DNA of 64,000 bases, taken from assembly GCF_040358985.1 (NCBI RefSeq), contig NZ_CP132932.1:434001-498000 (forward strand), given 5' to 3'. Position 1 is the stretch's first letter, and each line of letters begins with the position of its first letter. Shown one piece after another: positions 1 to 64,000 of this stretch. This DNA comes from Tunturibacter empetritectus. GTDB taxonomy: Bacteria; Acidobacteriota; Terriglobia; Terriglobales; Acidobacteriaceae. Position numbers and translations under genes: made by a program. Under the pieces are notes generated by a model, which worked only from the letters and a program-made list of their open reading frames with translations, made no database searches and had not been told where the DNA came from.

Positions 1-1655
1 TCGACGGCCTCGAAGCCGCCGCCAAAGCCGGCCAACTCACCAAGCTCCCCCGCATGGGCGAGAAGTTCGTCACCAAGCTCCTCAAAGGCATCGAAGACCA
101 TCGCAAGAACTCCAGCCGCTTCCGCATCGATAAGGCCCAGCAACACGCCGACACCATCATCAACCTCATCCGCGCCTTCCCGGGCATCGACGAGATCATC
201 CCCGCCGGATCCCTCCGCCGCGGTCGCGAGACCGTAGGCGACCTCGATCTCCTAGCCACCGGCCCCGCCTGCGAACCCGACGTCGTGGCTGCAGCCGTCG
301 AGCACGTCGCCAATCTACCCCTCATCGACAAGCTCATCGCCAAAGGTCAAAACAAAGTCAGCTTTACCCTCCGCAACAACCTCCAGGTCGACGTCCGCCT
401 CCTCCCCCGCGCCAGCTACGGAGCCGCCCTCCAATACTTCACCGGCAGCAAGATGCACAACGTAGCCCTCCGCCAGCGCGCCATCAAACGCGGCCTGACC
501 CTCAGCGAATACGCCCTCCTCCGATTGGAAGACAACAAGATCATCGCCTCTGAATCCGAAGCCGACATCTACAACGCCCTTGACCTCGACTACATCCCAC
601 CCGAACTCCGCGAAAACGGAGGCGAACTCGAAGCCGCCGCAACCCACACCCTCCCCCAGCTCATCACGCTGGCCGACATCCGCGGCGACCTGCACATGCA
701 CACCGAAGCCACCGACGGCCGCGACACCATCCGCCAGATGGCCGAAGCCGCCCTCGCCCGAGGCCTCGCCTACATCGCCATCACCGACCACAGCAAAAAC
801 CTCGCTATGACCAACGGCCTCGACGACACGAGGGCCCTCGCCCACATCAAACGCATCCGCGAAGTCGACGCCGAACTCCAGCAAGACCTCCTCGAACTCT
901 CCGAAGCCCTTCAACGTGATACGCCGCCCTCAAAATCGACCCTGAAGGATCTCTTCTCTCGTCTCAAAGGTCCGTCATCTCGACCCAAACCCGAGAACTC
1001 CTTGACCACTCAAAAAGATCCGTCATCTCGACCCAAACCCGAGAACTCTTTGACCACTCAAAAAGATCCGTCATCTCGACCGGAGCGCAGCGGAGTGGAG
1101 AGACCCCCGCATTTCTCCAACCCCAGCAAAAGTCTCCCCCTCACCTTCCGCATTCTCCCCGGCATCGAAGTCGACATCCTCGCCGACGGCGCCCTCGACC
1201 TCGACGACGGGACCCTCGCCCAGATGGACATCGTCGTAGCCAGCGTCCACTCCCACTTCAACCAACCATCCGAAGAGATGACCGCGCGCGTCCTCCGCGC
1301 CCTCGAGAACCCGCACGTCCGCATCCTCGGCCATCCCACCGGCCGCAAGGTCCTCGGCCGCGAAGCCTACGCCATCAACATCGACGCAATCTTAAAATCC
1401 GCCGCACAAAAAGGCGTAGCCGTCGAGCACAACGCCAGCCCAGCCCGCGCCGACCTCAACGATCTCCACCTCCGCCTCGCGAAAAAACACAACTGCAAGA
1501 TCGTCATCAACACCGACGCCCACGCCACCGAAGAGCTCGACCAGATGCGTTACGGCATCACCCAGCTTCGCCGCGCCTGGCTCACCCCCGCCGACATCCT
1601 CAACACCCAACCCACCGCCGAGGCTCTCCTCCAGCAACTCCGCCCCAAACCCTGA
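1..1655 (+). CDS. polX: DNA polymerase X family protein with PHP domain (5' partial)
   Basis: The open frame runs in from the window edge (codons start at base 3), so the N-terminal helix-hairpin-helix part lies outside. The visible protein has the Pol X palm motif GSLRRGRETVGDLDLL, holding the metal-binding D-x-D, then a C-terminal PHP phosphoesterase domain with its metal residues in order: DLHMHTEATDG, ITDH, GIEVD, VHSH, GHPTG and NTDAH. Bacterial PolX enzymes are Mn-dependent gap-filling polymerases of base-excision repair, and the PHP domain supplies 3'-5' exonuclease or phosphoesterase activity. Oddly, about 50 residues between the first PHP strands and GIEVD are encoded by repeat DNA: two 48-bp tandem units and one repeat A copy (bases 971-1117). 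The frame stays open, so the insert probably forms a surface loop. The following gene is convergent. Confidence 0.93.
   Translation, partial: DGLEAAAKAGQLTKLPRMGEKFVTKLLKGIEDHRKNSSRFRIDKAQQHADTIINLIRAFPGIDEIIPAGSLRRGRETVGDLDLLATGPACEPDVVAAAVEHVANLPLIDKLIAKGQNKVSFTLRNNLQVDVRLLPRASYGAALQYFTGSKMHNVALRQRAIKRGLTLSEYALLRLEDNKIIASESEADIYNALDLDYIPPELRENGGELEAAATHTLPQLITLADIRGDLHMHTEATDGRDTIRQMAEAALARGLAYIAITDHSKNLAMTNGLDDTRALAHIKRIREVDAELQQDLLELSEALQRDTPPSKSTLKDLFSRLKGPSSRPKPENSLTTQKDPSSRPKPENSLTTQKDPSSRPERSGVERPPHFSNPSKSLPLTFRILPGIEVDILADGALDLDDGTLAQMDIVVASVHSHFNQPSEEMTARVLRALENPHVRILGHPTGRKVLGREAYAINIDAILKSAAQKGVAVEHNASPARADLNDLHLRLAKKHNCKIVINTDAHATEELDQMRYGITQLRRAWLTPADILNTQPTAEALLQQLRPKP
971..1117 (+). 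repeat. Two 48-bp tandem units plus a repeat A copy, in frame inside polX
   Basis: Two direct 48-bp units start at 971 and 1019, each beginning TCCGTCATCTCGACC and differing by about one base. At 1067 a third start runs into a repeat A copy, ending with the family's constant 3' segment GTGGAGAGACCCCCGCATTT. The 48-bp period is 16 codons, so the frame is kept. The hairpin of this A copy is minimal (GC-gca-GC). Other A copies lie at 9961, 17309 and 62811. Confidence 0.85.
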
Positions 1656-1736
1656 TCGTCGCAAACCCACGCGTCGAAACGATGGCCCGGAAGACTCCCG
1701 ATCTTCCAGGCCATCAGTCTCATCTACTGCACGCTT

Positions 1737-2396
1737 CTACTGCACGAACCCAGGGCTATCCGCCGTGAGCCGCACCGCTGTGACCTTCCCCGTCAGACGA
1801 ATCAGTACCTTGCCCAGTGGATCGTAGTTCTCAATGGTGAATGTCCCCTGGAAGCTGTCCCTGTCTCCATCGACAGTGACATTTTCGCTGATGTTTGAAG
1901 GCCCAATAAGAACGTTCAGTGGCTGCTTGGTCTTCGGATCCAAAATTACATTCCCCTTCGCATCCACAGTCAGGCCGCTCCAGTTCATAGCGTAGTGGCT
2001 AAGTTTGAAGCTGGATCGTCCCGTCTGCTTCCACGCGCCCAGGCAAAAACTGCCCGTCAGAGGATCACGGCCCGAGTTCATAATCTCGGTCCCGTCGCTG
2101 TGCCAGGCCGAGTATCCCTGGTCTAGCACCGCGCCGTCAGGGATTCCAGCCGACGTCAGGTTGCCCTCCGAGAGAAACTTGAACCGCCACAGTCCTACAA
2201 TCGAAGCCCCTTCATGGCCAAAGTCCCAGTCCGCGCCCGTCAAGCCCGAACCAAGCACAAAGGCCATGGGTTTTACACTACCCCTCGTCTGAACTCCCGG
2301 ATAAGCACCGCATCCGGCCCTCGCAACCGGTGCAAAGACACCTCCCAAAGCGACGACTCCAAGAGCCACAGTCAATATGCTGAATCTCCCTCTCAT
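1737..2396 (-). CDS. Secreted protein of unknown function
   Basis: A 219-residue protein with a clear signal peptide (positive N-terminus, hydrophobic stretch ILTVALGVVALGGVF, cleavage near ARAG). The mature part is rich in beta-strand-like segments and Gly/Thr/Ser, with a single predicted domain (residues about 45-210) and no catalytic motif I recognise. The strand-rich, lipocalin-like appearance is only an impression. It is divergent from the winged-helix regulator at 2603, so the 2397-2602 region probably carries both promoters. Confidence 0.75.
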   Translation of the reverse strand: MRGRFSILTVALGVVALGGVFAPVARAGCGAYPGVQTRGSVKPMAFVLGSGLTGADWDFGHEGASIVGLWRFKFLSEGNLTSAGIPDGAVLDQGYSAWHSDGTEIMNSGRDPLTGSFCLGAWKQTGRSSFKLSHYAMNWSGLTVDAKGNVILDPKTKQPLNVLIGPSNISENVTVDGDRDSFQGTFTIENYDPLGKVLIRLTGKVTAVRLTADSPGFVQ

Positions 2397-2587
2397 AACA
2401 CTTCTCCTTTGGCGCCGACTCTTGCCGACGCACAGAACCTAGCACCTGCCGCGACAAATCGATCATGAGTTGTTCTGAGGACTTCCTCATCCCCAATGAG
2501 GAAGCGCAAACCATCTGCATCCAGCAGGTTGCAACATCCCCGCATCGCAGGAGCACCTCATTCACCAGCAGCATTCAGGCAGCAAAC

Positions 2588-2593
2588 TATAAT
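2588..2593 (+). promoter_or_regulatory. TATAAT -10 element, 9 nt before start of winged-helix/TPR gene
   Basis: A perfect TATAAT ends 9 nt before the ATG at 2603 and no Shine-Dalgarno lies between. This favours 2603 over the in-frame ATG at 2465, which would place the promoter inside the gene. No clear -35 is seen. Confidence 0.5.
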
Positions 2594-2602
2594 CGTCTTC
2601 CA

Positions 2603-4609
2603 ATGTCTGAGGCTTTGCCGCGAAAGCTCAACTCCGCGATCCGCTTTGGGGACTATGAACTCGACCCTAAACGCGGCGTGCTGTCGCAAAACGGAGTACC
2701 GCTCAAACTTCAGCCTCAACCCTTCCGCGTCTTCGAACTCCTAATCGCGCGCGCTCCCAACATCGTCACCCGCGAAGAGCTCAGCGACTACGTCTGGGGA
2801 GACGACGTCTACGTCGATCTCGACCAGAGCCTCAACTTCTGCATCCGTCAGATTCGCTCGGTCTTAAACGACTCTGCCTCGAATCCCAAGTTCGTCGATA
2901 CCCTGCCCAAACAGGGCTATCGCTTCATCGGACCGATCCCCGTGCTGCCCGCAGAACCTCCTCCGCCTTCAACCGGGGATCAGAGCCAACAATCTCTCGC
3001 AAATAGAAACCGGAGAGTTGGCGACACCAATCCGCCTCCTGCGGCGCCCAACGCAGTCGCCCTGCAGGATCCCCCACCCCACCTCGCACAACCACACCGC
3101 GGCAACCCGGAACCTCCAGACCAGCCCGAAGCCTACCCACCCCGCAGCTCTCATCGTCGCCTCTGGCTCTTCGCATCAGCCCTCGCTCTTCTCATCCTCG
3201 CAATCGTTCTCGGCGCACGCACTCTGCGAAGCCGCCCCCTCACGAACGCCGCATCCAAAATCACCTCCCTCGCCGTCCTCCCGCTCGACAACCTCTCCGG
3301 CGACCCCACACAGAACTACTTCGCCGACGGCATGACCGACGAGATCACCACCATGCTCGCCAAGAACTCAACCCTCCGCGTCGTCTCCCGAACCTCTGCC
3401 ATGCAATACAAAGGCGCCCACCGCCCCCTCCCCGAGATTGCCCGCGAACTCGGGGTAGACGGCATCCTTGAAGGCTCCATCGCCCGCACCGGCGACAAAG
3501 TGCACATGACTATCCAGCTGATCCAGGCCCCCAGCGACACACATCTCTGGGCCGAAAGCTACGACCGCAACGTAAACGACATCGTCGCGCTCCCCAATGA
3601 AGCGGCACAGACCATCGCGAAGAAGCTCAATAGTGCCGTCCCTCAACCATCGCCGCAACGCTACATCAGCCCCGAGGCCCATGACGCGTTCCTGCGCGGA
3701 CGATATCTCTGGTTCAAGGGCATGAACGAGCAGGCAGGTCCATACTTCAGGAAAGCCACCGGGATCCAGCCCGACTACGCCCTCGGCTGGGCTGGTCTTG
3801 CGATGTACTACGGCCAAGGCACCCTGGCCGGCGAGATCGATCCCAGAGAAACAGTTGCAGGGCTGGAAGCCGCACGCAAAGCGGTGGCTCTCGACGACTC
3901 ACTTCCCGAGGCCCACCTCGTACTTGGAGCCATGCTCTTTATCAGTCCTTGGGATTGGGTGCAGGCCGATCCGGAGCTCGTCCGCGCGGCTGATCTCAAT
4001 CCCCGCTACGCCGAGGCCTACCACTTCCGCTCCAAGATGTACGTCACTCTCAATCGCAACGAAGAAGCGATTCAGTTGGAGAAAAAGGCAATGGAACTAG
4101 ATCCGTTTGAACGCCCCTATGGCTTGGCGTACACCTACAGCGAGGCACGACTGTACGACGCCGCGATCAACGATGTTCTTCAACGCCTCGAGTCCCAGCC
4201 CGGGGACAATGGTCTACATTGGATGCTGTGTGAGATCTATCGCCGCAAAGGCGATCTGAAGCAAGCCGCACAGGAATGGGAGAAGGCCACGCTCCTCTCA
4301 GGCGACAAGGATACTGCCGCGATCATCCACCGGACATTCCAGCAGGGCGGATACCCTGCCCTACTCCTCTGGCGGCTCAACGACCTCAAACAGAAAGCCA
4401 CGAAGCAATACGTGTCGCCTGTCGATCTGGCGCTGCAATACGCGCAACTCCGGCAAAAAGAAAAAGCTCTCTCGCTGCTCGAAGCAGGCTATCGCGAACA
4501 TTCTCCGCTTCTGCTCTCAATCCAGCAAGACCCCGCCTACGACTTCCTCCACTCCGACGAACGCTATCGCGCCATCATCAGAGGAACCGGCCTCCCGCCA
4601 AAATACTGA
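2603..4609 (+). CDS. Membrane-anchored winged-helix (CadC/OmpR-type) protein with TPR repeats
   Basis: The domain order is a Trans_reg_C winged helix (IRFGDYELDPKRGVLSQNG through KQGYRFIGPI), a proline-rich linker, one membrane segment (LFASALALLILAIVLGA), a periplasmic FlgO/TolB-N-like region (SLAVLPLDNLSGDPTQNYF, ADGMTDEITTML, YDRNVNDIVALP) and about five TPR units to the C-terminus. This is the CadC/ToxR layout: DNA binding in the cytoplasm, sensing outside the membrane, no phosphorylation domain. Such genes are expanded in Acidobacteria. The in-frame ATG at 2465 would add 46 residues of unconserved look. I prefer 2603 because conserved sequence begins soon after it and TATAAT sits just upstream. 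The target genes and the sensed signal are unknown. Confidence 0.88.
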   Translation: MSEALPRKLNSAIRFGDYELDPKRGVLSQNGVPLKLQPQPFRVFELLIARAPNIVTREELSDYVWGDDVYVDLDQSLNFCIRQIRSVLNDSASNPKFVDTLPKQGYRFIGPIPVLPAEPPPPSTGDQSQQSLANRNRRVGDTNPPPAAPNAVALQDPPPHLAQPHRGNPEPPDQPEAYPPRSSHRRLWLFASALALLILAIVLGARTLRSRPLTNAASKITSLAVLPLDNLSGDPTQNYFADGMTDEITTMLAKNSTLRVVSRTSAMQYKGAHRPLPEIARELGVDGILEGSIARTGDKVHMTIQLIQAPSDTHLWAESYDRNVNDIVALPNEAAQTIAKKLNSAVPQPSPQRYISPEAHDAFLRGRYLWFKGMNEQAGPYFRKATGIQPDYALGWAGLAMYYGQGTLAGEIDPRETVAGLEAARKAVALDDSLPEAHLVLGAMLFISPWDWVQADPELVRAADLNPRYAEAYHFRSKMYVTLNRNEEAIQLEKKAMELDPFERPYGLAYTYSEARLYDAAINDVLQRLESQPGDNGLHWMLCEIYRRKGDLKQAAQEWEKATLLSGDKDTAAIIHRTFQQGGYPALLLWRLNDLKQKATKQYVSPVDLALQYAQLRQKEKALSLLEAGYREHSPLLLSIQQDPAYDFLHSDERYRAIIRGTGLPPKY

Positions 4610-4703
4610 CCCCGCCAACCCGCCAATGCACCTAAGCAACACCCAAACGCAGCAAAGCCCCGGTTGTTCACCGAGGCCAAACCACAAAAACCAATTCGTC
4701 CAA

Positions 4704-5078
4704 TTACTTCTTCTTCATCCTCTTCACCACTCCAGCAAGCGAGTGTTCATTCATCGCCGTCACCGCATCCCCGCGCACCTTCTTGATCCACGCGCTCACG
4801 GCCTTATCCTCGATGCTTAGCCAATCCCCCGCCGACGCCTCAAACACGTCCCCAAGCCCGATCTGCTTCGCCGGAAGCTTCAGCTTCGCACCCCCATGCG
4901 GACCCTTCTTCTGTTCAATCAATCCCGCCTTATGCAGCAGCAGAAAAGATCTCCGCACCATCACGGCGCTCTCTTTCAGCTCCTCTGCAATCGCCGACGA
5001 GGTATGCATTGCTCCCGGCTCGCTCGCCAGCACCGCCAAAATTCGCACGCTCAACTGAAACCGCCCGCTCTGTGCCAT
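4704..5078 (-). CDS. Rrf2-family transcriptional regulator
   Basis: At 124 residues, with an N-terminal winged helix (FQLSVRILAVLASEPG, SSAIAEELKESAVMVRRSFLLL, GLIEQKKGPHGGAKL), this fits the Rrf2 family. The 'hAdG..GGa.L' wing of Rrf2 proteins appears as KKGPHGGAKLKLP. There is no Cys cluster, so it is not an IscR/NsrR-type Fe-S sensor and is closer to YwnA-like members. It is divergent from the YmdB-like gene with about 90 bp shared between them, so it may regulate that gene or itself. The effector is unknown. Confidence 0.85.
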   Translation of the reverse strand: MAQSGRFQLSVRILAVLASEPGAMHTSSAIAEELKESAVMVRRSFLLLHKAGLIEQKKGPHGGAKLKLPAKQIGLGDVFEASAGDWLSIEDKAVSAWIKKVRGDAVTAMNEHSLAGVVKRMKKK

Positions 5079-5156
5079 TCAAAAAAGCTACCACACCCAG
5101 CCGAGGATTCGCCGACTCATCCCCCATCCGTGAAAGATTCTCCACCCACCACCATG

Positions 5157-5162
5157 TAAACT
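5157..5162 (+). promoter_or_regulatory. TAAACT hexamer 6 nt before the GTG of the YmdB-like gene
   Basis: It matches TANNNT with a 6-nt gap to the GTG at 5169 and no Shine-Dalgarno. It is one of at least ten such arrangements in the window. Confidence 0.35.
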
Positions 5163-5168
5163 TCTTCA

Positions 5169-5963
5169 GTGAACATCCTTTTTGTCGGCGACGTCTTCGG
5201 CTCCGCCGGCCGCCACATCGTCCGCGAACACCTCCCCCACGTCCTCGAAACCAACGCCGTCGACCTCCTCGTCATCAATGGAGAGAACGCCGCCGGCGGC
5301 TTCGGCATCACCCCCTCCATCGCAGAAGAGCTCTTCGACCTCGGCGCCCACGTCATCACCACCGGTAACCACATCTGGGACAAGCGCGAGATCTTCGAGT
5401 ACATGACCGTCCCCGCCGACTCCCACGTCCGCGGCCGCCGCGTCCTCCGCCCCGCCAACTACGCCGTCGGCACCCCAGGCTTCGGCGTCTACCAGGGCGA
5501 GCTCCCCACCGGCCAGACCTACGCCGTCATGAACCTTCAGTGCCGCGTCTTCATGTCCTCCTGCGACGACCCCTTCCGCAAAGCCGACGAGCTCCTCAGC
5601 AAGATCACCGCCAAAGTCATCCTCCTCGACCTCCACGGCGAAGCCACCAGTGAAAAAGTAGCCCTCGGCTGGTACTTAGACGGCCGCATCACCGCCCTCC
5701 TCGGCACCCACACCCACATCCCCACCGCCGACGAGCGCATCCTCCCCAACGGCACCGCCTACCAGACTGATGTCGGCATGTCCGGCCCCTACGACTCCGT
5801 CATCGGCGTAGAAAAAGAGCTCGTCCTCGCCCGCTTCCTCACCGGCATGCCCGGAAAATTCGAACCCGCCAAGGGCAACCCAAAGATGTGCGCCGCCCTC
5901 ATCCAATGCGACGGAGCCACCGGCCGCGCCCACCACATCCAACGCATCATGCTCGGCGAGTAA
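5169..5963 (+). CDS. YmdB-like metallophosphoesterase
   Basis: A 264-residue calcineurin-like phosphoesterase of the YmdB family, usually about 265 residues. Metal-site motifs are NILFVGDVFGSAGR (D8), INGENAAGG, TGNHIWD, LDLHGEAT and GTHTHIPTAD. The YmdB family includes 2',3'- and 3',5'-cyclic nucleotide phosphodiesterases that influence biofilm and motility decisions in Bacillus. In the usual gene order it lies near rny or recA, which is not the case here. The start is a GTG with no ribosome-binding site but a TANNNT hexamer just before it. The C-terminus is complete (TGRAHHIQRIMLGE). Confidence 0.92.
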   Translation: MNILFVGDVFGSAGRHIVREHLPHVLETNAVDLLVINGENAAGGFGITPSIAEELFDLGAHVITTGNHIWDKREIFEYMTVPADSHVRGRRVLRPANYAVGTPGFGVYQGELPTGQTYAVMNLQCRVFMSSCDDPFRKADELLSKITAKVILLDLHGEATSEKVALGWYLDGRITALLGTHTHIPTADERILPNGTAYQTDVGMSGPYDSVIGVEKELVLARFLTGMPGKFEPAKGNPKMCAALIQCDGATGRAHHIQRIMLGE

Positions 5964-6008
5964 ATCCACCTCAATCGTCCAGGCCCTAACTCTAAAGCAA
6001 CACCACAT

Positions 6009-6228
6009 TTGTTCTTGCCGTTGCCTGTCCTTTTAGTTGTCATTCCCGAAGGGAATCTGCTTTGCGTTGCACTTGTTCTTGCCCTTGCACTTATTCTTGC
6101 CGTTGCACTTGCCCTTGCACTTGTTCTTGCCGTTGCCTGTCCTTCTTGTTGTCATTCCCGAAGGGAATCTGCGTTTGCCGTTGCCTGTCCTTCTTGTCCT
6201 TCCCGAAGGGAACCTGCTTTCACCATCT
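6009..6228 (+). repeat. Repeat E: three small palindromes in a C/T-rich minisatellite
   Basis: Three copies of a palindrome (TTCCC-gaa-GGGAA) lie at 6041-6060, 6151-6172 and 6198-6217. The first two are in the 20-base context CATTCCCGAAGGGAATCTGC. Between and around them run degenerate units built of CTTGCAC and TTGTTCTTGCCGTTG. It fills most of the gap between two convergent genes. Short frames through it are low-complexity Leu/Val/Ala and not proteins. Confidence 0.8.
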
Positions 6229-6268
6229 TTCCACCATCAGACAACATGCAATCCTAAGCCCTGGTCCC

Positions 6269-7093
6269 TCACTGTCGAATCGCATTGCGAAGCCACTCCA
6301 CCTCATCCCGTGTAATCCGCGAAAAGAGTTTCGGCTCGCTCCGCGGATACCGCACCTGCGGAATCTCGCATCCCACAGGACGCGCAAACAAAAATCCCTG
6401 CATGTAGCGAATCCCAAACCCTCGCAGCGTCAGATACTCCTCTACCGTTTCGACGCCCTCTACGATCAGCTTCACCCCCAGCTTGCGGCACACCTTGCTG
6501 AACGCCTCAACAATCGTCTTCTTCGCGCGATTCGTCGCAATCCCCTTAATCAGCTCTCGGTCGATCTTCACCACATCCGAAGCGCATCGCGCCAAAACAC
6601 TCAACCCCGCATATCCTGCCCCAAAGTCGTCGATCGCAATCACCACCCCAGCCTTGCGATGCAGATCGACGATCCGTGCCAGTTCGTTGCCATCCAGCCG
6701 CACGCCCTCCGACAACTCCAGCACCAGAGACTCCGTTCGCAGCCCGTAGTGCTTCGCCAGCCGAATCACATAGTAAGCGTCCTTACCCCGCAGCTCCATC
6801 AAAGGCCCCAGATTGATGGCAAGCTTGGTGCCGCTCTGCTCCAATCGCATCACTGCAGCCAGACGCATCGACTTCGCCATAGCCAGCTTGTCGAACGCAG
6901 AAATCCGAGAGGGTTCAAAATCTTTGATTAGCGCTGCATAATTCTCTCCATGCAAACCGCGGCAGAGAGCCTCATACGCATAGACCGTCTCGGTCTCCAG
7001 GTCCACAATCGGCTGTAAGACAATCTGAAACTCAGGAAACGTTCTTCGCCCCCGATGCTTCGATCCGTAACCACTTTGCGTCAAAAAAAGCAT
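6269..7093 (-). CDS. EAL-domain protein, probable c-di-GMP phosphodiesterase
   Basis: A 274-residue stand-alone EAL domain. The motifs needed for catalysis are present: YEALCRG (E of EAL), AINLGP (metal Asn), LELSEGVR (metal Glu), IDDFGAGYAGLSVL (DD pair), VKIDRELI (Lys), VEGVET (Glu) and YMQGFLFARP (Gln). c-di-GMP hydrolysis to pGpG is therefore likely. No GGDEF, PAS, receiver or membrane segment is attached, so the protein should be cytoplasmic, with regulation by expression or partners. AAGGGGG lies about 8 nt before the ATG, supporting this start. It is convergent with the YmdB-like gene across repeat E. Confidence 0.9.
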   Translation of the reverse strand: MLFLTQSGYGSKHRGRRTFPEFQIVLQPIVDLETETVYAYEALCRGLHGENYAALIKDFEPSRISAFDKLAMAKSMRLAAVMRLEQSGTKLAINLGPLMELRGKDAYYVIRLAKHYGLRTESLVLELSEGVRLDGNELARIVDLHRKAGVVIAIDDFGAGYAGLSVLARCASDVVKIDRELIKGIATNRAKKTIVEAFSKVCRKLGVKLIVEGVETVEEYLTLRGFGIRYMQGFLFARPVGCEIPQVRYPRSEPKLFSRITRDEVEWLRNAIRQ

Positions 7094-7333
7094 TGCCGGT
7101 CCCCCTTACTTTGCACACCATAAGCAGTTTGGGAGATACAAATATTTCCAATGCTTCCACCTGGCGGACGGGTCATGTTTGGGGTCTTCTCCCCCTAACA
7201 ATCCGGAAGGTTGTACTTGAGCTAACGAAGAAAACATCGGCTCAGATGCAGCTTTTCTTTAGTTTCTCCGCAAAAGCCCCGTTTTACAGCAATTTGATAT
7301 CACCCACGACATCCCCAATCCCAGCCCCCGCGC

Positions 7334-7365
7334 AAAAAAACAAGAGCAGCCCGCGAAGGCTGCCC
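7334..7365 (-). terminator. Rho-independent terminator after the secreted DinB-like gene
   Basis: On the minus strand GGGCAGCC-ttcgcg-GGCTGCTC is followed by TTG and seven T. It lies about 50 bp beyond the stop of the minus-strand gene ending at 7414. From here to the EAL start at 7093 I see nothing else except the EAL promoter region. Confidence 0.8.
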
Positions 7366-7413
7366 TGTTCACTACTCCCGCAACATCCCACCGCATCGTC
7401 GGTGGCGTTGGCC

Positions 7414-8001
7414 CTACTTCCTGCTGGCCGGCGGCACAATCCCATTCATCCGCAGATACTCCACCAGCTGTCCATAGTGGTCCGACGCATGCGCCACCAG
7501 TCCCCCCGCCAGGCTCGCCCGCGTATTGGTCCCCTTCACGCTCTCAAACGCGTTCTGCGCCGTCAACGTCGCAAACGCCTTATGCGCAAACACGAACGAA
7601 GCCTTCAACGCCGTCACCGCCGCATCCTTGTTCTTGATATCGGCCAGCGCCTTCACATCCACATCCGCCTTCATCCCGCCCACCATGCTGCCGTAGTAGT
7701 AGTTCGCCGACGCCACATGCAGCACCATCTGCCGAAACGTGCTCACCGTCGCATACTCGCTGCCCTGCCCCGCCACAAAGATCGCAGCACTCGGAGCAAA
7801 GTCGTACTTCTCCGCCGGCATCGCCTCGGCCAACGGCACAAACTCCTTCTCAAAATCACTCAGCATCCCATCGAAGCTCTTCGCCGGTTCAACCATCGTT
7901 CCCGCCGCAATCTTCGGCCCCTTCGCATCCATCTGCGCCTGCAATCCCGTCACACAACAACCAGCCAGCGCCAACGCCACAACCATCCGCTTCATCATCA
8001 T
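7414..8001 (-). CDS. Secreted DinB-superfamily protein
   Basis: A 195-residue protein with a signal peptide ([19 protein letters not shown], cleavage near LQAQ) and a DinB-like four-helix body. Candidate metal-site histidines lie in [26 protein letters not shown] and [16 protein letters not shown]. DinB-like proteins bind a divalent metal through three His, and some are thiol-dependent S-transferases, but the substrate here is unknown and export is unusual for bacillithiol/mycothiol enzymes. Three ATG codons are adjacent. AAGG sits directly before the first, so initiation at the third (7995) is as likely. It is divergent from the photolyase-family gene. Confidence 0.8.
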
Positions 8002-8203
8002 CCTTCTCCAGTCTCTTTCGTTATGCCGCGACCGAAAGTCGCAGAACCGCGCTAAGCCTACCAGATTTCAACGATCGTTTGTCAGCCCGTTGGTCACCCC
8101 GCGCTCCCTCGACGGCCGCTCCACCACGCAGAACCACAGCCGCCGAACTTCCAGCCCATCAAAATCCAAAAACAACTCAAGCGCCTGACCCGCCTCCGCA
8201 AAC

Positions 8204-8209
8204 TACCCT
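8204..8209 (+). promoter_or_regulatory. TACCCT hexamer 7 nt before the photolyase-family start
   Basis: It matches TANNNT with a 7-nt gap to the ATG at 8217. No Shine-Dalgarno is visible. The same TACCCT hexamer stands 6-7 nt before the starts at 26700 and 61581. Confidence 0.4.
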
Positions 8210-8216
8210 AGACGTC

Positions 8217-9929
8217 ATGCCCGCCTTCCAGCAGCAGATCGACTCTACGCAGCCCACCCCCGCCGACATCAAGAATCGCCGCTGGATCTACATCCCCTAC
8301 GATCGCTACACCGACCGCACCGGCCCACTCACAGCCCAACCCCCTGCCGACACCGGTATCGTCATCGTCGAATCCACCGCCAAGGCCCTCCGCCGCCCCT
8401 ACCACAAGAAAAAACTCGTTGTCCTCATCTCCAACATGCGCCACTTCGCGCTCGAGCAGCAAGCCAAGGGCGTCTCCGTCCTCTACCACTTCTCGCCCCA
8501 CAGCCACGGCCAGGCCTTGCTCGAACTCCAACGCAAACACCATCTCCCCGCCTTCACCTGCATGACACCCGCCGAACGCGAACTACGCCTCGACCTCGCC
8601 ACCGCAACGAAAAGCGGTCTCCAACTCCAATTAGTCGAAGACACCACCTGGGCCTCCACCACCAAAGATTTCCTCAACACCTACGGCCCTTACCAGCACG
8701 GCAAATCCTATGTAATGGACCGCTTCTACCGCCGCATGCGCCAGCAAACCGGCATCCTCATGCAAAACGCCAAGCCAATCGGCGGCCAGTTCTCGTACGA
8801 CTCCGCCAACCGCAGCCCCTACAAAAATGAAGTCCCCATCCCAACCCCTCCCACCTTCGCCCCAGACGCGATCACCGAAGAGGTCATCGCCCTCGTCGAG
8901 TCCACCTACAGCCATCACTTCGGCACCACCGAAGACTTCGATCTCCCCTGCACCCAATCCGACTGCGATCTCTTCTGGCGCTTCTTCCTCGACCATCTCC
9001 TCCCCAACTTCGGCCGCTTTGAAGACGCCATGCGCGACGACCACCTCCAGCTCTTCCACTCCAAAACCTCCGTCCTGCTCAACCTCGGCCGCCTCCTCGC
9101 CCTCGATCTCATCCGCGACGTAGCCGACCGTGCCGCCACCGAAGCCGTCCCCCTCGCCTCCGCCGAAGGCTTCATCCGCCAACTCCTCGGCTGGCGAGAG
9201 TTCATGCGCCACCTCCACGAACAGACCGACGGCTACCGCCTCATAGCTGATCACATCCCGCAAGAATCACGCCCACGCCCACAAGAGACCTCACCCAACC
9301 AGACCCCCGCCGCAGCCAAAGCCTACAAACCCGCCGCCCCACCCGACCCCTACGCCGGAGCCACACCCTCCGCCCTTCACGCCTCGCTCCCTCTGCCCGC
9401 CGTCTACTGGGGCGTCAAATCCGGCCTCCACTGCATGGACACCGTCGTCGCGCAGGTCATCGCCGAAGGCTGGTCCCACCACATCACCCGCCTCATGGTC
9501 CTCTCCAATCTCGCCACCCTCTGCGGCTTCTCCCCCCGCGAACTCACCGACTGGTTCTGGTTCGCCTACATCGACGCCTACGACTGGGTCGTCGAACCCA
9601 ACGTCCTTGGCATGGCCACCTACGCCGACGGCGGCCTCACCGCCACCAAGCCCTACGTCTCCGGCGCCGCCTACATCAATCGCATGTCAAACTTCTGCGG
9701 CCACTGCCAGTACGACCCAAAGAAATCCACCGGCGAAGGCTCATGCCCCTTCACTTCTCTCTACTGGACCTTCCTCGAGCGCAACCAGTCCACCCTCTCC
9801 AAAAACTTTCGCCTGCAGATGCCCTACACCACCCTCCGCAAAAAATCCCCTGCAGAACTAGTCCAACTCCGCACCCGCGCACAAGAAGCCATCGCCCACC
9901 TGCAAAGCTTCAAGCGCCCCACCTACTAA
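8217..9929 (+). CDS. Fe-S bacterial cryptochrome/photolyase (FeS-BCP, PhrB-type)
   Basis: About 570 residues of the DPRP family. The N-terminal half (RRWIYIPYDRYTDRTGPL onward) is the Rossmann-like antenna domain and the C-terminal half is the helical FAD-binding domain. The four Fe-S cysteines of the FeS-BCP group are visible: C406 (LHCMD), C494 and C497 (NFCGHCQYD) and C510 (EGSCPF). Their spacings of 88, 3 and 13 equal those I recall for Agrobacterium PhrB, a (6-4) photolyase. Light-driven repair of (6-4) photoproducts is the likely role, and a photoreceptor role is possible. The in-frame ATG at 8079 would add 46 low-complexity residues. I prefer 8217, where a TANNNT hexamer precedes. Residues about 350-385 form a Pro/Ala-rich, probably disordered linker. 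Confidence 0.9.
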   Translation: MPAFQQQIDSTQPTPADIKNRRWIYIPYDRYTDRTGPLTAQPPADTGIVIVESTAKALRRPYHKKKLVVLISNMRHFALEQQAKGVSVLYHFSPHSHGQALLELQRKHHLPAFTCMTPAERELRLDLATATKSGLQLQLVEDTTWASTTKDFLNTYGPYQHGKSYVMDRFYRRMRQQTGILMQNAKPIGGQFSYDSANRSPYKNEVPIPTPPTFAPDAITEEVIALVESTYSHHFGTTEDFDLPCTQSDCDLFWRFFLDHLLPNFGRFEDAMRDDHLQLFHSKTSVLLNLGRLLALDLIRDVADRAATEAVPLASAEGFIRQLLGWREFMRHLHEQTDGYRLIADHIPQESRPRPQETSPNQTPAAAKAYKPAAPPDPYAGATPSALHASLPLPAVYWGVKSGLHCMDTVVAQVIAEGWSHHITRLMVLSNLATLCGFSPRELTDWFWFAYIDAYDWVVEPNVLGMATYADGGLTATKPYVSGAAYINRMSNFCGHCQYDPKKSTGEGSCPFTSLYWTFLERNQSTLSKNFRLQMPYTTLRKKSPAELVQLRTRAQEAIAHLQSFKRPTY

Positions 9930-9960
9930 GCTCCTATAACACCCTATTAGGACCTATGAA

Positions 9961-10019
9961 TTGTCATCTCGACCGGAGGCGGCGCTTTTGCCGCCGCAGT
10001 GGAGAGACCCCCGCATTTG
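9961..10019 (+). repeat. Repeat A, intergenic copy
   Basis: It begins TTGTCATCTCGACCGGA, holds a hairpin GGCGGC-gctttt-GCCGCC, and ends GTGGAGAGACCCCCGCATTT. The flanks TCTCGAC and GTGGAGA can also pair. It lies between two convergent genes. Confidence 0.85.
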
Positions 10020-10072
10020 TTCTCCTCTCCCTCACCCCAACAAACAAACACAACGAAGCTCACCGCAATCGC

Positions 10073-10621
10073 TCAATCCGCCGAAGCAGGAAACGCCGCA
10101 TCAGCCTTGATCTCCTCAATCTGAAACGCATGCCGCAGGCTATGCTGGCTCAACACCACCAGCCACTGATAGCAATCCAGATCCCCAAACGAAATATGCG
10201 GAAAGAAATGATCGCGCAGATCAGCCGCCGTCTCCTCCGCAAACGCAACAGTAATCGCCCTGGTCTTTTGTAACTCAAGAACCAGTTCAGCTTTGTCAGT
10301 CCACCTTCCCGTCGGACGAACAACCTCCCGGGCAATCAGCTTGTTACTTCTGCCAGCTGCCAGTCCAAGAACAAGCGGCTCCTTGGCGCCCACCTCGGCC
10401 TTCTTCTCAGGCTCCGCCACCGCTTCCAGAGTCTTCGCAATCGCCGACCGTATAAATCCCTCAAACACAATCAGGTGCTCGATATTATCCGCAATCGACC
10501 ACCGCTCAGGCGACTCCCTGAAGCTCCACTGCGCCTCCGTCAGTCCACTCACCAACTTCAACAGCCTCACTTCACTCGAACTCAACTGCTCCAAAACAAC
10601 TCGCCGTTCGCGCTCTTCCAT
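10073..10621 (-). CDS. DinB_2-family protein
   Basis: A 182-residue cytoplasmic DinB/YfiT-like four-helix protein. The N-terminal helix (LEQLSSSEVRLLKLVSGLT), the 'SPERWSIADNIEHLIVFE' segment with its first metal His, and the late 'LSQHSLRHAFQIEEI' helix with two more His are the usual three-His site. Members bind Ni, Zn or Mn and many transfer bacillithiol or mycothiol; here the function is unknown. There is no signal peptide, unlike the DinB-like protein at 7414. Its 3' end faces repeat A and the photolyase-family gene. Confidence 0.83.
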   Translation of the reverse strand: MEERERRVVLEQLSSSEVRLLKLVSGLTEAQWSFRESPERWSIADNIEHLIVFEGFIRSAIAKTLEAVAEPEKKAEVGAKEPLVLGLAAGRSNKLIAREVVRPTGRWTDKAELVLELQKTRAITVAFAEETAADLRDHFFPHISFGDLDCYQWLVVLSQHSLRHAFQIEEIKADAAFPASAD

Positions 10622-10763
10622 AGCTCATTACTATCCAATCAAACATCCCCAGAAAGCAACCCGCACAGCCGTCAAAATCTCTCAGCAAACGAAGTGACGA
10701 GTTCAAGATCTGTCAGTAACGAGTCATCAACGAAGACAAGTCATCAACGAACTCGCCCGGCAC

Positions 10764-11285
10764 CTACCAACCCAAGGTTCCCGGCGCACCCTTGAACGGC
10801 CCCGTCACATGCGAACTGATCCACCCGCCATAGAAGTCGCCAGGCTGCGCCACCACTCGCTCTTCATCCACCCAGCACTCGTCCACCCTGTTCGCATAGA
10901 ACGCCAGATAGTCCTTCAACCCCGAGTAGCTCTTTGACGGATTCGCATAGCTCCACGCCACCCCGACAAAGAGCGATGCCCCCTCCTTCACCACGAGATC
11001 CCAATAACCAGCCACGCCCTTGAACTCGCAAAAACTCCCCCGCCGCCCACTCGCCCGCAGCAGTTGCATCGCCACGTCTTCCGGCGGAAAGTAGTACACC
11101 GGCGGATGGCTCGTCTCAAGAATCCGCATCCCGCGCCTGGTCTCCGCCACCACAACTCCCTCATGCACCACCCGCAGATGACGCGCAGTCGCTTCCAGCC
11201 GAGGTGGTCGCGGATAGTCCCAGACCGACTCCTTCCGAGTCACCTCGGCCTCCGTACCTCCCTCTGAAATCTCTCTTCTGTCCAT
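10764..11285 (-). CDS. DUF427-domain protein
   Basis: A 173-residue DUF427 protein. The core is visible: HLRVVHEGVVVAETRRGMRI, ETSHPPVYYFPPEDV, GSFCEFKGVAGYWDLV, and the second half VGVAWSYANPSKSYSGLKDYLAFYANRVDECWVDEERV. The fold is a small beta-barrel of unknown role, often found beside oxidoreductases. A truncated, closely similar copy lies 0.6 kb away at 11873-12154 on the same strand, with a membrane-protein gene on the other strand between them. The 10622-10763 gap upstream of no gene holds only short AGTCATCAACGA duplications near 10730. Confidence 0.88.
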   Translation of the reverse strand: MDRREISEGGTEAEVTRKESVWDYPRPPRLEATARHLRVVHEGVVVAETRRGMRILETSHPPVYYFPPEDVAMQLLRASGRRGSFCEFKGVAGYWDLVVKEGASLFVGVAWSYANPSKSYSGLKDYLAFYANRVDECWVDEERVVAQPGDFYGGWISSHVTGPFKGAPGTLGW

Positions 11286-11346
11286 CGCTCGTTCTCAACT
11301 TCAACTGTAAACTGCATCCACGCGCGGCCAGTCGAAGCTTTGTGCC

Positions 11347-11850
11347 ATGCACCCGTGCGATGGAGGTTCTGTGCACATCATCAAAAGTACCGACAAACCA
11401 ATCGACCGGATGGATCGCCTCGCCGACATGGCTCACTTTCCCGCACTCGTCAACGCAGGTGCCACCGCAAACATCCTCGTCACTCTTCTCATCACCTGGC
11501 GTCTGGTCCCGCACTATCCACAGACCTATGCTCCCGTCGCATGGACAGCACTCGTCCTTCTCGTAAACCTGTCACCAGTCGTCCTTCTCCGCGCCGTCTC
11601 CTTCAACAAAAGCCCCACTCCACCTCTGCGAAACATGAGCTTCTTCCAGGACCAACATCGCTTCTCCGACTGGGTCTACCTCGCCGCCTCCGCCAACATG
11701 GCCTTCTGGATCCTTGTCTCCTGGTCGATATTCACCATCTCCTACACACCGGCAACCCTAGCCACGGTTCTCGCCGTAGCATTCCTCGTCACCTTCTCAC
11801 CCGTGCTCCTGCGCTCCTTCATCTCCCCGGAAAACCAGCCCCAGGACTAG
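11347..11850 (+). CDS. Four-TM membrane protein of unknown function
   Basis: Up to 167 residues with four hydrophobic segments (ANILVTLLITWRLV, VAWTALVLLVNLSPVVLL, AASANMAFWILVSWSIF, ATLATVLAVAFLVTFSPVLL). I do not recognise the family. The in-frame ATG at 11410 (DRLADMAHFPALVNAG) could be the real start, since the first 21 residues look unlike membrane-protein leaders. It sits on the opposite strand between the full and truncated DUF427 copies, so the duplication either spanned it or it was inserted between them. Confidence 0.6.
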   Translation: MHPCDGGSVHIIKSTDKPIDRMDRLADMAHFPALVNAGATANILVTLLITWRLVPHYPQTYAPVAWTALVLLVNLSPVVLLRAVSFNKSPTPPLRNMSFFQDQHRFSDWVYLAASANMAFWILVSWSIFTISYTPATLATVLAVAFLVTFSPVLLRSFISPENQPQD

Positions 11851-11872
11851 TCCCTTCCAGGTACCGACCCAC

Positions 11873-12154
11873 CTAGTCCCAGTTCGAACGCGCCCACTGC
11901 ACCAGTTGCACAAAGGCAGGTCCCGCCGAGGCCACGTTGTTGTCATCTTCAAACGGCCACGGAGCAAAAGGGTTGAACGAGAACGGATGGCTCGTCTCAA
12001 GAATTCGCATCCCGCGCCTCGTCTCCGCCACCATAACTCCCTCATGCACCACCCGCAGATGACGTTCTGTCCTCTCCAGCCGCGGCGGCCGCGGATAATC
12101 CCAGACCGACTCCTTCACCACGTCAACTCCCGAACCCCGCCGCAGACTAGCCAT
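11873..12154 (-). pseudogene. Truncated DUF427 duplicate
   Basis: Residues about 13-60 repeat the N-terminal half of the intact DUF427 protein at 10764-11285 almost word for word (KESVWDYPRPPRLE, HLRVVHEGVMVAETRRGMRI, LETSHP). The DNA is also nearly identical over about 140 bp. After LETSHP the sequence changes to FSFNPFAPWPFEDDNNVASA, unrelated to DUF427, and the conserved YYFP...GYWDLV half is missing. It looks like a partial duplication joined to other DNA. It still has an open frame of 93 codons and its ATG overlaps the stop of the SnoaL-like gene (TGATG), so it could be translated by coupling. Confidence 0.7.
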
Positions 12155-12699
12155 CAGAGTGGCTTCCCTTCGCTTTCCCGCCAGCGCTCCATCAGGCCGT
12201 TGCTCGGCAAAAACTTATCCAGGACCTTGTACGCCGTCTCCACCCCAGCCACAGGCAGTCCACGCGGCTCGAGCAGCCCAATCTGGACCAGCACCGAAGC
12301 CTGATCCCAATAAATATGCTCGTGCACCAACTTATCGCCCTCGAACTTGACGATCGCCACCGTCGGAACCTCCACCACGCGCCCGGTAGGAGCAACGCCT
12401 GGGAGCATCCAATCCATCGTCGTGGTGTGCGTGAAGTGAACAATAAATTCATCTACGACCGTGTCCCTCCCAACCGTCCGGCTGACCGGCGTCAGACGAA
12501 AGTCAGGCGGATTCTCGGGAATGAAGTGGTACGCGTAAAAGCGTTTGAGCTGATCGTGACCCACCCCGCCCGTCATGGTCGGAATGTGGTTGACGTAAGG
12601 CTCGGAGACCATCGTCGCCATCGTCGCAGTCGCATCTCGCAACTCGAACTCGCAGCGGCAGTGTGCCTCCCAAAGCGCCACCAAATCAAACTGTGCCAT
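12154..12699 (-). CDS. SnoaL-like / NTF2-fold protein
   Basis: A 181-residue NTF2-like protein: an N-terminal helix (FDLVALWEAHCRCEFELRD), a central strand region with VSRTVGRDTVVDEFIVHF, and the C-terminal FEGDKLVHEHIYWDQASVLV typical of SnoaL-type proteins. The fold serves cyclases, isomerases and hydrolases and the reaction cannot be read here. The start at 12699 is chosen because AAGGAGGAGG lies about 5 nt before it; the ATG 10 codons further upstream has none. The stop overlaps the ATG of the truncated DUF427 copy by one base. Confidence 0.82.
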   Translation of the reverse strand: MAQFDLVALWEAHCRCEFELRDATATMATMVSEPYVNHIPTMTGGVGHDQLKRFYAYHFIPENPPDFRLTPVSRTVGRDTVVDEFIVHFTHTTTMDWMLPGVAPTGRVVEVPTVAIVKFEGDKLVHEHIYWDQASVLVQIGLLEPRGLPVAGVETAYKVLDKFLPSNGLMERWRESEGKPL

Positions 12700-12842
12700 A
12701 GCCCCTCCTCCTTCGCTTGCAACTCCCATTTTGACAGCAGATCCCTTCTACACCCGAACGATTTCCATCCGGGGAACACACGTCACCGCCGCGCCTCGCG
12801 CTCCATCTTTCCCCGCAAAACAGTCCACGGGCCACCCCGCAG

Positions 12843-12848
12843 TAAAAT
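12843..12848 (+). promoter_or_regulatory. TAAAAT hexamer 6 nt before the cysteine desulfurase start
   Basis: TAAAAT, then six bases, then the ATG at 12855. There is no Shine-Dalgarno, so a leaderless mRNA is likely. Confidence 0.45.
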
Positions 12849-12854
12849 AAGATC

Positions 12855-14327
12855 ATGCGCCGAATCTATCTAGACGCCAATGCCACCACGCCTCTGCTCC
12901 CCGAGGTCTTCGAGGCCATGCGCCCCTTCTTTCTCGAGCACTACGGCAACGCCAGCTCCATCCATCAACAGGGCCAGTTCGCCCGCGCCGCCGTCGATCA
13001 CGCCCGCGACAGCATCGCCCGCCTCCTCCACTGCCGCACCTCCGAGATCGTCTTCACCTCTGGCGGCACCGAGAGCGACAACCTCGCCCTCTTCGGTACC
13101 CTCGGAAGCCCCAAGCTCACCGGCGAACCCGCCCACCTCATTACCACCAGCATCGAGCACGATGCCATCCTCCGCGCCGCCCAATCCCTCACCGCGAAGA
13201 ATGTAGAAGTCACTTTTTTGCCCAGCACCCCGCAAGGCCTCATCGAACCCGCTGCACTCCTGGCCGCCATCCGCCCCAACACAAAGCTCGTCAGCGTCAT
13301 GTTCGCCAACAACGAGACCGGTGTCATCCAGCCCATCGCCACGCTGGCCGCCATCGCCCACGCCGCCGGCGCTCTCTTCCACACCGACGCCGTCCAGGTC
13401 GTAGGCCGGCTCCCCCTCGACCTCAGCCCCAAAGGCCCGCTCAAGGACGTCGACCTCCTCACCCTCTCCGGCCACAAGATCTACGCCCCCAAAGGCATCG
13501 GCGCCCTCTTCGTGCGACGCAACGTCCGCCTCGCCCCGATGTTCCACGGCGGCTCGCACGAGCGCCAGCGTCGCGCCGGAACCGAAAACGTAGCCGGCAT
13601 CGTCGCCCTCGGCAAAGCCGCCGAACTAGCCCAGCAATGGCTCGCAGAAACCCCCGCCACCAATCCGGCCGAAAATCCGAGCACCATCATAAATCCGAGT
13701 ACCAGCAAGCATCCGAGCATCATCACAAATCCGGGTGTCCCTGCCCAAAGTTCCGGTCCCACGACAGAACCGGGTGCCCCATCCTTCGCGCCCTTTGCGA
13801 AGGGTGGGTTACCGCCTTCCCCAGGTTCCGCTCCCGCCCCAGAACCGGGTGCCCCATACATCGACTCTGATGTGTGGGCATCGGGCGCAAGCCCGACCGC
13901 TCTCCTCGACCGAGCCGACAGCCCCACCCAACTCACAGCCCTCCGCGACCGCCTCGAGCAACGCATCCTCTCTCAGGTAGAAGAGTGCGGCGTCAACGGA
14001 GCCGGAGCACCTCGCGTCTCCAACACCACCAGCCTCTACTTCGACCACATCGAAGCCGAAGCCCTCGTCATCGCCCTCGACCTCAAGGGTCTCTCCGTCA
14101 GCGGAGGCTCCGCCTGCCAGTCCGGCGCCACCGAACCCTCCCACGTCCTCACCGCCATGGGCCTCTCTCCCGCCCGCGCCCGGGCCAGCATCCGCTTCTC
14201 CCTCTCCCGCCTCACCACCGCCGAAGAGATCGACCTGGCCCTTACCCTGATCCCCGCCGCCGTAGCCCGCCTCCGCGACCTCAGCCCCACCTGGCGCAAG
14301 TCCCCCACCGCCCTGATCCCCGCATAA
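12855..14327 (+). CDS. Cysteine desulfurase (NifS/IscS family) with repeat-derived insert
   Basis: A PLP enzyme that moves sulfur from cysteine to Fe-S or thiolation pathways. It starts in the family style (RRIYLDANATTPLLPEV). It has the PLP-binding region FTSGGTESDN, the Schiff-base Lys in SGHKIYAPKG (K208), the RRAGTENVAGIV motif and the catalytic Cys in SGGSACQSGATEPSHVL (C421). At 490 residues it is about 90 longer than usual. The excess (residues about 268-350) is a Pro/Ser/Gly-rich stretch coded by degenerate tandem repeats and two B elements, inserted before LRDRLEQRIL, in a surface region of the fold. The core looks intact, so activity is likely. No Fe-S scaffold gene is next to it. 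mnmA, a possible sulfur acceptor, is 17 kb away. Confidence 0.93.
   Translation: MRRIYLDANATTPLLPEVFEAMRPFFLEHYGNASSIHQQGQFARAAVDHARDSIARLLHCRTSEIVFTSGGTESDNLALFGTLGSPKLTGEPAHLITTSIEHDAILRAAQSLTAKNVEVTFLPSTPQGLIEPAALLAAIRPNTKLVSVMFANNETGVIQPIATLAAIAHAAGALFHTDAVQVVGRLPLDLSPKGPLKDVDLLTLSGHKIYAPKGIGALFVRRNVRLAPMFHGGSHERQRRAGTENVAGIVALGKAAELAQQWLAETPATNPAENPSTIINPSTSKHPSIITNPGVPAQSSGPTTEPGAPSFAPFAKGGLPPSPGSAPAPEPGAPYIDSDVWASGASPTALLDRADSPTQLTALRDRLEQRILSQVEECGVNGAGAPRVSNTTSLYFDHIEAEALVIALDLKGLSVSGGSACQSGATEPSHVLTAMGLSPARARASIRFSLSRLTTAEEIDLALTLIPAAVARLRDLSPTWRKSPTALIPA
13660..13740 (+). repeat. Degenerate 17-19 bp tandem repeat before the B elements
   Basis: Units of the form AATCCGAGCACCATCATA, AATCCGAGTACCAGCAAGC and ATCCGAGCATCATCACA run up to the first CCGGGTG of the B region. 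They encode the Asn/Pro/Ser part of the insert in the desulfurase. Confidence 0.75.
13770..13813 (+). repeat. Repeat B copy 1 (inside the cysteine desulfurase)
   Basis: It begins CCGGGTGCCCCAT and holds hairpin 1 as CCTTCGC (13783-13789) pairing with GCGAAGG (13797-13803). Hairpin 2 is not clear in this copy. It is read as PGAP in the protein. Confidence 0.8.
13845..13905 (+). repeat. Repeat B copy 2 (inside the cysteine desulfurase)
   Basis: CCGGGTGCCCCAT, then hairpin 1 ACATC (13858-13862) with GATGT (13869-13873), then GTGGGCA, then hairpin 2 TCGGGC-gcaa-GCCCGA (13881-13896) and CCGCT. The loop GCAA is of GNRA type. Confidence 0.88.
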
Positions 14328-14329
14328 CC

Positions 14330-14361
14330 CGGAAAACAAAAGCCGCCTCGCAAGGGGCGGC
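14330..14361 (-). terminator. Minus-strand intrinsic terminator after the APC transporter gene
   Basis: The hairpin GCCGCC (14342-14347) with GGCGGC (14356-14361) is followed on the minus strand by TTTTGTTTTCC. It lies about 155 bp beyond the stop at 14517 and faces the 3' end of the desulfurase gene, so it may serve both. Confidence 0.65.
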
Positions 14362-14516
14362 CTTCATACAAAATAAATCCCAAAAAGCTGGCGTATCTTC
14401 CATCACGGAAAAACACGCGGCGAAACACCACCTTCAACCACGCATCTCACCACAACTACACCATCAAACACCACGTCCAAAACCCCGTTTTTCCCAAAAA
14501 CCCCAGTAAAACACCC

Positions 14517-16400
14517 TCACAGGTACCACGGAATATTAACCACCACAATCCGCTGATTCCCCTTCACCAGCAGCAGCAGCTTCAGCAACTGCACCCGCTG
14601 ATTATGCAGCGCATTCTCCCACCAGTGCCGCACCACCAGCTCCGGCAGCAGCACCGCCACCTTCCGCCCGGGATTCTCCTCCTCGAGCTTCAGAATGTAA
14701 TCCATCAGCGGAGTAATCACGAACCGGTAGTTCGAAGGAATCGTCACCAGCTCCGGCTCCTGCAGCCCCTCCCGCTTGATCGGCGCCATCACATGCTCAT
14801 CCCATATCTCATCCAGGCTGCCCTCCTCGTCGTCCGAGTGCACATGCACCACCTTGATCTCCTTCGACAGCAACAGCCCGAACCGCATCGCCTTCTCCGT
14901 AATCCGGTCCCAACGCGCCATCGGTATCACCACAATCGGCTCCTGCAGATTCACCAGGTTCAACGGCGTCATATCCGACATCTCCCGCCGCACCCGCGAG
15001 TAATGCCGCTTCACCACCCACATGATCCCGATCAACACCGGCACCAGCAGCGCCGTCACCCATGCGCCCGCCCGAAACTTCGCCACCAGCACGACGACTG
15101 TTGTAATCCCCGTCGCCACCGCGCCAATGCCATTCACAAACATGTGCCAAACGCGTCCCGGATGCGCCTCGCCCTTCTTCCAATGCACCACCATTCCCGC
15201 CTGCGACAGCGTGAACGCAAGAAACGCTCCAATCGCATACAGCGGAATCAGCCGGTCCGTCACACCGCCAAACAGAATCAGGATCACCGCCGTGAACCCG
15301 GTCAGCGCATAGATCCCATGCGAATACAGCAGTCGCCGCCCGCGCAGAATAAACACATGCGGCAGATAATCATGCATCGCAATCGCCCTGGTCAGCCGCG
15401 GAAAATCCGCGAACGCCGTATTAGCACTCAACGCCAGAGCCACCAACACGCTGCCCATCGTCAGAAAATAAAACCATCCCCGCCCAAACACCGCAGTAAC
15501 CAGCAAGCTCAGCAAACTTTGAAAATGCGCCGCATCCGGGTCCATCGGCATCACCCGATACGTCTTCGCCAGGTAAGCAATCCCGAACAACAGAACCATC
15601 AATATCCCAATGATCACCGTTAGCGTCCGCTGCGCCCGCTGCACTCTCGGCTCGCCAAACGCCATCACGCCGTTCGACACCGCCTCTACCCCGGTCATCG
15701 CCGCGCATCCGCTTGCAAACGACTTCAACAGCATCCACATTCCCAGCGTCCCAACGCTGGCCGGCAGCGCAGCAGGAATCGGAGCCATCGGCATCGGATG
15801 CCCTCCCGCGTGAATCGTCTTCCACATTCCGACCACAATCAGTGCCAGCAGCGTACTGACAAAAAGGAACGTAGGCAGCATAAATGCCGTTCCCGTATCC
15901 TTCACGCCACGCATGTTCACCAGCGCGAGAATCACAAGGATTATCAGGCAGATCAGCAGCGTGTGGCTTTGCAGCCCGGCGAATCGCGTACCCTGCACCG
16001 ACGACGTCAGCGCCGTCACACCCGCCGAGATTCCCACCGCCGCCGTCAAAATGTAGTCGATCATCAGCGCCGCCGCTGCCAGCAGCCCGGGCTTCTCCCC
16101 CAGGTTCTCCGACGCCACCGTATAGCTCCCACCGCCACCCGGATACGCCGCAATCGTCTGCCGATAGCTGAAGTACACAATCGCCAGCAGGATCAGGATC
16201 GCCCCGATAATCCGCCAGCCATACTCCACGCCGCCGATCCCCAGCGGAATCAGCAGCGTCATCGCCGCCTCAGGCCCGTACGCCGCGCTCGTCAGCCCAT
16301 CCAGGCCAAAGATAGGAATTCCGGCAGCAACACCAATGTGCTCTGCCCGCTCCTCACTCGTAGCAAGCGGTCGTCCAATAATCGAATCTGTAAGTGACAT
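14517..16400 (-). CDS. APC-superfamily transporter, KimA (YdaO)-like
   Basis: A 627-residue membrane protein with about 12 TM helices and a C-terminal soluble domain (residues about 480-627). The N-terminal pattern AAYGPEAAMTLL, SYRQTIAAYPGGGGSY, ENLGEKPGLLAAAALMIDY and VNMRGVKDTG closely follows KimA/YdaO proteins, proton-coupled potassium importers of the APC superfamily. The soluble tail (IVVIPMARWDRITEKAMRFG, PLMDYILKLEEENPGRKVAVLLPELV) corresponds to KimA's USP-like c-di-AMP-binding region. Potassium import is inferred from similarity; an amino acid substrate is possible. I looked for a c-di-AMP riboswitch upstream and saw none. Confidence 0.87.
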   Translation of the reverse strand: MSLTDSIIGRPLATSEERAEHIGVAAGIPIFGLDGLTSAAYGPEAAMTLLIPLGIGGVEYGWRIIGAILILLAIVYFSYRQTIAAYPGGGGSYTVASENLGEKPGLLAAAALMIDYILTAAVGISAGVTALTSSVQGTRFAGLQSHTLLICLIILVILALVNMRGVKDTGTAFMLPTFLFVSTLLALIVVGMWKTIHAGGHPMPMAPIPAALPASVGTLGMWMLLKSFASGCAAMTGVEAVSNGVMAFGEPRVQRAQRTLTVIIGILMVLLFGIAYLAKTYRVMPMDPDAAHFQSLLSLLVTAVFGRGWFYFLTMGSVLVALALSANTAFADFPRLTRAIAMHDYLPHVFILRGRRLLYSHGIYALTGFTAVILILFGGVTDRLIPLYAIGAFLAFTLSQAGMVVHWKKGEAHPGRVWHMFVNGIGAVATGITTVVVLVAKFRAGAWVTALLVPVLIGIMWVVKRHYSRVRREMSDMTPLNLVNLQEPIVVIPMARWDRITEKAMRFGLLLSKEIKVVHVHSDDEEGSLDEIWDEHVMAPIKREGLQEPELVTIPSNYRFVITPLMDYILKLEEENPGRKVAVLLPELVVRHWWENALHNQRVQLLKLLLLVKGNQRIVVVNIPWYL

Positions 16401-16535
16401 ACGATTTAGATCGTACCGCCTCTGTCAACTCAACTCACTCAATCTCTTTATTTAACCTTCACTCCCTCGAAAAAGTCGTAAAGATCGCATAAAGACCGCG
16501 CTTTCTATTCCGCCTCCCACAGCCAAAGTCCGTGC

Positions 16536-16632
16536 CGACCAGCGGAAGGCCACGCGCAGTTGATCCCGCCAAAACAAGGTATACAAGTCACGAAGTGACC
16601 GCGCCACGCGCAGTGGGCCCGTCCGGCAGGAC
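16536..16632 (+). repeat. Repeat C, copy 1
   Basis: It runs from CCGACCAGCGGAAGG to GGGCCCGTCCGGCAGGAC. Internal palindromes are GTCAC-gaa-GTGAC and CCAC-gcgca-GTGG. It lies between divergent genes, just upstream of the TATAAT (16643-16648) of the glutathione peroxidase gene, unlike the other copies, which follow genes. Confidence 0.85.
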
Positions 16633-16642
16633 ACAGCGCACC

Positions 16643-16648
16643 TATAAT
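16643..16648 (+). promoter_or_regulatory. TATAAT -10 of the glutathione peroxidase gene
   Basis: A perfect TATAAT 28 nt before the ATG at 16677, with an AGGAGA ribosome-binding site in between. This is an ordinary leadered gene. Repeat C occupies the -35 position. Confidence 0.55.
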
Positions 16649-16676
16649 CAACTCACTAAAGCTCTCAGGAGAATCC

Positions 16677-17243
16677 ATGTCCCCCGCTGCCCTCTACGAC
16701 ATCCCCGTCCACAAAATCACCGGCGAAGGCACCTCCCTCGCCGACTATCACGGCAAAGTCCTCCTCATCGTCAACGTCGCCTCCAAGTGCGGTCTCACCC
16801 CCCAGTACGACGCCCTCGAAAAGATCTACGCCCGCTTCAAAGGCTCCGGCCTCGTCGTCTGCGGCTTCCCGGCCAACGACTTCGGTGCTCAGGAGCCAGG
16901 TTCCAACGAGGACATCCAGACCTTCTGCCGTTCCACCTTCGGCGTCGACTTCCCCATGTTCTCCAAGATCACCGTCACTGGCCCTGACACTCACCCTCTG
17001 TACCAATCCCTCATCGCCGCCCAGCCAAAGGCCACCAGCCCCGGCCGCGAAGCCTTCCGCGAAAACCTAAACGGCTTTCTCCAACAGCACAAAACCACCA
17101 CCAACCCCGAACCCGGCATCCTCTGGAACTTCGAAAAGTTCCTCGTCGACCGCAACGGCAACGTCGCCGCCCGCTTCTCTCCCGAAGTCCTGCCCGACGA
17201 TCCGGCCATTGTCGCCGCCATCGAATCCGCACTCAACTCCTGA
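16677..17243 (+). CDS. Glutathione peroxidase family protein (GPX/BtuE-like)
   Basis: A 188-residue thioredoxin-fold peroxidase. The catalytic Cys is C38 in VASKCGLTPQY, with Gln in FGAQEPG and Trp/Asn in ILWNFEKFLVDRNG completing the tetrad. The loop that is usually GFPCNQFG reads GFPANDFG, so the resolving Cys found in thioredoxin-dependent members is Ala here. Reduction may therefore use glutathione-like thiols or another cysteine such as C62 (VVCGF) or C84 (TFCRS). It acts in the cytoplasm against hydroperoxides. AGGAGA precedes the ATG. Confidence 0.9.
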   Translation: MSPAALYDIPVHKITGEGTSLADYHGKVLLIVNVASKCGLTPQYDALEKIYARFKGSGLVVCGFPANDFGAQEPGSNEDIQTFCRSTFGVDFPMFSKITVTGPDTHPLYQSLIAAQPKATSPGREAFRENLNGFLQQHKTTTNPEPGILWNFEKFLVDRNGNVAARFSPEVLPDDPAIVAAIESALNS

Positions 17244-17308
17244 ACATCGAACCACAAACCTTAAGCCGGAGAGCACTCGGAGAGAATGTCTCAAAACTCC
17301 TCTCCAAA

Positions 17309-17371
17309 TTGTCATTTCGACCGGAGCCGCGGAGTCTCATCGTGCGGCGGAGTGGAGAAACCCCCGCATTT
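17309..17371 (+). repeat. Repeat A, intergenic copy
   Basis: It begins TTGTCATTTCGACCGGA, has the hairpin GCCGC-(12 nt)-GCGGC, and ends GAGTGGAGAAACCCCCGCATT. It sits in the 440-bp gap between the peroxidase and M61 genes, 85 bp before a B element. Apart from these two repeats the gap has no gene I can support. Confidence 0.82.
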
Positions 17372-17455
17372 CGCTCTTTGCTTCTATCTTTCGCCAATCC
17401 ACAGCCTTCGGGCGCTAACTTATTAGAAGCGTCTCTGAGGGCCAATAAACAGCCC

Positions 17456-17512
17456 GCGGGTGCCCCACACATCGACCTTGATGTGTGGGCATCGGGCGCT
17501 AGCCCGACCGCT
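17456..17512 (+). repeat. Repeat B copy 3, intergenic
   Basis: It begins GCGGGTGCCCCA. Hairpin 1 has a 9-bp stem, CCACACATC (17465-17473) with GATGTGTGG (17480-17488). Hairpin 2 is TCGGGC-gcta-GCCCGA (17492-17507). This is the only B copy outside a coding region and shows the two-hairpin plan most clearly. Confidence 0.88.
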
Positions 17513-17684
17513 CCCGCCAATCTCCTCTCCGCCACCAGCTCCAACCCCAGTTCGCAGCCTCCGCGACCGCATCAGAGACATACCAACCGCAGCCCACCGC
17601 TTTTCGCGTCTTCTCCAACCTCTACATCGTCTATTCTTCTAATATCTAAAATCTTCGCCTCACTTCGAGAGGAACTTCCCGCTC

Positions 17685-19610
17685 ATGATCATCCGCCACA
17701 CCCTCCTGCCTCTAGCTCTGCTCACCCTCGCAACCCCTGGCCTCCTGCAAGCCCAGCAGCCCATCCAGATCACCGCCGACCTCTCCGAAGCTCCCCGCAA
17801 GATCTACCACGCCAAAGTCGACATCCCCGTCCAGCCCGGCCCCGTCTCTCTCACCACTCCCAAGTGGATCCCCGGCAACCACCGCCCCACCGGCCCAGTC
17901 GATCAAATCACCGGAGTCGTCTTCACCGCCGACGGCAAGGTCCTCCCTTGGCGCCGCGACGACGAAGACCTCTACGAGTTCCACGTCACCGTCCCCGCTG
18001 GCGTCACCACCCTGCACGCTCACCTCGACTGCATCGTCACCGCCCGCGTCAGCGACAAGCTGGCCGTCCTTGAATGGGAGAAGCTACTGCTCTACCCCGC
18101 GAAGACTCCTGTAAAAGAGATCGCCATTCAGCCGTCCGTCAAAGTCCCGGCAGGTTGGGGCATCGGTACCGCCCTCACACCCACCGACGGTTATGATCCA
18201 CAAAACCCCAAAGGCGGCCTCACCCACTACGCCCCCACCACCGTCGAGCAACTCGAAGACTCACCCGTTATCACCGGCCAGTACTTCCACGAGTTCGCCC
18301 TCGCCCCCGAGGTCACGCCGAAGCACTACATCGACGTAGTCTCCGACTCCCCCGAAGACTCCAAGCTCCGCCCCGCGCTCCTCGCCGAACTCAACAACCT
18401 CGTCCGCGAGACCGGCGCCGCCTACGACTCCCGCCACTACAACGTCTACCACTTCCTCCTCACCCTCTCTGACGTAGCCGGCGGCGAAGGTCTCGAGCAC
18501 GGTCAATCCTCCGACAACGGCGTAGGCGAAAAAGGCTTCTCCGACCCCTCGCACCAACTCGCCGAATCCGACCTCCTCTCCCACGAGTTCACCCACTCCT
18601 GGAACGGTAAGTACCGCCGCCCCTTCAACCTCTATCAGGACGACTTCGAAAAGATGCAGCAGGGTTCGCTCCTCTGGGTCTACGAAGGCATGACCCACTA
18701 TCTCGGCAACGTCCTCGCCGCCCGCTCCGGCCTCAAGTCACAGGAGCAGTACCGCGACCTGCTCGCCCTCTCCGCAGCCGACCTCGACTACAAGCCTGGC
18801 CGCGAGTGGCGCTCTACCGAAGACACCGCCATCGCCGCCAGCATCCTCCGCGGCGGCAACCCCGCCTGGTCCAACTGGAAGCGCGGCCAGGACTACTACC
18901 AAGAGGGAGAGCTCTTCTGGCTCGACGCCGACACCCTCATCCGCCAGAAGACCGATAACAAAAAGTCCCTCACCGACTTCCTCCACATCTTCCTCGGCAA
19001 AGGCGGCAACACCGGCCCCCTCATCGTCACCTACAACCGCGACGAGCTCATCGCCGACCTCAACCAGGTCTACAAGTACGACTGGGCCACCTTCCTCCAC
19101 GAGCGGATCGACAACCTCAACCCCCGCGCCGACCTCGCCGGCATCGAACGCGGCGGCTACAAGCTCGTCTACACCGACGAGCCCTCCAAATCAGAACGCA
19201 CAGTCGCCGAGACCTACGCTCGCTACGGCATTGGCACCAACGCCTGGTACTCCCTCGGCCTCCGCCTCAATAAAGAAGGTCTCATCTCCGACGTCCGCTG
19301 GAACGGCCCCGCCGACAAGGCAAAGCTCTTCCCCGGACAAAAGATCATCGCCGTCAACGGCAACGTCTTCTCCTCCGATGCCCTCAAGACCGCAATCAAG
19401 CAGTCTAAGGGAACCTCCGAGCCCCTCCACTTCATCCTCCAAAGCGACACCTTCGTCACCACCGCCGACATCGACTACCACGACGGCGAGCGCTACCCTC
19501 GTCTAGTTCGCGCCGAAGGCACCCCCGCCTACCTCGACGACATCACCAAACCACTCGCCAAATCAGAACCCATCCCAGCCGAAAAGAAAGAAAAAGACTC
19601 CACCGAATAA
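17685..19610 (+). CDS. Secreted M61-family (glycyl) aminopeptidase with PDZ domain
   Basis: A 641-residue protein with a signal peptide (LLPLALLTLATPGLLQAQ). It has an N-terminal beta domain, then the gluzincin site HEFTHSWNGKYRR (H300-E-x-x-H) with the third ligand in LLWVYEGMTHYLGNVL, and a C-terminal PDZ domain (residues about 505-600: AWYSLGLRLN, GPADKAKLFPGQKIIAVNG). This is the layout of M61 peptidases, which remove N-terminal Gly or Ala. It should act in the periplasm. The tail ends in a Lys/Glu-rich segment. A strong terminator follows at 19633. Confidence 0.93.
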   Translation: MIIRHTLLPLALLTLATPGLLQAQQPIQITADLSEAPRKIYHAKVDIPVQPGPVSLTTPKWIPGNHRPTGPVDQITGVVFTADGKVLPWRRDDEDLYEFHVTVPAGVTTLHAHLDCIVTARVSDKLAVLEWEKLLLYPAKTPVKEIAIQPSVKVPAGWGIGTALTPTDGYDPQNPKGGLTHYAPTTVEQLEDSPVITGQYFHEFALAPEVTPKHYIDVVSDSPEDSKLRPALLAELNNLVRETGAAYDSRHYNVYHFLLTLSDVAGGEGLEHGQSSDNGVGEKGFSDPSHQLAESDLLSHEFTHSWNGKYRRPFNLYQDDFEKMQQGSLLWVYEGMTHYLGNVLAARSGLKSQEQYRDLLALSAADLDYKPGREWRSTEDTAIAASILRGGNPAWSNWKRGQDYYQEGELFWLDADTLIRQKTDNKKSLTDFLHIFLGKGGNTGPLIVTYNRDELIADLNQVYKYDWATFLHERIDNLNPRADLAGIERGGYKLVYTDEPSKSERTVAETYARYGIGTNAWYSLGLRLNKEGLISDVRWNGPADKAKLFPGQKIIAVNGNVFSSDALKTAIKQSKGTSEPLHFILQSDTFVTTADIDYHDGERYPRLVRAEGTPAYLDDITKPLAKSEPIPAEKKEKDSTE

Positions 19611-19632
19611 TCCCCACAAGACGAAACAACTC

Positions 19633-19667
19633 AAAGCGCCGCCCTTCATCAAGAGCGGCGCTTTTTT
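19633..19667 (+). terminator. Rho-independent terminator after the M61 gene
   Basis: AAAGCGCCGC and GCGGCGCTTTTTT form a hairpin with a 12-nt loop and a T run, about 25 bp after the stop. Confidence 0.9.
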
Positions 19668-19730
19668 GCTGTAGCCAGCAAGCAGGCTGGGATAAGCTTG
19701 GAATCCATCACGCGGAGATGCTTGCCCTTC

Positions 19731-20489
19731 ATGCTGACCCTCACCCAAAACATCGTCATCCTCATCGTCACCATGACCTGTTCCATGCTCTTCCTGGCGC
19801 TTCTCAACCGCGTCTGGCCACGCGAACGCCGCACGGTACACAACGACCTCATCGGCTGGCAGCTCGGCATCCTCGGCACCACCTACGCGGTCATTCTTGG
19901 CTTCATGCTTTACACCGTCTGGACCAACTTCGGCGAAGCAAATATCAACACCGACCTCGAAGCCAACGCCGTGCGCAACATCTATCAACTCGCAGAAGGT
20001 CTTCCGACGCCGCAGCGCATACTCCTCGAACAACAGGCCCGCGCCTACGTCGACGCGGTCATCAACGAGGACTGGCCCGAGATGCATAACAGCCGCCTCC
20101 CCGAAGAGAGCAACCTCATCAATCGCGATATGTGGAAGACCCTCATGTCCGTCAAAGCCGCCTCCCCCTCCGAACTCCTCGCCGAGGATCACGCCCTCAG
20201 CGAACTAAGCGCCCTCACCGAACACCGCCGCACACGCCTCATCCAAAGCGCCTATCGCCTTCCCACCATCTTCTGGGGAGTTCTCCTCGCCGGTGGACTC
20301 GTCACCATTCTCTCGGCCTCCCTCTTCGGCTCAGCCAATCGAGCCCTTCACGCGCTCCAGGTCTTCTGCTTCACTCTCCTCATCACCCTCGTCCTGCTCG
20401 CCATCGCCGACGTCAACCTACCCTTCCGCGGCTGGGTTCACGTCAGCAACTTCGCCTTCCAGCGCGCCAAGCAGAACATGAACAACTAG
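19731..20489 (+). CDS. DUF4239-like membrane protein
   Basis: About 252 residues: one TM helix at the N-terminus (NIVILIVTMTCSMLFLALL), a second after WQLGILGTTYAVILGFMLYTVW, a long cytosolic helical region (residues about 65-170, rich in Asp/Glu/Leu) and two C-terminal TM helices (FWGVLLAGGLVTILSASLF, LQVFCFTLLITLVLLAIADV). This is the DUF4239 plan; the function is unknown. The start is uncertain. The ATG at 19731 lacks a good ribosome-binding site. A TTG at 19722 has GGAG 4 nt upstream, and a TTG at 19698 is also in frame. Confidence 0.75.
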   Translation: MLTLTQNIVILIVTMTCSMLFLALLNRVWPRERRTVHNDLIGWQLGILGTTYAVILGFMLYTVWTNFGEANINTDLEANAVRNIYQLAEGLPTPQRILLEQQARAYVDAVINEDWPEMHNSRLPEESNLINRDMWKTLMSVKAASPSELLAEDHALSELSALTEHRRTRLIQSAYRLPTIFWGVLLAGGLVTILSASLFGSANRALHALQVFCFTLLITLVLLAIADVNLPFRGWVHVSNFAFQRAKQNMNN

Positions 20490-20557
20490 AAGCACTCAAT
20501 CGTGATATCCGATATATCTTGAATCCAGCACACAAACCATCGCCGCCGGAGCTCCCG

Positions 20558-21652
20558 ATGATCAGGTTCCTCACCCGCGTTCCCAGCCTCACCTTCTTCG
20601 CGCTCTTCTCCGTCGTAGCCTCCGCCCAGACTATCCCCACCAAGTGGCCCACCCAGGACGGCACCTACACCATCAAAGACTTCCGCTTCGGCACCAACGA
20701 AACTCTCCTCGAACTCAAGCTCCACTACCTCACCCTCGGCGAGCCCCACCGTGGCGCCGACGGCCACACCGACAACGCCATCCTCCTGCTCCACGGCACC
20801 GGCGGCGACGCCCACTCTCTCCTCAACCCCGCCTTCTCCGATGTTCTCTTCGGCCCCGGCCAGCCCTTCGACATCACAAAATACTTCCTCATCCTCCCCG
20901 ACGACATCGGCCACGGCGAATCCTCCAAGCCCTCCGACGGCCTCCACATGCACTTCCCCCAGTACGACTATGACGACATGGTCGCCTCCCAGCACACCAT
21001 GCTCCTCGAAGGCCTCCACGTCGACCATCTCCGCCTCATCCTCGGCACCTCCATGGGCTGCATGCAGTCCTTCGTCTGGGGCGAGACCTTCCCCAACTTC
21101 GCTGACGCCCTCGCCCCCTTCGCCTGCCTGCCCGCCGAACTCGCCGGCCGCAATCGCATGTGGCGCTACATGGCCATGGAGTCCATCAAGCACGACCCCG
21201 CCTGGAACAATGGTGAGTACACCACCGAGCCCGTCGAAGGCCTTCGCGGAGCCAACGACCTCATCCTCATCGCCGGCAGCGCCCCGCTCCAGATGCAGAA
21301 AAACTACCCCACCCGCCAGCAGGCCGAAGCCTACATCGACCGCGTCCTTACCGCCAGCATCGCCCGCACCGACGCCAACAACTTCCTCTACTACGTCAAC
21401 GCCTCACGCAACTACAACCCCGAGCCGAAGCTCTCCGCCATCACCGCGCCCGTCCTCTGGATCAACTCCGCCGACGACTTCATCAACCCACCCGAGCTAG
21501 GCATCGCCCAAGAGATGGTCAAGAAGATGCCCAATGCAAAGTTCATACTCATCCCCATCTCCGATGCCACTCGTGGCCACGGCACCCACACACAAGCCGC
21601 CGTCTGGAAGCAATACCTCATCGACTTCCTCGCCCAAATAGAAAAACACTAG
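20558..21652 (+). CDS. Secreted alpha/beta hydrolase, homoserine acetyltransferase-like
   Basis: A 364-residue protein with a signal peptide (VPSLTFFALFSVVASAQ). The fold follows the MetX-like branch: LHYLTLGEPHRG, LLHGTGGDAHSLL (oxyanion region), nucleophile elbow LGTSMGCMQSF, Asp in LWINSADDFINPP and His in DATRGHGTHTQAA. Secretion argues against methionine biosynthesis; a secreted esterase is likelier. The GGAG 7 nt before the ATG at 20558 decides the start; a longer frame from 20132 only reads through the neighbour in another frame. Confidence 0.86.
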   Translation: MIRFLTRVPSLTFFALFSVVASAQTIPTKWPTQDGTYTIKDFRFGTNETLLELKLHYLTLGEPHRGADGHTDNAILLLHGTGGDAHSLLNPAFSDVLFGPGQPFDITKYFLILPDDIGHGESSKPSDGLHMHFPQYDYDDMVASQHTMLLEGLHVDHLRLILGTSMGCMQSFVWGETFPNFADALAPFACLPAELAGRNRMWRYMAMESIKHDPAWNNGEYTTEPVEGLRGANDLILIAGSAPLQMQKNYPTRQQAEAYIDRVLTASIARTDANNFLYYVNASRNYNPEPKLSAITAPVLWINSADDFINPPELGIAQEMVKKMPNAKFILIPISDATRGHGTHTQAAVWKQYLIDFLAQIEKH

Positions 21653-21678
21653 GGAACCCTGATCAAATCCTATCTTGA

Positions 21679-21745
21679 AAGGGCGGGACTTTAGTCCCGC
21701 CGCAAGTTTAACCACAGCAACGCGGCTTTAGCGCTGGGGGAATGC
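21679..21745 (+). repeat. REP-like palindrome pair (D-related)
   Basis: GGCGGGACTTTAGTCCCGCC (21683-21702) is a perfect palindrome with a short central loop, followed by a GCGGCTTTAGCGCT half-palindrome. The form 'stem-TTTAG-stem' is that of the D elements at 23424 and 30190. Confidence 0.7.
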
Positions 21746-21751
21746 CCCTTC

Positions 21752-21848
21752 CGACCAGCGGGAGGACCAACTCCACCGATCTGCCAAAACAAGGTATACA
21801 AGTCACGAAGTGACCGCCCCACGCGTAGTGGGCCCGTCCGGCAGGACA
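21752..21848 (+). repeat. Repeat C, copy 2
   Basis: It runs from CCGACCAGCGGGAGGACC to GGGCCCGTCCGGCAGGAC and is nearly identical to copy 1 in its 3' half. It lies between two convergent genes, next to a REP-like palindrome. Confidence 0.87.
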
Positions 21849-21856
21849 AGGCGCCG

Positions 21857-23161
21857 CTACCGGCGATAGTTCTGAGCGTAGCTGTCGTGAGGCAGCCCCT
21901 CTGCGCGTCCCTTCCTGACGAACGCAAACGCCTCATCCTTGCTCATCGTCCCACCAACCACCACAAGGTACGGTGCCCGCCCGCTCGGCGTAAACACCTC
22001 TGGCCGCAGATCTGGATGCACCACCCTAAGACTCTCCACCTTCTGTTGAGCCTGAGCCTCGCGGTTATACGTAAACGCCACCACCCGCCACTGACCCGTA
22101 CCACCAGCAGCCGGCGCAGGCACCGAAGCCTCCGGCGCAGCAGCGGCAGGAGCAGGAGCAGAAACAGCAGCAGGAGCCTCCAAGGCCGGCACAGGAGCCG
22201 CATCGTTCGCCTCGGTCCCCACTGCAGGCACCACCGCATTCGCCTGCACCGCTCCAGCGGACTTCGACCACCGCCCATGCAGGAACAACGCGATCAGCAG
22301 CAACAGCACCATCGCTCCCCCGCCAATCAGCAGCCGCCGGCCTTCAATCCCGCCCGTCTTCTCCTCCGCAACCCGCACGCGATTTGTCGGATAAGTCGGC
22401 AGCTCCACTGGCGGCGTCTCGACTACCTTCTCCGCTCGAGGCTGGCTCACCGCAACAGGACGAGCCTCCACCCGAATCTCCGTGTCCGGCCGCAACGCCG
22501 CAACCATCTCCGGAATCCCCCACTCCCCGCTGATCCCCTTACGAATAATCGGATCCAGCGGAGGATCTGGCGGCAGCTCCCGCTTCGCCTCTTCCAGCGT
22601 CTTCTTCTGCGTCAACGCCTGCAGCAGCACCACCGCGAAATCGTGCGCGTCCTTGCGCCTCAGCTCGCTGCCCTCCCGCCCTTCAGGAGTTTCACGGATG
22701 CAATCGCTCCGCAGCTTGATCGACTCGCCCACCGCCAGCACATTCGCCGGCTCAATATGCTCATGCACAAAGCCGTTCGTATGCAGCGCGTCCAGCGCCG
22801 ACGCAAGACTCGTCGCCACCTGCTTTGTCTCCTGCACCGTCATGCGCCGTTCCGACACAATCTCGCCCATGTTGGCGTCCACCGGCTCCATCACCGCATA
22901 AACCAGCGACGTCTCATCCAGTGTCACCCGGCCAAACTGAATCAGCTTTACCAGATTGGGATGATTCAACGCCTGAATCCCGCGCCACCGCCCCAGAATC
23001 TCTTCATCATCAAAGTGCGATTCGATCAGCCGTATCACCGTCGGGCCGCCCACGCCGTTTGATGTCGAAAAAAAGGCGCTTCTGCCCTCCGGCCGTATCA
23101 GTTTTGTGAGAGGGAACGCCCCATCGATCGTTCTTCCTTCGTACTCTGTCCACAGTTCCAT
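21857..23161 (-). CDS. Pseudokinase-TM-SPOR-like protein
   Basis: 434 residues in three parts. Residues about 10-265 have a Ser/Thr kinase fold: helix C region (WRGIQALNHPNLVKLIQFG), hinge (YAVMEPVDANMGEIV), and 'LHTNGFVHEHIEPANVL' where HRDxKPxN should be. The catalytic Asp is His (HEH, residues 133-135), the following Lys is Glu, the strand-3 Lys is Arg (TVIRL) and DFG is absent (RSDCIRE). It should not phosphorylate. Residues 277-296 form one TM helix (VLLLLIALFL). An Ala/Pro-rich linker leads to a C-terminal domain (about 357-433, GQWRVVAFTYNREAQAQQKV and APYLVVVGGTMSKDEAFAFV) resembling SPOR, which binds denuded peptidoglycan at division sites. The predicted topology is cytoplasmic pseudokinase and periplasmic SPOR. 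Confidence 0.8.
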   Translation of the reverse strand: MELWTEYEGRTIDGAFPLTKLIRPEGRSAFFSTSNGVGGPTVIRLIESHFDDEEILGRWRGIQALNHPNLVKLIQFGRVTLDETSLVYAVMEPVDANMGEIVSERRMTVQETKQVATSLASALDALHTNGFVHEHIEPANVLAVGESIKLRSDCIRETPEGREGSELRRKDAHDFAVVLLQALTQKKTLEEAKRELPPDPPLDPIIRKGISGEWGIPEMVAALRPDTEIRVEARPVAVSQPRAEKVVETPPVELPTYPTNRVRVAEEKTGGIEGRRLLIGGGAMVLLLLIALFLHGRWSKSAGAVQANAVVPAVGTEANDAAPVPALEAPAAVSAPAPAAAAPEASVPAPAAGGTGQWRVVAFTYNREAQAQQKVESLRVVHPDLRPEVFTPSGRAPYLVVVGGTMSKDEAFAFVRKGRAEGLPHDSYAQNYRR

Positions 23162-23423
23162 GTCTGATCCACCGTCCTGAATATTGACTCAAGGGAGAAA
23201 GCCGCAAAGGGCAAATAAAACAAAGAGGGACGACGAAAGCCCTGCGTCAAACCATACGCCTCATCACCACGCACCATTATCCTTTATTGCGCCGCGTCAC
23301 TCAACGGATACCGGCCCATCGGCGTCGACGGCACATCTTTTTTGTTTGTCACGCAGCAAACCTTTGCTTCTCACGCGGCGACCATCTGTTCTGCCTCCAC
23401 CGCTCGATACAGTGGCTGCTGTA

Positions 23424-23511
23424 AAAGTCCGTTTTGCTTAAGGGCATGGCTTCAGCCGTGCCGCAAAGGCTTTAATTGTATTGCGGCTTTAGCCGCTGAG
23501 GTCCGCCTTTC
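23424..23511 (+). repeat. Repeat D, copy 1 (REP-like)
   Basis: GGCATGGCTTCAGCCGTGCC (23443-23462) and GCGGCTTTAGCCGC (23483-23496) are two palindromes separated by an A/T-rich stretch. The unit recurs at 30190-30284 beside a REP-associated transposase. It lies in a 380-bp gap upstream of the pseudokinase gene, where I see no other gene. Confidence 0.85.
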
Positions 23512-23543
23512 GTTTTGGAGGGCAGCCTCCCACCCCAAACACT

Positions 23544-24962
23544 CTAGCTCCCCGAAGGAATCACCAGGTACTGCTCCAGCTTCCCATCCGGCTCTTCATA
23601 GACTGTCACCCGCAGCTTTTTGTCCGGAAAGCTCACATCAAAGACCCGAAACGTCATCCCGCCGCGCAACTCCTCGTCCATCTGCTTGAAGCTGGTCGGC
23701 GCGCCGAGCGGCTTCAGACTACTTGCAAAATCCTGCACCGCCTCCTCGGTAAAGTAAGCATCGCAATACGCCGTCAGCTGCGAGCGATCCAGCTTCCCCT
23801 CCTGCAACCCGGCGAAGATATCAAGCGCACGTCTCTCAGCCGTTGCAGCCCCATCCGCAGTCTTCGGAACCGCTCCCAGCACCAGCGGAGCGATCTTCCG
23901 CGCCAACGCAGCCGCAGCGCTCGAAGCATCTTCATTCGTCAGCACCGTCACCGCAACCTTATTGTCAGGAAACACCGTGTTCTGCGACACAAACCCCGAC
24001 ACCTCGCCGCTATGCGAGATCACCCGATGCCCATCGCGCTCACCCACCTGCACGCCCAGCCCATAGTGCGTGCCGCTGCCATCCTTCAGCTTCACCTCAG
24101 TAAACATCTCGTCATAAGAAGCCGGCGCAAGCAGTGTCCGATTCATCAAACTGATATTCCACAACGCCAGATCGCTCGCCGGCATCGCCAACTCTCCCGC
24201 CGCAAACATCCACCCCGCACCCTCTTGCGGAGCCGGCCGCAGCGGCCCCAGTGCATGTTGGTAATAACCAGTCGGATCATTCGCGGGCAGCCTGCTGGCA
24301 TCAGAATTAAAGACCCCAGTCATCTTCAGCGGACGAAAGATCCGCTCCTGCAACTGATCAATCAACGGCTTCCCAGCAACCACCTCTGCGATCCGCCCCG
24401 CAATCACATAGTTGGTATTGGAGTACTGCCACTTCGTCCCCGGCTCGAAGTCCAGCGGCTTCTTCGCCCACACATCCAGAATGTGTTGTGGAGTCGCCGA
24501 CTGCATCATCGACGTCATCACATAGTCCTCCGGCCAGAAGTCCTGGTACCCCGAGGTCATCGACAACACCTGCCGCACCGTCACTTCATTCGCCCGCGTC
24601 AACTCCGGCAGATACTTCCCCACCGGATCGTCCAGCTTCACCTTGCCATCCTGCACCAGCAGCAAAATAATCGTCGCCGTAAACTGCTTGCTCACCGACC
24701 CGATCGAGTACTGCATCCCCGGCTCCGCCAGCATCAGCGGCTCCAACCGCGCCTTCCCATAAGCCTTCACGTAGGCGATCTTCCCACCCTGCACCACCGC
24801 CACCGAAGCGCTCGGAACCCCAGTAGACTTCAGCACCTCAGCCGCAGCCGCATCGATCCCCGTCGCCGTAGCCGCAGGCAGCAAATCTTGCGCCCAAGCC
24901 GCACTCATGGTTGCAAAAACCAATCCAAAAACCGCCGTCACTCCAACTCGCTGATTCATCAT
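23544..24962 (-). CDS. Secreted serine hydrolase of the beta-lactamase (class C / PBP4*) family
   Basis: About 472 residues with a signal peptide (VTAVFGLVFATMSAAWAQD). Catalytic motifs are SxxK in YSIGSVSKQFTATI, YxN in YSNTNYVIAGRIAEV and the third motif as HSGEVSGF. This is the family of class C beta-lactamases, esterases (EstB) and D-aminopeptidases; the HSG third motif rather than KTG points to esterase or peptidase activity. The C-terminal domain (residues about 375-470) is a DUF3887/DUF3471-like extension of unknown role. Start at one of two adjacent ATGs (24962 or 24959), which begin the signal peptide. Confidence 0.87.
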   Translation of the reverse strand: MMNQRVGVTAVFGLVFATMSAAWAQDLLPAATATGIDAAAAEVLKSTGVPSASVAVVQGGKIAYVKAYGKARLEPLMLAEPGMQYSIGSVSKQFTATIILLLVQDGKVKLDDPVGKYLPELTRANEVTVRQVLSMTSGYQDFWPEDYVMTSMMQSATPQHILDVWAKKPLDFEPGTKWQYSNTNYVIAGRIAEVVAGKPLIDQLQERIFRPLKMTGVFNSDASRLPANDPTGYYQHALGPLRPAPQEGAGWMFAAGELAMPASDLALWNISLMNRTLLAPASYDEMFTEVKLKDGSGTHYGLGVQVGERDGHRVISHSGEVSGFVSQNTVFPDNKVAVTVLTNEDASSAAAALARKIAPLVLGAVPKTADGAATAERRALDIFAGLQEGKLDRSQLTAYCDAYFTEEAVQDFASSLKPLGAPTSFKQMDEELRGGMTFRVFDVSFPDKKLRVTVYEEPDGKLEQYLVIPSGS

Positions 24963-25109
24963 GCACGAAAGACTATCAGCGCCCCCATTCACCCGCCAGC
25001 CCTCTCCAATTAATTCTCAACCGCCTCGCGAACACGAGCTACAATCCGAATCAGCAAAAATCCGGCCCCTCGCAAAACACCCCAACCGCTTCCCCCACAA
25101 GGAGAATCC

Positions 25110-25445
25110 ATGGCAGGCACGTTCGAGATCAAGAAGGCAAAAGACGGTGAGTTCTACTTCCACCTCAAGGCCGCCAACGGCCAGATCATCCTCTCCAGCG
25201 AGATGTACGTCGGCAAGTCCTCCGCCGAAAAACGCATCGAGTCGGTCAAGAAGAACGCCCCCATCGACGATCACTACGAGCGCAAAGACGCCAGGAACGG
25301 CCAGCCTATGTTCAACCTCAAAGCCGCCAACCACCAGGTCATCGGCACCAGCGAAACCTACTCCTCCATCGCCGCGCGCGAGGCAGGTATCGAGTCGGTC
25401 AAAACTAACGCCCCCGCAGCGCCAGTCCACGACCTGACCACCTAA
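25110..25445 (+). CDS. YegP-like protein (DUF1508 / UPF0339)
   Basis: 111 residues made of two DUF1508 repeats: residues 3-52 (FEIKKAKDGEFYFHLKAANG, SSAEKRIESVKKNAP) and 56-103 (YERKDARNGQPMFNLKAANH, AAREAGIESVKTNAP). Each has the pattern F.i....g.f.f.lkA.NGq.i..Se.Y. The family is widespread and small; the role is unknown and a stress link has been suggested. AAGGAG lies 8 nt before the ATG. The neighbours on both sides are on the other strand, so it is a single-gene unit. Confidence 0.93.
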   Translation: MAGTFEIKKAKDGEFYFHLKAANGQIILSSEMYVGKSSAEKRIESVKKNAPIDDHYERKDARNGQPMFNLKAANHQVIGTSETYSSIAAREAGIESVKTNAPAAPVHDLTT

Positions 25446-25466
25446 CCTCTACCCGAGCGATCGGTC

Positions 25467-26423
25467 CTAATCAGGAATCATTCCAATCGTTCGCAGCCAC
25501 GTCTCTACAAGTTGCGGCCATGCGGTTGCAGGATACTTCGTTCTGCGCAGCCCGAAGGCATGGCCGCCTTCGGCATACGAATGAAACTCGACTGGCACAC
25601 CAGCCTTCTTGAGTCCTACGTAATACGTCAGGGAGTCCCATACGCTGTCGACCTTATCGTTTTCATTTTGAAGCAGAAACGTAGGAGGCGTTTGAGCGGT
25701 GATGTGGGCCGCGATATCCGGGTTCAACTCCAGCGAGCCTTTTTTCACCGAAAGGTGACCGGGATAGAGAGCCACCGCGAAGTCCGGACGACAACTCTGT
25801 TTATCGGCAGCGTCGACTTCGGGATAGAGGCGTCTGTCAAAGTGAACACTGGTCGCCGCCACAAGGTGACCGCCTGCAGAGAACCCCAGCACGCCCACCT
25901 TATGCGCGTCGATGTGCCACTCGGCGGCATGGAGACGAACCAGCCCAATCGTCCTCTGTGCATCTTCCAGAGCCATCGAAGACTGCGGGTAAGCACCCCA
26001 GCTTGGAGCCGATCTCGGCGCGGGAACGCGATACTTCAGCAGCACGCAGGTGATGCCCTTCGAGACGAGCCAGTCACAAACCTCTGTCCCTTCGAGGTCG
26101 ATGGCGAGAATCTCGTATCCCCCTCCAGGAAACACGATGACAGCAGCGCCGGTGTTCTTTCCCGTCGGCGAATAAACGGTCATCGTGGGTTGCGAAACCC
26201 TCTCCACCGCAAGCCACGGCTTACCCGCTACCAACGAATCTGGTCCTGCGCTCTGCACGTCCTCCGGTCCCGTCATCAGTCTCCCGTCAGGCGGGGTCTT
26301 CGGCCATATCGGCAGTTGCGTGTGTCCAGACGATGGCTCCCAGACAGCCTGTTGTGCGCCAAGCCAGCCAACCGTAACGACCGCAAGCACACTCAAGATC
26401 AACGCCTTCCTCACAACTCCCAT
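25467..26423 (-). CDS. Secreted alpha/beta hydrolase (BD-FAE/acetylxylan-esterase-like)
   Basis: 318 residues with a signal peptide (KALILSVLAVVTVGWLGAQ). Hydrolase motifs are VIVFPGGGYEILAIDLEG (oxyanion HGGGY variant), GFSAGGHLVAA (nucleophile Ser), NENDKVDSVWDS (Asp) and EGGHAFGLR (His). The HGGGY-to-PGGGY oxyanion loop and the secreted setting suit carbohydrate or acyl esterases of the BD-FAE type. The ATG at 26423 starts the signal peptide and AAGGTGG is about 6 nt upstream. The longer open frame reaching 28127 is an antisense shadow of the GH38 gene and is not used. The GH38 gene is divergent from it. Confidence 0.88.
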   Translation of the reverse strand: MGVVRKALILSVLAVVTVGWLGAQQAVWEPSSGHTQLPIWPKTPPDGRLMTGPEDVQSAGPDSLVAGKPWLAVERVSQPTMTVYSPTGKNTGAAVIVFPGGGYEILAIDLEGTEVCDWLVSKGITCVLLKYRVPAPRSAPSWGAYPQSSMALEDAQRTIGLVRLHAAEWHIDAHKVGVLGFSAGGHLVAATSVHFDRRLYPEVDAADKQSCRPDFAVALYPGHLSVKKGSLELNPDIAAHITAQTPPTFLLQNENDKVDSVWDSLTYYVGLKKAGVPVEFHSYAEGGHAFGLRRTKYPATAWPQLVETWLRTIGMIPD

Positions 26424-26686
26424 AACGTGCCACCTTCTTTTGTCTACGTCGGTTATTCGTCGTCTGTTTTCGCAACGTGGAACAGGACCATTCACACACT
26501 GCATCCTACGCAGCGCCTGATCGATCAAGGTCGGTTCTTTTTTAAGTAACTCCCGGAGTCTGCCATTGGCATCGCACGGAGTCGCACAGAGTCTCTCCAT
26601 CATGCACGAGTTTCTGTCCTTCAGCGTTTGCGAAGTTGGTTCGACCCCACAACTGCCCGCCGTTGTGACAAGCCCCTGCATTGCTA

Positions 26687-26692
26687 TACCCT
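26687..26692 (+). promoter_or_regulatory. TACCCT hexamer 7 nt before the GH38 start
   Basis: TACCCT within CTATACCCT, a 7-nt gap, then the ATG at 26700, with no Shine-Dalgarno. The hexamer also agrees with a TATACC reading two bases earlier. Confidence 0.4.
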
Positions 26693-26699
26693 TGCCCTT

Positions 26700-29600
26700 A
26701 TGCGCCTTCGCCAGCTTTCGCTCGCCCTTCTGCTCTCCTGCGCCCCCCTCCTCGCACAATCCTTCACTCCGGTCCGCGAGCAGAAAAACCTCTCCCCCGC
26801 CGCCATCGCCAAGCTTCACACCCTCGAGACCCTCAACTCCCTCCCCGCAGGCGACTGGCGCTTCCATGCAGGCGATATCCCCCACGGCGAATCCACCACC
26901 CTCGACGACTCCTCCTGGACCCTCGTCCAGCCCAAATCCAAAGCCCCTCACGAAGCCGTCTGGTACCGCCGCGAGATCGAAGTCCCCAGGACCCTCAACG
27001 GCTACGACATCACCGGCGCCCGCATCTCCTTTCAGTTCCGCTCCGACGCCAACGGCGCCGTCCCCGAGATCATCTACTTCAACGGCAAGCGCGTCGCCCT
27101 CGGCGAAGACCTCGAACCCATCGTCCTCTTCGAACCCGCCAAGCCAGGTGACAAGATCCTCGTAGCCGTCAAACTCCTCCAGACCGTAGACGACAAGACC
27201 TTCTCCGGCGTCCGCCTCACCATCGAACCAAACCCCAACGCCACCGTCGCAGCCGACCGCCCATCCCCCCGCCCGAATCCAGACGACATCCGCATCCAGT
27301 GCATCGCCGCCGCCAACCTCCTCCCCGCACTCCCCACCCCGCGCAAAGACCTCCTCCCCAAAGTGGAAGAAGCCGTAGCCGCCATCGACACCAGCGCCCT
27401 CGCCTCCGCCGACCAGGCCGCCTTCGATAAATCCCTCCGCCACGCGCAGGAGATCCTCACCACCCTCCACCCCGTCCTCGCCGAAGCCAAGATCGATCTC
27501 GCCGGCAACTCCCACATCGACGCCGCCTGGCTCTGGCCCAAGAGCGAGACCATAGACGTCGTCAAGCGCACCTTCACCACCGCGCTTCAGCTCATGAACG
27601 AGTACCCCGACTACACCTTCTCGCAATCCGCCGCGCAGTACACCGAGTGGATGGCCGAAAAATATCCCGCCCTCAACGAGCAGATTAAGCAGCGCGTCAA
27701 AGAAGGCCGTTGGGAGATCGTCGGCGGCATGTGGGTCGAGCCCGACCTCAACCTCCCCGACGGCGAATCCCAGGTCCGCCAGCTCCTCATCGGCCAGCGC
27801 GTCTTTCACGATCAGTACGGCGCCGTCGCCCGCATCGGCTGGAACCCCGACTCCTTCGGCTACAACTGGCAGACACCCCAGATCTACAAGCGCTCCGGCC
27901 TCGACTACTTCGTCACGCAGAAGATGCACTGGAACGACACCAACCAGCTTCCCTTCCGTCTCTTCTGGTGGGAGTCGCCCGACGGCAGCAAAGTCCTCAC
28001 CTACTTCCCCACCGACTACGTCCACGACAACGTCAACCCCACCCGCATCTCCGCCGACTTCGCCGAGTCCGCCGACCGCAACCCCGGCACCACCGAACTC
28101 CTCGACCTCTACGGCATCGGCGACCACGGCGGCGGCCCCACCCGCGCCATGCTAGACCAGGCCGACCACTGGATCGCCGCCGGCACCAAAGATCACGACG
28201 CCGTCCCCACCATGCGCTACCACACCGCACAAAACTACTTCACCAACGTAGAAAAGAACCTCAACCCCACCTCCCCCACCTGGGACTACGACTCCATCGC
28301 CAAGGGTTACACCGCCCCACCAGCCGCGAACGGCGCACTGGGAATCCCCACATGGAAAGACGAGCTGTACTTCGAGTACCACCGCGGTGTCTACACCACC
28401 CAGGCCGCGCACAAGCGCAACATGCGCACCAGCGAAGTAGCTACCCTCGACGCCGAAAAGCTAGCTTCCCTCGCATGGCTCAACGGCCAGCCCTACCCCA
28501 ACGCCGAACTCACCGAAAACTGGAAAAAAATCACCTTCAACGGCTTCCACGACCTTGCCGCCGGCTCCGGCATCGCCATCATCTACAAAGACGCCCAACG
28601 CGAATACACCGAAGTCTTCCACGCCGACAAAGAGATCACCGACGCCTCACTCCAAACCCTCGCGTCGAAGATAGATACCCAAGTTAAATCCGGTGTACCC
28701 GTCCTCGTCTTCAATCCAATGGCGTGGCCACGCAGCGAAACGGTTGAGCTTCACGTGCAGTTGTCAGTGCCCTCCGATACGATCCAACTTGAGGACGCAC
28801 ACGGCACTTCTCTTCACTCTCAGGTCGTCTCTCATGTGCCCGGCAGTACCCAATTCACAGTGCTGACAGCCGTTGGCGATGTACCTCTTGGCTACGCCGT
28901 ATTGAAGGCAAGCGGCCGGTCCGAGCTGACTCAAGAATCGAATCTCGAAGCGCGTCGCAAGACGTTGAAGGCAGAGCTCAAGGTTCAGCGTACAGATCTT
29001 TCTATATCGGATGACGAAACGTCCTACACGCTAAAGAACAATTTGCTGCAGCTCGTCATCGACAAGAAGACTGGCTGCATAACAAGTCTCAACGGAGGGC
29101 ACGAATTCCTCGCTCCCAACGCCTGCGGCAATCAACTCCATACCTTCAAGGACACACCCAAGCAATACGACGCCTGGAACATAGACCCCGGCACCCTCGA
29201 CGGCACCATGACTCCCATCTCTAATGTCGACTCGATCGCCATCACCGACAACGGTCCACTCCGCAAGACCATCCGCATTCAACGCACATGGCAGTCGTCG
29301 CACTTCACACAAGACATCTCCCTAGACGCAGGAGCGGACACAGTCCGCATCTCCAACGACATCGAATGGCACGAGACCCACGTCCTCCTCAAAGCCGCCT
29401 TCCCACTAGCCGCCACATCACCGAAGGCGACCTATGAAATTCCTTTCGGATCCATAGCCCGCCCCACCACCCGCAACAACTCCTGGGAGAAGGCCCAGTT
29501 CGAAGTTCCCGCCATGCGCTGGGCCGACCTCGGCGACGACCACCAAGGCCTCTCCATCCTCAACGACTCCAAGTACGGCTACGACGCCGTCGGCAACACC

Positions 29601-30083
29601 CTCCGCATCACCCTCCTCCGCTCCCCCACCTGGCCTGACGCCGAAGCCGACCGCGGCCACCAGCACTTCCTCTACGCCCTCTACCCTCACCCCGGCTCCT
29701 GGAAACAGGCCCAGACCGTCCGCCGCGGCTACGAACTCAACGACCCCCTCAAAGCCACTCAAGTCTTCTCCCACACCGGCGCCCTCCCCGCCGAACACTC
29801 CTTCGCCAGCATTGAAAATCCAAACGTTACCCTCACCGCAATCAAAAAAGCCGAAGACTCTGACGCCCTCGTCTTCCGCATGTACGAGTGGGCTGGCACC
29901 GCATCCGAAGTCAAACTCCACATCCCCCACGGCGCCACCTACGCCGTCGAATCCAACATGATGGAAAAACCCGAAGGCGACCACCTCAATCTGAAGGACG
30001 ACGTAATCACCGTCCCCATCAAACCCTACGAGATCCTCACCCTCCAGGCCATCTACCCACCCCCAACCACTGCGGCAAAATAG
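26700..30083 (+). CDS. GH38 alpha-mannosidase, secreted
   Basis: 1127 residues with a signal peptide (LSLALLLSCAPLLAQS). After an N-terminal beta domain the GH38 catalytic barrel begins at about residue 268: LAGNSHIDAAWLWPKSE (first Zn ligands, H272 and D274) and WNPDSFGYNWQTPQI (D384, catalytic nucleophile), GIGDHGGGPTRAM (His ligand). The C-terminal beta-sandwiches end with the usual 'PIKPYEILTL' segment. It releases alpha-linked mannose from glycans in the periplasm or outside. Bases about 28670-29130 use many T-, A- and G-ending codons, unlike the C-ending flanks. The ATG at 26700 begins the signal peptide; the upstream in-frame start at 26628 gives no signal. Confidence 0.93.
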   Translation: MRLRQLSLALLLSCAPLLAQSFTPVREQKNLSPAAIAKLHTLETLNSLPAGDWRFHAGDIPHGESTTLDDSSWTLVQPKSKAPHEAVWYRREIEVPRTLNGYDITGARISFQFRSDANGAVPEIIYFNGKRVALGEDLEPIVLFEPAKPGDKILVAVKLLQTVDDKTFSGVRLTIEPNPNATVAADRPSPRPNPDDIRIQCIAAANLLPALPTPRKDLLPKVEEAVAAIDTSALASADQAAFDKSLRHAQEILTTLHPVLAEAKIDLAGNSHIDAAWLWPKSETIDVVKRTFTTALQLMNEYPDYTFSQSAAQYTEWMAEKYPALNEQIKQRVKEGRWEIVGGMWVEPDLNLPDGESQVRQLLIGQRVFHDQYGAVARIGWNPDSFGYNWQTPQIYKRSGLDYFVTQKMHWNDTNQLPFRLFWWESPDGSKVLTYFPTDYVHDNVNPTRISADFAESADRNPGTTELLDLYGIGDHGGGPTRAMLDQADHWIAAGTKDHDAVPTMRYHTAQNYFTNVEKNLNPTSPTWDYDSIAKGYTAPPAANGALGIPTWKDELYFEYHRGVYTTQAAHKRNMRTSEVATLDAEKLASLAWLNGQPYPNAELTENWKKITFNGFHDLAAGSGIAIIYKDAQREYTEVFHADKEITDASLQTLASKIDTQVKSGVPVLVFNPMAWPRSETVELHVQLSVPSDTIQLEDAHGTSLHSQVVSHVPGSTQFTVLTAVGDVPLGYAVLKASGRSELTQESNLEARRKTLKAELKVQRTDLSISDDETSYTLKNNLLQLVIDKKTGCITSLNGGHEFLAPNACGNQLHTFKDTPKQYDAWNIDPGTLDGTMTPISNVDSIAITDNGPLRKTIRIQRTWQSSHFTQDISLDAGADTVRISNDIEWHETHVLLKAAFPLAATSPKATYEIPFGSIARPTTRNNSWEKAQFEVPAMRWADLGDDHQGLSILNDSKYGYDAVGNTLRITLLRSPTWPDAEADRGHQHFLYALYPHPGSWKQAQTVRRGYELNDPLKATQVFSHTGALPAEHSFASIENPNVTLTAIKKAEDSDALVFRMYEWAGTASEVKLHIPHGATYAVESNMMEKPEGDHLNLKDDVITVPIKPYEILTLQAIYPPPTTAAK

Positions 30084-30121
30084 AAGTCAACACGCCATAG
30101 ATCTCGCCATCTCAAAAACCG

Positions 30122-30284
30122 TCTGGCTTACGGGCACGGCTTTAGCCGCGCCATACCTTCAGCCACAAACGGGGCTTTAGTGCCTGCAAAAAAGTCCGTT
30201 CTGCTTAAGGGCACGGCTTCAGCCGTGCCGCAAGAGCTTTGACTGTATTGCGGCTTTAGCCGCTGAGGTCAGCCTTTCGTTCGG
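30122..30284 (+). repeat. Repeat D, one partial and one full copy (REP-like)
   Basis: The full unit 30190-30284 holds GGCACGGCTTCAGCCGTGCC (30210-30229, perfect palindrome) and GCGGCTTTAGCCGC, in the same order and spacing as at 23424. A half copy (GGGCACGGCTTTAGCCGCGCC) is at 30131-30151. It lies 60 bp upstream of a REP-associated transposase remnant. Confidence 0.87.
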
Positions 30285-30329
30285 AAGGGTATTTTTTCAT
30301 CACCCTCTTCAGCCCTAAGGTACCCGCAT

Positions 30330-30335
30330 TACAAT
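30330..30335 (+). promoter_or_regulatory. TACAAT hexamer 6 nt before the transposase remnant
   Basis: TACAAT, a 6-nt gap, then the ATG at 30342, with no ribosome-binding site. Confidence 0.35.
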
Positions 30336-30341
30336 CTCCCC

Positions 30342-30730
30342 ATGGCGATCCCGCCCCGCACCTCTCGCCCCGGCACCTACTTCATCACCAGCGCAACCCA
30401 CAACCGCCGCCGCCTCTTCCAGGTAGACCGCCACGCCCAACTCTTCCTCGATACCATCCAACACTATCGAGCCAAAGGCCACTACAAACTCCACGCCTTC
30501 GTCATCATGCCCGATCACATTCACCTTCTCCTCACCCCACAAACCATCTCCCTCGAGAGAGCCGTAGGGCTAATCAAAGGAGGCTTCTCCCACCGCCTCT
30601 CCTCCTCCCAACCCATCTGGCAGCGAAGCTTCACCGAACCTACATCCACCAAAATCCCGTGCGCGCCAACCTTGTATCTAGCGCAGAAGTTTACCCCTGG
30701 TCTTCGGCGACCAGCATCGCCCCCAACTAA
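30342..30730 (+). pseudogene. REP-associated tyrosine transposase (RAYT), frameshifted by internal deletion
   Basis: The N-terminal part matches RAYT/Y1_Tnp proteins: GTYFITSATHNRRRLFQ and HAFVIMPDHIHLLLTP with the HUH motif (HIH). After IWQRSFTE the frame goes wrong. The expected tail continues in another frame as YIHQNPVRANLVSSAEVYPW (from 30641) to a TAA at 30728-30730. About 15-20 residues normally between WQRSF and YIHQNPV are missing. The probable catalytic Tyr of the YIxQNPV helix is thus lost from the open frame, whose native-frame tail is nonsense to 30806. RAYTs move or process REP elements; this one should be inactive. Confidence 0.85.
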
Positions 30731-30839
30731 GCCCACAAAAAAACCTTGTCAAGCCCCCAAATCACCAAACCCCGCGCCAATCCAGCAAAATCGCGTGGCG
30801 TATTAGTTCTACCCAAACTGCTATACTCGATGAAGAGCA

Positions 30840-31010
30840 AGAAAAAGCCCCGGCAGATACGGGGCTTCCCTTGCGTGGTGCGCATAAGTCGTTTGGAATG
30901 ACGTATCTGCGGCTAAGTCTTTTGGCAGCACGTATTTACGAAGACTAGCTCGCCGCAAGTAATTGCAAATAAAGAATTTACACGCGGGCAATAGGGGGGT
31001 ACCCCCTCCG
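30840..31010 (-). ncRNA. Candidate small RNA or terminator-bearing repeat, minus strand
   Basis: Read on the minus strand, a GGGGGTACCCCC palindrome (30995-31006) is followed by three degenerate direct repeats of about 30 nt (cores TAAATTCTTTATTTGC, TAAATACGTGCTGCC and AGATACGTCATTCC, two of them continuing into GACTTA and all with a G/C-rich tail). Then comes a strong intrinsic terminator, GCCCCG-tatctgc-CGGGGC-TTTTTC. No protein gene uses this terminator on that strand. I have a vague memory of similar intergenic sequence in Acidobacteria. The region could instead be the mnmA leader, though no promoter is convincing on either strand. Confidence 0.4.
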
Positions 31011-31027
31011 CGAGCACAGGAACCACA

Positions 31028-32158
31028 ATGCCTCATGAGCCCAACAACACGATAGCGGTCGCCATGTCCGGAGGAGTCGACTCCTCCGCCGTCGCAGCTC
31101 TCCTGCGCGCTCAGGGCCACGATCTCGTCGGCCTCACCCTCCAGCTCTGGAACCAGCGCCGCCTCGCCGGGCACGAGGGCATGCCCGAAGCCGTCCAGGG
31201 CCGCTGCTGCTCCATCGACGACGTCTACGACGCCCGCCACGTAGCCGAGCAGCTCGACATCCCCTACTACGTCGTCAACCAGCAGGAGCGGTTCGAGGCA
31301 GACGTCGTCAAGCCCTTCGTCTCCGAATACCTCGCCGGCCGCACTCCCATTCCCTGCACCCTCTGCAACAACCACCTCAAGTTCGATCAGCTCCTCACCA
31401 CCGCCCGTCAGATCGGCGCCGACCGCATCGCCACCGGCCACTATGCACGCAACCGCTTCGATGAAGCACGCGGACGTTGGATCCTCTCCCGCCCCGAAGA
31501 CAAGTCCAAGGATCAGACCTACTTCCTCTTCGGCCTCACGCAGGAGCAGCTCAGCCGCACCATGTTTCCCCTGGGCGAGATGCAGAAGCCCGCCGTCCGC
31601 CAGATGGCCGCAGACGCAGGCCTCGCCGTAGCCCAGAAGTCCGACTCGCAGGAGATCTGCTTCATCCCCGGTGGCGACTACAACACCTTCCTCAAGGCTT
31701 ACCTCGACGAGCAGGGCGAAGACCTCCCCAACACCGCCGGAGAACTCGTCACCACCACCGGCGAAGTCCTCGGCCAACACGATGGCATCCAGAGCTTCAC
31801 CGTAGGGCAACGCAAAGGCCTTGGCCTCACCAGCGTCAACCCGCTCTACGTCCTCGCCATCCACCCCGACTCTCACCAGGTCACCGTAGGCTCCGACGAA
31901 GATCTGCTCTCGCGCGATCTCTTCGCCAACCGCCTCAACTGGATCTCCATCCCAGAGCTCACCGAGCCGATCCGCGTCAGCATCAAGATCCGCCACCGCC
32001 ACACCCCGGCCATGGCCACCCTCACCCGCGTCACGAACGGAACAGCCGACCAGACGGTCCACGCTCTCTTCGACGAGCCCCAACGTGCAATCACCCCCGG
32101 CCAGTCCGCCGTCTTCTATCAGGAAGACGAGGTGGTCGGGGGCGGTTGGATCACCTAG
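31028..32158 (+). CDS. mnmA: tRNA-specific 2-thiouridylase MnmA
   Basis: 376 residues, normal length. It has the PP-loop AVAMSGGVDSSAVAALL that adenylates U34, the first catalytic Cys in PCTLCNNHLKFDQLL, the second in SDSQEICFIPGGDY, and the C-terminal beta-barrel (GQRKGLGLTSVNPLYVL). It thiolates the wobble uridine of Lys, Glu and Gln tRNAs using sulfur from a cysteine desulfurase; the gene at 12855 could supply it. AGGA lies 8 nt before the ATG. It is monocistronic here. Its antisense frame is a shadow. Confidence 0.96.
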   Translation: MPHEPNNTIAVAMSGGVDSSAVAALLRAQGHDLVGLTLQLWNQRRLAGHEGMPEAVQGRCCSIDDVYDARHVAEQLDIPYYVVNQQERFEADVVKPFVSEYLAGRTPIPCTLCNNHLKFDQLLTTARQIGADRIATGHYARNRFDEARGRWILSRPEDKSKDQTYFLFGLTQEQLSRTMFPLGEMQKPAVRQMAADAGLAVAQKSDSQEICFIPGGDYNTFLKAYLDEQGEDLPNTAGELVTTTGEVLGQHDGIQSFTVGQRKGLGLTSVNPLYVLAIHPDSHQVTVGSDEDLLSRDLFANRLNWISIPELTEPIRVSIKIRHRHTPAMATLTRVTNGTADQTVHALFDEPQRAITPGQSAVFYQEDEVVGGGWIT

Positions 32159-32176
32159 CAAAAATTCAGAGAGCTA

Positions 32177-32764
32177 CTACCCCTGATCGGAGTCGCGTCG
32201 GGTACTCGGTCGCCCGCCACCGAACCCCTTCGTCCGTCCCGCCAGAACATCCAGCCCCGCCTTCAGCCCATTCACCAGCCCGGAGACCTCACGCAGCGGA
32301 ACCTTGATCCCCCGCTGAACCGTCTCCGAGATGTCCGAGGTGGTATTCAGCACCGAGGTGACCATCCCATCGACCCGTGCCACCTGAGCGCGCGTCTTCG
32401 AATTCAAATCGCTCGCAGTCGAATCAAACTCGTGAGCTTTGGCGCGAATCACATGGCTCGTCTCAACAAAGTTCTCCGTGATGATCTTCACCTTAGGCGC
32501 AGTGTCCTGAATGAATCCGTGAGAGCTATCGAGAATCGGCATCATCTTCAAGCGAATCTCTTCCACAATCTCCAGCCCGCGCTTCCTCGTCTTCGCCGCG
32601 CCAATAGCCATCGCAATCAATGCGATCGCCTGCACGATCAGTGCAACCGCGACCATCGCAACGAAGACCATCAGCAGCTTCGAATTCCCCGACGAAAGCG
32701 AATCCGGGTCCTGCAGCCACATACCTGACATCACGATCCGCATCGCTTCCATAACGTCTCTCAA
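32177..32764 (-). CDS. Membrane-anchored coiled-coil protein, DUF948-like
   Basis: 195 residues: one N-terminal TM helix (KLLMVFVAMVAVALIVQAIALIA) followed by a long helical region of methyl-accepting/apolipophorin-like pattern (EIRLKMMPILDSSHGFIQDT, KVKIITENFVETSHVIRAKA, ARVDGMVTSVLNTTSDISET) and a basic Gly-rich tail. It resembles DUF948 general-stress proteins. The YtxH-like gene upstream on the same strand (32873) suggests a small envelope or stress unit, although a hairpin lies between them. The start could also be the ATG at 32752 or 32743. Confidence 0.75.
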   Translation of the reverse strand: MRDVMEAMRIVMSGMWLQDPDSLSSGNSKLLMVFVAMVAVALIVQAIALIAMAIGAAKTRKRGLEIVEEIRLKMMPILDSSHGFIQDTAPKVKIITENFVETSHVIRAKAHEFDSTASDLNSKTRAQVARVDGMVTSVLNTTSDISETVQRGIKVPLREVSGLVNGLKAGLDVLAGRTKGFGGGRPSTRRDSDQG

Positions 32765-32792
32765 TCCCTCAAGTTACGAGATAACAATCACA

Positions 32793-32825
32793 AGGCCCGG
32801 CCGCCAGCAAGGGTCGACCGGGCCT
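32793..32825 (-). terminator. Hairpin between the YtxH-like and DUF948-like genes
   Basis: AGGCCCGG (32793-32800) pairs with CCGGGCCT (32818-32825). On the minus strand it is followed by TTGTGATTGTT, a weak T tract, so it is a partial terminator at best. Confidence 0.45.
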
Positions 32826-32872
32826 AGACTATCAGAAACCACTAACAGACAAACAACTAACAGACAACCGTC

Positions 32873-33271
32873 TTACGAGTGAGATTCGCCCGTCGTAGTG
32901 CTCGCATATGCTTCTTTGCCCGCATCAATCGCAGCAGACACCTTATCGCTATGCTCCTGCACCAATCCCTTGCCCTTCTCAACATACTGAGCCCACTGCG
33001 TCCGGCCGCGATCATAGTAATCCTTACCGCGATCGACATACTCGCCCATCTGTTGCTTACCCTGTGCGGCCAAAACAGCCGCCCGATCCTGCGCCTGCTG
33101 CGCCAGAACCGCTGCCTTATCCTTGGCATCCATAGCGCTCGCGACCAGATCTTCGCGGGTTTCTTTACCAGCCTTTGGGGCATACAGCACCCCCGCCAGG
33201 GCACCAATACCAAGTCCCGCTAGGAACCAACCCAATCCACTTACTCCACTCTCGTTGTCGTTATCTGACAT
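32873..33271 (-). CDS. YtxH-domain protein
   Basis: About 132 residues: a Gly-rich single TM segment (GLGWFLAGLGIGALAGVLYAPKAGKETREDL) that is the YtxH signature, then a helical Ala/Gln/Lys-rich region (AAVLAQQAQDRAAVLAAQGK) with repeats typical of stress-induced hydrophilic proteins. YtxH is a general-stress protein in Bacillus; function unknown. Two ATGs are in frame two codons apart. AGGAG stands 1 nt before the first and 7 nt before the second, so 33271 is preferred. Confidence 0.85.
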   Translation of the reverse strand: MSDNDNESGVSGLGWFLAGLGIGALAGVLYAPKAGKETREDLVASAMDAKDKAAVLAQQAQDRAAVLAAQGKQQMGEYVDRGKDYYDRGRTQWAQYVEKGKGLVQEHSDKVSAAIDAGKEAYASTTTGESHS

Positions 33272-33699
33272 GCTCATTCTCCTCTTTCCAGGCTTCAGGT
33301 GCGGAATCTGCCTCTCCGCCCTTTATAACTCAACTTGCGGATTTACTAAGTCAAATCTCAAACCGATTCTCATATATCCGAGATACTCCGGTTCGTCCGC
33401 GGCAGCCGCCGCACGTTCACAACGCCCTGCTTAGGGAGATGCCCCGCCCTCCAATTAGGTTGCGCGCTCCCTCATCGACCGAGTCATTTGCTACAAGCTG
33501 TCGCCTCAGCCGCCGGACGAGCAGTCTGGATTTTTTCGATATCTTTCGAGAACTGCCTCGTCTAATCCTTAAACGCCCTCTCCACGAAGATGAGGAAACC
33601 GCCATTCCTAGAAACTTCGGCCTGAGACGCCGCATCGGATAGTTGTCAGTGGTTTACAGTGTTCGCAGTGCAAGTCGCTCGACGCACGAAAGGGGTTTC

Positions 33700-34824
33700 A
33701 TGTACGCCAACCGCCACCTCTCCGCCACACGCGCTCTTCTGGCATCCACGATTTTAGCCGTCACTCTTGGCTTCTCTGGATGCAAGAGTTCGGCGCCCGC
33801 AACACCTACCGATGACGCCAGCCTCACCGCAGCCCTGCAAAGCCGTATCTCAAGCGATGGCGCGCTTAGCGCTGAACCAATCCAGTCAAACGTTCAGAGC
33901 GGCGTAGCCACCCTCACCGGAAACGTCAGCAGCGAAGCAGCGCGGTCCCTCGCCGCAGCCGACGCCGCTCAAGTCGCCGGCATTAAAACGGTAGTTAATA
34001 ATCTCGCCGTGCAAGCTCCCGTGCCAGCTGTCACTGCCACAGCCATCCCACTGCCCCCTCCCATACCTGTCACCCCAAGGAAACTTCCCGCTCCCAAACC
34101 GGCGTTTAAGCCAAAGGCAGCACCAGTCGTCCACGAGTCGGCCCCTGTTGAAGCGCCTGTCCAGCAGGCAGCAGCAACCCCTCCGCTGCCCCCGCAGCAG
34201 GAACTTCCCCCTCCGCCGCCGCCACCTCCTCCTGCGTTCCGTAGCATCACCGTGCCACCGGACACTACGATCCCCGTCCGCATCACCCAAACGCTCGATA
34301 GCGCAACTACTCAGCAAGGTGACAGCTTCTCCGGTACCGTCGCCACAGACGTTATTATCGACGGCCTCGTCGTCATCCGCCAGGGAACACCCGTCTCTGG
34401 CCGTGTCTCCGCCGCGCAGGAAGCGGCCCATTACAAAGGAAACTCCTTACTCACCGTTGAACTCACCAGCATCAACCGCCGTGGCGAAGCGCTCGCAGTC
34501 ACCACCGAACCCTACAGCGTCCAAGGTAAAGGCCGCGGCAAAAACACAGCCGAAAAAGTCGGCGGCGGCGCAGCTGTTGGTGCTATCCTTGGCGGCATAC
34601 TCGGCGGCGGCAAAGGAGCCGCAGTCGGCGCCGCTGCCGGTGGCGGCCTCGGAGCCGGAGCCAATACCATCACCCGAGGCGAGCAGGTTCAAATCCCCTC
34701 GGAAAGTCTCATCCGTTTCCGCCTGACGAACACCTTGTCCCTCTCGGTTCCGGCAAAAAATACCGAAAGCACAACCACCAATCCGGACCTGCAATCGAGA
34801 CCCGCAGACCAGCCACCACAGTAG
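33700..34824 (+). CDS. BON-domain lipoprotein with glycine zipper
   Basis: 374 residues. The lipoprotein signal ends in LGFSGCKSS. A BON domain follows (residues about 35-95: SLTAALQSRISSDGALSAEP and GVATLTGNVSSEAARSLAAA), a Pro/Ala-rich linker with a run of Pro, then a beta domain (SITVPPDTTIPVRITQTLD, GTPVSGRVSAAQEA) and a glycine zipper (VGGGAAVGAILGGILGGGKG, AAVGAAAGGGLGAG) of the kind that inserts in membranes. It should be an envelope protein at the outer membrane. The ATG at 33700 begins the signal; upstream in-frame codons do not. It is divergent from the YtxH-like gene across 430 bp, in which I see no gene. Confidence 0.83.
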   Translation: MYANRHLSATRALLASTILAVTLGFSGCKSSAPATPTDDASLTAALQSRISSDGALSAEPIQSNVQSGVATLTGNVSSEAARSLAAADAAQVAGIKTVVNNLAVQAPVPAVTATAIPLPPPIPVTPRKLPAPKPAFKPKAAPVVHESAPVEAPVQQAAATPPLPPQQELPPPPPPPPPAFRSITVPPDTTIPVRITQTLDSATTQQGDSFSGTVATDVIIDGLVVIRQGTPVSGRVSAAQEAAHYKGNSLLTVELTSINRRGEALAVTTEPYSVQGKGRGKNTAEKVGGGAAVGAILGGILGGGKGAAVGAAAGGGLGAGANTITRGEQVQIPSESLIRFRLTNTLSLSVPAKNTESTTTNPDLQSRPADQPPQ

Positions 34825-34990
34825 ATAAACTTTGCATCTAAAAGTTAGAACAGGTGCGGCAGATCGACTCCAACTGTCGCCCATCGCCTGAAACTGATAG
34901 GCATAACGAACGTCAACCAGCTCATTCAGCCGACGCGAACGTCGCGATAATGCTTTTAACCCATAACACTGCCTCCCGAGGTGTTTCGTC

Positions 34991-36787
34991 TTGACAAAGG
35001 CATCCATCGATAATGCGTCGCGCCCCGCAGGGTTCCTTACCTTCACCCTCCATGCGCACCTACCCTATGTCGTCAATCACGGCACCTGGCCTCATGGTCT
35101 TGAGTGGCTGCACGAAGCAGCCGCCGAGACTTATCTTCCCCTCCTCCGGGTCCTTAAAAATCTCGAGCGCGACCACATTCGTTTCAACTGCAACCTCAAT
35201 CTCTCGCCTATCCTTTTAGAGCAGCTCTCTCACCCTGTCTTCCTGGCCGAGTTCCCCCACTACCTCACCCGCAAGATCGTCGCCGCCCGCGAAGACGAAG
35301 CGTTCTTCCTGCAGTCAGGCGACAATCACCTGGCAGAGACAGCCCGCTTCTGGCAGCGTTTCTTTTCGCAGGCGCTCGAAGACTTCAATCACTTCGATCG
35401 CGATCTCATCGCCGCCTTTCGCCACTTCAACGACACCGGCCTCATCGACATCATCACCTGCGGCGCAACTCACGGTTATATGCCCCTGCTCGGCACCGAC
35501 GAGAGCGTCCGCGCCCAGATCCGCACCGCCGTTGACACTCACGTCCGCCACATCGGCAAAGCTCCCCGTGGCATCTGGGCGCCCGAGTGCGGCTATCGGC
35601 CCGCCGGGTCCTGGAGCTATCCGGTCTCGAACGCCGACGGCACCCCCACTCCTCCAGCCTTCAATCGCATCGGCGTCGAACAAGCTCTCTCCGAGTCCGG
35701 CCTGGAGTTCTTCTTCGTCGACACCCACCTCGTCGAAGAGTCCCGCCGCACCTCCTCCCCTTACGATCAACCCGGTGACCACAAGGCACAAAGCCACGAG
35801 GAAGCCCTTCAGCCTCATCAGGCACATCGTTCGCTCTACCAGCCGTACTACGTCGACGGCCCCTACAATAAGGATCACGCCACGACCATCTTTCCCCGCG
35901 ATCCCCGCACTGGCCTCCAGGTCTGGTCCGGTGACACCGGCTACCCCGGCGATAACATATACCTCGACTTCCATAAGAAACGCTGGCCCGGCGGTCATCG
36001 CTACTGGCGCGTCACCGGCTCCAGAGTCGACATGAACGATAAGCAACCCTACTACCCGCACGAAGCAGGCGAGCGCACCAAAGCTCACGCCAGCCACTTC
36101 GTCCACCTCGTATACGAGGCGCTTAAGTCCGGCTTCAACGACACCATTCCACCTATTCTCTGTTCCCCCTTCGATGCCGAACTCTTCGGACACTGGTGGT
36201 TCGAGGGTCCCCTCTGGCTAGAAGCCGTCGCTCGCAATCTCCACGAATACGAGTCGGGAATCCAGCTCATCAGTTGCGCCGACTACCTCGATCAGTACCC
36301 ACGCGCCGGCTTCATCGCCATGCCTGAAGGCTCCTGGGGATCGGAAGGCAACAATCAGGTCTGGCTCAACCCGGAGACCAGCTGGACCTACACCCACATC
36401 TATCCGGCCGAGATCTACACCCGCGACGTCTGCACGGCGGGCCTCTGGCGCACCTCAGCCCTAGGCCTGCGCATCATGCAACAGCTCTGCCGCGAACTCC
36501 TCCTCCTCGAATCTTCCGACTGGCAGTTCCTCATCACCACCGGAGCCGCACGCGACTACGCCGAAATTCGCTTCCTCACCCACAACGATCAATTCAACGA
36601 AGTCAAAGCCATCTGGCAGACCTTCGAATCAAACGGCGCCATCACTGAAACCGGGCAGACCCGCCTCACCGAGATCGAGCTCCGAGACAGCATCTTCCCC
36701 GACATCGATCCCGGCCTGTGGGTATCCGGCGCCTCCGAGACCCGCCCAGACCAACCCACGCTCCTCCCGGTCGCGACCGCAGTCTGA
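34991..36787 (+). CDS. GH57 family glycoside hydrolase, probable 1,4-alpha-glucan branching enzyme
   Basis: 598 residues. The GH57 barrel begins FLTFTLHAHLPYVVNHG. The nucleophile is E199 in GIWAPECGYRPAG and the acid/base D395 in CSPFDAELFGHWWFEGP, and NLNLSPILLEQL and TCGATHGYMPLL are conserved GH57 segments. This subgroup (AmyC/TK1436-like, DUF1957 C-terminal helices) makes alpha-1,6 branches in glycogen. The start is TTG at 34991 with GAGGTG about 8 nt upstream; no ATG fits. An insertion-like stretch (residues about 257-276, YDQPGDHKAQSHEEALQPHQ) is charged and low in order. No other glycogen gene lies nearby. Confidence 0.9.
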   Translation: MTKASIDNASRPAGFLTFTLHAHLPYVVNHGTWPHGLEWLHEAAAETYLPLLRVLKNLERDHIRFNCNLNLSPILLEQLSHPVFLAEFPHYLTRKIVAAREDEAFFLQSGDNHLAETARFWQRFFSQALEDFNHFDRDLIAAFRHFNDTGLIDIITCGATHGYMPLLGTDESVRAQIRTAVDTHVRHIGKAPRGIWAPECGYRPAGSWSYPVSNADGTPTPPAFNRIGVEQALSESGLEFFFVDTHLVEESRRTSSPYDQPGDHKAQSHEEALQPHQAHRSLYQPYYVDGPYNKDHATTIFPRDPRTGLQVWSGDTGYPGDNIYLDFHKKRWPGGHRYWRVTGSRVDMNDKQPYYPHEAGERTKAHASHFVHLVYEALKSGFNDTIPPILCSPFDAELFGHWWFEGPLWLEAVARNLHEYESGIQLISCADYLDQYPRAGFIAMPEGSWGSEGNNQVWLNPETSWTYTHIYPAEIYTRDVCTAGLWRTSALGLRIMQQLCRELLLLESSDWQFLITTGAARDYAEIRFLTHNDQFNEVKAIWQTFESNGAITETGQTRLTEIELRDSIFPDIDPGLWVSGASETRPDQPTLLPVATAV

Positions 36788-36811
36788 CCATCTCGCAGCT
36801 TTCGCTTTATC

Positions 36812-37525
36812 TCAAAACTTGCCGAACACACTCTTCAGTAAAGGAGTCACCTGTGCGGATGGGTTCGTGCGGATCTTCGCCTCTTCCTGACCCATCATCG
36901 TGAACATCCCATCCACGCTCTTCTCCAGAACGTAGCCATTAATATCAACAGACGGCGTCTTCCCGAATGGCATCTGAGGCGCGGATCCCATCATCGCGTT
37001 GAACTTCTCCGTCACGCCGGTCTTCGCCATCTCCCTTTCAATGATGGGCTTAAAGGCCTCCGACACCTGCGACGTCGTCGTACGCTTGAAGTAATCGGTC
37101 CCAGCCGTATTGCCGCCCATCACAATCTGTTTTGCATCCTCAAAGCTCATCGCCTTCAGCGCATCCATAAAGATCGACTTCGCCGCCGGGGCCGCCTCTT
37201 CCGCCGCAGCATTCATGCTGTGTTCGAACTCATCCACCTTCGCGCCCATGCCGATCGCGCGCAAACCCTTCTCCACCGTGCGCAGCTTCTCCGGCATCGT
37301 TATCTTGATCAGCGAATTGTTTTCGAAACCCCCTGGCCTGCCGGTCTCAGACACTGCCGCAGTGACTCCACGCGACAGCGCCTCCTTCAACCCACCAGAA
37401 GCCTGCGCGGTTGTCAGGGTGGACACATCTCCCATCACTGGCTTTGGAGAAGACCAGCCGTTACCAGCCACGGAGCCCATCATGACCGCGAGAAGCGCAA
37501 GGTGGTGTACAGATCGTATTTGCAT
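36812..37525 (-). CDS. DUF4197 protein, exported
   Basis: About 237 residues with a signal peptide (VHHLALLAVMMGSVAGNG) and the DUF4197 body: GGLKEALSRGVTAAVSETGR, KITMPEKLRTVEKGLRAIGM, EFEHSMNAAAEEAAPAAKSI, GTDYFKRTTTSQVSEAF, and the C-terminal 'DINGYVLEKSVDGMFTMMGQEEAKIR'-type segment. The family is exported and of unknown role. The ATG at 37525 or the one 4 codons upstream begins the signal. The start faces the UbiA-like gene with under 60 bp between them. Confidence 0.88.
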   Translation of the reverse strand: MQIRSVHHLALLAVMMGSVAGNGWSSPKPVMGDVSTLTTAQASGGLKEALSRGVTAAVSETGRPGGFENNSLIKITMPEKLRTVEKGLRAIGMGAKVDEFEHSMNAAAEEAAPAAKSIFMDALKAMSFEDAKQIVMGGNTAGTDYFKRTTTSQVSEAFKPIIEREMAKTGVTEKFNAMMGSAPQMPFGKTPSVDINGYVLEKSVDGMFTMMGQEEAKIRTNPSAQVTPLLKSVFGKF

Positions 37526-37581
37526 GCCCGAAACCATACTCCTATCCGATGACGTCCGGGAAAATATCGCATTATAGAGAG

Positions 37582-38457
37582 ATGGCGGTAGCGTCTCCAG
37601 TCTCCCCGGCTCAACGAACCTCGCCCCACGCATCGCCCCTGGCCCTATGGCATCTGCTCTCCCTCGACGCCCCAACCATTGCCTCTCTCTGGATCTGGTT
37701 CATCGCCTCCGCCAATCACCTTCGCCTGCCAACCGTCAGCGTCGTTGCCATGTTTCTCGCGGTCTGGATGCTCTATGCAGCCGACCGTCTTCTCGATGCC
37801 CGCTTCATAGGAGCCACAGCCAACGGAGACCTCGAAGCGCGTCACTACTTTCACAATCGCCATCGTCGCGCATTCCTCGCCGGCATCATGACAGCCTCCA
37901 TCACGCTCGCAATCCTTCTCCCCCGTCTCGAAGCCGCAGCCATTCACCTCTACCTCATCCTCGGCGGCCTGCTCGCGGGGTACTTCATCCTCATTCACGC
38001 CACCAGCAGCGCTCACCGTCTCCCGAAAGAGATCGCCGTCGGCCTCTTCTTCGCCGCGGCAACCTTTATTCCGACCGTAGCCCGCCGCCCCGAACTCCGT
38101 ATCTCCCTTCTTCCACTTGCAATTCTCTTCGCAGCTCTCTGCAGCCTCAACTGCCTTTTCATCTATGCCTGGGAGCACAACACGCCGCCTTACTCAAGTC
38201 AGCCCGCACACGCCCTGACTCGATTCGCCCTCCGCACACTTTCGCCTCTCACACTCGCTCTCATCGTTCTCAGCGCCGCCACCTCTGTCCTCGATCGTCA
38301 AGTTCCATGGCCAATCGCATGCGCGATCGCCGCCTCAGCCGCATCTCTGCTTCTTCTTCACCATCGCCGCCATCAAGCCGCACGCCTCACCCTCAGAAGC
38401 CTCGCCGACCTCGCCCTCACCACTCCTCTCCTTCTACTCCCCTTCCTGCACCAATAA
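37582..38457 (+). CDS. Multi-TM membrane protein, distantly UbiA-like
   Basis: 291 residues with about eight hydrophobic helices. The segment WMLYAADRLLDARF followed by RHYFHNRHRRAFLAG recalls the first Asp-rich motif and loop of UbiA-type prenyltransferases, but a second Asp-rich motif is not evident, so the assignment is tentative. Its stop overlaps the start of a methyltransferase gene (TAATG), a pairing seen in quinone and other prenyl-lipid pathways. The ATG at 37582 is chosen because the hydrophobic part begins soon after; ATTATAGAG lies just before it. Confidence 0.6.
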   Translation: MAVASPVSPAQRTSPHASPLALWHLLSLDAPTIASLWIWFIASANHLRLPTVSVVAMFLAVWMLYAADRLLDARFIGATANGDLEARHYFHNRHRRAFLAGIMTASITLAILLPRLEAAAIHLYLILGGLLAGYFILIHATSSAHRLPKEIAVGLFFAAATFIPTVARRPELRISLLPLAILFAALCSLNCLFIYAWEHNTPPYSSQPAHALTRFALRTLSPLTLALIVLSAATSVLDRQVPWPIACAIAASAASLLLLHHRRHQAARLTLRSLADLALTTPLLLLPFLHQ

Positions 38458-39116
38458 TGCCCACTCACCCCAGCTTCGATCTCATCGCACGCCCCTATCG
38501 CTGGATGGAATGCCTCACGCTCGGTCGCTCCCTCGAACACTGCCGCCTTCACTTCCTCCCCAATCTCCTCCAGCAGAGGCGAGCCCTCATCCTCGGCGAT
38601 GGAGACGGCCGCTTCCTCGCCGAACTCCTTAACCAAAACTCTCGCCTCCGCGCCGATGCAGTCGACACCAGCGGCGCCATGCTCCATCTCCTCAGTCAAC
38701 GCTGCGAAGTACGTGCCCCGAACGCCTCCACACGCCTCACCACACATCAAGCCAACGCGTTGACGTGCCCTCTCGACGGCCCCTACGACCTCGTCGTCAC
38801 GCACTTCTTCCTGGACTGCCTCACCCAACCCGACCTCGAAATCCTCATCAATCACATCGCCCCAACTCTCTCTCAAGATGCACTTTGGCTCGTCTCCGAC
38901 TTCCATATCCCCAACGGCTTGATGCGTCTTCCCGCGAAGATCCTTGTCCGCAGCCTCTATCTCGCCTTCCGCATCCTCACCAACCTCCGCACCACAAAAC
39001 TCCCCAACCACGCCTCTCCACTCCAAAAGGCCGGCCTCACCCAAATCGCCCGCCAGCATCGGCTCGCCGGCCTCCTGGTCACCGAACTCTGGCAGTTTCA
39101 GTCTGCGGCGCGATAG
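38457..39116 (+). CDS. Class I SAM-dependent methyltransferase
   Basis: 219 residues. Motif I is ALILGDGDGRFLAELL, with the acidic residue in ADAVDTSGAMLHLL, motif II PYDLVVTHFFLDCL, and a later motif LWLVSDFHIP. The N-terminus SFDLIARPYRWMECLTLG resembles UbiE-like and related lipid methyltransferases. The start overlaps the previous stop by one base, so translation is coupled. A substrate made by the upstream membrane protein is the natural guess. The frame upstream of the ATG is only a shadow of the neighbour. Confidence 0.85.
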   Translation: MPTHPSFDLIARPYRWMECLTLGRSLEHCRLHFLPNLLQQRRALILGDGDGRFLAELLNQNSRLRADAVDTSGAMLHLLSQRCEVRAPNASTRLTTHQANALTCPLDGPYDLVVTHFFLDCLTQPDLEILINHIAPTLSQDALWLVSDFHIPNGLMRLPAKILVRSLYLAFRILTNLRTTKLPNHASPLQKAGLTQIARQHRLAGLLVTELWQFQSAAR

Positions 39117-39167
39117 ATCCATCTGGGAACAACGCAAACTTTTTCTTCTCGAGACTCCAAGCAGCCC

Positions 39168-39173
39168 TACAAT
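39168..39173 (+). promoter_or_regulatory. TACAAT hexamer 6 nt before the M1 peptidase start
   Basis: TACAAT, then six bases, then the ATG at 39180. No Shine-Dalgarno is present and the upstream -35 region is not consensus. Confidence 0.45.
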
Positions 39174-39179
39174 CCCCGT

Positions 39180-41285
39180 ATGCCGCGCCTCCACTTATTC
39201 CTCGCCGCCACCCTGCTTCTCCTCCCCCTCGCCCTCCCCGCCCAGACAACTCCGCAGCCCAGCATCGCCACCAACTCCCCCGACGGCAAGCCACTCTCCA
39301 CCCGCGTCGTCGCCTACAACATCGACGCCAAACTCGACACCAGCAAAAAAACTCTCGACGCGACTGAGACACTCACCTATAAGAACCTTACCGGCCAATC
39401 CCTCACCTCCATTCCCTTTCATCTCTACCTCAACGCCTTCCGACCCGAGTCCACCTTCACCCGCGAAACCCACTTCACCGGCGGAGTCCGCGACCCGGGA
39501 GACGAGAGCAGCTACCCCCCAGAGAAGCTAGGCAGCATCACCATCTCCCACATCGAGGCCGACGGCTACGGCGACCTCACCGCAGCCATGCACTTCATCG
39601 CACCCGATGACAACAACGCCGAAGACCACACCGTAGCCGAACTCACCCTCCCCCATTCCCTCGCGCCCAACGACTCCATCACCTTCCGCATCGCCTTCCA
39701 CGACGTCTTCCCGCTCTCCGTCGCGCGCAACGGCTACAAGCGAGACTTCATCATGGGCGGCCAGTGGTACCCCAAGCCCGGCGTCTTCTGGCACGGTGCC
39801 TGGAACTGCCATCAGTACCACTCCACCACCGAGTTTTTCTCCGATTTCGCCACCTTCCGCGTCTCCCTCACCCTTCCTCGTCGCTACATCGTCGGAGCCA
39901 GCGGCGTCCCCATCGGCGAAGTCATCAACTCCGACAACACAAAGACCCTCACCTTCTATGGCGAAGACATTGGAGACTTCGCCTGGGCCGCCAGCCCGAA
40001 CTTCACCATCACCGACGGCACCTACCTCTCCTCCCTCGGACCAGTAAAGATCCACGTCCTCGCCCTCGCCGCCCATCCCAAAGCCGGCCTCCGCTACCTC
40101 GACATCATTCAAAAGACCCTCGCCCAGTTCGACCAGCGCTACGGTCCTTACCCCTACAAGATCGTCACCGTCATCGACCCCGAACCCGGCTCAGAGATGG
40201 GTGGCATGGAATACCCCACCCTCTTCACCGGCGACACCTCCTGGTACGAACCAACCCACCTCACTGAGATCGCCGCCGAACACGAGTTCGGCCACCAATA
40301 CTGGTACGGCATGGTCGCCACCAACGAGTTCGAAGACGCCTGGCTCGACGAAGGCATCAACTCCTACACCGAAGTCGGTGTGCTCGGTGCCATCCTCGGC
40401 CCCAACACCTCCGTCTTCGATCGCTCCTACGCCAACGCAGGCGACTATGAAAATGAGCGGCTCGAATACATCGCCAAAGCCGACTTCGATCCCGTCACCC
40501 GTTGGGCCTACAAGTTCCGCGACGCCAACTCCTACGGCGGCATTACCTACGGCAAATCGGCAACCCTCCTCGCCACCCTTGAAGGCATCATCGGCCGCGA
40601 CACTATGGACGAGGCCATGCGCACCTACTTCATGCGCTATCGCTTCACCCATCCCACCACCGAAGACTTCCTCCGCACCATTGAAGAAGTAGCCATAAAA
40701 AACGGCCGCGCCACCGCCATCGGAGGCGCAGTCATCAATCGCTCTGCTCAAACAGCAACCCAACCAGACACCTTACCACTCGCTGCTCAGACGGGTCTCG
40801 CCGCCGTCTTCAATGCTCCAGTCAACTCGCAGGTCATACCCGTCTCAAGTCTGCGGCCCTACTTCAACCAGGCCGTCTACGGAACCCAGGTGTTCGACTA
40901 CGCCGTCGATCAAGTCTCCTCCGATCCCCTCACGTGGTGGCTTCCCGAGCCGAAAGACAAGAAGCAGATCCAGTACCTCTCTACCGTCTACCTCCGCCGC
41001 AAAGGCGACTTCGTCCTCCCTGTCACCGCAGAGATCGTCTTCGACGATGGCACCCGCCTGCGCGAACACTGGGACGGTCTTGATCGCTGGACCAGGTTCA
41101 CCTACACCCGCAACGCGAAAATTCTCTCCGTCGAGATCGATCCCGACCACACCATCCTCATGGACAAAAACTTCTTCAACAACAGCTACACCACCGCAGC
41201 CAACAACATCCCCGCCCGCAAGCTCTCCAACCTCTGGCTCAGCCTCCAACAACTCTTAGCCCAACTCGCCTCCTGGATCGTATGA
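39180..41285 (+). CDS. Secreted M1-family metallopeptidase
   Basis: 701 residues with a signal peptide (RLHLFLAATLLLLPLALPAQ). Zn site HEFGHQYWYGMVATNEFEDA (H368-E-x-x-H...E19 residues on, within EDAWLDEGINSY). The exopeptidase motif usually written GAMEN is GGMEYP here, so the Asn is Tyr. The catalytic core is in residues about 290-520, with an Ig-like C-terminal domain. It should hydrolyse peptides in the periplasm. It lies at 63 bp from the methyltransferase gene but has its own promoter-like hexamer. Confidence 0.9.
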   Translation: MPRLHLFLAATLLLLPLALPAQTTPQPSIATNSPDGKPLSTRVVAYNIDAKLDTSKKTLDATETLTYKNLTGQSLTSIPFHLYLNAFRPESTFTRETHFTGGVRDPGDESSYPPEKLGSITISHIEADGYGDLTAAMHFIAPDDNNAEDHTVAELTLPHSLAPNDSITFRIAFHDVFPLSVARNGYKRDFIMGGQWYPKPGVFWHGAWNCHQYHSTTEFFSDFATFRVSLTLPRRYIVGASGVPIGEVINSDNTKTLTFYGEDIGDFAWAASPNFTITDGTYLSSLGPVKIHVLALAAHPKAGLRYLDIIQKTLAQFDQRYGPYPYKIVTVIDPEPGSEMGGMEYPTLFTGDTSWYEPTHLTEIAAEHEFGHQYWYGMVATNEFEDAWLDEGINSYTEVGVLGAILGPNTSVFDRSYANAGDYENERLEYIAKADFDPVTRWAYKFRDANSYGGITYGKSATLLATLEGIIGRDTMDEAMRTYFMRYRFTHPTTEDFLRTIEEVAIKNGRATAIGGAVINRSAQTATQPDTLPLAAQTGLAAVFNAPVNSQVIPVSSLRPYFNQAVYGTQVFDYAVDQVSSDPLTWWLPEPKDKKQIQYLSTVYLRRKGDFVLPVTAEIVFDDGTRLREHWDGLDRWTRFTYTRNAKILSVEIDPDHTILMDKNFFNNSYTTAANNIPARKLSNLWLSLQQLLAQLASWIV

Positions 41286-41355
41286 ATGCTGGTTTTTTAA
41301 CTGACCATCTGACTAAAACTGAAGGCCCCGCACTCATAAATCAGGAGTTCTCTAA

Positions 41356-42492
41356 ATGATCGAACGTCGCAACATCTTTCTTCACGGGCTCTTCCTCACG
41401 CTGCGCCGATTCCCCGCGGTTCTCTGGGCCTACGCTTTCAACCTTGCTCTCGCACTGATCTTCACAGTCCGCCTTCATAGTCAGTTCAGCTCAATCATGG
41501 ATCACTCCCTCGCCGCTCAAAAACTCACAAGCGGCTTCGACCTCGGTGCCGGAGCTGAAGTTGTACTCCGCCTGCAAGACGGCCCTTCCGCCGGCGCTAC
41601 CGGCTCCTTATCGTCCATCCCCCTTTACCTGCTAGTCTATTTTCTGCTGGTCCCAGGAACGCTCTTCTGCTACCAGACCAAAACTCCTGCCCGCCTCAGC
41701 ACTCTCCTCCACCAGGGCCTGCTCCACTTCTGGAGATTCGCCCGCATCACCCTCCTCACAATCCTGATCTCTGCGCTCATCCTCGGCCCTCTCGTATTTC
41801 TTCAGGGCAAGTGGGCCGAACACGTGGACAAGCACGCTGTTGGACGTCACGCCTTCTTCGCGACCTTAATCGGTTACATTCTTATCTTCCTCGTCGCCTC
41901 CATCCTCCGCCTCTACTTCGATCTCGTCGAGGTCTACACAGTCCAGCTAGGTCAACACCTGCGCCACAACGGCAAACCGGACCGCCGCATGCGTCGCGCT
42001 CTCGGCCCCGCCTGGAGAACCCTCCGCGCCCACTTCTCTCAAGCCTGGCCGGTCTTCCTCTTCCTCACCCTCCTCGGAGCAGCCGCCGTCATCGTCACCG
42101 CCCGCACCTCCATGCACATGCTCGCCCAGCCGCGAGTCTGGCCCACCGTCGTGCTCGCTCAGCTCGGACTCTTCCTCTACCTCTTCACCCGTTTCTGGCA
42201 GCGCGGAGCTGAAACCTCGCTCGCCCTCCAAAACCCGATCTTCCGCCCCTCTCCCCTGCCGATCCTTCCAGTCGTAGGCAAGATAAATCCCATCGACCCG
42301 CTGCATCCCAATCACCCCATCACAACCCATACCCCCATCCCCACCCACGAAACACCGCAGCCATCGCAACCCCTTGCCCAAACCCCAGCCCCAATCCCAG
42401 ACCCAATCCCAAATCCCGAACCACCCTCCCCCTCACTCGATGAGCCAGACCCAGGAGTCTTCCATCACGATCCAACCAAACCAGCGCAATAG
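41356..42492 (+). CDS. Six-TM membrane protein with Pro-rich tail
   Basis: 378 residues: about six TM helices (FNLALALIFTVRL, LYLLVYFLLVPGTLFC, ITLLTILISALILGPLVFL, LIGYILIFLVASILRLYFDL, PVFLFLTLLGAAAVIV, VVLAQLGLFLYLF) and a C-terminal 70-residue Pro/Asn/Thr-rich cytosolic or periplasmic tail. No family is recognised. CAGGAG precedes the ATG. It follows the M1 gene by 70 bp on the same strand. Confidence 0.7.
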   Translation: MIERRNIFLHGLFLTLRRFPAVLWAYAFNLALALIFTVRLHSQFSSIMDHSLAAQKLTSGFDLGAGAEVVLRLQDGPSAGATGSLSSIPLYLLVYFLLVPGTLFCYQTKTPARLSTLLHQGLLHFWRFARITLLTILISALILGPLVFLQGKWAEHVDKHAVGRHAFFATLIGYILIFLVASILRLYFDLVEVYTVQLGQHLRHNGKPDRRMRRALGPAWRTLRAHFSQAWPVFLFLTLLGAAAVIVTARTSMHMLAQPRVWPTVVLAQLGLFLYLFTRFWQRGAETSLALQNPIFRPSPLPILPVVGKINPIDPLHPNHPITTHTPIPTHETPQPSQPLAQTPAPIPDPIPNPEPPSPSLDEPDPGVFHHDPTKPAQ

Positions 42493-42548
42493 TCCGCGAT
42501 CTCACCACAAGTTCACAGCCCGGCCATGATGCAGAAACAACCCTGCGG

Positions 42549-42554
42549 TAAAAT
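42549..42554 (+). promoter_or_regulatory. TAAAAT hexamer 11 nt before sixA
   Basis: TAAAAT, an 11-nt gap and the ATG at 42566. There is no ribosome-binding site. Confidence 0.4.
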
Positions 42555-42565
42555 GTGAATAGATT

Positions 42566-43099
42566 ATGAATTTGTACATTCTTCGCCACGCCAGCGCCGG
42601 TCTTCGTCGAAAAAACCCCCTCCTCGACTTAAAACGCCCCCTCGACAAAGAGGGTAAGAAGCACAGCCTACAGCTCGCCTACGTGCTCAACGCATTGAAC
42701 ATCCAGTTCGACCTCATCGTCTCAAGCCCACTCAAGCGCAGCCTCCAGACCGCCACACTGATCGGCACCGAAACCGGCTACGAGGCCCCGATCCTGCAAT
42801 CGGAATCACTCGCCCCCGCCGCCACCGTCAAAGACTTCCAGAAGCTCCTGCGCGACTTCGCCAGCCACGAAAACATCCTCGTCGTCGGTCATAATCCCAA
42901 TCTCACTACCTTCCTGGGATCGCTTCTGGTGCCCGCATCCAGCCCCGAAGCCAAGATCCGGCTGCGCAAAGGCTCCATCGCCCGCGTCGTCCTCACCCGA
43001 GGCCCAGCGACCCTGCAGGCCCTGCTGGACCCCCGCACCGTCCGCGCCCTCTACGCCACCTCGACGAAGAGCTCCCGCCGAAAGACCTCGCGGAAGTAA
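42566..43099 (+). CDS. sixA: SixA-type phosphohistidine phosphatase
   Basis: 177 residues of the histidine phosphatase superfamily. The catalytic RHA is in MNLYILRHASAGLR (the second His is in VVGHNPNLTTFL), with DLIVSSPLKRSLQTATLI as the middle motif. SixA removes phosphate from His of histidine-kinase HPt domains. Its last 49 nt overlap the 3' end of the convergent ppx gene, so their transcripts are complementary there. The Lys/Arg-rich C-terminus (TKSSRRKTSRK) is coded in this overlap. Confidence 0.9.
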   Translation: MNLYILRHASAGLRRKNPLLDLKRPLDKEGKKHSLQLAYVLNALNIQFDLIVSSPLKRSLQTATLIGTETGYEAPILQSESLAPAATVKDFQKLLRDFASHENILVVGHNPNLTTFLGSLLVPASSPEAKIRLRKGSIARVVLTRGPATLQALLDPRTVRALYATSTKSSRRKTSRK

Positions 43100-44613
43100 G
43101 CCGCCTCTTTCTTCAGCGACCACGCCTCCAGCTCCGCCCCACCGCGACCTGGCACCAGCTCCAGCAGCACCCGCTTTGGGTACACATGCGTCTTCATCTG
43201 GAGCACGGCACTCGCCCGATCCTGATTCAGCGCCACCGCCAGCCGCAGCAGAACCACGGCCCGCGTTACATTCATGTGCTCTTCCACAGGAATCCACCGC
43301 ATCGGCCGGTCCAGCGCATCAGGCCGGCTCTTCCCCATGTACCGGGCAACAGCGCTCACGATCATGCGCTGCTCCGGCGAAAATCCGAAGATCTCCGAGT
43401 TCGCAATGATGTACTGCGTATGCCGGTAGTGTCCCTGGTGGTTCATAAACTTGCCCACATCCTGCATCATCGCCGCCGCCTCAAGCCACAGCCTGTACTC
43501 CTCCGGCAGCTCATGCACCCGCGCCAGGGCATCGAACAACTCCACCACATGCTGTCTCACCGGCTCCACCTGCCGCTGCTCGATTCCATATCTCTCACAG
43601 ACCTCCAGCACACCAGCCCATCGCTCGCTCTCGATCTTCTGGTGCACTGAGGTCCGCAGATCCACCTCCGCCAGCATCTGCGCCAACATCCCATCCCGCA
43701 AGCCCAGCGGCGAATAGCGAAAGCCCTTCAGCCCCATCTTCTCCAGCAGGCTCGCATACACCAGCGACCCGCCAATAATGATCTCCGACCTTCGCGGCCC
43801 AATCCCCGGAACCGCCTCCCGCTCGGCGTTGTTCATCTTCGCCAGCCGATCCGCCAGCCTTCGCACATCGGGAGTATCCGCAGTCAGTGCACCCACGCGC
43901 TCCAACCGCTTCTTGGCCAGCGTCTTCTTCACGAGTCTGCCTTTACGAACATGCCCACTCGCCTCCGCCAGCGCCGACGCCGTCCCCGACGTCGCAATCA
44001 CCAGCCCCACCCTCGGCGTTCCCAGCTTCTTCTCCGCCCGCTTCAACTCGCGGTCGATAAACTGCTTCAACCGCGCTACATCCTCCTTCGACGGAGGATC
44101 GGTCCGCAGAAACTCCTCCTGCAGCCGCACCGCGCCCAGCGGCATACTCACCATCGACTTGTTCCGCCCCCCATCCGACAGCGTTACCTCGCAACTCCCG
44201 CCGCCCAAGTCGATCAACAGACACCGCCCCCGTGCCCCAACCTCATGCGTCACCACCCCCAGATGAATCAGCCGCCCTTCCTCGAGCCCTGAGATCACCT
44301 CGACGTTCCATCCCGTCGTCGCCTTCACCCACTCCGTAAACGCCGCGGCATTCCGCGCGTCCCGCATCGCGCTCGTCGCCACCACACGAACCTTATCCAC
44401 CACATGCAGCTGCACCGCCTTGTGGAACCGCTTCAGCGCCCGAATCGTCGACGCCATCGCTTCAGGCGAGATCACTCCCGTCTGAAACACACTCTCCCCC
44501 AGCCGCGTCACCTCGCGGTCCTCGTGCAGAGTCTTCAACCGGTGCATCTGAACCGTAGCAATCTTCAAGCGGCAAGAGTTCGATCCAATATCTACGGCGG
44601 CAAAAGTGGCCAT
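43051..44613 (-). CDS. Ppx/GppA exopolyphosphatase / guanosine pentaphosphatase
   Basis: 520 residues. The actin/ASKHA phosphate-binding loops are AAVDIGSNSCRLKIA, LLIDLGGGSCEVTLSDGG and VIATSGTASALAEA, and the acidic/His-rich C-terminal domain has HD-like features (WLEAAAMMQDVGKFMNHQGH YR, split here). It degrades polyphosphate or pppGpp. The ATG at 44613 is chosen because the family starts MATFAAVDIGSN; the earlier in-frame codons are unconserved. Convergent with sixA. Confidence 0.92.
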   Translation of the reverse strand: MATFAAVDIGSNSCRLKIATVQMHRLKTLHEDREVTRLGESVFQTGVISPEAMASTIRALKRFHKAVQLHVVDKVRVVATSAMRDARNAAAFTEWVKATTGWNVEVISGLEEGRLIHLGVVTHEVGARGRCLLIDLGGGSCEVTLSDGGRNKSMVSMPLGAVRLQEEFLRTDPPSKEDVARLKQFIDRELKRAEKKLGTPRVGLVIATSGTASALAEASGHVRKGRLVKKTLAKKRLERVGALTADTPDVRRLADRLAKMNNAEREAVPGIGPRRSEIIIGGSLVYASLLEKMGLKGFRYSPLGLRDGMLAQMLAEVDLRTSVHQKIESERWAGVLEVCERYGIEQRQVEPVRQHVVELFDALARVHELPEEYRLWLEAAAMMQDVGKFMNHQGHYRHTQYIIANSEIFGFSPEQRMIVSAVARYMGKSRPDALDRPMRWIPVEEHMNVTRAVVLLRLAVALNQDRASAVLQMKTHVYPKRVLLELVPGRGGAELEAWSLKKEAAYFREVFRRELFVEVA

Positions 44614-44739
44614 GAGGCTAGTTACTCCAGGTAAAATCAACCGGGCTTGCACGGAGATCACCGAGCAAAACCCTATGTTTAGCAAGATACATGTTCAAGG
44701 TAGTGTGAAAAACAAAGACGTTGAGACTGCGGTAGCGTC

Positions 44740-45138
44740 TCAGTTTGAAGAAATGCCACTGACTATACGAGCGATCATTGGTCGGGTATAGACCTCCATG
44801 GGGTCCTCGTCGCGATTGTTACCGTGGTAGTACTCTCCTTCATCAAAAGCGAGGTACACCTCCCAGAAGAGGTCTGGGCGATGCTCGTCAGCGGATGTAA
44901 TCACACCGAACAAATCGTTGATAACTGCATCACAGAATGCAAACGTCAACTCGGAAGCGTGAAAACCGCGCGCTAGATAGAGTGCTATCTGATCGTATAG
45001 CGTGGATCGGGACGCGCCAAGAGAATCGCCCCAACGTTGGACGTCCGCTTCACTCAACCCCGTCACGCGCGGATGAGGGTAACCCAATTGATCTTTATAT
45101 AAACCCTTTAGTTCAGAGGTTACTTCGGCAAAGCTCAT
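44740..45138 (-). CDS. Orphan protein with deviant composition
   Basis: 132 residues, acidic, with many Asp/Glu/Tyr in the C-terminal half (DLFWEVYLAFDEGEYYHGN, DEDPMEVYTRPMI). No motif I know. The stretch 44640-45300 has lower GC and few C-ending codons, unlike both neighbours, so the gene may have come by transfer. Its size, acidity and single-gene state recall immunity proteins, but there is no toxin next to it, so this is only a thought. An imperfect inverted repeat at 45162-45208 lies in front. Confidence 0.6.
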   Translation of the reverse strand: MSFAEVTSELKGLYKDQLGYPHPRVTGLSEADVQRWGDSLGASRSTLYDQIALYLARGFHASELTFAFCDAVINDLFGVITSADEHRPDLFWEVYLAFDEGEYYHGNNRDEDPMEVYTRPMIARIVSGISSN

Positions 45139-45161
45139 ATCCTCATAGCTCCAAAAAACAT

Positions 45162-45208
45162 GTTCTCTACTAGTAGCACCTATCAGATTGCTGCTAGTAG
45201 ATGAGAAC
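45162..45208. repeat. Imperfect inverted repeat upstream of the orphan gene
   Basis: TTCTCTACTAGTAGC (45163-45177) and GCTGCTAGTAGATGAGAA (45190-45207) are largely inverted complements around a 12-nt spacer. It could be an operator, or part of the imported segment. Confidence 0.5.
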
Positions 45209-45412
45209 CTAATAATTCAGCCTGCGAGAACGTTATTCATGCTTTGCAGTGATATATCGATCGCGGCAAACGTAGGCATGATTCTGGAATCACCTCAGGG
45301 AGCAAAATCCCACCTCCAGCAGATTACATCCCGCAGCCGATTCCCTAAATCCCGCCCGCCGACACCAACAACATGCCCTCTCCCCCATTTATGCTTAGAG
45401 AGCGCCCAAATC

Positions 45413-47536
45413 ATGATCAAAGAAACCTTACTGGAACCAACCGCCGACACCGAGGCGTCCCTCGACTCCTGTACCCCCCGCCGCTCCACGGCCATCCTCG
45501 TTCTCACCGGCCTCTGGCTCATCATCTTCTTCGCAGCCCTCTTCACTCCCCCGCTGCTCGACGACGCCGACGCCACCCACGCCAGCGCCGCCCGTCACAT
45601 GGCCCTCTCAGGCGACCTCGTCACCCTCCGCGTCGACGGCATCCGCTACCTCGAAAAAGCGCCTCTGCCCTACTGGCTCGGAGCCCTCAGCTTTCGCCTC
45701 TTCGGCTTCAACAGCTTCGCCGCTCATCTTCCTCAGGCCATCGGCGTCCTTCTCCTGGCTCTGCTTGGCTACTACTGGGCCTATCGAGCCTTCAACGCCC
45801 GCACCGCCTTCTACACCGGCCTCGCAACCCTCACCACCGTCGGCGTCTTCCTCTTCACCCGCTACTACATTCCCGAGGTCCTGCTCTCCCTCTTCCTCGC
45901 CATCGCCCTTTTCTGCCTCCTACGATCCCTCAACGCAACCACAACCCAGCAGAGTACAGACACCCGCGCATCGTTCTCCCCAGCTGTCTATGCTTACACC
46001 ATGTGGACGGCGCTCGCTCTCGCCGTCCTCACCAAGGGCCTCGTGGCTCTCGTCTTTTTCTTCGGCGCAGCCATCGTCTATCTCGCTCTCAGCGGCGAAT
46101 ACAAAAACTGGCGCAGTCTCAAACCCTTCACCGGCATCCTGCTCTTCCTCGTCATCGCGGCTCCTTGGCACATCCTCGCCGGCCTGCGCAACACCGGAGG
46201 CATGAACGGCCATGGCTTCTTCTGGTTCTACTTCATCAACGAGCACGTCCTCCGCTTCCTCGGCCGCCGCTACCCAAAGGACTACAATAGACTCCCGGGC
46301 TATCTTTTCTGGAGCCTTCATCTCGTCTGGCTCTTCCCCTGGTCGCTCTTCTGCGGAACCCTCGTCCGCCAAACCTACCTCGCCTACCAGCGCTACCGAG
46401 CATCTAACCCAGCACCAATCGACGAAGCAAGAACCTTCTACTGGCAGCCATACGCTGTCGTGGTAGTCGGCCTCATCCTGCAAAACGCCTTCAAGATCCC
46501 CTACATCTTCACGCTCTTCCTGGCGCTCATCCTATTCCTGCTCCACGGTCTTCGCCGCCGCCAGTCGAACTCCCACTCCGGCACTCCGCTGCTTCGCGTC
46601 AACACCCTCGCTCAGCGCAGCACGCTCCTTCTCAGCATCTTCGCGTCACTAGTCCTTGTCTTCTTCTCCCTCTCCACCAATCAGGAGTACTACACCTTCC
46701 CCGCCTACCTCTCCATGATCCTCCTCCTAGCCGTCGCCCTCGCGCACGCCGAGCAGACCTACTCCACCGACTCCGGCTCCCGCCGCTGGATCACCGTCGG
46801 CCACGCCACCTTCACCGTCCTCGGCGTCGCCATCGCCATCACCCTCCTCTACGGCCTCTGGACCTCCCGCCACCTTCCCTTTGTTCCGGACATCGGCAAC
46901 CTCCTCGCCCATCGCGGTGTAGGCGACTACACCCTCTCCATGTCCGGCATCTTCGATCTCACCGGCCCCAGCTTCGCCGCCCTGCGTCTTCCCGCAACAC
47001 TAGCCGCCATCGCCTTCCTCATCGGTCCCGCCATCGCCTGGCTTCTGCGCTCCCAGCGCCGTCACCTCGCCGCAACCCTAGCCGTAGCCCTCACCGCCAC
47101 CAGCTTCTTCATCGCAGCCCACATCGCCTTCGCCCGCTTCGCCCCCATGCTCTCCTCAAAGAGCTTCGCCGACACCATCCAGCAGCTCGAAGCCTACCAT
47201 TCCATCTCCCGCGAAAACAAAGTCATCCTCTTTGGCGATCAGTCCTACGGCTCCTCGATCACCTTCTACCTCGACCGTCAGATCTATCTCGTCAACGGCC
47301 GAGCCTCCTCCATGCTCTTCGGCGGCACCTTCCCCGACGCGCCTCCCGTCTTCCTCACTTCGGAAGATCTCCTGACGATCTGGGGCCAGGGAGAACGCAA
47401 ACTTCTCTTCGTCCCCTTGGAGAAACGCGACACCGTCGACCAACTCCTCGGCAACCACAAAGTCCTTCTCTTCGAAAGCTCCGGCAAAGCCCTCTTTACC
47501 GACCGTCCCCTGGACTATCCAAGCAGAACTCCCTGA
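45413..47536 (+). CDS. ArnT/PMT-type membrane glycosyltransferase
   Basis: About 707 residues: about 12 TM helices and a C-terminal soluble domain. GT-C features include LFTPPLLDDADATHASAARHM (D-D in the first periplasmic loop, the polyprenyl-phosphate sugar site) and RVDGIRYLEKAPLPYWLGAL. It is closest in look to ArnT/GT83 enzymes that transfer sugars from polyprenyl phosphate. AGAGAG lies about 7 nt before the ATG at 45413; the upstream in-frame start at 45188 runs through an AT-rich intergenic stretch. It shares the next gene's layout closely, so the two are paralogues. Confidence 0.85.
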   Translation: MIKETLLEPTADTEASLDSCTPRRSTAILVLTGLWLIIFFAALFTPPLLDDADATHASAARHMALSGDLVTLRVDGIRYLEKAPLPYWLGALSFRLFGFNSFAAHLPQAIGVLLLALLGYYWAYRAFNARTAFYTGLATLTTVGVFLFTRYYIPEVLLSLFLAIALFCLLRSLNATTTQQSTDTRASFSPAVYAYTMWTALALAVLTKGLVALVFFFGAAIVYLALSGEYKNWRSLKPFTGILLFLVIAAPWHILAGLRNTGGMNGHGFFWFYFINEHVLRFLGRRYPKDYNRLPGYLFWSLHLVWLFPWSLFCGTLVRQTYLAYQRYRASNPAPIDEARTFYWQPYAVVVVGLILQNAFKIPYIFTLFLALILFLLHGLRRRQSNSHSGTPLLRVNTLAQRSTLLLSIFASLVLVFFSLSTNQEYYTFPAYLSMILLLAVALAHAEQTYSTDSGSRRWITVGHATFTVLGVAIAITLLYGLWTSRHLPFVPDIGNLLAHRGVGDYTLSMSGIFDLTGPSFAALRLPATLAAIAFLIGPAIAWLLRSQRRHLAATLAVALTATSFFIAAHIAFARFAPMLSSKSFADTIQQLEAYHSISRENKVILFGDQSYGSSITFYLDRQIYLVNGRASSMLFGGTFPDAPPVFLTSEDLLTIWGQGERKLLFVPLEKRDTVDQLLGNHKVLLFESSGKALFTDRPLDYPSRTP

Positions 47537-47612
47537 GTCGAATCAACGAGACAACTCCCAACTCGCAGATCGACCGCATCACCGGGTTATCTGGCAAAGC
47601 CATAAACCGAAC

Positions 47613-49724
47613 ATGCAGAACCAGCTAAAACTCGACGAAGAAACCCCAGTGCACGAGACCTCTCCACAAAACGCCACATCGCGCCGCCTTTGGAATCCCG
47701 TCTCTCTCGCTGTCATCTTCTTTCTCTGGCTCATCCTCCAGATCGGCGGCCTCTTCACCCCCGGCCTCCTCGACGACGTCGACTCCATCTACATCGAGAT
47801 CGCCCGCGAGATGCTCCAGCGCCACGACTACGTTACCCCCTACATCGACGGCATACGCTTCTTCGACAAGCCCCCCCTCATGTACTGGATGGCCGCCGGC
47901 TCCATGCATCTCTTCGGCATTCACGACTGGGCCGCCCGACTCCCTCTCGCTCTCGCCGCCCTCGCGCTTCTCCTTGCCGTCTACGCCCTCGGCATACGCC
48001 TCTTCGCAACAGTCTCTCCGTCTGAAAGACCCGACCGCGGAGGCTTCTACGCCGCCATCGCCCTCGCCACCAGCATCGGCCCCTACATCTACACCCGCTT
48101 CTACATCCCGGACATCCTCATCGCTCTCTGGATGACCCTCGCCGTCCACCTCTTCCTCATAGCCCTCGACCACATCCACGAATCACCACAAAACCGGACA
48201 TCTGAGATCGAGTCACAAAACCGGGTGCCCCATCTTCGCGGCAGTCTTATCGCCGCTCAGATGGGCAATCGCGTAAGCGATCCGCTCTCCTCCCCCATCC
48301 ACGAAAGCCCGGGTGCCCCATCCTTCGCGCACTTTGCGAAGGGTGCGAACGTAAGCTCCTCCGCTCTCCTCCCCTGCCTCGCCTTCGCCGCAGTCATGGC
48401 CCTAAACGTCCTGACCAAAGGACTCATAGGCGTGGTCTTCCCCATAGCCTTCGTCCTCCTCTACCTCGCCATCACCAGACAACTCCACCTCCTCCTGAGA
48501 CTCCACCTCATCCCCGGCACCCTGGTCTTCCTGACCATAGCCGCCCCCTGGCACATCCTCGCCGCCCTCCGAAACCCAGCCATCCCTATGACCCCAGGCC
48601 TCGGTCTCCCAGCCAAAGCGGGCTGGGTCTGGTTTTATCTTTACAACGAGCACATCGCCCGTTTCCTCTCCAAACGCATCCCCCACGACTACGGCCAAAC
48701 CCCTGTCCTAGTTTTCTGGATCTACCTCGCCATCTGGATCATGCCCTGGACCGTCTTCCTCCCCGGAGCGATCGCCGCCCACATCCGAACTCTCCGCCAC
48801 CGCATCGCCACAAACACCATCACTCGCGCACGCGAGTATGAAGCATCGCTCTCTCTCCTTCTCTGGAGCCTCCTCGTCATGGGCTTCTTCTCCCTCTCCA
48901 GCCGCCAGGAGTACTACTCTATCCCCGCAATCCCCGCTCTATGCCTTATGGGCGGCGGCCTCCTCGCTCAAGCCGACCAGACTCAAAGTCTCTCCTCCAC
49001 CAAACTAAAAGCAGCCAGCAGCGCCCTCCGCTGGCACCTCTGCCTCCTCCTTCCCCTCTCCACCACCCTCGCCATCGTCTGCGGATACTTCGCCCTCACG
49101 GCACCCCACCCCGCCCCCGGCACCGACCTCGCATCTCTCCTCAACTCCAACCCCGACTTCTACAACCTCTCCCTGGGCCACCTCTTCGACCTCACCGGAG
49201 ACGCCATGGGACTCTTCCGCGGCCCCCTCACCGCCGTAGCCCTCAGCATGCTCGGCGTCGGCCTCGTCAGCTACCTTCTGCGCCTCAGCTCCTTCACCTA
49301 CGCCGCAAATCTCGTGCTGGCCGCCGCCATGACCATCACCCTCCTCGCCGCCCACGAGGGCCTCGTCCGCTTCTATCCCGTCCTCGGATCGAAGAATCTC
49401 GCCCTCACCGTCAAACAGCAACTCCGCCCCGGCGACCGCGTCATCATCGACGGCTGGCTCTCCTCCGGCTCCTCCGTCCTCTTCTACACCGGCCAACAGG
49501 CAGGCCTCGTCAACGGGCGCATCTACGGTCCTTGGTACGGCTCCTTCTGGCCCGACGCTCCCCCCATCTTCGGCACCGACGACGGACTCCGCCAGGCCTG
49601 GATCGGACCCCAGCGCATCTTCCTGCTCACCTTCAGCAAACAACGCGCCGCCGACCTCGCACGCTTCGCCCCCGTTCATCTCCTCGGGGCAGAGGGCGGC
49701 AAATTCATCCTCTCCAATCGATAA
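47613..49724 (+). CDS. ArnT/PMT-type membrane glycosyltransferase with repeat-derived insert
   Basis: 703 residues with the GT-C plan of the previous gene: FTPGLLDDVDSIYIEIAREM, YIDGIRFFDKPPLMYWMAAG, and a C-terminal region with VLFYTGQQAGLVNGRIYGPW. Between residues about 189 and 249, after FLIALDHIHESPQ, lies a Pro/Ser/Asn-rich segment encoded by two B elements (48221-48345), absent from the paralogue, in a loop before helix AAVMALNVLTKGLIGVVF. The membrane core is otherwise complete. It probably works with the previous and next genes on lipid-linked sugars. Confidence 0.86.
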   Translation: MQNQLKLDEETPVHETSPQNATSRRLWNPVSLAVIFFLWLILQIGGLFTPGLLDDVDSIYIEIAREMLQRHDYVTPYIDGIRFFDKPPLMYWMAAGSMHLFGIHDWAARLPLALAALALLLAVYALGIRLFATVSPSERPDRGGFYAAIALATSIGPYIYTRFYIPDILIALWMTLAVHLFLIALDHIHESPQNRTSEIESQNRVPHLRGSLIAAQMGNRVSDPLSSPIHESPGAPSFAHFAKGANVSSSALLPCLAFAAVMALNVLTKGLIGVVFPIAFVLLYLAITRQLHLLLRLHLIPGTLVFLTIAAPWHILAALRNPAIPMTPGLGLPAKAGWVWFYLYNEHIARFLSKRIPHDYGQTPVLVFWIYLAIWIMPWTVFLPGAIAAHIRTLRHRIATNTITRAREYEASLSLLLWSLLVMGFFSLSSRQEYYSIPAIPALCLMGGGLLAQADQTQSLSSTKLKAASSALRWHLCLLLPLSTTLAIVCGYFALTAPHPAPGTDLASLLNSNPDFYNLSLGHLFDLTGDAMGLFRGPLTAVALSMLGVGLVSYLLRLSSFTYAANLVLAAAMTITLLAAHEGLVRFYPVLGSKNLALTVKQQLRPGDRVIIDGWLSSGSSVLFYTGQQAGLVNGRIYGPWYGSFWPDAPPIFGTDDGLRQAWIGPQRIFLLTFSKQRAADLARFAPVHLLGAEGGKFILSNR
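48221..48283 (+). repeat. Repeat B copy 4 (inside glycosyltransferase gene)
   Basis: CCGGGTGCCCCAT, then hairpin 1 with CATCT-tc-GCGGC (48231-48242) pairing GCCGC-tc-AGATG (48252-48263), then GGGCA, then hairpin 2 ATCGC-gtaa-GCGAT (48268-48281). The loop GTAA is of GNRA type. It is read in a frame different from the other coding copies (NRVPH). Confidence 0.85.
48308..48345 (+). repeat. Repeat B copy 5 (inside glycosyltransferase gene)
   Basis: CCCGGGTGCCCCAT, then hairpin 1 CCTTCGC (48322-48328) with GCGAAGG (48335-48341). Hairpin 2 is eroded. It is read as PGAPSFAHFAKG, the same frame as copy 1. Confidence 0.8.
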
Positions 49725-49797
49725 TTGTTCCTCTGACAAAACCTCCCAACACCACGCACCCCGAATCCCCGCAGTGGCACAACAGCACCCGAGCCGA

Positions 49798-49803
49798 TAT
49801 CCT
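49798..49803 (+). promoter_or_regulatory. TATCCT hexamer 10 nt before the GT21-like gene
   Basis: TATCCT, a 10-nt gap, then the ATG at 49814; no ribosome-binding site is visible. Confidence 0.3.
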
Positions 49804-49813
49804 TACAGCAGTC

Positions 49814-50995
49814 ATGTTTTCCACCCTGCTCCTGATCGCTCGAGTCGCCCTCATCCTCGGCATACTCGGCACCCTGACCTCCGGAGTATCCTTCCTTCTG
49901 GCCCTCATAGGCGGCCTGAAGTTCCGCTCCCGCCGCAATGATCAAGGCAGCTACGCCCCTCCGGTAAGCATCCTCAAGCCCCTTCACGGCAAGGAAATGG
50001 GACTCGAGCAAAACCTCGAGAGCTTCTTCCGGCTCACCCATCCCGACTTCGAAATCATCTTCTGCGCAAGGTCCCTCTCCGACCCCGGAATCCTCTGCGC
50101 TCAGGAGGTAGCCAGCCGATTTCCATCCATCGCTGCGCGTTTCATCGCCTCAGGCGAACCGCTCTGGCAGAACCCCAAGACCTTCTCCATGGCGCTCTTG
50201 GTCGAAGCAGCCACGCACGAGATCATCCTCTTCTCCGACAGCGACGTCCGCGTCAACCCCTCCTACCTGCACGACATCCTGCAACCTCTCGCCGACCCTG
50301 CCGCCGGACTAGTCACCTGCACCTTCCGCGGCAAACCCGGACGAAGCACCTCCCTGCTCACCGCGCTCACCCAGACCGTCGAGTTCTCCAGCGGCGTCCT
50401 CACCGCAAATCTACTCGAAGACATCAAGTTCGGACTCGGGCCCACGCTCCTCACCCGAAAGCCCCTGATCGACGAGATAGGTGGCCTCAAAGACATGGGA
50501 GATCTGCTCGCCGACGACTTCTGGCTCGGCAACCGCATCGCAGAAAAAGGCTACAAAGTAATCCTCTCCACAGCCATCGTCGATCACTGCATCAACTACG
50601 GAAGCGTCCTCTCCGGATTGCACCATCAGATCAGCTGGATGAAAAATACTCGCGGCACCCGCCCCGCCGGACACCTTGGCACCGGCCTCACCTACGCCAT
50701 GCCCTTCGGCATCCTCGGCCTTCTCTCCTCCCTCGCCCTCGGACGACCAACCCTCGGCCTCTGGCTCCTCTTCGCCGCGCTCGCCAATCGCTGGCTCCAG
50801 GCTCTGCTCATCGGCTTCGTCATCATGCGCGACAAGCTAGCTCTAAAATTCTTCTGGCTCTACCCCCTCTGCGACCTCCTCGGCTTCTACAGTTGGGCCG
50901 CCAGCTACTTCGGACGAGAGATCATCTACCGCGGCGAACGCTATCGCATCAACCCCGGCGGCGTCCTGGTTCGCCTCGGCCCCCTGCAGCACTAG
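49814..50995 (+). CDS. GT21/HpnI-like glycosyltransferase (ceramide glucosyltransferase family)
   Basis: 393 residues: one N-terminal TM helix (LIARVALILGILGTLTSGVS), a GT-A domain with PPVSILKPLHGKEMGLEQNL, the metal-site FSDSDVRVNPS, DMGDLLADDFWLG (acceptor-site Asp) and HHQISWMKNTRG, and C-terminal TM helices. HpnI is the GT21 relative in hopanoid pathways and adds GlcNAc to bacteriohopanetetrol; ceramide glucosyltransferase is the alternative. No other hopanoid gene (shc, hpn) is next to it here. It follows the two ArnT-like genes on the same strand. Confidence 0.88.
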   Translation: MFSTLLLIARVALILGILGTLTSGVSFLLALIGGLKFRSRRNDQGSYAPPVSILKPLHGKEMGLEQNLESFFRLTHPDFEIIFCARSLSDPGILCAQEVASRFPSIAARFIASGEPLWQNPKTFSMALLVEAATHEIILFSDSDVRVNPSYLHDILQPLADPAAGLVTCTFRGKPGRSTSLLTALTQTVEFSSGVLTANLLEDIKFGLGPTLLTRKPLIDEIGGLKDMGDLLADDFWLGNRIAEKGYKVILSTAIVDHCINYGSVLSGLHHQISWMKNTRGTRPAGHLGTGLTYAMPFGILGLLSSLALGRPTLGLWLLFAALANRWLQALLIGFVIMRDKLALKFFWLYPLCDLLGFYSWAASYFGREIIYRGERYRINPGGVLVRLGPLQH

Positions 50996-51005
50996 GCTAA
51001 GAATC

Positions 51006-51186
51006 TGTCCTGCCGGACGGGCCTCCTACGCGGAGGGCGGGCGTTCGCACGCCTTTTTAAAGCTTCGCCCGGTCCTCCCGTTGGTCGGAATCAATCTTCC
51101 CTCGCGACCAGCGGGAGCGCCACGCGAAGCGGGTATACAAGTCACGAAGTGACCGCCCCACGCGCAGTGGGCCCGTCCGGCAGGAC
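51006..51186. repeat. Repeat C as an inverted pair
   Basis: The left arm starts GTCCTGCCGGACGGGCC (51007-51023) and ends GGTCCTCCCGTTGGTCGG (51071-51088), both inverted relative to the plus-strand C units. The right arm is a plus-strand unit, 51105-51186, ending GGCCCGTCCGGCAGGACC. The two can form a long cruciform or RNA stem. They lie between convergent genes. Confidence 0.85.
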
Positions 51187-51203
51187 CAGATTCTGAACCA
51201 CCC

Positions 51204-51605
51204 TCAGCTACCCTTCTTATCCTTCCGCCCCGTCACCACCACCTGTCGCCGCATAGGAATCAACCCAGTCCCAGGTACCTGCTGTTGCTGCATCCGCGTC
51301 AGCATCTCCGTCCGCACATAGTCGACGAACCCCTGCATCTGCCGGTTCATCTCCTCCATCCGCTCCCGCATCTGCAGCACAATCGCAATCCCGGCGATGT
51401 TCACCCCCAGATCCCGCGCCAGGTTCAAAATAAACTCCAGCCGCTCCAGATCCTCATCGGTATACAGCCGCGTATTGCCTTCACTCCGCGACGGCCGCAG
51501 CAACCCCTCCCGCTCATACAGCCGCAATGTTTGCGGATGAATCTCGTACATCTCCGCCACCGACGAGATCATGTACGCGCCCTTGGTCTTCCGCTTTGTC
51601 GCCAT
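51204..51605 (-). CDS. hspR: HspR-type MerR-family heat-shock repressor
   Basis: About 133 residues. The N-terminal MerR winged helix starts YMISSVAEMYEIHPQTLRLYEREGLLRPSRSEGNTRLYTDEDLERLEFILNLAR (short motif YEREGLL typical of HspR). It is followed by a coiled-coil helix (LQMRERMEEMNRQMQGFVDY). HspR binds HAIR inverted repeats with DnaK as co-repressor and shuts off dnaK operons. Here dnaJ and dnaK are within 8 kb and dnaK carries a HAIR-like site. The start at 51605 matches the family; the ATG at 51638 adds 11 unconserved residues. Confidence 0.87.
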   Translation of the reverse strand: MATKRKTKGAYMISSVAEMYEIHPQTLRLYEREGLLRPSRSEGNTRLYTDEDLERLEFILNLARDLGVNIAGIAIVLQMRERMEEMNRQMQGFVDYVRTEMLTRMQQQQVPGTGLIPMRRQVVVTGRKDKKGS

Positions 51606-51736
51606 AGTCCCAACCCCTGAAGTCCCAGCCGCGATCAAATCCTTTATCGAAGTCTAGCTCCTCAGGGCACACGATCGTCAAACAACCTCTGAGATGCCAT
51701 CCTCAAGATCAACATCGAAGTTATTCGCGCACCTGC

Positions 51737-52527
51737 CTACCGCAAAAGACCAGCCGCCAGCGTCGCATCTCGAACTCGTTCCATCCCCTGCTCATCCCCT
51801 GCTCCCACCCGCCTCGCCGCCAGCACGTCATACTTCCCGTAGTCGATCGTCACCTTCGCCTCGCCGCCAATCCGTACATGCGTCGTCGAAACATTCTTCG
51901 CAGGAACCCAAACATCCCCCCGCCGCATGTACCACGAGTCGAACGCTGCGCAGTCAATCATCCAGGAAGGACTCTTCACCGGCTCCCCCATTACGCGCAC
52001 CATGGCAAAGTCATCCATGCTCACTCACACCTTCCCCCGGTAGGCCACCTTGCTCGAGACCTTCGGTTCCACCTTCAGCACCCACGTGTTCACGCCAGCC
52101 AGTTGCTCCTGCCCCACCAACTCCACGTTATAGGTGTCGGTCGAAAACAGCGACCGCTGCCAATCCATCTTTGCAGCCGTCTGCTCTTCTCTCTCCACCA
52201 GTCTGTGCAACACCTCCTTACACAACACCTTCGAGCCTGACTCCGACAGCACCGTGAAGTACTTCCGCCCCGGAGCCACATACTCCGCCCGCACCACCAT
52301 CTCCGCGTGGTGCCTCCCGCCGGTTCCGTCGTACTCCAGATGATAGGTGCGGTCCGTCCTGTAGTGTTCCAGTGCCGCCTGCCGCTCGCCGTTTTTCACC
52401 AGCATGCGGCCAACAATCACCTCAGCCGCGATCGCAATCCACTCTGCGCCTGCACCCACCCCGCACAGGCCATCACCATGGAGAACAGGAGACCGGGAAA
52501 CATCAGCGCCTTCGCCAGAAGCCACAT
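51737..52527 (-). pseudogene. Decayed LolA/RseB-like secreted protein (frameshift and nonsense)
   Basis: A perfect Shine-Dalgarno GGAGGTGA precedes an ATG at 52525-52527 that opens with a signal peptide (MWLLAKALMFPGLLFSMVMA). After VQAQ the frame hits a stop within about 9 codons. The family sequence (AAEVIVGRMLVKNGERQAAL and on) continues in another frame, so one base was lost near 52440. The second frame runs to GKV and then an in-frame TGA (52025-52027) in a position where Trp is expected, after which SMDDFAMVRVMGEPVKSPSW and the rest continue in frame to 51737. Two separate lesions make it a pseudogene. The LolA/RseB-like fold is inferred from the AxVxMxDFAMVRVxGEP pattern. Confidence 0.85.
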
Positions 52528-52653
52528 GGAATCACCTCCGAACTAAAGAGATTTCATCACGCTGCACCAGAATCAGTGCAAACAAACCATGTACGTCTGA
52601 ATATTTCTCAGTGAATGGCCCGGCAATGGCCCGGCTCCACGGCGAAGTTGTTT

Positions 52654-53904
52654 TTACGCCTTCGCAAACAAATCTTCGCGAGGATCCTCCGGATTCAACT
52701 TCGCCAGCTCCCGCAGAATCTCCTTGCTCCGCTCATCCTGCACCTTCGGCACCACGATCTTCACCTCAACAATCTCATCCCCGCGCACTCCTTCCCGCGA
52801 GGCCGAAGGCACGCCCTTCTCCCGCAACCGCAGCTTCTGCCCCGTCTGCGTACCCGGCGGAATCTTCAACTGCGTCCGCGCTCCACTCTCATGAGAATCG
52901 ATCGTTGGCACGTCAATCTTCGCTCCCAGCGCTGCCTCCGTCATCGTAACCGGAACAGTTACATATATGTCATCCGCACTCCGCGTAAATACCGGATGCG
53001 TCCCCGCCTTGATGATCAAAAACAGATCTCCGGCAGCCCCACCGTTGATCCCGGCATTGCCCTTCCCCGCCAGCCGAATCCTCTGCCCATCGCGCGTCCC
53101 CGCCTTGATGCGAAACTCCAGCGGCTCCCGCTTCGTCACCACGCCCTCGCCATCGCACGTCGGGCAGAAGTTCTGCACCTTCCCCAACCCGCCGCACCGA
53201 GGGCATTGAATGTTGAACTTCATCCGGCCGCCCATCTGCGTCACCTGCCCCGACCCATGGCACTCCGAGCACTCCACGCTCCCGCCCGTCGTCGACTTCC
53301 CCTTGCACGTCGGGCAGACCTCCTGCCGCTGAATCTCCAGCCGCGCCACGCCGCCGCGCACCGCCGTCCAGAAGTCCACGCTCACCTGGTACTCAAGATC
53401 AGTCCCAGGCTGCGGCCCGCGCGAAGCCTGTTTTCCGCCGTTGAACATCCCGCTGAAGATGTCCTTGAAGCTCCCGCTAAACCCACCGCCCGGCTCCTGC
53501 TGCTGCGCCGCTCGCCCACTCTGAAAGTCCGAAAAATCGAAACCGCCAAAGTCGAACGGAACCTCCTGCCCACCACGCGGTCCACGCTGCGCCCCACCAT
53601 ACCCACCAGAAGAAGACGCGCCTCCGCCATGGCCGCCACGAGCAGCAGCCTCCGCCGCAGCCGGGTCGATATTGTCCGAGTAGAACCCAAACTGGTCGTA
53701 GATCTTCCTCTTCTTCTCATCACTCAAAACATCGTTCGCCTCGGAGATCTCCTTGAACTTCTCCTCAGCTTTTTTGTCATTCGGATTTACATCCGGGTGA
53801 TACTTCCGAGCAGCCTTCCGAAAAGCCTTGCGAATCTCATCTGCCGTCGCCGTCTTCTTTATGCCCAGCGTGCCGTAGTAGTCCTTCGTCTGTGTCGTCG
53901 CCAT
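52654..53904 (-). CDS. dnaJ: Chaperone DnaJ
   Basis: 416 residues. The J domain (residues 8-72) has the HPD motif in [12 protein letters not shown] long Gly/Ser/Gln-rich region follows. The four zinc-finger repeats are VCPTCKG, ECSECHG, QCPRCGG and FCPTCDG, and the C-terminal substrate-binding domains are complete. It stimulates DnaK ATPase. It sits 50 bp after the Fpg/Nei gene on the same strand. No HAIR element is visible in front of it, so its transcription may begin further upstream. Confidence 0.96.
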
Positions 53905-53954
53905 AATCTTTCTTCCATTCTCTTACCAATGCGCCTCACGCGCATCTCTAAACC

Positions 53955-54857
53955 TCACTGAGCCTGCGAATCCGGCCCCGCCTGGCATACCGGACACCAG
54001 AACAAGTTCCGCCCGGCCATTACCTTCGTCAAAATCTTCGTCCCGCTGATCCAGCAGGGCCGTCCCTGCCGCCGATACACATAATGCGCCTCTTCCTTCA
54101 GCACTGGCCCACTCTTATGCGGCCGATCCTTCGGCTTGGTCGTCACAATCCTCCGGTCAATCATCCCCGCCTTCATCAACACGCCCGCCTCCTTCCATAT
54201 CGACCGCAGCGTGCTCTCCTCTACCTCCTTCCCCGGCGTAAACGGACTCAGCCTCGCCCGAAACAACAACTCCGCGCGATAGATATTCCCAATTCCAGCC
54301 GCCACCGACTGGTCCATCAACAACTCCCCAATCGTCTTCTTACTCTTCGCAACCCTCGCAATCATCTTCTCCGGCCCATCCCCATTCAGCGGATCCGGCC
54401 CCAGCCGCTCCAGCAGAGCATCCCACTTCTCCTGCGAGTAGATCGAGCAGTCCATCGGACCTCGCAGCTCCACCCAGGCCACCTTTGCAGCCTCAATATG
54501 GCCAGTCCCGTCGTCATCCGAGTACCACGCATGCCGCTTACTCACTCCCGGAGCCGCAGGCTTCTTCACCGCCGCCTCATTCCACATCCGCAACCGCAGC
54601 GCACCACGCACATCCGGCAGCGGCCCCGATCCCTCCGTAAAGTCCCCCTGCAGCCCAAGGTGCACATGCAGAATCAAGTCCTTCCCAAAGTCATACCCCA
54701 GGTGCTTCCCCACAGCCAGCACGCGCCGCAGCTTCTTCCCATCGATGATCCCCGCATCGACAAACCGCCCCTGCGGCCCATCCACCCGAACCATCTTCCC
54801 TGCAAACGCAGCCGCGTGTCTCTCGGCCCAACGATGAATCTCATTTCCCTCAGGCAT
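53955..54857 (-). CDS. Fpg/Nei-family DNA glycosylase
   Basis: 300 residues. The catalytic N-terminus is MPEGNEIHR (Pro2 nucleophile, Glu3), the active-site Lys is in AVGKHLGYDF, and the helix-two-turn-helix region (VAAGIGNIYRAELLFRARLSP) is present. The variant N-terminus (PEGNEIH rather than PEGPE) points to the Nei side of the family. The zinc finger reads RPCWISGTK...FWCPVCQ, so the first CxxC is CxxS and one of four Zn ligands is missing. It excises oxidised bases. Overlaps the upstream gene's stop by 8 bp. Confidence 0.9.
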   Translation of the reverse strand: MPEGNEIHRWAERHAAAFAGKMVRVDGPQGRFVDAGIIDGKKLRRVLAVGKHLGYDFGKDLILHVHLGLQGDFTEGSGPLPDVRGALRLRMWNEAAVKKPAAPGVSKRHAWYSDDDGTGHIEAAKVAWVELRGPMDCSIYSQEKWDALLERLGPDPLNGDGPEKMIARVAKSKKTIGELLMDQSVAAGIGNIYRAELLFRARLSPFTPGKEVEESTLRSIWKEAGVLMKAGMIDRRIVTTKPKDRPHKSGPVLKEEAHYVYRRQGRPCWISGTKILTKVMAGRNLFWCPVCQAGPDSQAQ

Positions 54858-55467
54858 CGTCTCTCAACCTCGTCGCAGTCACCTGCGTCTGATATCGCCG
54901 CCGAATACGCCGCGGCCGCCCACTCGAATTCAACTCATACTGATAGTGCTCAACAATCCGCTCCGGAGTCCACAGCGCCCAGTGCTCTCCCTTCTGCGTC
55001 TGCATCCGGTCCATCTGGATCTCATCCATCTGCCGCATCATCCGCTGCAAATCTCGATAGTGTTCCGTGTAAGCACTCTCTTCACTCTCAATCAACAGCT
55101 GCATGTCCACATAAACCGGCTGAGCCCATTCGTAGAACGTGTGCCAGACATCGTAAACATCCAGGTGGCCCTTCTTCACCAGCAGCGAAAGATGCTCATA
55201 AAAATCCAGCACCTCGAACGCGCTCACCGGAGGCTCCTCCACCGTCCACGGCTTCAATCCCTTCTCGTCCAGCCGAGACTCCGCAAGCCTCCGCCTCACC
55301 GCCACAAACCTCTCTGACAGAAAAAAACTCAGCTGCTTCTCAAGATTCTCCACCGCCCGGTAATCCCGCTCATGCCGCAGCTGCAACCCGGCGTAAGAGA
55401 TGGCTCCAGCACTCGTAATCACAAGCGCAGCCGTTGCCACCGCCTGAACTGCCTCCCAATTCACCAT
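54850..55467 (-). CDS. Membrane-anchored protein of unknown function, DUF4760-like
   Basis: About 205 residues: an N-terminal TM helix (AVATAALVITSAGAISYAGL) then a long helical cytosolic body (FFLSERFVAVRRRLAESRLD, VSAFEVLDFYEHLSLLVKKG, DVYDVWHTFYEWAQPVYVDM). This is the DUF4760 plan; function unknown. Its 3' end overlaps the Fpg/Nei start by 8 bp, so coupled translation is likely. The ATG at 55467 is chosen over 55485 because the TM helix follows it directly. Confidence 0.75.
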   Translation of the reverse strand: MVNWEAVQAVATAALVITSAGAISYAGLQLRHERDYRAVENLEKQLSFFLSERFVAVRRRLAESRLDEKGLKPWTVEEPPVSAFEVLDFYEHLSLLVKKGHLDVYDVWHTFYEWAQPVYVDMQLLIESEESAYTEHYRDLQRMMRQMDEIQMDRMQTQKGEHWALWTPERIVEHYQYELNSSGRPRRIRRRYQTQVTATRLRDDA

Positions 55468-55528
55468 CAGATGCCCTCCAGGCAATCACCTTTGTATCCG
55501 CCTAAACACATGCTATTCTGCCGAAGAT

Positions 55529-56677
55529 TTGCATTTCCTTGCCCTACCCGGGCTCCGAGAACATTTTTTGGCTGCTTCAAGCGTTGGTTTTTATCGCCCC
55601 GAGCTCGACGTCCTACGCTTCCTCGCCTTTCTTCTCGTCTTCCTCTTTCACGGCCTCGACGTCCCTGACGGCCTCTTAAGCTCCCTTCGCATCTCCGGTG
55701 CACTCGGCGTCTGCCTCTTCTTTCTCCTTAGCTCCTACCTCATCACCGAACTCCTGGAGCGCGAAAAAAAACAGTCCGGCGCCATTCACCTCAAAGCCTT
55801 CTACATCCGTCGCGGCCTGCGCATCTGGCCTCTCTACCTCACGGTCCTCATAGCCGACTATCTCTTTCCGCACCGTCTGCATCCCGGAGTCTTCTCGACC
55901 TCGCGCCTCGTGGCGTTTCTTCTCATCGCCGGAAACTGGTATGTTGCCCATCACGGCTTCACTTTCACCATGTCCACGCCTCTCTGGAGCATTCCAGTCG
56001 AAGAGCAGTTCTACATCCTCTGGCCCTCAGTCCGTAAATACCTCCACCGCTCCGGCTCCATCATCTTCTCCATCGCGATGTTCTTCATCGCCTACATCGC
56101 CCTCGCCTGGCTCTGCCACATCGGCGCAGATGTCACTACTTCCATCTGGGTCAACAGCTTTGTTCAGTTCCAGTTCTTCAGCACCGGAGCCATACTTGCC
56201 CTGGCCCTGCGTGGCCGCGCTCCAAACCTCCATCCCTTCCTACGAATCGTTCTCTTCCTCGCCGGGTTGTCGACTCTCGTACTTGCCCAACATATCTTTC
56301 AGATCAAAGAGAGCCTTGCCGCTGGCGCCTTCCATCTCATCGCTCCCGGCTATCTCTGCGCCAACATCGGCTGCATTCTTCTCTTCTTTAGCTTCCTCGG
56401 GGAATCCCGCCTCGGCAAACTCAAACCACTTGTCTACCTCGGAAAGATCTCCTTCGGACTCTACGTCTTTCACTGGATGATGATCGAAGTCGCCGGCCGC
56501 GCTCTCCGACCCAGATTCATCAACCCTCAAACAGCAAGGACGACGGCCAACGCAATGGAATTAGCGCTTGCCTTCGTCCTCACTGTCCTGATTGCTTCTC
56601 TTTCGTATCGATTCTTTGAAGCGCCCATCCTGCGTTTCAAAAAGCGTTTCGAGTTTGTTCGAACACGCTCCATCTAA
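55529..56677 (+). CDS. OafA-like acyltransferase (acyltransferase_3 family)
   Basis: 382 residues with about ten TM helices. The family motif RPELDVLRFLAFLLVFLFH begins the first helix (R and H conserved in acyltransferase_3). It probably O-acylates a surface glycan or peptidoglycan. The start is uncertain: TTG at 55529 or TTG at 55568; no ATG fits. Divergent from the DUF4760-like gene. Confidence 0.85.
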   Translation: MHFLALPGLREHFLAASSVGFYRPELDVLRFLAFLLVFLFHGLDVPDGLLSSLRISGALGVCLFFLLSSYLITELLEREKKQSGAIHLKAFYIRRGLRIWPLYLTVLIADYLFPHRLHPGVFSTSRLVAFLLIAGNWYVAHHGFTFTMSTPLWSIPVEEQFYILWPSVRKYLHRSGSIIFSIAMFFIAYIALAWLCHIGADVTTSIWVNSFVQFQFFSTGAILALALRGRAPNLHPFLRIVLFLAGLSTLVLAQHIFQIKESLAAGAFHLIAPGYLCANIGCILLFFSFLGESRLGKLKPLVYLGKISFGLYVFHWMMIEVAGRALRPRFINPQTARTTANAMELALAFVLTVLIASLSYRFFEAPILRFKKRFEFVRTRSI

Positions 56678-56680
56678 GCA

Positions 56681-56851
56681 TCAGTTCCAAACCTGCCGCG
56701 CCTCAATCGCCTCGATCGAAAACATCTGATCCGGCTCCATCTGCTGCATGCGCTGCATAAACTGAACTGCTTCTTCCTTGGTGTCGAACATCATCCGGTT
56801 GTACAGCCGGCCTGCTCGAACCTGGTCGCACTTCCACATCGTCTCGGTCAT
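56681..56851 (-). CDS. Small 56-residue conserved-looking protein
   Basis: 56 residues starting MTETMWKCDQVRAGRLYNRM and ending EAIEARQVWN. A strong Shine-Dalgarno (GGAGGGAAGACC before the ATG) supports this start over the longer in-frame reading from 57043. It is acidic/basic mixed with no membrane segment. Its position, just after the dnaK terminator and tail to tail with the acyltransferase, suggests a separate small transcript. Function unknown. Confidence 0.7.
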   Translation of the reverse strand: MTETMWKCDQVRAGRLYNRMMFDTKEEAVQFMQRMQQMEPDQMFSIEAIEARQVWN

Positions 56852-57000
56852 GGTCTTCCCTCCAAGCAATCGATTGAGTTCCAGGTTCTCCATCCAAAAC
56901 ATTCCAGCGTACTGATCTTCTCTCTTCTTTCTGGTCACCGCTACACACCTTTCTGGTGATAGACGCACTCTACACGCCAACCACCGCATCCCAAACCGGT

Positions 57001-57041
57001 AAAAAGAAGGGGCACCCCGGCAGGAACGCCCCCTTCTTTTC
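57001..57041 (-). terminator. Rho-independent terminator of dnaK
   Basis: On the minus strand GAAGGGGGC-(12 nt)-GCCCCTTCTTTTT: a hairpin with a T run about 30 bp after the dnaK stop. Confidence 0.88.
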
Positions 57042-57071
57042 ATACGATCAAACCAGCGTTACGGATTACAC

Positions 57072-58988
57072 TTATTTCTTTTCATCGACGTCGACGTACT
57101 CAGCATCAATGACGCCTTCATCCTTCTTCGGTTCTTCATGAGCTTCGGTCGCGCCTGTCGCACCATCGGTCGGCGTTGAAGCCGCAGAGGCCTTGTACAT
57201 CGCCTCAGCCAGCTTGTGGCTTACTGTAGTAAGACGATCCTTCGCAGCATTCAGCTCTGTCGCACTCGGCGTTCCCGCCAGAGTCGTCTTCGCCTCAGCC
57301 AGCGCAGTTTCAACCTCACTCTTATCTGATGCCTGAACCTTATCGCCGGCATCCTTCAACATCTTCTCGATGTTGTAGACCAGCGAATCAAGCCCATTCC
57401 GAGCCTCAACTGCATCGCGCTGCTCTTTATCTTCCGCGGCATGAGCTTCGGCATCCTTCGCCATCCGCTCAACCTCTTCCTTGCTCAGGCCCGACGAACT
57501 CGTAATCGTAATCTTCTGATCCTTGCCCGTCGCATTGTCCTTCGCCGTCACATTCAGAATGCCGTTGGCGTCGATGTCGAACGTAACCTCGATCTGCGGC
57601 ACGCCACGCGGAGCCGGAGGAATTCCAGCCAGCTTGAACTTGCCCAGCGTCCGGTTCTGCGACGCCATCGGCCGTTCCCCCTGCAGCACATGCACCTCAA
57701 CCTCAGTCTGCGAGTCAGCCGCTGTCGAGAACGTCTCCGTCTTCTTCGTCGGAATCGTCGTATTCCGGTTGATCATCGCCGTCGCCACGCCGCCCATCGT
57801 CTCAATCGACAACGTCAGCGGAGTCACATCGAGCAGCAACAGGTCCTTCACCTCGCCGGCCAGCACACCAGCCTGAACCGCCGCGCCAATTGCCACAACT
57901 TCATCCGGGTTCACACCCTTATGCGGCTCCTTGCCAAACAGGTCCTTCACCAGCTGCTGAATCTTAGGCATACGAGTTTGGCCACCGACGAGAACCACCT
58001 CATCGATCTGGCTCGCATCCACGCCGGCATCCTTCATCGCCTGCTTCGACGGCCCAATCGACCGCTGCAGCAGATCATCCACAAGGCTCTCAAGCTTCGC
58101 ACGAGTCAGCTTCCGCACCAGGTGCTTCGGACCACTCGCATCCGCCGTAATAAACGGCAGATTGATCTCCGTCTCCTGCGCCGTCGACAACTCGATCTTC
58201 GCGCGCTCCGCAGCATCCTTCAGCCGCTGCAACGCCATCTCGTTGCCCTTCGAGTGCAGGTCAAGCCCAGTCTCCGACTTGAACTCCGCAATCAGCCAAT
58301 CCACAATGCGCTGGTCAAGATTGTCGCCGCCTAGGTGCGTATCGCCGTTGGTCGACTTCACCTCAATCACGCCTTCGCCAACCTCAAGGATCGAGATATC
58401 GAACGTACCGCCGCCGAAGTCATACACGGCAATCGTCTCGTCCTTCTTCTTATCCAGCCCATACGCCAGCGCAGCCGCAGTCGGCTCATTCACAATGCGC
58501 TTCACATCAAGGCCGGCAATCTTGCCCGCATCCTTCGTCGCCTGCCGCTGCGCATCGTTGAAGTAAGCCGGAACCGTAATCACAGCCTCCGTCACCGACG
58601 TGCCGAGATAGTCCTCCGCAGCCTTCTTCAACTTCTGCAGAATCATCGCCGAGATCTCAGGCGGGGTGTACTCCTTACCCTGCGCCACCACAACGATGTT
58701 GTCGCCCTTCGCCACCACCTTGTACGGCACCATCTTCAGCTCATCGCCAACTTCATTCAGGCGACGGCCCATAAACCTCTTGATCGAATAGATCGTGTTC
58801 TCCGGGTTCGTAATCGCCTGGCGCTTGGCCACCTGGCCCACAAGCCGCTCCCCGCTCTTAGTAAACGCAACCACAGACGGAGTTGTCCGGCCGCCCTCTT
58901 CGTTCGGGATCACCTTCGGCTCGCCGCCTTCCATAACCGCAACGCACGAGTTCGTCGTTCCCAGATCAATTCCAATAATCTTCGCCAT
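57072..58988 (-). CDS. dnaK: Chaperone DnaK (Hsp70)
   Basis: 638 residues, normal length. It starts [20 protein letters not shown] and has the Hsp70 signatures [23 protein letters not shown] and [14 protein letters not shown], the linker [12 protein letters not shown], and ends in an acidic tail ([13 protein letters not shown]). It is the ATP-driven chaperone. The ATG at 58988 is chosen because the family begins [15 protein letters not shown]-like operator lies upstream and a terminator follows. Confidence 0.97.
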
Positions 58989-59049
58989 CCCACATCCCCA
59001 TTCCGGGCGCACAGCCCATCTATATTGTTTGACATCCCAAGGATCTCAC

Positions 59050-59070
59050 CTTGAGTCACTTATTGTCAAG
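59050..59070 (-). promoter_or_regulatory. HAIR-like HspR operator overlapping a TTGACA -35 of dnaK
   Basis: On the minus strand the site reads CTTGACA-ATAAGTG-ACTCAAG. The HAIR consensus known from actinobacteria is CTTGAGT-N7-ACTCAAG, so one half is perfect and the other has two mismatches. The left half contains TTGACA (plus 59064-59069), a perfect -35. A -10 at 17 nt is only weakly TATAAT-like. It lies 62 nt before the dnaK ATG. Confidence 0.75.
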
Positions 59071-59347
59071 TATTCTGATGCACCGGGTCACCTCCTGATT
59101 GCGACACCCTTACCTTTTTCCTTAGATAGAGTTAGCTCTCCCCCTTCTACGATATAAAGGCGCCTGGCCAGGCAAAATAAATCCGCCACACCCCTCTTCA
59201 GCCCCTCCCTACCGCCGATAAATCAAACACGCGGTTTGCCAAAAATCTCACGCCGCCTCAAACCTCCGGTACACCGAAGGTGTCATTGTCGCCCTTGATG
59301 CCCCCGGATACGCTTCCCTCAATTCTGTATCACTTGGAGCGTTGCTC

Positions 59348-59635
59348 ATGCCTACCCCTTCTGCCCGCCGTACCGCACGTCGTCTCCTGAAAGTCGCCTC
59401 CCTGGGCCTGGCTGGCCTCCTCGCCGGACTCCTCTCCGGTTGCAACGCCACCGAAGACATCAACTCCACCAATATCTCTTCCACCAGCTACAGCTGGTCC
59501 ACCCACCTTCCCAAGAGCCTCGACTCCGTTCAGGTCCCCCCGCTCCGCCACGCGCCCTCTACCCGCAGGCTCCAGGGCGGATCTTTCCGTACAGTCTCCC
59601 AGTCGATGGGCCCGAGCGGCCGCAACCCCTCCTAA
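59348..59635 (+). CDS. Small lipoprotein
   Basis: 95 residues. The signal ends in a lipobox (LAGLLAGLLSGCNATE), so it should be lipid-anchored at Cys31. The mature part is Ser/Thr/Pro/Arg-rich with no known motif. A GGAG 8 nt before the ATG at 59348 and a strong terminator at 59691 support a real gene. In-frame TTG at 59342 is not preferred. The stretch 59071-59347 in front of it holds the dnaK promoter region and nothing else I can name. Confidence 0.75.
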   Translation: MPTPSARRTARRLLKVASLGLAGLLAGLLSGCNATEDINSTNISSTSYSWSTHLPKSLDSVQVPPLRHAPSTRRLQGGSFRTVSQSMGPSGRNPS

Positions 59636-59690
59636 GACCCATCGACACCGACCCGGCAGCACGATCGCCGGAAACCACAACCAACCAAGC

Positions 59691-59726
59691 GCGGCAGGCT
59701 CCATCCAACGGGCCTGCCGCCTTTTT
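59691..59726 (+). terminator. Rho-independent terminator after the small lipoprotein
   Basis: GCGGCAGGC (59691-59699) pairs with GCCTGCCGC (59712-59720), followed by C and five T. It supports the lipoprotein gene upstream. Confidence 0.92.
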
Positions 59727-59815
59727 GCGTCGCTAACCGCACCAGCCTGGCCTCAAATGCATCCATTAGCTTCTTTCTCGCCTCTATCTAGGAGACAATC
59801 ACTCCACCAGAGAGA

Positions 59816-61417
59816 ATGCATCGGAAGACCATGGCCTCGGCTGCGACCGCACCACCCGATCAATCCGCCTCCGTCACGCAGGGCGTCAACCCCTGGCTGA
59901 TCGCCGCCTCCGTCATGCTCGCCACCTTCATGGAGGTGCTCGACACCGCCATCGCCTCGGTCGCACTTCCCTACATCGCCGGCTCCCTCTCTGCCTCGAA
60001 CGACGAAGCCACCTGGGTCCTCACCAGCTACCTCGTCGCCAACGCCATCGTCCTCCCCGCAAGCAATTGGTTTTCGCTCAAATTCGGCCGCAAACGATTT
60101 CTTCTCACCTGCATCGTCATCTTCACCGTAGCCAGCTTCGCCTGCGGAGCCGCCCCTACCCTCGGCATTATGCTGCTTGCCCGCGTCGTCCAGGGAGCAG
60201 GCGGCGGCGCGCTCCAACCACTCTCCCAGGCCATCCTCCTCGAATCCTTCCCGCCTGCCAAGCGCGGAGCCGCCATGGCCGTCTTCGCCTTCGGTGTCGT
60301 CGTCGCTCCCGTCCTCGGCCCCACCCTCGGCGGCTGGCTCACCGACACCTACTCCTGGCGCTACGCCTTCTACATCAACATCCCCATCGGCATCCTCGCC
60401 ATTCTCATGATCACCCGCTTCATTAAAGACCCGCCCTACATCAGCAAAGCCCGGGTTCCCGCCTTTGACCGCTACGGCTTCGCTGCCCTGGTCGTCTGGA
60501 CCGGCTGCCTCCAGGTCGTGCTCGACAAGGGCCAGGAAGACGACTGGTTCGGCGCCATCTGGATCCGCTGGGCCGTCCTCTTCCTCGTCACCTCCTTTGT
60601 CTACTTCTGCTGGCACTGCTGGCGCGACAAAGACACCATCGTCGACCTCAAGGTCCTCAAAGACCGAAACTTCCTCCTTGGCTGCATCCTCATCTTCATG
60701 TTCGGCATCGGCATCTACTCCACCGTCACCGTCCTGCCGCTCTTCTATCAGGAGCTTCTCGGCTATACCGCCTTCACCGCCGGCCTGGTCGTCGCTCCCC
60801 GAGGCATCGGAGCCGTCATGGGCATGCCCGTCATCGGCTATCTCTCCAATAAAATGGACCCCCGATACCTTCTCACCTTCGGTTTCTTCACCTTCGGCCT
60901 CACCACCCTCTACTTCGGCAACGTCACGCTCGACATCTCCCCCACCACACTCCTCCTCCCCATCCTCATCACCGGCTTCGGTCTCAGCTTCATCTTCGTC
61001 CCTATCAGCACGGCCGCCTATGGCACTCTTCAGCAGGAGCAGATCGGCAACGCCAGCGGCCTCTTCAATCTCATGCGCAACGTCGGCGGATCCATCGGCA
61101 TCTCCATCGCCTCCACCCTGCTCACCCGCCGCTCCGCCGTCCACCAGAACGAGATCATCAACTCCGTCCCCCGCACCGGCCAGCAATTCCAGAACGCCCT
61201 CGGCAGCATGACGCAAGCTCTAACCGGCTCCTTTGGCACATCCAATGCCGCAAACCCTGCCCAGGCCCAGCTCTATCAGCAGCTCCAGCGCCAAGCCTCC
61301 GCATGGGCCTTTGTCGACGTCTTTCGTTGGCTCTCTTTGCTCTGCTTTTTCTGTGTAGGCATCGTCTGGTTCTTCAAAAAAGTAAAACCAGGCAAAGCCC
61401 CCGAAGGTGCCCACTAA
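59816..61417 (+). CDS. MFS transporter of the DHA2 (EmrB/QacA) family
   Basis: 533 residues with 14 TM helices. The DHA2 motifs are VLDTAIASVALPYIAGSL, FGRKRFLLTCIVIF and the long central loop. It should be a drug/proton antiporter or efflux pump. No EmrA-like membrane-fusion or TetR-type regulator is next to it. The ATG at 59816 has AGAGAG close upstream; the one at 59831 has GGAAG 5 nt before it and is also possible. Confidence 0.88.
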   Translation: MHRKTMASAATAPPDQSASVTQGVNPWLIAASVMLATFMEVLDTAIASVALPYIAGSLSASNDEATWVLTSYLVANAIVLPASNWFSLKFGRKRFLLTCIVIFTVASFACGAAPTLGIMLLARVVQGAGGGALQPLSQAILLESFPPAKRGAAMAVFAFGVVVAPVLGPTLGGWLTDTYSWRYAFYINIPIGILAILMITRFIKDPPYISKARVPAFDRYGFAALVVWTGCLQVVLDKGQEDDWFGAIWIRWAVLFLVTSFVYFCWHCWRDKDTIVDLKVLKDRNFLLGCILIFMFGIGIYSTVTVLPLFYQELLGYTAFTAGLVVAPRGIGAVMGMPVIGYLSNKMDPRYLLTFGFFTFGLTTLYFGNVTLDISPTTLLLPILITGFGLSFIFVPISTAAYGTLQQEQIGNASGLFNLMRNVGGSIGISIASTLLTRRSAVHQNEIINSVPRTGQQFQNALGSMTQALTGSFGTSNAANPAQAQLYQQLQRQASAWAFVDVFRWLSLLCFFCVGIVWFFKKVKPGKAPEGAH

Positions 61418-61429
61418 CCACCTCTCCCT

Positions 61430-61538
61430 CCGACCAACGGGAGGACCAACCGAAGGGGTACACAAGTCACGAAGTGACCGCCCCACGCGAAGTGGGCCCG
61501 TCCGGCAGGACAAGCAATTAACAGTCCGGCAGGACAAG
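61430..61538 (+). repeat. Repeat C, copy 4, with duplicated 3' end
   Basis: It runs from CCGACCAACGGGAGGACC to GGGCCCGTCCGGCAGGAC, and then the end AGTCCGGCAGGACAAG is duplicated at 61523-61538. It lies between two genes on the same strand. Confidence 0.85.
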
Positions 61539-61568
61539 TAGTTGAGAGCCATCGCAACCCCACTGCGA

Positions 61569-61574
61569 TACCCT
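61569..61574 (+). promoter_or_regulatory. TACCCT hexamer 6 nt before the large membrane protein start
   Basis: TACCCT, a 6-nt gap, then the ATG at 61581. The in-frame ATG at 61542 is upstream of it. Confidence 0.4.
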
Positions 61575-61580
61575 CAACAC

Positions 61581-63632
61581 ATGCAGCGCGACCGGCTCCC
61601 CTACCTCCTGATCCCACTAGCCGCCTGCATCGCCATCCTCCCTCTTCTCCTCAATGGCTGCTCCTGCGGCCACGACTTCGACTTCCATCTCCTCAACTGG
61701 ATGGAAGCCGCCCGCCAGTTCACCCACGGCAACCTCCACCCTCACTGGGCCTACACTGCGGCTTATAACGCCGGCGAACCCCGCTTCGTCTTCTACCCGC
61801 CTCTCTCCTGGACCCTCGGCGCAATCCTCACCCTCCTCTTCCCCATCACTGCAACGCCAATCCTCTACACCTGGCTAGCCCTCACCCTTAGCGGCCTCGC
61901 CCTCCACCGTCTAGCGCGCGAATTCACCTCACCCACCGCCGCACTCGTCGCAGCAGTCCTCTACACGGTGAACCCCTACATGCTCTTCACCGCCTACGAG
62001 CGCACCGCCTACGCCGAACTTCTCGCCACCGCCTTCATCCCACTCCTCCTCCACGCCATCCTGCGTCAGCGAGTCACCATCCCTCGAATCGCCATCCCCA
62101 TAGCGCTCCTCTGGCTCACCAACGCCCCCGCCGCCGTCATGAGCTGCTACACCCTAGCCCTCCTCACCCTAGTCCGAGTAGCCACAGATCTGGGTACAGA
62201 TCCGGATACAGGTCCGGGTCCAGATGCGGATACAGATCCGGGTGCCCCATCCTATGCAGTCTCATCGCATAGGATGGGGTATTCGCGCCACGCGCGAACC
62301 GCAGTCACAGAAACATCCGGCAGCATCCACAAACCGGGTGCCCCATATCTCGACTCTGAGATGTGGGCATCGCGCGCAAGCGCGATCGCTCTCGCCACCA
62401 CCAGTAACGCCCGATCTCAAACACCGCTCAGCCTAACCCTCAACACCATCGCCGGCACCGCCCTCGGCCTCGCCCTCGCCGCCTTCTATCTCCTCCCCGC
62501 CGCTTACGAACGCCGCTACGTCCAAATCGCGATGGCCATCATCCCCAACATGCGCATCCAGGACAACTTCCTCTTCCACCACACCGGCGACACCCTCCAC
62601 GATCAAGTCCTCCACACCGCATCTCTCCTGGCCCTCATCCTGCTTGCCACAACCCTCACAGCCCTCATCATCTCCATCACCAAACTTCGTTCACCCAGCA
62701 AACCACAATCCCAGACACCCAATCCAGCACCGCAGAAACCATCCAACCCGGAACGACAAATACCTGCCGGCACAAACCACCAGCCGTCATCTCTACCAAA
62801 GCACGATATCGTCATCTCGACCGAAGCGACGGACAGCATCATCGTCCGTCGCGAAGTGGAGAGCCCCCCGCATCTCGTCCACATCGGCAACGCACTCCTC
62901 GCATCCCTAGCCATCCTCACCATAACCATCGCCCTCCTTCTCACCCCACTCACCTCCATCCTCTGGAACCACACCCCCGAACTAGCCTTCCTCCAATTCC
63001 CCTGGCGTCTCCTCGCGATCCTCGCCGCCATCATGAGCCTCGCCGTCGCCCTCGCCATCCGTCGCACAAACCTCAACCCCACAATCAGCACAGCAATCAC
63101 CATCGCCCTCGCCGCAGCTCTCACCTCCCCGGCCTACGCCCTCTTCCACCAATCCTGCGACGAAGAGGACACCCCCACCGCCCGCGAAGCTCTCTTCCAC
63201 TCCAACCGCGGCACCGACCCCACCGACGAGTACACCCCCACCACCGCCGACAACGACTCCCTCGCCCAAACCGACCCACCCTATTGGCTCTCGGAAGACC
63301 CCAACGCCAAAGCCCCCACCGAAACCCAACCCGCCCCTGCACCCACGCACCTTACCCTCAACCCGCCAACCCCCGAAGACCTCATCCTCAACCTTCGCGA
63401 CTACCCCGCCTGGCACATCACCGACAACGGGTCTCTCCTCGCCACGCGCGACCAGCGCGACGACGGCCTCATCGCCATCCACCTCCCCGCAGGCCCAGCC
63501 CGCATCGCAATCACCTACGCCCGCACCCCAGACCAAACCCTCGGCGACGCCATCTCCCTCGTCTCCCTCGCCGTTCTTCTCTTCATCCTCCGTCGAAATC
63601 CCTCACCATCAAGCCCACATCCTTCAAGCTGA
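61581..63632 (+). CDS. Large GT-C-like membrane protein, PTPS_related/DUF6541-like, with two repeat inserts
   Basis: 683 residues with about 10 TM helices. The N-terminal loop NGCSCGHDFDFHLLNWMEAA with HPHWAYTAAYNAGEPRFVFY resembles a family of membrane proteins annotated '6-pyruvoyl-tetrahydropterin synthase related', GT-C-like in plan; a polyprenyl-linked glycosyltransferase is a guess. Residues about 203-271 (Asp/Pro/Gly-rich) are coded by a 12-bp minisatellite and two B elements; residues about 410-431 by an A element (HDIVISTEATDSIIVRREVE). Both inserts lie in loops. The ATG at 61581 has a TANNNT hexamer 6 nt in front and begins a TM segment. Confidence 0.75.
   Translation: MQRDRLPYLLIPLAACIAILPLLLNGCSCGHDFDFHLLNWMEAARQFTHGNLHPHWAYTAAYNAGEPRFVFYPPLSWTLGAILTLLFPITATPILYTWLALTLSGLALHRLAREFTSPTAALVAAVLYTVNPYMLFTAYERTAYAELLATAFIPLLLHAILRQRVTIPRIAIPIALLWLTNAPAAVMSCYTLALLTLVRVATDLGTDPDTGPGPDADTDPGAPSYAVSSHRMGYSRHARTAVTETSGSIHKPGAPYLDSEMWASRASAIALATTSNARSQTPLSLTLNTIAGTALGLALAAFYLLPAAYERRYVQIAMAIIPNMRIQDNFLFHHTGDTLHDQVLHTASLLALILLATTLTALIISITKLRSPSKPQSQTPNPAPQKPSNPERQIPAGTNHQPSSLPKHDIVISTEATDSIIVRREVESPPHLVHIGNALLASLAILTITIALLLTPLTSILWNHTPELAFLQFPWRLLAILAAIMSLAVALAIRRTNLNPTISTAITIALAAALTSPAYALFHQSCDEEDTPTAREALFHSNRGTDPTDEYTPTTADNDSLAQTDPPYWLSEDPNAKAPTETQPAPAPTHLTLNPPTPEDLILNLRDYPAWHITDNGSLLATRDQRDDGLIAIHLPAGPARIAITYARTPDQTLGDAISLVSLAVLLFILRRNPSPSSPHPSS
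62190..62237 (+). repeat. 12-bp minisatellite before B copy 6
   Basis: Units such as GATACAGATCCG and GGTACAGATCCG run into CCGGGTGCCCCAT. They encode GTDPDTGPGPDADTDPG in the membrane protein. Confidence 0.78.
62238..62300 (+). repeat. Repeat B copy 6 (inside the membrane protein gene)
   Basis: CCGGGTGCCCCAT, then hairpin 1 CATCCTATGC (62249-62258) with GCATAGGATG (62267-62276), then GGGGTA, then hairpin 2 TTCGCGC-cac-GCGCGAA (62282-62298). Confidence 0.85.
62334..62395 (+). repeat. Repeat B copy 7 (inside the membrane protein gene)
   Basis: CCGGGTGCCCCA, then hairpin 1 ATCTC (62347-62351) with GAGAT (62358-62362), then TGGGCA, then hairpin 2 ATCGCGC-gcaa-GCGCGAT (62369-62386) and CGCT. 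A second stretch CCCA (62343-62346) can pair with TGGG (62364-62367). Confidence 0.87.
62811..62874 (+). repeat. Repeat A, in frame inside the membrane protein gene
   Basis: It begins GTCATCTCGACCGAA, has the hairpin GCGACGGA-(10 nt)-TCCGTCGC, and ends GTGGAGAGCCCCCCGCAT. The eight-base arms differ fully from those at 9961 and 17309. Confidence 0.85.
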
Positions 63633-63634
63633 TT

Positions 63635-63640
63635 TATCAT
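63635..63640 (+). promoter_or_regulatory. TATCAT hexamer 8 nt before the prenyl synthase start
   Basis: TATCAT, an 8-nt gap, then the ATG at 63649. Confidence 0.35.
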
Positions 63641-63648
63641 CGAACCCG

Positions 63649-64000
63649 ATGCAACCCACAGTAAAAGACCTGCTTCTCTCCGGCGCCCAGCTCACTGATG
63701 CCGCCCTCGAACGCCTCCTGCCCGCAACCGACACCCTCCCGCACTCCATCCACCGGGCCATGCGGCACAGCACCTTCGCCGGCGGCAAGCGTCTCCGTCC
63801 CATCCTCTGTATGGAAGCAGCCCGCCTCGCCGCCTGCACCGACGCCTATCCCGAGGGAATCGCCGACCTCGGCGCCGCATTGGAGATGATCCACACCTAC
63901 TCCCTCATCCACGACGACCTTCCCGCCCTCGACAACGACGACCTCCGCCGCGGCCAGCCCACCTGCCACGTCGTCTTCGGTGAAGCCACCGCCATCCTCG
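63649..64000 (+). CDS. ispA: Polyprenyl (farnesyl/geranylgeranyl) diphosphate synthase, 3' partial
   Basis: The first 117 codons are in the window. The first Asp-rich motif is LIHDDLPALDNDDLRRG (DDxxxxD) and FAGGKRLRPILCMEAARL is the usual substrate-site segment with the KRLRP motif. It makes C15 or C20 prenyl diphosphates. The gene continues beyond the window; the chain length cannot be read from this part. Confidence 0.9.
   Translation, partial: MQPTVKDLLLSGAQLTDAALERLLPATDTLPHSIHRAMRHSTFAGGKRLRPILCMEAARLAACTDAYPEGIADLGAALEMIHTYSLIHDDLPALDNDDLRRGQPTCHVVFGEATAIL

Follow-up and report, generated by a model that had tools for sequence, protein, structure and literature searches.

Results

The ArnT-like gene and the B elements of the window

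The window analyzed here is a stretch of 64,000 nucleotides from the genome of Tunturibacter empetritectus. One of its genes, coding for an ArnT/PMT-like membrane glycosyltransferase, includes two copies of a short repeat, named B, in a single loop, at 48222 and 48310. In the B element, a constant tag (CGGGTGCCCCA...TGGG) encloses a hairpin; the stem varies among copies while its pairing is kept. The copies in the window were numbered 1 to 7 (13772, 13847, 17458, 48223, 48311, 62240 and 62336), and they and the genes around them are as follows.

12846..14327, plus strand: cysteine desulfurase (NifS/IscS-type) gene with B copies 1 and 2 (PF00266, E 6e-75)
13771..13808, plus strand: B copy 1, PGAP frame
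13846..13905, plus strand: B copy 2, two hairpins, PGAP frame
17457..17516, plus strand: B copy 3; the surrounding ORF has no Pfam match
45413..47536, plus strand: paralogue of the ArnT-like gene without the insert, 33-34% identical to it
47613..49724, plus strand: ArnT/PMT-like membrane glycosyltransferase gene, 703 amino acids (ORF; PF13231, E 1.6e-10; orthologue alignment)
48222..48290, plus strand: B copy 4, with tag, hairpin 1 (CCCCATCT...AGATGGG), hairpin 2 (ATCGC..GCGAT) and CCGCTCTCC tail, RVPH frame
48310..48359, plus strand: B copy 5, single-hairpin form, with tag and hairpin 1 (ATCCTTCGC...GCGAAGGGT), PGAP frame
61542..63632, plus strand: membrane protein ORF with B copies 6 and 7 (PTPS_related, 26.5 bits, cut-off 26.4)
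62239..62305, plus strand: B copy 6, PGAP frame
62335..62395, plus strand: B copy 7, PGAP frame

The gene at 47613-49724 scored far under the cut-off of the ArnT model NF009784, and the gene at 12846..14327 scored under the cut-offs of the NifS and IscS models. A search of the window for cores with at most one mismatch returned eight, when 0.78 were expected and no more than three appeared in any of 100 shuffles; seven are B and the eighth (57017, minus strand) is not. An Rfam scan of the window gave no match. The original prediction, that two B elements lie inside one of two ArnT-like paralogues and that the other paralogue lacks them, was confirmed. It was also exact in stating that copy 4 is read in a different frame from copies 1, 2, 5, 6 and 7: the former is translated as '...NRVPH...' and the latter as '...PGAP...'.

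The paralogue at 45413 had been proposed as a direct reference for the junctions of the insert. Since it is only 33-34% identical to the interrupted gene on alignment, it is a poor reference and cannot place them. The orthologues are a better guide. The segment that follows 'FLIALDHIH' has 94 residues in the gene of the window and 37 in many orthologues, and both B copies sit within the 57-residue excess. An orthologue with 97% identity is found in Edaphobacter lichenicola M8UP22, a genome (G150; also G300) ranked in the same species as that of the window, and it has B at the same place in the loop. In M8US30 the site holds a B element with a different stem between the same flanks. Two species farther away (L074, L087) have B in the loop with a stem that departs from that of the window by changes in pairs, and B is missing from the loop of three closer relatives (L072, L073, L106).

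Altogether, B-like inserts were found in 12 of 66 distinct loop segments, a count that includes the gene of the window, from which one false pattern match (L097) was removed, and in which two loops that look B-like by eye (L041, L082) do not figure. In other species this loop carries inserts of the GTCATCCTGAGCG type (4 of the 66 segments), VIPTG repeated in tandem (1 of 66) or a two-hairpin insert unrelated to B (L088). Judged by these sequences, the loop of the ArnT-like gene is a natural insertion sink. Across six of the loci (L084, L093, L126, L090, L088, L104) at least three other kinds of repeat occupy it, all in frame.

The window has other repeats as well. An interspersed repeat, D1 (GGTATACAAGTCACGAAGTGACC...GTCCGGCAGGAC), occurs in four direct copies (16568-16644, 21783-21859, 51122-51198 and 61447-61523) and as an inverted part at 51006-51040. 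A tandem array of the CTTGCC/CTTGCA type with a 58-bp near-duplicate around it lies at 6006-6175, and a 48-bp tandem duplication, 96% identical, at 966-1061.

The stems vary in sequence and keep their pairing

Exact CGGGTGCCCCA cores were found 57 times in the genome, compared to once for a reversed control pattern. As is the case for REPs, B is a short palindromic repeat present in high copy number. For the stop and strand counts, 51 of the 57 cores were kept as hairpins, including the partial copy at 617790, and six cores with no hairpin partner (367464, 1261218, 2766855, 2768562, 3692733 and 3692758) were dropped. Hairpin 1 lies between CCCCA and TGGG(G). A second hairpin followed by a CCG tail is present in 26 of the 51 copies, as determined with a loose pattern, and seven have the single-hairpin form with a TGGGA..GTA-like end. 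The stems fall into sub-types of 11, 9, 8, 6, 4, 3 and 2 copies, plus eight singletons.

Among the 44 distinct hairpins of this genome, an arm forms 5.00 of 6 interior pairs with its own partner and 3.75 with the arms of other copies; among 66 distinct hairpins from other genomes the values are 4.94 and 3.03. In 2000 permutations the mean was always below the observed one. In a set of 22 copies, hand-picked for variety among those of 32 nucleotides, all six variable pairs show two-sided changes, and the covariation score was 0.413, compared to 0.145 when shuffled and at most 0.143 when slid. A larger set of 106 distinct hairpins was not hand-picked; only hairpins with at least 60% Watson-Crick pairs in the interior were admitted to it, which inflates the share of paired positions. 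In 71 of these 106, T.G occupies the pair adjoining the constant base, and the next five stem positions (530 cells) include four G.T pairs and 30 mismatches. Such scarcity of G.T suggests that the hairpin forms in DNA rather than in RNA.

Differences between close relatives show how the copies change. Copy 2 in M8UP30 differs from its counterpart in the window genome at two neighboring pairs, on both arms. Most B copies are common to the sister genome, as judged by comparing the position lists by eye, and turnover is therefore slow. Of the ten differences examined between the genome of the window (G000) and its 97% identical relative G150, none proved to be a clean recent insertion matched by an empty site, and three were the same B copy with one tag base altered.

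B elements flank a RAYT gene

The genome has two Y1_Tnp genes. One of them, G000:C1:617917-618372, has near-identical B elements on both sides, in the same direction, the 5′ one with a partial duplication. This gene matches PF01797, exceeds the cut-off of the 'REP-associated tyrosine transposase' model NF047646 (94.6 bits, cut-off 80) and has TnpA-REP 4er8 as its sole PDB match (E 2.5e-10). The neighbor of B is, by its sequence, a RAYT, and B flanks it as the repeats of REP systems and REPtrons do.

The association was then examined in 30 genomes, each represented by its best relative of this RAYT (in our genome, the gene itself). At 18 of the 30 loci, where 0.14 loci were expected, there is an exact core no more than 400 bp away, and at 10 there is one on both sides of the gene. 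When one mismatch was allowed the number rose to 29, and the remaining locus (L241) has a core with two mismatches; at all 12 loci without an exact core a hairpin is visible by eye. Thirty control loci, the best general Y1_Tnp match of each genome, had an exact core in no case, a core with up to one mismatch in five and with up to two in 16. Because 16 control loci do likewise, the two-mismatch core of L241 is no evidence when taken alone. The RAYT loci with exact tags do not form one clade; there are seven label changes.

The numbers of RAYT genes and B elements do not run parallel across 150 genomes. One genome (G034) has 135 matches to the B pattern and zero Y1_Tnp or RAYT matches, and another (G059) has 27 Y1_Tnp matches and zero B. 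The stem sub-type seen at the intact RAYT accounts for 11 of the 51 copies in its own genome; the others differ.

Two further loci were observed. At G000:C1:2540085 (L144), a B copy is followed by the apparent first codons of a RAYT gene, apparently what remains of a second, broken copy of the RAYT that B flanks. The second Y1_Tnp gene, at 30378-30632 of the window, is RAYT-like (NF047646, 76 bits on a 105-amino acid fragment, cut-off 80) and adjoins a 100-bp two-hairpin repeat, D5, present at 30190-30289 and 23423-23522. This gene and D5 apparently constitute a second REP-like system unrelated to B.

B elements are locked to one strand

In the genome of the window, 50 of the 51 copies have B on the locally C-rich strand. 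In a second genome, M8US30, the same was true for all 20 copies in a sample of its 46 that included every copy in the minority orientation of its contig, which makes 70 of 71 tested copies in the two genomes. To the left of dnaA (1.8225 Mb), 25 of 27 copies are on the plus strand; to its right, 21 of 24 are on the minus strand. Provided that dnaA marks the origin, the strand that reads GGGTG, which is the C-rich one, is the leading-strand template.

The skew (G-C)/(G+C) of the window is -0.31 over its 64 kb. Of three ORFs on its minus strand, two have the plus-strand skew (-0.31 and -0.36) and the third has -0.02; gene direction alone thus does not set the skew. Among 16 pieces of 6 kb taken at even spacing from the genome, most were less skewed than the window, and the median absolute skew was 0.10, below that of most B flanks.

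IS200/IS605 elements insert as a single strand at the replication fork, according to the description in PMC6006769. Their target is the lagging-strand template. The strand locking of B fits, by analogy, single-strand insertion at the fork; its polarity is opposite to the simplest expectation from lagging-strand-template insertion.

B elements within genes and their reading frames

At least 15 of the 51 copies lie inside 12 Pfam-recognized genes, in sense or antisense, a count that genes without a Pfam match escape. A Pfam scan of 30 ORFs around B, that of the RAYT included, was used to accept genes. A gene caller based on codon usage was rejected: it placed all 68 genes of the window on the plus strand despite minus-strand ORFs that share the skew. 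Since what the caller had learnt was the strand skew, a Pfam match became the sole criterion for a gene, and this exposed the antisense copies. Sense copies are found in seven genes, those of the cysteine desulfurase (two copies), the ArnT-like protein (two), the PTPS_related protein (two; a marginal match), RsmE, an ABC-F protein, PheT and ValS, and antisense copies in the genes of RecG, MnmG, RsmB, a XerC-type recombinase and an Fpg-type glycosylase. A further B in PheT with an altered core was left out of the 15 copies, as was a doubtful one in a VWA protein. The ORFs of EutC, isochorismatase and MiaA were not counted as genic since in them B is upstream of the domain.

Comparison with PDB structures placed inserts between conserved parts of RsmE (168-207), ValS (477-533), MnmG (about 138-161) and Fpg (85-145). 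As described for the Rickettsia palindromic elements, B is, by its location, inserted in frame in conserved proteins. ValS (L145, G000:C1 at about 2.58 Mb) also has a second repeat-like insert, which reads 'QAVILSGAKNPEEANA'.

The sense frames 0, +1 and +2 are used by 0, 8 and 2 genic copies, respectively. Thus, B DNA is open in more than one frame, as originally predicted: two sense frames are read in the genome, and there are antisense copies in Pfam-recognized genes. The prediction had gone on to argue that the element avoids stops by its composition, and the scan of all six frames against shuffled copies that it had called for was done on the 51 copies of the genome using dinucleotide shuffles. 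Over 75 nucleotides, 30 copies are open in frame 0 and 31 in frame +2, compared to 31.6 and 31.8 after shuffling, so that composition suffices for these two frames. In the PGAP frame, 46 of the 51 copies are open, compared to 32.1 (sd 3.6) after shuffling, and the reverse frames have 1.78 open per copy and 1.41 after shuffling, a level reached by none of 200 shuffles. Therefore, the argument from composition stood for frames 0 and +2 and failed for the PGAP and reverse frames.

Hairpin 1 alone (mean 37 nucleotides) was less open than its shuffles in frames 0 and +2 (37 and 34 copies, compared to 42.5 and 42.1). Over all sense frames it had 2.35 open per copy and 2.48 after shuffling, with 193 of 200 shuffles as high. 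Since the PGAP frame is more open than composition predicts, the sequence of B itself favors one frame. This frame is open in 36 of the 41 copies other than the ten sense-genic ones, five of the 41 being antisense-genic. It is used by eight of the ten sense-genic copies (p about 0.02 against the shares of open frames, the ten copies being in seven genes and not independent).

Distribution of B

Of 150 genomes sampled from the Acidobacteriaceae, 131 match the hairpin pattern, with up to 207 matches in one genome; these are matches rather than copies, as nested ends count double. The reversed control pattern had at most one match per strand in the 150. In a sample of 396 genomes of the phylum, the pattern was present in 43 of 44 members of the family. 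Outside it, 50 of 352 genomes had a match, 43 of them once and none more than four times, which resembles the reversed control. The 32 distinct out-of-family matches listed average 2.1 of 6 interior pairs, none with five or more, and one of those listed (G303) forms a hairpin by eye in a shifted register. The genome samples include one duplicate (G150/G300) and apparently two others (G151/G464 and G152/G366, with equal places).

Discussion

B is probably a REP-type repeat family of the Acidobacteriaceae that is mobilized by RAYT (TnpA-REP) single-strand DNA transposases. REPs with a GTAG tag and their RAYT (REPtrons), intragenic REPs and acidobacterial TIRYT genes are already known, and the description of REPtrons in PMC3733652 shares several traits with B: they are short tagged hairpins in many copies that flank a RAYT, some copies are intragenic, including in DNA repair and tRNA synthetase genes, where they encode 20-30 residues, and there are sub-families with alternative complementary stem residues. 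There are also differences. No GTAG (or GTGG-type) tetranucleotide was found 5′ of the hairpin; the constant tag of B, GGGTG...TGGG, reads CGGGTG before CCCCA, so that B was not filed as a GTAG REP. A form with two hairpins is common in B. In our judgement, formed on the account in PMC3733652, B stems vary much more between copies than REPtron stems. G.T pairs, often reported there for REPs, are nearly absent in B except at one fixed position.

The TIRtrons of Acidobacteria, as PMC3733652 describes them, also resemble B in having tyrosine transposases (TIRYT) flanked by repeats, among others in Terriglobus saanensis and Granulicella mallensis, and one TIR of Koribacter belongs to a repeat family; that text, whose description is the basis of our comparison, sets TIRs mostly apart from REPs. 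The Rickettsia palindromic elements, known to us through the same description, are palindromic repeats in frame in likely functional proteins, as B is, but belong to another phylum, and the intragenic RPE-4 and RPE-6 are equated there with CGTC-type repeats that, unlike B, have no transposase association. REPINs are also RAYT-linked non-autonomous mobile hairpins; in the account of PMC3116915 they consist of two inverted REPs, whereas B has one hairpin or two in series. The B family, its stem variety and its strand locking were found described nowhere in the open-access literature searched.

In the mechanism that we propose, RAYT would recognize the tag and the shape of the hairpin instead of the letters of the stem, and would move B as a single strand at the replication fork, leaving it in one orientation to the fork. 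Copies that land in genes would survive only when they add whole codons and no stop in a tolerant loop, and would then simply be translated. The stems may turn over by exchange between copies or by hairpin-templated repair, rewriting both arms at once. A RAYT that acts on single-stranded tag and hairpin at the fork would explain the flanking, the strand locking and a constraint on shape only. According to the TnpA-REP experiments as presented in PMC8266576, the tag matters for activity in the E. coli, Stenotrophomonas and Marinomonas systems, with system-dependent tolerance, and in Marinomonas exchanging the stem for its complement had a moderate effect only, with a mismatch being harmful. By analogy, the Marinomonas result fits a transposase that reads the shape. 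The E. coli REP stem is reported there to need a bulge; B has instead the one conserved T.G pair (71/106). The stricter version, in which RAYT reads only the tag and a perfect DNA hairpin while the stem letters drift, and the fork-loaded B feeds housekeeping proteins with new in-frame peptides, sense or antisense, is tentative, and we would not yet expect it to hold in full.

The strong covariation could also mean that B acts as RNA, being transcribed into a hairpin that serves in regulation or termination and is kept for its RNA structure, and many copies are indeed outside Pfam-recognized genes. Such an element is hard to reconcile with the scarcity of G.U away from the one fixed position (4/530 cells), which is unlike usual RNA helices, with copies that are both sense and antisense in genes, with an orientation that tracks the DNA strand skew and with the negative Rfam scan of the window; we consider it highly unlikely. 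Somewhat less so, yet still unlikely, is a purely mutational origin of the co-changes, by template switching in imperfect hairpins, with B spread by recombination or gene conversion and no protein that reads the hairpin. Concerted change of hairpin arms inside genes is reported for nematomorph mitochondria, with template switching as one proposed cause in the account of PMC6649704, and both the two adjacent pairs changed in copy 2 of M8UP30 and the different stem within the same flanks at the ArnT site of M8US30 are what such a process would produce. It leaves unexplained the RAYT flanking, the constant tag and the strand locking, and template switching may well be the source of stem variety within the RAYT explanation.

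The location in genes could also be seen as an adaptation in which B peptides were recruited as useful protein modules. B-like inserts recur in the same ArnT loop (12/66 distinct segments, other repeats being present in more), and composition does not fully account for the openness of one sense frame. On the other hand, the peptide changes with each stem and frame, antisense copies exist too, and the loop holds at least three other repeat types in other species, as would be expected of a tolerant site more than of a chosen peptide. Recruitment is the least probable of the explanations considered here.

Repeat families are usually found by sequence; as B varies in much of its sequence and keeps its shape, a search of that kind would miss part of its copies. 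The many stem variants that occur naturally in the family could be used to ask what RAYT reads, and its strand locking, a trace on the scale of the genome, fits insertion as a single strand coupled to the fork. The copies that lie in frame in ValS, PheT, MnmG and RsmE suggest a gauge of how much foreign peptide conserved enzymes tolerate, and B copies account for odd insertions that might otherwise be mistaken for family-specific domains.
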